A DNA stretch of 10,984 bases, from positions 1 to 10,984 of the forward strand of contig JAUVIY010000061.1 of assembly GCA_030592625.1 (NCBI GenBank), read 5' to 3'. This stretch comes from Spirochaeta sp. (GTDB lineage Bacteria > Spirochaetota > Spirochaetia > DSM-2461). Positions 1 to 10,984 of the stretch are shown here, one piece after another; within the stretch, counting starts at the first letter, position 1, and every line of letters starts with the position of its first letter. The notes beneath the pieces are model-generated. The model searched no databases. It saw only the letters and a list, made by a program, of their open reading frames with translations, and was not told the origin of the DNA. The translations under genes were made by a program, and so were the position numbers.

Positions 1-1781
1 CCGGGGCATTGGAGGCCACAGGCATCGACTTCCAGAGTCGTAATGGCTGAAAGAGCCGGATGCGGAGTCTCCGCCAGTCCCGGTTCATAACCGGTTTCGT
101 ATTCGGTGAAAATATTCCGGTTATTCTGGTCCTCCACTGCAGTCTCGTATACTTTCCAACCACCGGAGAGAATGCTCACATCGTTGAAATCATTCTGCTT
201 CAGAATGCGTTCCACCAAATAGGATCTGAGTCCGACACCGCATAAAATGACAATCTTCATGTCCCGGGGAATCCGGGATAAACTGGCGCGTATTTCATTC
301 TTGGGAATATTTACAGCACCTTGCAGAGATCCCAGAGAAAACTCTTCTTCAGTCCTTACGTCCAGCAGAAACAGCTTCGAGCCGTCATTCTTCATCAGTT
401 CCTGCAATACTTTCCATGAGGTATGGTGACTCCGTTCCATGAGGGTATTTTCCGCGGTAAATCCCAGGATATTCACCGGATCTTTGGAAGACGAATATGG
501 GGGAGCATAAGCCTGTTCCAGTTCCGTAAGATCTTCAACAGTTCCTCCCTGACGGAGTACCGCAGCGATCATTTCAATCCGTTTATCCACACCGTCGTAA
601 CCGACGATCTGGGCTCCTTGAATTTTCCCTTCATCCGGAGAGAACACGAGTTTAAGGGTGAGCGGCATGGCGCCGGGGTAGTATCCGGCGTGGGAGTGCC
701 CGTGGGTTATAACACTGTTGGACGGAATCCCCTCTTTCACCATCATTTTCTGCGCCACACCGGTGGTTGCGATAGTCAGGTCGAAAATCTTGGCGATGGC
801 TGTTCCTATGGCACCTGGATATTCTTTCTTTTTTCCATAGACCAAGTTATCCGCCAGAATCCTTGCCTGTTTTCCCGCCGGTCCGGCCAAAGGGGTGATT
901 CCCGTTTTCCCTGTAACCGGCCAACTGAATTCAGCGGCATCGCCCAGGGCGTAAATACCCGGGACGGAAGTTTCCATGTATCCGTTAACCAGGATCCCCT
1001 TGGATGTTCAGATTCCGGCTTTCTCCGCCAGGGTTTTCTCCGGTCGGACTCCTATGGAAAGAACGGCCAGGTCGGCATTGATGACGGTTCCGCTGCTCAG
1101 GGAAATTTTGAGTTTCCCATCGATTTCCTTGAAATCGCTCACTCCGTCGGATAGATAGAGTTCAACTTTTTTTGTTTTCAAATGGTCGTGAACCATGGCG
1201 GCCATCTCGATATCCAGGGGCGCCATAACCTGATCGGCCTGTTCGATGATGGTGACATTGATTCCCCGGTCGTAGAGGTTCTCGGCGACTTCCATGCCGA
1301 TAAATCCACCGCCGACAACCACGGCCCGTCGGGGGCGGCGTTCATCGACGAAACCTTTCAGATGGTCAACATCCGATACGTTACGCAGGGTGAAAATCAA
1401 ATCACCGTCGATTCCGGGTATGGGCGGCCGGAGGGGTTCGGCTCCGGGAGACAGAATAAGGGCATCATACCCCTCTCGGTATTCCCGACCGCTCTTGAGG
1501 TCTTTCACCCCGACGGTTTTTTCCCTGGGATCAATATCGATAACTTCGTTGGAGATTCTCACATCCACATCGAGGGTCCGCCGGAAGGATTCGGGTGTCT
1601 CAACGAAGAGTTTTTCCCGTTCCTTGATCGTTTCTCCCAGGTAGTAAGGAAGCCCGCAATTGGCATAGGAGATATATTCTCCGCGTTCAAAGATGATGAT
1701 AACCGCTTTTTCGTCGTTCCTTCTTAATCGGGCTGCCGTTGCGGCTCCACCGGCGACACCACCGACTATCAGATATGTCAT
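1..1781 (-). pseudogene. CoA-disulfide/persulfide reductase-rhodanese-TusA fusion, interrupted by an in-frame TGA, 3' end off window
   Basis: FAD/NAD(P)H-dependent disulfide reductase fused to sulfur-transfer domains. The N-terminus has a Rossmann FAD motif (VGGVAGGAATAARLR, about residues 6-20), the single redox cysteine of CoA-disulfide reductases in NCGLPYY (Cys42), and a second dinucleotide motif (VVVGGGFIGMEVAE). At codon 258 the frame meets TGA, but the same frame then stays open for 335 codons to the window edge. It encodes the FAD-binding YALGDAAE segment, a dimerisation domain (HAGYYPGAMPLTLKL, YAPPYSSSKDPVNILGF), a rhodanese domain with active loop CGVGLR (Cys514, counting the TGA as a residue) and the start of a TusA domain (VDACGLQCP). 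Known relatives such as CoADR-Rhd and Npsr reduce CoA persulfide or polysulfide. The ATG at 1781 follows AGGAG at good spacing. The stop may be a real nonsense mutation, a sequence error or a readthrough site. If real, the 257-residue product would lack the dimer interface and be inactive. The family call is firm; the functional status is not. Confidence 0.85.
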
Positions 1782-1787
1782 TTCAGG

Positions 1788-1824
1788 CTCCTATGCTACT
1801 AAGTATATATTAAACTAATTTAAT
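1788..1824 (-). promoter_or_regulatory. Candidate promoter, palindrome and ribosome binding site of the reductase-rhodanese gene
   Basis: Read on the minus strand, TATACT at 1807-1802 fits a sigma-70 -10 box and AGGAG at 1792-1788 is the Shine-Dalgarno six bases before the ATG. No good -35 hexamer is seen. In its place lies a perfect 16-base palindrome, ATTAAACTAATTTAAT, at 1809-1824. That is where an operator or activator site would sit, but the cognate regulator is unknown. Confidence 0.45.
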
Positions 1825-1850
1825 TTAATCTTGTGTTCCAGCAGTTATTG

Positions 1851-1878
1851 AAGAAGACCTTGAAGATTTCCGTCGGTG
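1851..1878. repeat. First copy of a 28-base imperfect direct repeat
   Basis: Positions 1851-1878 match 2072-2099 at 24 of 28 bases, both beginning AAGAAGACC and ending in GTG. The second copy lies inside the large inverted repeat before ychF. The stretch after this first copy also has short inverted segments: CCGTCGG at 1870-1876 with CCGACGG at 1931-1937, and GAAGTC at 1885-1890 with GACTTC at 1920-1925. It may therefore be a degenerate relative of the better preserved element at 2024-2174. Confidence 0.5.
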
Positions 1879-2023
1879 AATCCGGAAGTCCTGCAAAAAG
1901 CACCTGCGGCCCTAGCGGTGACTTCGTCATCCGACGGGCTCGCCGGCACTTTTTTCCGGCCTTCCGGGTTCACCTGTTACATATCTTTATCCCGTTCCTC
2001 TGTGTCCCGTGGTGTACAGAATG

Positions 2024-2174
2024 CGGAGAGATATGTGGGGATGTACTTAGAAAATCTCCATGGAGACAGGAAAGAAGACCCTGAAGACGTCCGTCCGTGC
2101 CGAAGGCGCGGCTAGGATCGAGGGGTCTTCTTTCCTGTCTTGATGGAATAGACCCTTCCCCACATATCTCTCCG
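2024..2174. repeat. 151-base nested inverted repeat (MITE-like or long hairpin) ending just before ychF
   Basis: Four blocks pair in nested order. 2024-2041 is the perfect 18-base reverse complement of 2157-2174. 2057-2061 pairs with 2143-2147. 2064-2081 is the perfect 18-base reverse complement of 2123-2140. At the apex 2095-2101 pairs with 2105-2111 around a GAA loop, with one G-T pair. Together 48 pairs would form one long interrupted hairpin or DNA cruciform. No protein-coding signal is seen: open frames across it are short and unlike any family I know. No clear target-site duplication flanks it. It may be a non-autonomous mobile repeat, an extragenic palindromic family, or a structured leader of ychF. 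The pairing is directly visible; the class is an inference. Confidence 0.75.
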
Positions 2175-2179
2175 GCGTT

Positions 2180-3295
2180 ATGATACCGACCGTGAATTGT
2201 GGAATCGTAGGGCTCCCCAACGTGGGCAAGTCAACAATCTTCTCGGCCCTGACTTCCGCTCCGGCGGAAGCGGCCAATTATCCGTTCTGTACCATCAATC
2301 CTAATATCGGTGTCGTTGAAGTTCCGGATCCCCGCCTGGACAGGATTCATGGCATCATCGAAGCCGACAAGCTTGTACCGGCCATTACCGAATTCGTCGA
2401 CATTGCCGGTCTGGTAAAAGGCGCCTCGAAGGGTGAAGGCCTGGGAAACCAATTCCTCTCAAACATCCGCAGTGTGGGTATCATCGCGCATGTGGTGCGT
2501 TGCTTCGAGGATGAGGATGTCGTTCATGTGGAAGGCAAGGTGGATCCCGCCTCGGATATCGAAACGATCAATGTTGAGCTGGCTCTGGCCGATCTCCAAT
2601 CCGTTGAGAAGCGTCTGGACAAAAACGCCCGGCAGCTGAAGGCTGCCGACCTGAAAATCCGTCAGGAGGCCATCGCCGTTCAGGAGCTGCTGGAAGAGGT
2701 TTCAGCCCATCTCGGCGAAGGAAAGCCGGTCAGGTCCATGGATCTATCGGATGATGATGAGGCACGCCTCAGAGAACTCTTTCTTTTAACAGCGAAAACA
2801 CAAATATACGTGTGCAATGTCGATGAAGACGGCATCGATGGCAAATCAACCTCGGTTCTGGCCGTACAGGCTATCGCTGAAGAGGAAAATACCGAAGTCG
2901 TTGTTCTTTGCGGCAAGCTGGAAGCCGACATCGCTGCGCTGGAAGATCCCGAAGAGCGGACTGAATTTCTTAAAGAATCCGGTTTGAGCGAATCCGGGCT
3001 GTCCAGACTCATTCGAAGCGCCTATTCAACCCTGGGACTGCGCACATTCTTTACCGCCGGTGGTGTGGAGAACCGGGCATGGACCTTTAGGGAAGGGGCC
3101 ACAGCCCCCCAATGCGCCGGTGTCATTCACAGCGACTTCGAGCGCGGCTTCATCAAGGCCGACGTTTATCATTGCGATGACCTGTTCGAACTGGGAAGCG
3201 AGTCGGCGGTGAAATCAGCAGGCAGGTTCCGCATGGAAGGCAAGCAATATATCGTCCGGGATGGGGATGTGGTCCACTTCAAATTCAACGTCTAG
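2180..3295 (+). CDS. ychF: Redox-regulated/ribosome-associated P-loop ATPase YchF (OLA1 family)
   Basis: Cytoplasmic Obg-related P-loop NTPase that in characterised relatives prefers ATP to GTP, binds ribosomes and is linked to stress responses. The 371-residue product is close to the usual length of about 363. Visible motifs are the P-loop GLPNVGKST (residues 11-19), the G3 region [17 protein letters not shown], and NVDE at 213-216, which replaces the GTPase NKxD signature and is the family's mark of relaxed base specificity. A C-terminal TGS domain spans roughly residues 280-368 (TFFTAGG through [10 protein letters not shown]). The ATG at 2180 gives the N-terminus expected for the family (six residues before CGIVGLPN). 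No Shine-Dalgarno precedes it, because the outer arm of the inverted repeat ends at 2174. An in-frame GTG at 2192 is a less likely alternative. It is convergent with the FecR-domain gene, 58 bases apart, with no obvious terminator between them. Confidence 0.96.
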
Positions 3296-3353
3296 CGTAA
3301 ATCATCCGAAAGGGTCGTGTGACGTTGGCGCACTGCCTCCTACCCGATTCTTT

Positions 3354-4472
3354 TTAAAAACTGGGCGTGGTGGACATGATGTCCGGAGTGTTGGAATCGG
3401 GGAATCCGCCGCCGGCTCCATCGACGACCCTGTAGATCCGGATCATGTATCGGGCGCGGGCCAGCATGTTTCGCATTTCATTCTTGTCGGAGTGGAAGGA
3501 GCGATAGAAATCCCCGGCATCATTGTAGTTACCTGCCTGGAATGGTCCCGGGGCGAATCCCTGGCGGTAGGCGTCTTCCAGTCCGACGAGGGTGTTGAAA
3601 GTTCGTTCCGATATGGGAAGTATCGCCCTGAGCTCGAGCATCCCGGGGCTGAGCGCTCTTTTGTCCCGGATGATGTCACCGGTTGGCGGAAAATCTGTAT
3701 CGTCCCGGATTATCCTTTCCCATCGGCGGAAGATGTCGTCGTGTGTTTCAAGTTCCCGCATGGCGTTTTCGAGGCGGGGCATCTGCTGATCCCATTGCCT
3801 TGAAAACTGTTGAATGGACAGGCGGGCGTTGATTTTCAATGCCTCCAGCCTCAGACCCTGCCAGTACTGACGGTAGAGGTCTACATCGGAGGGTGCTACG
3901 GAAATGGCGGACATCTGAGCCTGATCGTCAACGGCGGCTACGGTTCCCGGCTGGGCCATGATGGTCCGTCTGTCGGTTTTGCTTTCCACCCGGCCTTCAG
4001 GCACCGTCACCAATACCGACCGATCTGGGGCCATGTCGACGTTGAATTCGGTACCCCGGACGGCCATGATGGCCGAATCGGTCTGGACTTTATAAGATTC
4101 CCGGGAAGAGAGCCTGCCGACTTTGAGACTCAGAGAACCCCGAAGCAACTGAAAAATCGTTTCGAATCTTGAGGACTGTTTCGGGCTGCTTTCGAAATAA
4201 AAAGCGGAATCAGGCTGTACTTTCACCAGCGAACCGGCGGATGGAGCGCTTATTTCCACTTCGACATATCCATCGGGTCCTGTTTCTATGGTATCGGATT
4301 GTTCAATCCTGAGTCCGATTCCAATATTCCCGGGGCTGAGGTATCTACCATTCCTGGAGACATCGATGCTGCCCTCCAGATAGCTGATGGTACCGACGGC
4401 GGATTCCGCCGAAACAACCAATGCGGCGGCGAGAAGCAGGACACCTGTCGTAAACAGTCTGCGCATGTTCAT
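3354..4472 (-). CDS. Exported FecR-domain protein
   Basis: A 372-residue protein with a signal peptide (MRRLF, then a hydrophobic stretch ending about VVSAESA, residues 3-24) and no later membrane segment, so probably periplasmic or surface-associated. Residues about 25-185 form a FecR domain: YLEGSIDVSRNGRYLSPGN, the LRIEQSDTIETGPDGYVEVEI block, TDSAIMAVRGTEFNVDM and VPEGRVESKT. The remaining half is charged, probably helical, and unrecognised. In spirochaetes such stand-alone FecR-domain proteins are common, and they are not paired with FecI sigma factors or TonB receptors; none is visible here. I infer a structural or ligand-binding envelope role, not iron signalling. It is monocistronic and faces ychF. 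Two closely spaced ATGs (4472 and 4466) could serve as start. No Shine-Dalgarno is present, in keeping with the promoter described separately. Confidence 0.85.
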   Translation of the reverse strand: MNMRRLFTTGVLLLAAALVVSAESAVGTISYLEGSIDVSRNGRYLSPGNIGIGLRIEQSDTIETGPDGYVEVEISAPSAGSLVKVQPDSAFYFESSPKQSSRFETIFQLLRGSLSLKVGRLSSRESYKVQTDSAIMAVRGTEFNVDMAPDRSVLVTVPEGRVESKTDRRTIMAQPGTVAAVDDQAQMSAISVAPSDVDLYRQYWQGLRLEALKINARLSIQQFSRQWDQQMPRLENAMRELETHDDIFRRWERIIRDDTDFPPTGDIIRDKRALSPGMLELRAILPISERTFNTLVGLEDAYRQGFAPGPFQAGNYNDAGDFYRSFHSDKNEMRNMLARARYMIRIYRVVDGAGGGFPDSNTPDIMSTTPSF

Positions 4473-4478
4473 GAGGCA

Positions 4479-4507
4479 ATTATAACCCGTCGGCTTCAGT
4501 GATTCAA
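4479..4507 (-). promoter_or_regulatory. Sigma-70-type promoter of the FecR-domain gene, placed for a leaderless mRNA
   Basis: On the minus strand TTGAAT (4507-4502) and a consensus TATAAT (4484-4479) are separated by exactly 17 bases. Counting seven bases beyond the -10 box puts the transcript start at 4472, the A of the ATG. No Shine-Dalgarno is present. Sequence fit is strong; initiation at this base is an inference. Confidence 0.65.
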
Positions 4508-4601
4508 TTTATATGCAGGTATAAATCTGATAATTATAAACTTGACTGCATCACTCGAGACCTGAGCAGCGGCTTTTTCAGAGCAGGTTTTCGGGTCGGC
4601 A

Positions 4602-5534
4602 TTAATTATTGTGTTGATCCTTCGTATGAATGTTGATTACCGCCCGAATCATGGTTCCGAGTCCGAGGGTGGATTGGATGATGAATTCGTCGGAAACCCG
4701 TTTTATGTTGGGTAGTCCTATTCCCGCACCAAACCCCAGTGAACGAATCCATTCATTGGCCGTTGAAAAACCCTCGGTTAAAGCCTGATCCACATCAGCA
4801 ATGCCCGGACCGTGATCGTGTGATGTAATCACAACCCGGTCAGCATTAATATCGAAGCCAAGCATGCCTCCATCGGAATGAGCCACCAGATTTATCTCCA
4901 ACTCGTAACTGGCGATTGCAACACGCCGGATCAATCTGGAGGGGATTCCATGTCCCTTAAGGAATTTCTTGATTTCACTCGAAGCCTTCCCTCCGTTTTC
5001 AAAATCATAGCGGCTCAATAAATACTCCTTCACAAGTTCCAGTGAAGACATATCGACCGAGTGTTCGTTGAGGTTATTTTTTTCCTGCAGCTGTCGTGAC
5101 AACTCGCGAATCAGCGCAAGGTTGATATTGCGGAAAGTGATGATTCCTGCCAACTCATTCCGTTTGTTCACTACCGGAAAACGTCGAAAAGGATACTTGC
5201 TGAAAGCGGATATTGCGAAAGATAACGGCATCTCTTCGGCCAGGGCCTGTACCTCGAATGTCATCCAATCTGTGACGGGATCGTCCATCCTGCCTGATTC
5301 CAGAGCATTCATAATGTCGTTCATACTGACAATACCCACAACCACCCTGCTGTCTACAACCGGCACACCGGTAATGGAATTTTCCTTCATGATGGACTGT
5401 GCCTCGCGTATTGTTGTATTGCGAGGAACTGCCAGAACATTGCGGGTCATTACTTCGCTTATCTTCAGATCGCCGATCAGCTCACAACCTTGCGGTAACG
5501 ACTGAAATGATCCCTTCTGTCCCATATTGGTCAT
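4602..5534 (-). CDS. CBS-pair protein fused to a RsbW-like HATPase domain
   Basis: A 310-residue soluble protein with two parts. Residues about 24-80 and 86-142 are tandem CBS domains (SEVMTRNVLAVPRNTTIREA...TGVPVV; DWMTFEVQALAEEMPL...RRFPVV), a module that usually binds adenine nucleotides. Residues about 195-302 are a GHKL/HATPase fold of the anti-sigma (RsbW/RsbT) type: N-box ELEIN (Glu211, Asn215), DHGPGI at 240-245 and the glycine-rich lid GFGAGIGLPNIKR at 268-280. No phosphoacceptor histidine domain is present, so it is not an ordinary sensor kinase. The start overlaps the stop of the upstream DRTGG gene by one base (TGATG), which points to translational coupling and a shared complex. 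I infer that nucleotide binding at the CBS pair gates the ATPase or kinase domain. The substrate is unknown, and no sigma factor or anti-anti-sigma STAS partner is in the window. Confidence 0.88.
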   Translation of the reverse strand: MTNMGQKGSFQSLPQGCELIGDLKISEVMTRNVLAVPRNTTIREAQSIMKENSITGVPVVDSRVVVGIVSMNDIMNALESGRMDDPVTDWMTFEVQALAEEMPLSFAISAFSKYPFRRFPVVNKRNELAGIITFRNINLALIRELSRQLQEKNNLNEHSVDMSSLELVKEYLLSRYDFENGGKASSEIKKFLKGHGIPSRLIRRVAIASYELEINLVAHSDGGMLGFDINADRVVITSHDHGPGIADVDQALTEGFSTANEWIRSLGFGAGIGLPNIKRVSDEFIIQSTLGLGTMIRAVINIHTKDQHNN

Positions 5535-5872
5535 CAGGTTTTCATAATCCGCCCGAGGCGTACACAGGTTTCATACGTTGGAAACTTGACGCAAAATAAC
5601 GCAATTTCCAGCTCCTCGGCCAGTACAACCATCCCGTCGGTTACAGCCTTGTTGTTGGTAATCACCACGGCCTCTGAATTGACCATCCCTGTGGAACGGA
5701 TCGATTGTTCTGTGGAAAGTGAGGTGACGATCAGCATGTTATCGAGATCGCTCATTAATATATCGCTCATTAAATCGGAGGAAAAAATGGATTTGATGTT
5801 GATTTGTTCCCAGGCTGCGGGTCCATACGCAATCCTGGTTTCGAGAGCTTCAGCTATTCGTATCAATTTCAT
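5534..5872 (-). CDS. DRTGG-domain protein, copy 1
   Basis: A 112-residue single-domain protein. The block SDLMSDILMSDLDNMLIVT (residues 32-50), the VVITNN strand and the C-terminal LAEELEIALFCVKFPTYET match the DRTGG fold, which also occurs in pyruvate-kinase-like/phosphotransacetylase fusions, and between CBS domains in family II pyrophosphatases where it belongs to an adenine-nucleotide-sensing insert. The CBS protein encoded directly after it, with a one-base overlap, suggests that this pair recreates the CBS-DRTGG sensor as two polypeptides; that is inference. A second DRTGG gene lies at 7454-7786 and shares the SDLLSDVM block. No Shine-Dalgarno is visible. TAGAAT ends four bases before the ATG, so a near-leaderless transcript is possible. 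Confidence 0.85.
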   Translation of the reverse strand: MKLIRIAEALETRIAYGPAAWEQINIKSIFSSDLMSDILMSDLDNMLIVTSLSTEQSIRSTGMVNSEAVVITNNKAVTDGMVVLAEELEIALFCVKFPTYETCVRLGRIMKT

Positions 5873-5876
5873 TTTA

Positions 5877-5882
5877 ATTCTA
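5877..5882 (-). promoter_or_regulatory. Possible -10 box just upstream of DRTGG copy 1
   Basis: TAGAAT on the minus strand matches TATAAT at five of six bases and lies four bases from the ATG at 5872. The -35 region (GACTGA or ACTGAA, about 5899-5905) is poor. It is offered mainly because the gene has no Shine-Dalgarno and is cut off from upstream transcription by the terminator at 5917-5946. Confidence 0.3.
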
Positions 5883-5916
5883 GGGATGAAATACCTGTTT
5901 CAGTCCTGTGTTCAGG

Positions 5917-5946
5917 CAAAAGGCCGGCGGAGTCATCCGCCGGCCT
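5917..5946 (-). terminator. Rho-independent terminator of the lipoprotein gene
   Basis: A perfect 11-base GC-rich stem (AGGCCGGCGGA at 5921-5931 with its complement at 5936-5946) closes a four-base loop. On the minus strand it is followed by TTTT at 5921-5918. It lies 18 bases after the lipoprotein stop codon. It separates that gene from the DRTGG/CBS-HATPase pair, which therefore needs its own promoter or readthrough. Confidence 0.85.
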
Positions 5947-5964
5947 GTATTAAATAAATGATAC

Positions 5965-6555
5965 TTACTGGTTTACGGGAGAGTCGACTCCGGCTGACCG
6001 GGGCGGATTGTTCTCCACTTCGGCATTCAAGCGTTCCAGGGCCTGCTGGGCCTTGAATTCGGCGAAGGCGGCATCTTCGTTTCTGGCGAAAACATTGCCG
6101 ACTTCCTCAATCATGGCGGCTTTGGGGAAAAAGACCATAAGGAACCATGTACCGTCTTTTGCCGGGTACTGTTCCTTGGTTATGGCACCCTTAAGTTCGA
6201 TATCGGCTACTTCCTTGGAAATCCGTTCCACAAAGGTGAGGGTCTGTGTATTTCCATCGGCACCGGATTCCTGAGCGTAATCGGTGAGCATGGTTTCGAC
6301 GCTCACAGCCACCTGGGCGGCAATATCGGCTCGAGCTCGTGCGAGGGCGGTTGTGCGGGACAGGTTGTCATCCGAAAGTTTTGCCATACCCAGTCCAACA
6401 AATTGGTCTTCGGGCATTGGCGGGGTGAGGAAGAATGCCGGATAATCGGTACTTTTCGCGGGGCCTTCCGCAACTTCTTCCTTTGATGCACAGGCAGATA
6501 GAGCCAGGACAGCTATAACAGCTATAACGATCCCGATCCGTACGGTTTTTTTCAT
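5965..6555 (-). CDS. LPP20-like lipoprotein
   Basis: A 196-residue putative envelope lipoprotein. A lysine-containing N-terminus (MKKTVR) and a hydrophobic core (IGIVIAVIAVLALS) lead to a loose lipobox, ALSAC, giving Cys22 as the lipidated residue. The mature part (GLGMAKLSDDNLSRTTALARARADIAAQVAVSVETMLTDY) matches the LPP20/FlgP-like fold, in which an 'ARADIA' helix follows a short GxA-type strand. A strand segment near DGTWFLMVFFP and a charged C-terminal helix complete it. Relatives are outer-membrane-associated, some linked to the flagellar basal disc, but that role cannot be assigned here. The ATG at 6555 has a good AAGGAG seven bases upstream. It is monocistronic, with its own promoter candidate and terminator, and sits between the two blocks of hydrogenase-associated genes. 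Confidence 0.85.
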   Translation of the reverse strand: MKKTVRIGIVIAVIAVLALSACASKEEVAEGPAKSTDYPAFFLTPPMPEDQFVGLGMAKLSDDNLSRTTALARARADIAAQVAVSVETMLTDYAQESGADGNTQTLTFVERISKEVADIELKGAITKEQYPAKDGTWFLMVFFPKAAMIEEVGNVFARNEDAAFAEFKAQQALERLNAEVENNPPRSAGVDSPVNQ

Positions 6556-6569
6556 TTTGTTTCTCCTTG

Positions 6570-6615
6570 GCGTCGTATACCCGACGCGTTTTCAGGCACT
6601 TCAAGGTGGAGTATA
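6570..6615 (-). promoter_or_regulatory. Candidate -10 box and leader hairpin of the lipoprotein gene
   Basis: On the minus strand TATACT at 6615-6610 is a reasonable -10 box, without a convincing -35. The predicted leader contains a six-base stem, GCGTCG/CGACGC, at 6570-6575 and 6582-6587 with a six-base loop. It lies immediately before the Shine-Dalgarno at about 6563-6568. The hairpin could affect translation or stability, but it is short and may be chance. Confidence 0.35.
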
Positions 6616-6691
6616 GCGTCGTATCAGGTAAAATTTCCATGAACAGGGGAGGACTTTTCGTTTTTTTTTGCTGACCTCCGGAACCTCAGTA

Positions 6692-7414
6692 TCATTTATT
6701 GCCGTACAGAGCCCGTGTTTTTCCCGATTCCAGAGCCATTACAAGGGCCTCGAAATCGGCTTCAGGGGCCTCGAATTCCAGACAACGGCACCCGATATCT
6801 TCGGGGCGATGCGCATCCGACGAGGCAATCACCGGCCAAGGGTCCGTCAGGTCTTCACTCAGCGGCTCGGTGCACTCCACCGCCTCGAAAGGACCTTCCG
6901 GCAGGAAACCCAGCTGCCCGAGGACCCCGAATGCCGGCCGATCGATATGGGCGGGGATGAGAATGCCTCCCCGGCTGCGGCACCAGGGACCCAGATCGTC
7001 AAGTGATAAATCAGTGGCGCAGAGGATGCACAGCTTGTCCAGCATCCCCTCGATTTCCTCATTTTCATCAACCCACACCTGATCGCCGAAGAATCCGGGA
7101 TCGAAAGGTTCGGATTCGAGCCGCTCATAAGCCTCATCTCCGGCTTCGAGGGCTGTTTTGACGGTGGGAAAGAGGGTGAGGGCGTGAACCTCTTCCCTGG
7201 TGGTGATTTCGATACCGAAGACCGCGGCAAGGCCTTCCGACCGGCAGGCTGCGGCGAAAGCCGGGGCGTTCCTGGCACTGTTGTGGTCGGTGAGGGCGAT
7301 GAGATGAAGGCCGCGTTCCCGGGCGCTGCGGGCTATGGCCCGCGGTGACGCAGACAGTTCCCCGCAGGGGGAAAGACAGGAGTGAATATGCAAATCGGCG
7401 CGGAAGGTGGACAT
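6692..7414 (-). CDS. PHP-domain metal-dependent phosphoesterase
   Basis: A 240-residue cytoplasmic PHP-family protein with all the metal-binding motifs of the fold: DLHIHS (Asp7, His9, His11), TDHN (Asp43, His44), GIEIT (Glu69) with EVH (His77), PAHID (His156) and SSDAH (Asp200, His202). Family members are trinuclear-metal phosphatases or nucleases acting on nucleotides, phosphates or histidinol phosphate; the substrate here is unknown. It lies 39 bases after the second DRTGG gene, downstream of rex, and is probably co-transcribed with them. The ATG at 7414 is chosen because it directly precedes the first metal motif and an in-frame stop lies three codons upstream. No clear Shine-Dalgarno is seen. 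An insertion between EVH and PAHID, about residues 95-150, is the least conserved-looking part. Confidence 0.88.
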   Translation of the reverse strand: MSTFRADLHIHSCLSPCGELSASPRAIARSARERGLHLIALTDHNSARNAPAFAAACRSEGLAAVFGIEITTREEVHALTLFPTVKTALEAGDEAYERLESEPFDPGFFGDQVWVDENEEIEGMLDKLCILCATDLSLDDLGPWCRSRGGILIPAHIDRPAFGVLGQLGFLPEGPFEAVECTEPLSEDLTDPWPVIASSDAHRPEDIGCRCLEFEAPEADFEALVMALESGKTRALYGNK

Positions 7415-7453
7415 CAGCGATCAGAATGACGGTTCCGGCAGTCATCCAAAAAA

Positions 7454-7786
7454 TTAGAAACCGCCCAATTCATGAAGACGCCAGCCGGTTTCGTACTGGT
7501 TATTGTCGGTAACGAAGACGGGTATCTCTTCATCCCTGGCTGTTTCAATCATATCATCGGGCACCGGACGGTTCGAGGCGGTAATAATTCCTGACAAATC
7601 CTTGAGGACGGCCACGGCCACGGTGTTCTTGTGAGCCTGGATGGTGATAAGTACCTGGCCCTCCTCAGAACGGGCCATGACGTCCGAGAGGAGGTCCGAG
7701 GTGTAGGCACCGGTCACTTCGCGGTCTTCCCAGCCGTTCCATACGGCCCGGCAGTTCATATCAGTCTGCAGCTCTTTAATGGTCAA
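7454..7786 (-). CDS. DRTGG-domain protein, copy 2
   Basis: A 110-residue single-domain protein of the same fold as the gene at 5534-5872. The paralogues share the S-D-L-[LM]-S-D-[VI] block (SDLLSDVM at residues 30-37) and the final strand-helix segment (EEIPVFVTDNNQYETGWRLHEL), but the rest has diverged. The chosen start is TTG at 7786, overlapping the rex stop as TTGA, with AAGGAA seven bases upstream. The first ATG, nine codons later, has no ribosome binding site. The overlap implies translational coupling to rex. The likely role is ligand sensing, probably of a nucleotide, in support of the divergent hydrogenase operon; this is inference from the family and the neighbours. Confidence 0.83.
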   Translation of the reverse strand: MTIKELQTDMNCRAVWNGWEDREVTGAYTSDLLSDVMARSEEGQVLITIQAHKNTVAVAVLKDLSGIITASNRPVPDDMIETARDEEIPVFVTDNNQYETGWRLHELGGF

Positions 7787-8454
7787 ATGGTGGTTCCTTC
7801 AGAGAGACAATTCACAGGGGAATCCCCTTCACGGGCTTCTCTGTCTTCCAGGGAATTCACCAGAAAAAAGAGGTTTTCGATTTCAAGCCCGATATTCACA
7901 TTATGAATGACACAGTCACCGGTGCATTTGAGTTCCATGGGTGCAAAATTCAGTATGCCCCGGATTCCGGCTCGGAGCAGTCGGTCCCTGACTTCAGCGG
8001 CGGCGGCGGTGGGGACGGTAAGCAGAGCCACCTTCGTCTGCCTGGTATTGATGAAATCTTCGAGTTCATCCATGGAATAGATAGGAATTCCGACGATATC
8101 AGAATGCGGCGGTACCAGGTCGAAACCTGCAACCAGCTTAATGCCTTCTTTATAAAAGGCTTCGTGGTTCAGTAAGGCCCGTCCCAGGTTTCCGCATCCC
8201 ACAAGTATGGCTTCCTGGGCCTCTTTGCCCCCGAGCAGTCGATTGAGCCTTTCCAGCATGGCATCGATGCTGTATCCACCCCGGCGATTCCCCTGCATTT
8301 CAATCCTGGCCAGGTCTTTGCGAACCAGGGCGGCGGAAATTCCGATGGCATCGCCCAGGTTATTCGAAAAGACTCTTTCGAATCCCAGTGAACGGAGCTG
8401 AATGAGGACGCGTTTGTACTTCATTAGTCTGAGCATGAAATCTTTACGTACCAT
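7783..8454 (-). CDS. rex: Redox-sensing transcriptional repressor Rex
   Basis: NADH/NAD+-responsive repressor of fermentation and hydrogen genes. The 223-residue product has an N-terminal winged helix (MKYKRVLIQLRSLGFERVFSNN..., recognition segment GISAALVRKDLARI at about 38-51, then GNRRGGYSI). A Rossmann domain follows with GCGNLG (residues 86-91) and the FD strand end at 111-112 (VAGFDLVP). The C-terminal swap helix is NIGLEIENLFFLVNSLEDRE. The wing reads GNRRGGY where most Rex proteins have GxRGxGY. The frame is open up to a TTG at 8493, but that TTG belongs to the -35 box. ATG at 8454 fits the family's N-terminus, and a further ATG at 8436 is possible. It is divergent from hndA across 154 bases and heads an operon with DRTGG copy 2 and the PHP gene. 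The promoter holds a Rex-like palindrome, which suggests autoregulation. Confidence 0.93.
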   Translation of the reverse strand: MVRKDFMLRLMKYKRVLIQLRSLGFERVFSNNLGDAIGISAALVRKDLARIEMQGNRRGGYSIDAMLERLNRLLGGKEAQEAILVGCGNLGRALLNHEAFYKEGIKLVAGFDLVPPHSDIVGIPIYSMDELEDFINTRQTKVALLTVPTAAAAEVRDRLLRAGIRGILNFAPMELKCTGDCVIHNVNIGLEIENLFFLVNSLEDREAREGDSPVNCLSEGTTI

Positions 8455-8464
8455 GGTGGTTATT

Positions 8465-8493
8465 ATTGTGCCGATTGTAACAACAGATGTCAA
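8465..8493 (-). promoter_or_regulatory. rex promoter, with a near-leaderless start
   Basis: On the minus strand a consensus TTGACA (8493-8488) and CACAAT (8470-8465, four of six matches) are 17 bases apart. The expected transcript start is about 8458, only some four bases before the ATG at 8454. No Shine-Dalgarno is present. The -35 is excellent and the -10 weak. Confidence 0.55.
8466..8483. promoter_or_regulatory. Candidate Rex operator in the rex promoter
   Basis: TTGTGCCGATTGTAACAA is an 18-base imperfect palindrome with perfect TTGT...ACAA ends, the length and end bases of known Rex sites (TTGTGA/TTGTTA half-sites facing each other). It fills most of the spacer and overlaps the -10 box of the rex promoter, the position expected for autorepression. 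Confidence 0.55.
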
Positions 8494-8519
8494 GTTAGTC
8501 GCGTCTAAGGGTTTTATAG

Positions 8520-8537
8520 TTGCAATAAATCATGCAA
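8520..8537. promoter_or_regulatory. Second candidate Rex-type operator, facing the hydrogenase promoter
   Basis: TTGCAATAAATCATGCAA is an 18-base palindrome with five paired bases at each end (TTGCA/TGCAA), keeping the TTG...CAA ends and spacing of Rex sites. It departs from the TTGTNA core. It ends five bases before the -35 box of the hndA promoter. Confidence 0.4.
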
Positions 8538-8542
8538 TGGTA

Positions 8543-8572
8543 TTGATAAAATCAACTTAAGATCGTTATACT
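8543..8572 (+). promoter_or_regulatory. hndA operon promoter with an overlapping palindrome
   Basis: TTGATA (8543-8548) and TATACT (8567-8572) are 18 bases apart, giving a transcript start near 8579 and a leader of about 30 bases. The leader ends in GGAGG (8600-8604), four bases before the ATG at 8609. The -35 box lies inside a perfect palindrome, TTGATAAAATCAA (8543-8555). This resembles FNR half-sites but has a three-base rather than four-base centre, so the factor is uncertain. Confidence 0.5.
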
Positions 8573-8608
8573 TGCTTTTATTCCGATTGAATGTTTTTTG
8601 GAGGTTTC

Positions 8609-9088
8609 ATGGCTACGGCTACCAAAGAGACAATCCTGACTGAAGGTTTGAAAGCGTTTATCGAGGAGTGGAAAGACCGCCCCGGTAACCTCATCATGAT
8701 TCTTCACAAGGTTCAGGAAGAGTATAGGTACGTCCCCAGAGAAATTGCTTTCGAGGTAGCTCATATTTTGGATATTCCTCTGGCCAAGATTTACGGGGTG
8801 GTGACTTTCTATCATTTCTTCAAGCTCGAGAAACCCGGTGACCACAACCTGCAGGTTTGTATGGGAACGGCCTGTTACCTCAAAGGCGCCAGCGATCTGA
8901 TCAGCGAGCTGGAAAACCTCCTGGACATTGGTGTCGGCGGCACGACTCCCGACGGCAAGTTCTCCATTGAAGCCGTCCGCTGCGTCGGCTGCTGCGGCCT
9001 CGCACCGGTTCTGATGGTAGGAGATGAGGTCTACGGTAAGCTCACTACCGAGATGCTGCCGGAGGTACTGGCCCACTATAACGATTGA
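8609..9088 (+). CDS. hndA: NuoE-like [2Fe-2S] subunit of the NAD-dependent [FeFe] hydrogenase
   Basis: A 159-residue thioredoxin-like ferredoxin subunit (HndA/HydC/NuoE family) that carries electrons between the flavin subunit and the other clusters of a cytoplasmic multimeric [FeFe] hydrogenase. An N-terminal helical bundle (ILHKVQEEYRYVPREIAFEVAHIL, GVVTFYHFF) precedes the cluster domain. The ligands are visible as CMGTAC (Cys84, Cys89) and CVGCC (Cys125, Cys129), with GLAPVLMVGDEVYGKLT following, as in the family. The ATG at 8609 with GGAGG is preferred. An ATG six codons upstream would place the ribosome binding site inside the coding sequence. It is the first gene of the operon and overlaps the next by one base (TGATG). 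Confidence 0.94.
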   Translation: MATATKETILTEGLKAFIEEWKDRPGNLIMILHKVQEEYRYVPREIAFEVAHILDIPLAKIYGVVTFYHFFKLEKPGDHNLQVCMGTACYLKGASDLISELENLLDIGVGGTTPDGKFSIEAVRCVGCCGLAPVLMVGDEVYGKLTTEMLPEVLAHYND

Positions 9089-9642
9089 TGCACGCATCTC
9101 TGGCCGATATTCTCACCGATCTGGTGCAGAACAGCATCGAGGCCGGATCGAACCTGGTGAATATCGTATTTATCGAGGATATCAAATCCATTCGATTCAC
9201 GGTGGAAGACAATGGCAGGGGGATGAATAAAGGCACCCTGGAGAGGGCCGATGATCCGTTCCGGACCGACGGCATCAAGCATCCGGGGCGTCGTGTGGGG
9301 CTGGGAATCCCATTCCTCCGCCAGACGGCGGATCAGGTTGGTGGACGGGTTGATATCAACTCAAGCATCGGAAAAGGAACCAGGGTGGAAGCGGAGTTTC
9401 CCGCGGATCACCTGGTGCAGCTCTGGGTGCAGTGCCTCAGTTTCGGCGGTGATTACGAAATGACCATCCGGCGTGTACGCCGGGATTCAGACGACCGGGA
9501 GAGCTTGTACGATATTAACCGGACCGAGCTGTCCGAAGCCCTGGGAGGGCTTGAAGATGCCGGTGCCCTGGGACTTCTGATGGAATATGTACGTTCCCTC
9601 GAAGAGTCCCTTTTAGAAATTGATGAGGAAGGAGATTCATAG
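9088..9642 (+). CDS. Stand-alone GHKL (histidine-kinase-like) ATPase in the hydrogenase operon
   Basis: A 184-residue protein made essentially of one HATPase domain: N-box DLVQNSIEAGS near the start (about residues 11-21), G1 box VEDNGRGM, the lid and G2 segment GRRVGLGIPFLRQTADQVGG, and GKGTRVEAEFP. There is no dimerisation or phosphoacceptor histidine helix, no sensor domain and no membrane segment. A C-terminal tail of about 60 residues (DYEMTIRRVRRDSDDRE... to EEGDS) is acidic and helical and is not recognised. Its start overlaps the hndA stop by one base and it has no Shine-Dalgarno, so it should be made in step with HndA. From memory, similar ATPases occur at this place in clostridial and other hydrogenase operons, with no established function. 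It could be a regulator, an assembly factor or a kinase. Confidence 0.88.
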   Translation: MHASLADILTDLVQNSIEAGSNLVNIVFIEDIKSIRFTVEDNGRGMNKGTLERADDPFRTDGIKHPGRRVGLGIPFLRQTADQVGGRVDINSSIGKGTRVEAEFPADHLVQLWVQCLSFGGDYEMTIRRVRRDSDDRESLYDINRTELSEALGGLEDAGALGLLMEYVRSLEESLLEIDEEGDS

Positions 9643-10035
9643 ATGGCCAAGATGACCCTGGATACTCTCCGAAAGCTCCGAGATGAGCAGAAAGAGGAAA
9701 TCAAACGTCGGGAAAGCGGCGACAAGAGCATCCACATCATTGTGGGGATGGGAACCTGTGGAATAGCCGCCGGCGCCAAGGAAGCACTCAATGTATTCCT
9801 GGGCGAAGCCTACACACGCAAAATGAGTAATGTTGTGGTGAAGCAGACCGGCTGCATGGGTCTCTGTCATGCCGAGCCCACCGTCGAGGTGAAGATGGAA
9901 GGCATGCCCGACATCCTTTATGGAAAGGTTGACGCCGTTATAGCCAAAAAAATCGTCGAGATTCACCTTCTGGGCGGCAAACTCGTCAACGAGCATGTAT
10001 TCGACTATCCCGCCCGGGATATCCACAAGGAGTAG
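9643..10035 (+). CDS. hndB: HndB-like thioredoxin-fold [2Fe-2S] protein
   Basis: A 130-residue small ferredoxin-fold subunit of the NAD(P)-dependent [FeFe] hydrogenase. After a charged N-terminal helix (LRKLRDEQKEEIKRRES), the domain shows VGMGTCGIAAGAKEAL (Cys39) and QTGCMGLCHAEPTVEV (Cys71, Cys75), then YGKVDAVIAKKIVEIHLLGGKLV. Only three cysteines are seen near the cluster site, where NuoE-type domains use four; position 44, where the CxxxxC partner would fall, is Ala. Either the fourth ligand is another residue or the cluster is weakly bound or absent. AAGGAG lies eight bases before the ATG, and the start directly follows the stop of the ATPase gene. Electron transfer to the NuoF-like subunit encoded next is the likely role. 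Confidence 0.9.
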   Translation: MAKMTLDTLRKLRDEQKEEIKRRESGDKSIHIIVGMGTCGIAAGAKEALNVFLGEAYTRKMSNVVVKQTGCMGLCHAEPTVEVKMEGMPDILYGKVDAVIAKKIVEIHLLGGKLVNEHVFDYPARDIHKE

Positions 10036-10038
10036 CCC

Positions 10039-10984
10039 ATGGCCATCAAGAATTACTGCCTGGTGTGCGGCGGGACCGGCTGTGAAGCCGGCAAAGCCGA
10101 TGCCATATATCACAGCCTGCGATCGGCAGCCGAACTCAATGGAATCGGCGACGATGTTCAGATCGTCAAGACCGGTTGTTTCGGTCTCTGTGAAAAAGGT
10201 CCTATCGTCAAGGTTCTTCCTGAGGAAGCGTTTTATGTCGAAGTGAAGCCGGAAGACGCTGAGATAATCGTCAAGGAACACCTGGTGAAAGGCCGGATTG
10301 TAGACTCCCTTCTCTATAAAGAGAAAGGCGCCGACAAAACCGACATGGCCGAAATCAAGTTCTACCAGAAGCAGATGCGTCTCGTGCTGCGCAACTGTGG
10401 AGTCATCGATCCGGAAAACATCAACGAATATATCGCCCGCAGCGGCTATGTGGCCCTTGAAAAGGTTTTGTTCGAGATGAGCTCAGCACAGGTGATCGAC
10501 GAACTGAAAACCTCGGGTCTTCGCGGACGGGGCGGTGCGGGATTTCCTACCTGGCTCAAGTGGAAATTTACAGCCGATGTCGAGTCCGACAAGAAATACA
10601 TCGTCTGTAACGCCGACGAGGGCGACCCCGGTGCCTATATGGATCGTGCCACACTGGAAGGCGATCCTCATTCCATCCTCGAAGCCATGACTATCGCAGC
10701 CAAAACCGTCGACTCCGATCAAGGTGTCATCTACATCCGCGCCGAGTATCCTCTGGCCATCCATCGTCTGGAAATCGCTTTGGAACAGTCCCGGGAATAC
10801 GGCCTGCTCGGGGAAGATATCCTGGGCAGCGGATTTGATTTCGACATCGAAATACGTCTGGGTGCCGGTGCCTTCGTCTGCGGTGAGGAGACGGCGCTGC
10901 AGGCCTCCACCGAGGGCAACCGCGGCATGCCGATTCCGAAGCCCCCGTTCCCGGCGGTTAAGGGCCTCTTCGGGAAACCGACAG
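10039..10984 (+). CDS. hndC: NuoF-like NADH/FMN subunit of the [FeFe] hydrogenase (3' end off window)
   Basis: The first 315 codons of the flavin subunit (HndC/HydB/NuoF family), the NADH-oxidising and proposed bifurcating subunit. An N-terminal thioredoxin-like [2Fe-2S] domain carries CGGTGC (Cys10, Cys15) and CFGLC (Cys47, Cys51). The NuoF core follows from about residue 110 (YQKQMRLVLRNCGVIDPENINEY): glycine-rich NADH loop GLRGRGGAGFPTWLKW, then CNADEGDPGAYMDR, the FMN-binding GAGAFVCGEETAL, and a GNRGMPIPKPPFPA segment. The SLBB, C-terminal 4Fe-4S and any extra ferredoxin domains lie beyond the edge. AAGGAG is six bases before the ATG, and the gene starts three bases after the hndB stop. 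The H-cluster catalytic subunit should follow. Confidence 0.95.
   Translation, partial: MAIKNYCLVCGGTGCEAGKADAIYHSLRSAAELNGIGDDVQIVKTGCFGLCEKGPIVKVLPEEAFYVEVKPEDAEIIVKEHLVKGRIVDSLLYKEKGADKTDMAEIKFYQKQMRLVLRNCGVIDPENINEYIARSGYVALEKVLFEMSSAQVIDELKTSGLRGRGGAGFPTWLKWKFTADVESDKKYIVCNADEGDPGAYMDRATLEGDPHSILEAMTIAAKTVDSDQGVIYIRAEYPLAIHRLEIALEQSREYGLLGEDILGSGFDFDIEIRLGAGAFVCGEETALQASTEGNRGMPIPKPPFPAVKGLFGKPT

Follow-up and report, generated by a model that had tools for sequence, protein, structure and literature searches.

In many anaerobes, BfuABC enzymes keep NADH and low-potential ferredoxin in balance, and to our knowledge hardly anything is known of how these enzymes are switched. Clostridial gene neighbourhoods combining HydS, a kinase and a bifurcating hydrogenase were reportedly described by Calusinska in 2010, as papers citing that work have it. 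A regulatory role is proposed for such neighbourhoods, of the Group D/M2e HydS type, in passages of two papers (PMC3561251, PMC8163306). Elsewhere, a passage on Halanaerobium hydrogeniformans describes Halsa_1862-1871 as a putative operon for a hydrogenase, an NADH dehydrogenase, a ferredoxin-like protein, a histidine kinase, NuoE, a PHP protein, an iron-sulfur hydrogenase and an anti-sigma kinase (PMC4237134), and in a passage on C. thermocellum Cthe_0339, within Cthe_0338-0342, is annotated as a histidine kinase (PMC3990059).

The locus studied here lies on a contig of a Spirochaeta sp. draft genome (73% complete, 2.84 Mb) that was analysed whole (10,984 nucleotides; hereafter the window). 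The clostridial HydS neighbourhoods resemble its module of signalling-type genes in having a HATPase/kinase gene as neighbour of both a sensory-type [FeFe] protein and a bifurcating hydrogenase; they differ in that the sensor here is a fused CBS pair instead of HydS, that the recognised parts include two DRTGG proteins, and that the module also accompanies Bfu enzymes devoid of an H cluster. The anti-sigma kinases SpoIIAB and RsbW have the fold and ATP-site residues of its HATPase domain in common with it, whereas the module adds a fused CBS pair and small DRTGG partners, and no sigma factor or STAS domain was found among the scanned window proteins. The CBS-DRTGG region of family II pyrophosphatases (3l31/3l2b) holds the same two kinds of domain, which the module carries on neighbouring genes, as separate chains and without a pyrophosphatase domain. 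AcuB, an Ap4A-controlled CBS adaptor, is described in part of one paper as having an ACT domain and inhibiting a deacetylase (PMC13039410), whereas the output of the module would be a SpoIIAB-like ATPase. The HndA/HndB/HndC core next to the module belongs to the BfuABC family with its varied catalytic partners; the main text on that family, in the parts covered, makes no mention of kinase, CBS, accessory or anti-sigma, and a figure legend has regulatory genes drawn in plain text (PMC9304861). By these names, the five-gene module was not encountered in the open literature searched (figures, supplements and most subscription papers lay outside the scope), in which the sole co-mention of DRTGG with hydrogenase concerns another gene. 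Of the CBS form and the Bfu-wide link the literature searched gave no account; the HydS-kinase-bifurcating hydrogenase neighbourhoods are already known.

Gene layout of the locus

An earlier reading of the DNA letters alone (the sequence-only reading) had placed five proteins of ligand- or nucleotide-handling families around rex and hndABC, and all of them, CBS-HATPase, two DRTGG proteins, PHP and GHKL, were found there (Table 1). The two overlaps that it described could likewise be read in the sequence: one base between DRTGG copy 1 and CBS-HATPase (TGATG), and four between DRTGG copy 2 and rex (TTGA, with a TTG start). Between hndA and the GHKL gene, which it called coupled, the overlap is one base (TGATG) if the latter begins at ATG 9088; in alignments most of its relatives begin at or beside the same Met, many as 'MH'. 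The interval that it drew, 5534..10984, leaves CBS-HATPase almost wholly outside, opening as it does at the first base of that gene. The open reading frame of rex extends to 8493, ATG 8454 being the likelier start judging from the sequence, and that of hndA runs from 8591, with ATG 8609 downstream of GGAGG.

Table 1 Features of the window and their supporting matches.
Feature	Position	Strand	Remarks
CBS-HATPase: CBS pair (~residues 22-146) and SpoIIAB-like HATPase (165-304), predicted	4602..5534	-	
DRTGG copy 1, translationally coupled to CBS-HATPase	5534..5872	-	DRTGG 18.7 bits; TGATG overlap; upstream-copy class
LPP20-like lipoprotein gene, inside cluster	5965-6555		below its Pfam cut-off
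PHP phosphoesterase, complete metal-ligand set	6692..7414	-	PHP 7.1e-10; PHP_C 2.6e-9
DRTGG copy 2, coupled to rex	7454..7786	-	DRTGG 25.4 bits; TTGA overlap
rex	7783..8454	-	NCBIfam Rex 207 bits vs cut-off 138
Candidate Rex operator TTGTGCCGATTGTAACAA	8466..8483	.	TTGT-N10-ACAA
hndA (NuoE-like, BfuC-type)	8609..9088	+	2Fe-2S_thioredx 2.2e-48
Lone GHKL ATPase, histidine-kinase catalytic type, ORF 9085-9642	9088..9642	+	HATPase_c 3.4e-16
hndB, thioredoxin-like 2Fe-2S protein	9643..10035	+	2Fe-2S_thioredx 8e-4, below cut-off; conserved place near hndA/hndC
hndC (BfuB, NuoF-like), 5' part	10039..10984	+	Complex1_51K 4.6e-39; continues on C375

Contig C375 (reverse strand) opens with the last 127 bases of the window, letter for letter, and carries the remainder of hndC (profile coverage 1-317 on C324 and 276-595 on C375) and then HydA with the motifs TSCCP, MPCTAK and EVMACKGGC. 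Together, hndA, hndB and hndC in the window and HydA with its H-cluster motifs on C375 constitute a BfuABC (HndABC-HydA) gene set, in keeping with the family make-up of NuoE-like and NuoF-like subunits, Fe-S extensions at the N and C termini and a catalytic A subunit; it would be of the electron-bifurcating type, bifurcation itself being predicted. Since the genome, searched at E up to 10, yielded no DRTGG match beyond the two copies and the arrangement of the module genes recurs in many genomes, the cluster exceeds what chance would bring together.

Domains and conserved residues of the module proteins

Pfam support was firm for the PHP and GHKL proteins and for the CBS part of CBS-HATPase, the HATPase part lying just above its cut-off (28.8 vs 27.4 bits). 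The CBS pair harbors the G-h-h-S/T-x-x-D ribose motif and is predicted to fold like CBS proteins that bind AMP, ADP or Ap4A. The HATPase domain presents the GHKL fold with an E/N and DxGxG ATP site of the SpoIIAB type; SpoIIAB is its best sequence match among solved structures, and its part of the predicted model matches the SpoIIAB fold as well. CBS-HATPase is accordingly described here as a predicted AMP-type CBS pair joined to a SpoIIAB-like domain, a fold that does not prove kinase activity. The 108 rows of the CBS-HATPase alignment comprise 104 distinct ones, the same genome occurring twice in L050/L080, L049/L078, L059/L089 and L037/L076; for the HATPase tree, every second CBS row was taken (54/107), and L211, L238 and L240, in which the motif is absent, were left out. 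IMPDH (L105, L150), CNNM (L110) and MgtE (L235) proteins, labelled by the CBS-HATPase profile via their CBS domains, were exposed by Pfam and dropped.

Against a Pfam cut-off of 25.2 bits, DRTGG copy 2 lies just above and copy 1 below, and both join one alignment. D33 and S36 are conserved in 67/67 sequences of the upstream-copy class to which copy 1 belongs; D31, S34, T48 and N54 of copy 2 are conserved in 95/95, and H52 in 94/95. The pattern of D31/S34/T48 with H52/N54 in copy 2 was seen in the module DRTGG family in a comparison covering module sequences only. The nearest solved relatives are the regulatory region of the CBS-pyrophosphatase cited above, a weak match (E 5.5e-4). An acceptor role for Ser36 or His52 is a guess from conservation, and a conserved Ser or His may merely shape the fold.

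In the PHP protein, H9, H11, D43, H44, E69 and H156 (96/96) and D200 and H202 (94/96) are conserved, residues which we take to be metal ligands. Its solved relatives include endonuclease Q, the phosphoesterase 3e0f/3o0f (presumably that of B. adolescentis), 2yb1 and a 5'-3' exoribonuclease, and we assume the substrates of these relatives to be nucleotides. The lone GHKL ATPase retains N16, D42, G44, G46, G72 and G74 in 59/59 sequences. Histidine kinases are its best solved relatives; a two-component histidine kinase, with a HisKA/H-box phosphoacceptor in the same chain, was nevertheless rejected, the protein showing HATPase_c-type matches only, and no HisKA match, in Pfam.

Co-inheritance of the module and its enzyme partner

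The three families profiled (CBS-HATPase, PHP and GHKL) co-occur across the 296 Spirochaetota genomes sampled, with phi values of 0.86-0.93, and they fall inside the BfuB/HndC-positive set (CBS-HATPase 55/56, PHP 57/57, GHKL 56/57). Chloroflexota displayed the same pattern (12/12, within 6 kb in 11). Some genomes carry fusions (HATPase-DRTGG, PHP-GHKL in L129 and HATPase-HydS), and in other phyla the module genes are interleaved with hndABC. That the genes form one module, as the sequence-only reading had proposed, is upheld by the co-occurrence of these three families, the fusions and the interleaving; the five signalling-type proteins are a real, widely inherited unit. CBS-HATPase was present and PHP absent in four genomes, and CBS-HATPase lay within 20 kb of BfuB in at least 17 of 56 Spirochaetota genomes among the BfuB matches listed, many of these genomes being fragmented.

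The same reading had assigned the module to the hydrogenase. With the [FeFe]-hydrogenase domain alone as the test, 31 of 43 module genomes, their completeness unstated, gave no match to PF02906 (E up to 1e-10), while BfuB/HndC was almost always present (48/49 genomes with CBS-HATPase; G012 and G062 look like one genome), the genome searches having scored the best first-look candidates only, such that absences may be misses. The assignment thus failed, and a hydrogenase-specific accessory set was rejected on this count: the families largely occur in genomes without such a match, a distribution which that reading had itself named as contrary evidence. The common partner of the module is the BfuABC bifurcating core, not the [FeFe]-hydrogenase. 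No BfuB match was found in G084, which has CBS-HATPase, nor in G187 at 1e-150 among the best 4 candidates scored per genome. At two loci (L118, L122), DRTGG-CBS-HATPase stands ahead of a NiFe hydrogenase cluster, and both genomes have BfuB elsewhere. Control by the module is optional, since 92 of 147 BfuB-positive Spirochaetota genomes are without a full-length CBS-HATPase and Hnd operons missing CBS-HATPase, PHP and an intact GHKL gene nest at several places among module-bearing HndC sequences (quick tree).

Because a HATPase and a HydS-like protein stand in place of CBS-HATPase in two module loci, the inputs (adenylate, H2) look exchangeable. A HydS-like protein adjoins the HATPase in 17 of 24 short-HATPase loci, in one by fusion; none was found in the window, where the CBS pair occupies the place of that role. 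The HydS part of L243 may not sense H2, since it matches only positions 10-104 of PF02906 and carries none of the H-cluster patterns tested.

A candidate switch, its alternatives and the divergent promoter

Most likely, the unit adjusts a family of redox enzymes that save energy and of which some, but not all, produce hydrogen. We think it probable that it is a signalling module whose sensor can be exchanged and which governs the working state of bifurcating enzymes of the BfuABC type, HndABC included. The CBS pair would read an adenine nucleotide (the AMP/ADP/ATP ratio, or Ap4A) and switch the fused SpoIIAB-like kinase domain, whose target would be DRTGG copy 1 (with Ser36 as candidate acceptor), in the manner of SpoIIAB and its small partner; DRTGG copy 2, with its invariant His52, would make up a second arm, reversing or effector, together with the GHKL ATPase and the PHP phosphoesterase, and the product of the switch would toggle the Bfu core that the enzymes in question share. 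The CBS pair would be replaced as input by a HydS-like protein in relatives. Rex would act on transcription and the module on activity. We infer the ligand, H2 sensing, kinase activity, phospho-sites and post-translational target; gene order and the absence of DNA-binding domains are what suggest post-translational action, a transcriptional route being possible. Possible too, if doubtful, is a more specific scheme, an unrecognised control of the BfuABC superfamily in at least 11 phyla, made of a SpoIIAB-type switch, plug-in sensors (CBS for adenylate/Ap4A, HydS for H2), DRTGG phospho-acceptors and PHP as their phosphatase. A conserved five-gene unit that tracks BfuABC across phyla, H2-making or not, is a concrete candidate for BfuABC control, and the sensor swap yields a clean prediction of nucleotide-controlled and H2-controlled versions of one switch. 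If true, anaerobes would possess a rapid valve, working at the level of activity, between NADH, ferredoxin and energy charge, and DRTGG, PHP and lone GHKL genes now annotated by domain alone would gain functions.

If a regulator (Rex, a sigma factor or a different one) were held by the SpoIIAB-like domain, the module would alter how the Bfu operon is expressed and not how active the enzyme is. The SpoIIAB match in sequence and model fold is consistent with such partner switching, as are the coupling of rex to DRTGG copy 2 and, in part of PMC8163306, an AraC-type regulator that also adjoins TamHydS, itself a HATPase neighbour; we consider it rather unlikely, given that rex accompanies the module in merely 9 of 80 cross-phylum loci, that the window proteins scanned include no sigma factor or STAS domain, and that interleaving between enzyme subunit genes would be unusual for a pure transcription regulator. 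Module genes sit among the subunit genes, in some cases separating hndA from hndB, which could instead point to assembly, with the GHKL and SpoIIAB-like ATPases as chaperones and PHP and DRTGG aiding FMN or Fe-S insertion into the Bfu core. Module presence also goes with a separate hndB (73/1/7/14), a count of little weight as the loci are mostly module-anchored and hence biased. Such a role is improbable: the Hnd operons without module genes at several places in the HndC tree indicate that the module is not needed to make the enzyme, and a CBS or HydS input would fit a maturase poorly.

Very improbable in our view is a nucleotide signal made or destroyed at the locus, with PHP as a nucleotide phosphatase, CBS and DRTGG as its sensors and the Bfu genes as one target among several. 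The solved relatives of PHP and the closeness of DRTGG to the pyrophosphatase regulatory region agree with it, but no nucleotide cyclase or synthetase domain was found among the scanned window proteins, and the PHP-GHKL fusion would suit phospho-signalling better. Ordinary gene proximity with no shared function has a negligible chance. The parts do lie far apart in many spirochaetes, and at 52 CBS-HATPase loci the retrieved stretch was free of hnd genes, at some of them just because contigs end, but co-inheritance holds when the genes are apart (48/49; phi up to 0.93) and three kinds of fusion exist; a chance neighbourhood was rejected on both grounds.

As to the transcriptional role assigned to Rex in the preferred reading of an activity-setting module, the best-match score to the Rex consensus was unconvincing over 30 divergent rex-hndA regions (mean shuffle p 0.42; 9/30 at 11 or more of 14). 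TTGT-N10-ACAA is the shape of a Rex operator. This exact form, tried after the weak consensus outcome was known, occurred in 10 of the 30 regions (6 of the 10 from one genus) compared with 0.35 in shuffles, and TTGT/ACAA spacings of 8, 9, 11 and 12 in 0, 1, 0 and 0 loci, respectively. There is thus some support, from sequence pattern, for a putative control of the divergent hnd promoter by Rex, and the window, with its candidate operator, is one of the 10 regions.

Gene order and surroundings of the module

In near relatives of the window, DRTGG1 (sometimes not found), CBS-HATPase (a CBS pair plus a SpoIIAB-like HATPase), DRTGG2 and a PHP phosphoesterase form a run, in many cases adjoining rex and hndA-GHKL-hndB-hndC-hydA, GHKL being a lone ATPase; against this arrangement, the run of the window is rearranged and interrupted by a lipoprotein gene. 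The window is the entire contig C324 (10,984 bases) of a 2.84-Mb, 73%-complete draft in 438 contigs, and its last 127 bases are identical to the start of contig C375, which carries the rest of hndC and then a 584-aa HydA (motifs TSCCP, MPCTAK and EVMACKGGC). The overlap thus gives an operon hndA-GHKL-hndB-hndC-hydA, opposite to which the regulatory arm is transcribed. By Pfam search, the two window copies are the only DRTGG matches in this genome.

Features of the window
Feature	Position	Strand	Basis
Pyridine-nucleotide-disulfide oxidoreductase/rhodanese gene, broken	3-1781	-	
Dimerisation + rhodanese domain frame	3-977	-	domain match
Pyr_redox_2 frame	1008-1781	-	Pfam domain
YchF	2180-3295		
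FecR-domain protein	3354-4472		
LPP20-like lipoprotein	5965-6555	-	
Candidate Rex site TTGT-N10-ACAA	8466-8483		motif match
rex, DRTGG2, PHP, DRTGG1, CBS-HATPase		-	
hndA, lone GHKL ATPase, hndB, hndC		+	

The two open frames of the broken gene lie ~30 bases apart, reflecting a frameshift, an assembly error or a decaying gene. The lipoprotein, FecR-domain and YchF genes are a conserved neighbourhood adjoining PHP/DRTGG2 in the window's family (loci L043, L048, L049, L053, L204 and L215), with no evident link to the module there. Contig C391 of the same genome (locus L222) carries a second Bfu-like operon (NuoE-like, 1,045-aa BfuB-like, and HydA-like with PF02906, the [FeFe]-hydrogenase domain), and the module is absent from that contig.

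A CBS-HATPase profile returned at least 572 relatives, and the labelled rows of the HATPase tree alone name eleven phyla. Among the best 80 of these loci, the fetched stretches, many on short contigs, held DRTGG in 76, PHP in 63, GHKL in 42 and an hnd gene in 44. Within L109-L153 (L123 excluded), 37 of 44 loci held an hnd gene, and interleaved orders were frequent, such as DRTGG-CBS-HATPase-DRTGG-PHP-hndA-GHKL-hndB-hndC or hndA-hndB-hndC-DRTGG-CBS-HATPase-DRTGG-PHP-GHKL. Gene fusions are a classical sign of working partners: single open frames joined HATPase to DRTGG (five loci, two families), PHP to GHKL (L129) and HATPase to a protein resembling HydS, the sensory-type [FeFe] protein (L243). 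Near the module of L069 lies an 801-aa protein (15365-17767) combining HisKA, HATPase_c, pyridine-nucleotide-disulfide oxidoreductase and rhodanese domains.

Phylogenetic profiles and the shared partner

In 296 genomes drawn evenly over Spirochaetota, the window's included, CBS-HATPase (full-length) was found in 56, PHP and GHKL (the latter at E up to 1e-40) in 57 each, and BfuB/HndC, at E up to 1e-150, in 147, with phi of 0.90 for CBS-HATPase/PHP, 0.86 for CBS-HATPase/GHKL and 0.93 for PHP/GHKL. BfuB accompanied CBS-HATPase in 55/56 genomes, PHP in 57/57 and GHKL in 56/57, but 92 of the 147 BfuB-positive genomes lacked full-length CBS-HATPase. Among the BfuB matches listed, CBS-HATPase lay within 20 kb in 17/56 of these genomes. 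For loci with CBS-HATPase distant from hnd or at a contig end, BfuB was still present in 48 of 49 genomes searched (two handles being one genome). All 12 CBS-HATPase carriers among 251 Chloroflexota were within the 92 with BfuB (Fisher 3.6e-6; 9.9e-6 without the centre genome), 11 of them with the two genes at most 6 kb apart. Recurring runs, co-occurrence and fusions bear out the sequence-only reading of the five proteins as a single module. In several spirochaetes, hnd operons stand without the module, and in a quick tree their HndC are nested at several places among module-bearing ones, which reads as repeated joint loss.

That reading had also tied the module to the hydrogenase. A true HydA is indeed the partner in the window, as it is among most of its close spirochaete relatives. 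PF02906 (E up to 1e-10) was matched in 12 and unmatched in 31 of the 43 genomes behind L109-L153 (L123 and L127 left out; at least two spirochaetes, L124 and L150, within; completeness not given). None of ten proteins scanned from module loci matched PF02906, and their catalytic-type members included 1,084- and 1,089-aa FAD/Fe-S proteins, a 1,197-aa molybdopterin protein, a NuoG-like protein and a 197-aa HoxU-like subunit. We therefore discarded a hydrogenase-specific accessory role: the module families go with hnd/BfuB, a tie to hydrogenase is not supported, and common to module loci is the NuoE/NuoF-like core, named BfuABC by Schut and colleagues (PMC9304861). In two Chloroflexi (L118, L122), DRTGG-CBS-HATPase lies directly upstream of a gene cluster for a NiFe hydrogenase, including an NAD-binding subunit and a maturation protease (by Pfam in L118; same protein clusters in L122), with no NuoE/NuoF in the fetched stretch.

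Putative switch, its sensors and Rex

We propose that a SpoIIAB-type switch sets Bfu enzyme activity, its presumed target: a CBS pair or HydS would provide the input through a putative ligand, the DRTGG proteins would be small, possibly phosphorylated partners, and PHP would be the reversing enzyme. The main rival is that the module acts through transcription. Of 30 divergent rex-hndA regions, 10 contain TTGT-N10-ACAA, which we take to be the shape of a Rex site, versus 0.35 in shuffled sequence (at most 3 over 1,000 shuffles), six of the ten (L039, L043, L052, L053, L054 and L057) being non-independent as members of one genus. Rex thus probably controls both arms, which would leave another job for the module.

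Many spirochaetes have short HATPases without CBS. Among 24 such loci (a selection from those listed, plus L211 and L219), 17 adjoined a HydS-like protein, one through fusion; two (L211, L226) had module genes with no HydS in the stretch, and the other five had HATPase fused to DRTGG. In L072 and L219, the HydS-like protein matched both PF02906 and the FeS domain. Of motifs we assume to be those of the H-cluster, most of the 17 showed x-C-P, the first cysteine of TSCCP being substituted, and many an S-P-C-x-A-K type, while the pattern used for the third fitted only five. H-cluster binding by the fused protein of L243 is doubtful, since no motif pattern fits and PF02906 matches positions 10-104 only. 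CBS-fused, HydS-linked and DRTGG-fused forms separate in the HATPase tree (few columns, many weak forks); L219 (on a long branch) and L243, whose modules have a HydS-like protein, group with HydS-linked forms (fork 93/78), and L226, inside the CBS group, seems to have lost its CBS. Thus, a CBS pair can feed this HATPase slot, or a HydS-like protein can accompany it.

A 2012 paper (PMC3561251) notes that sensory hydrogenases occur upstream of bifurcating ones, in many cases with a histidine/serine kinase between, and another (PMC4237134) lists a Halanaerobium operon with most parts of the HydS version. The open-access literature searched gave no account of the CBS version, of a role for DRTGG in the module or of its distribution across Bfu enzymes.

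Six loci (L225, L227, L228, L229, L234 and L236) carry lone DRTGG-HATPase-HydS cassettes, their fetched stretches showing no Bfu gene; this switch probably has a second use there. In one spirochaete family (L235, L237, L239), DRTGG and a HATPase-DRTGG fusion adjoin a CBS-domain gene, which in L235 encodes an MgtE magnesium transporter.
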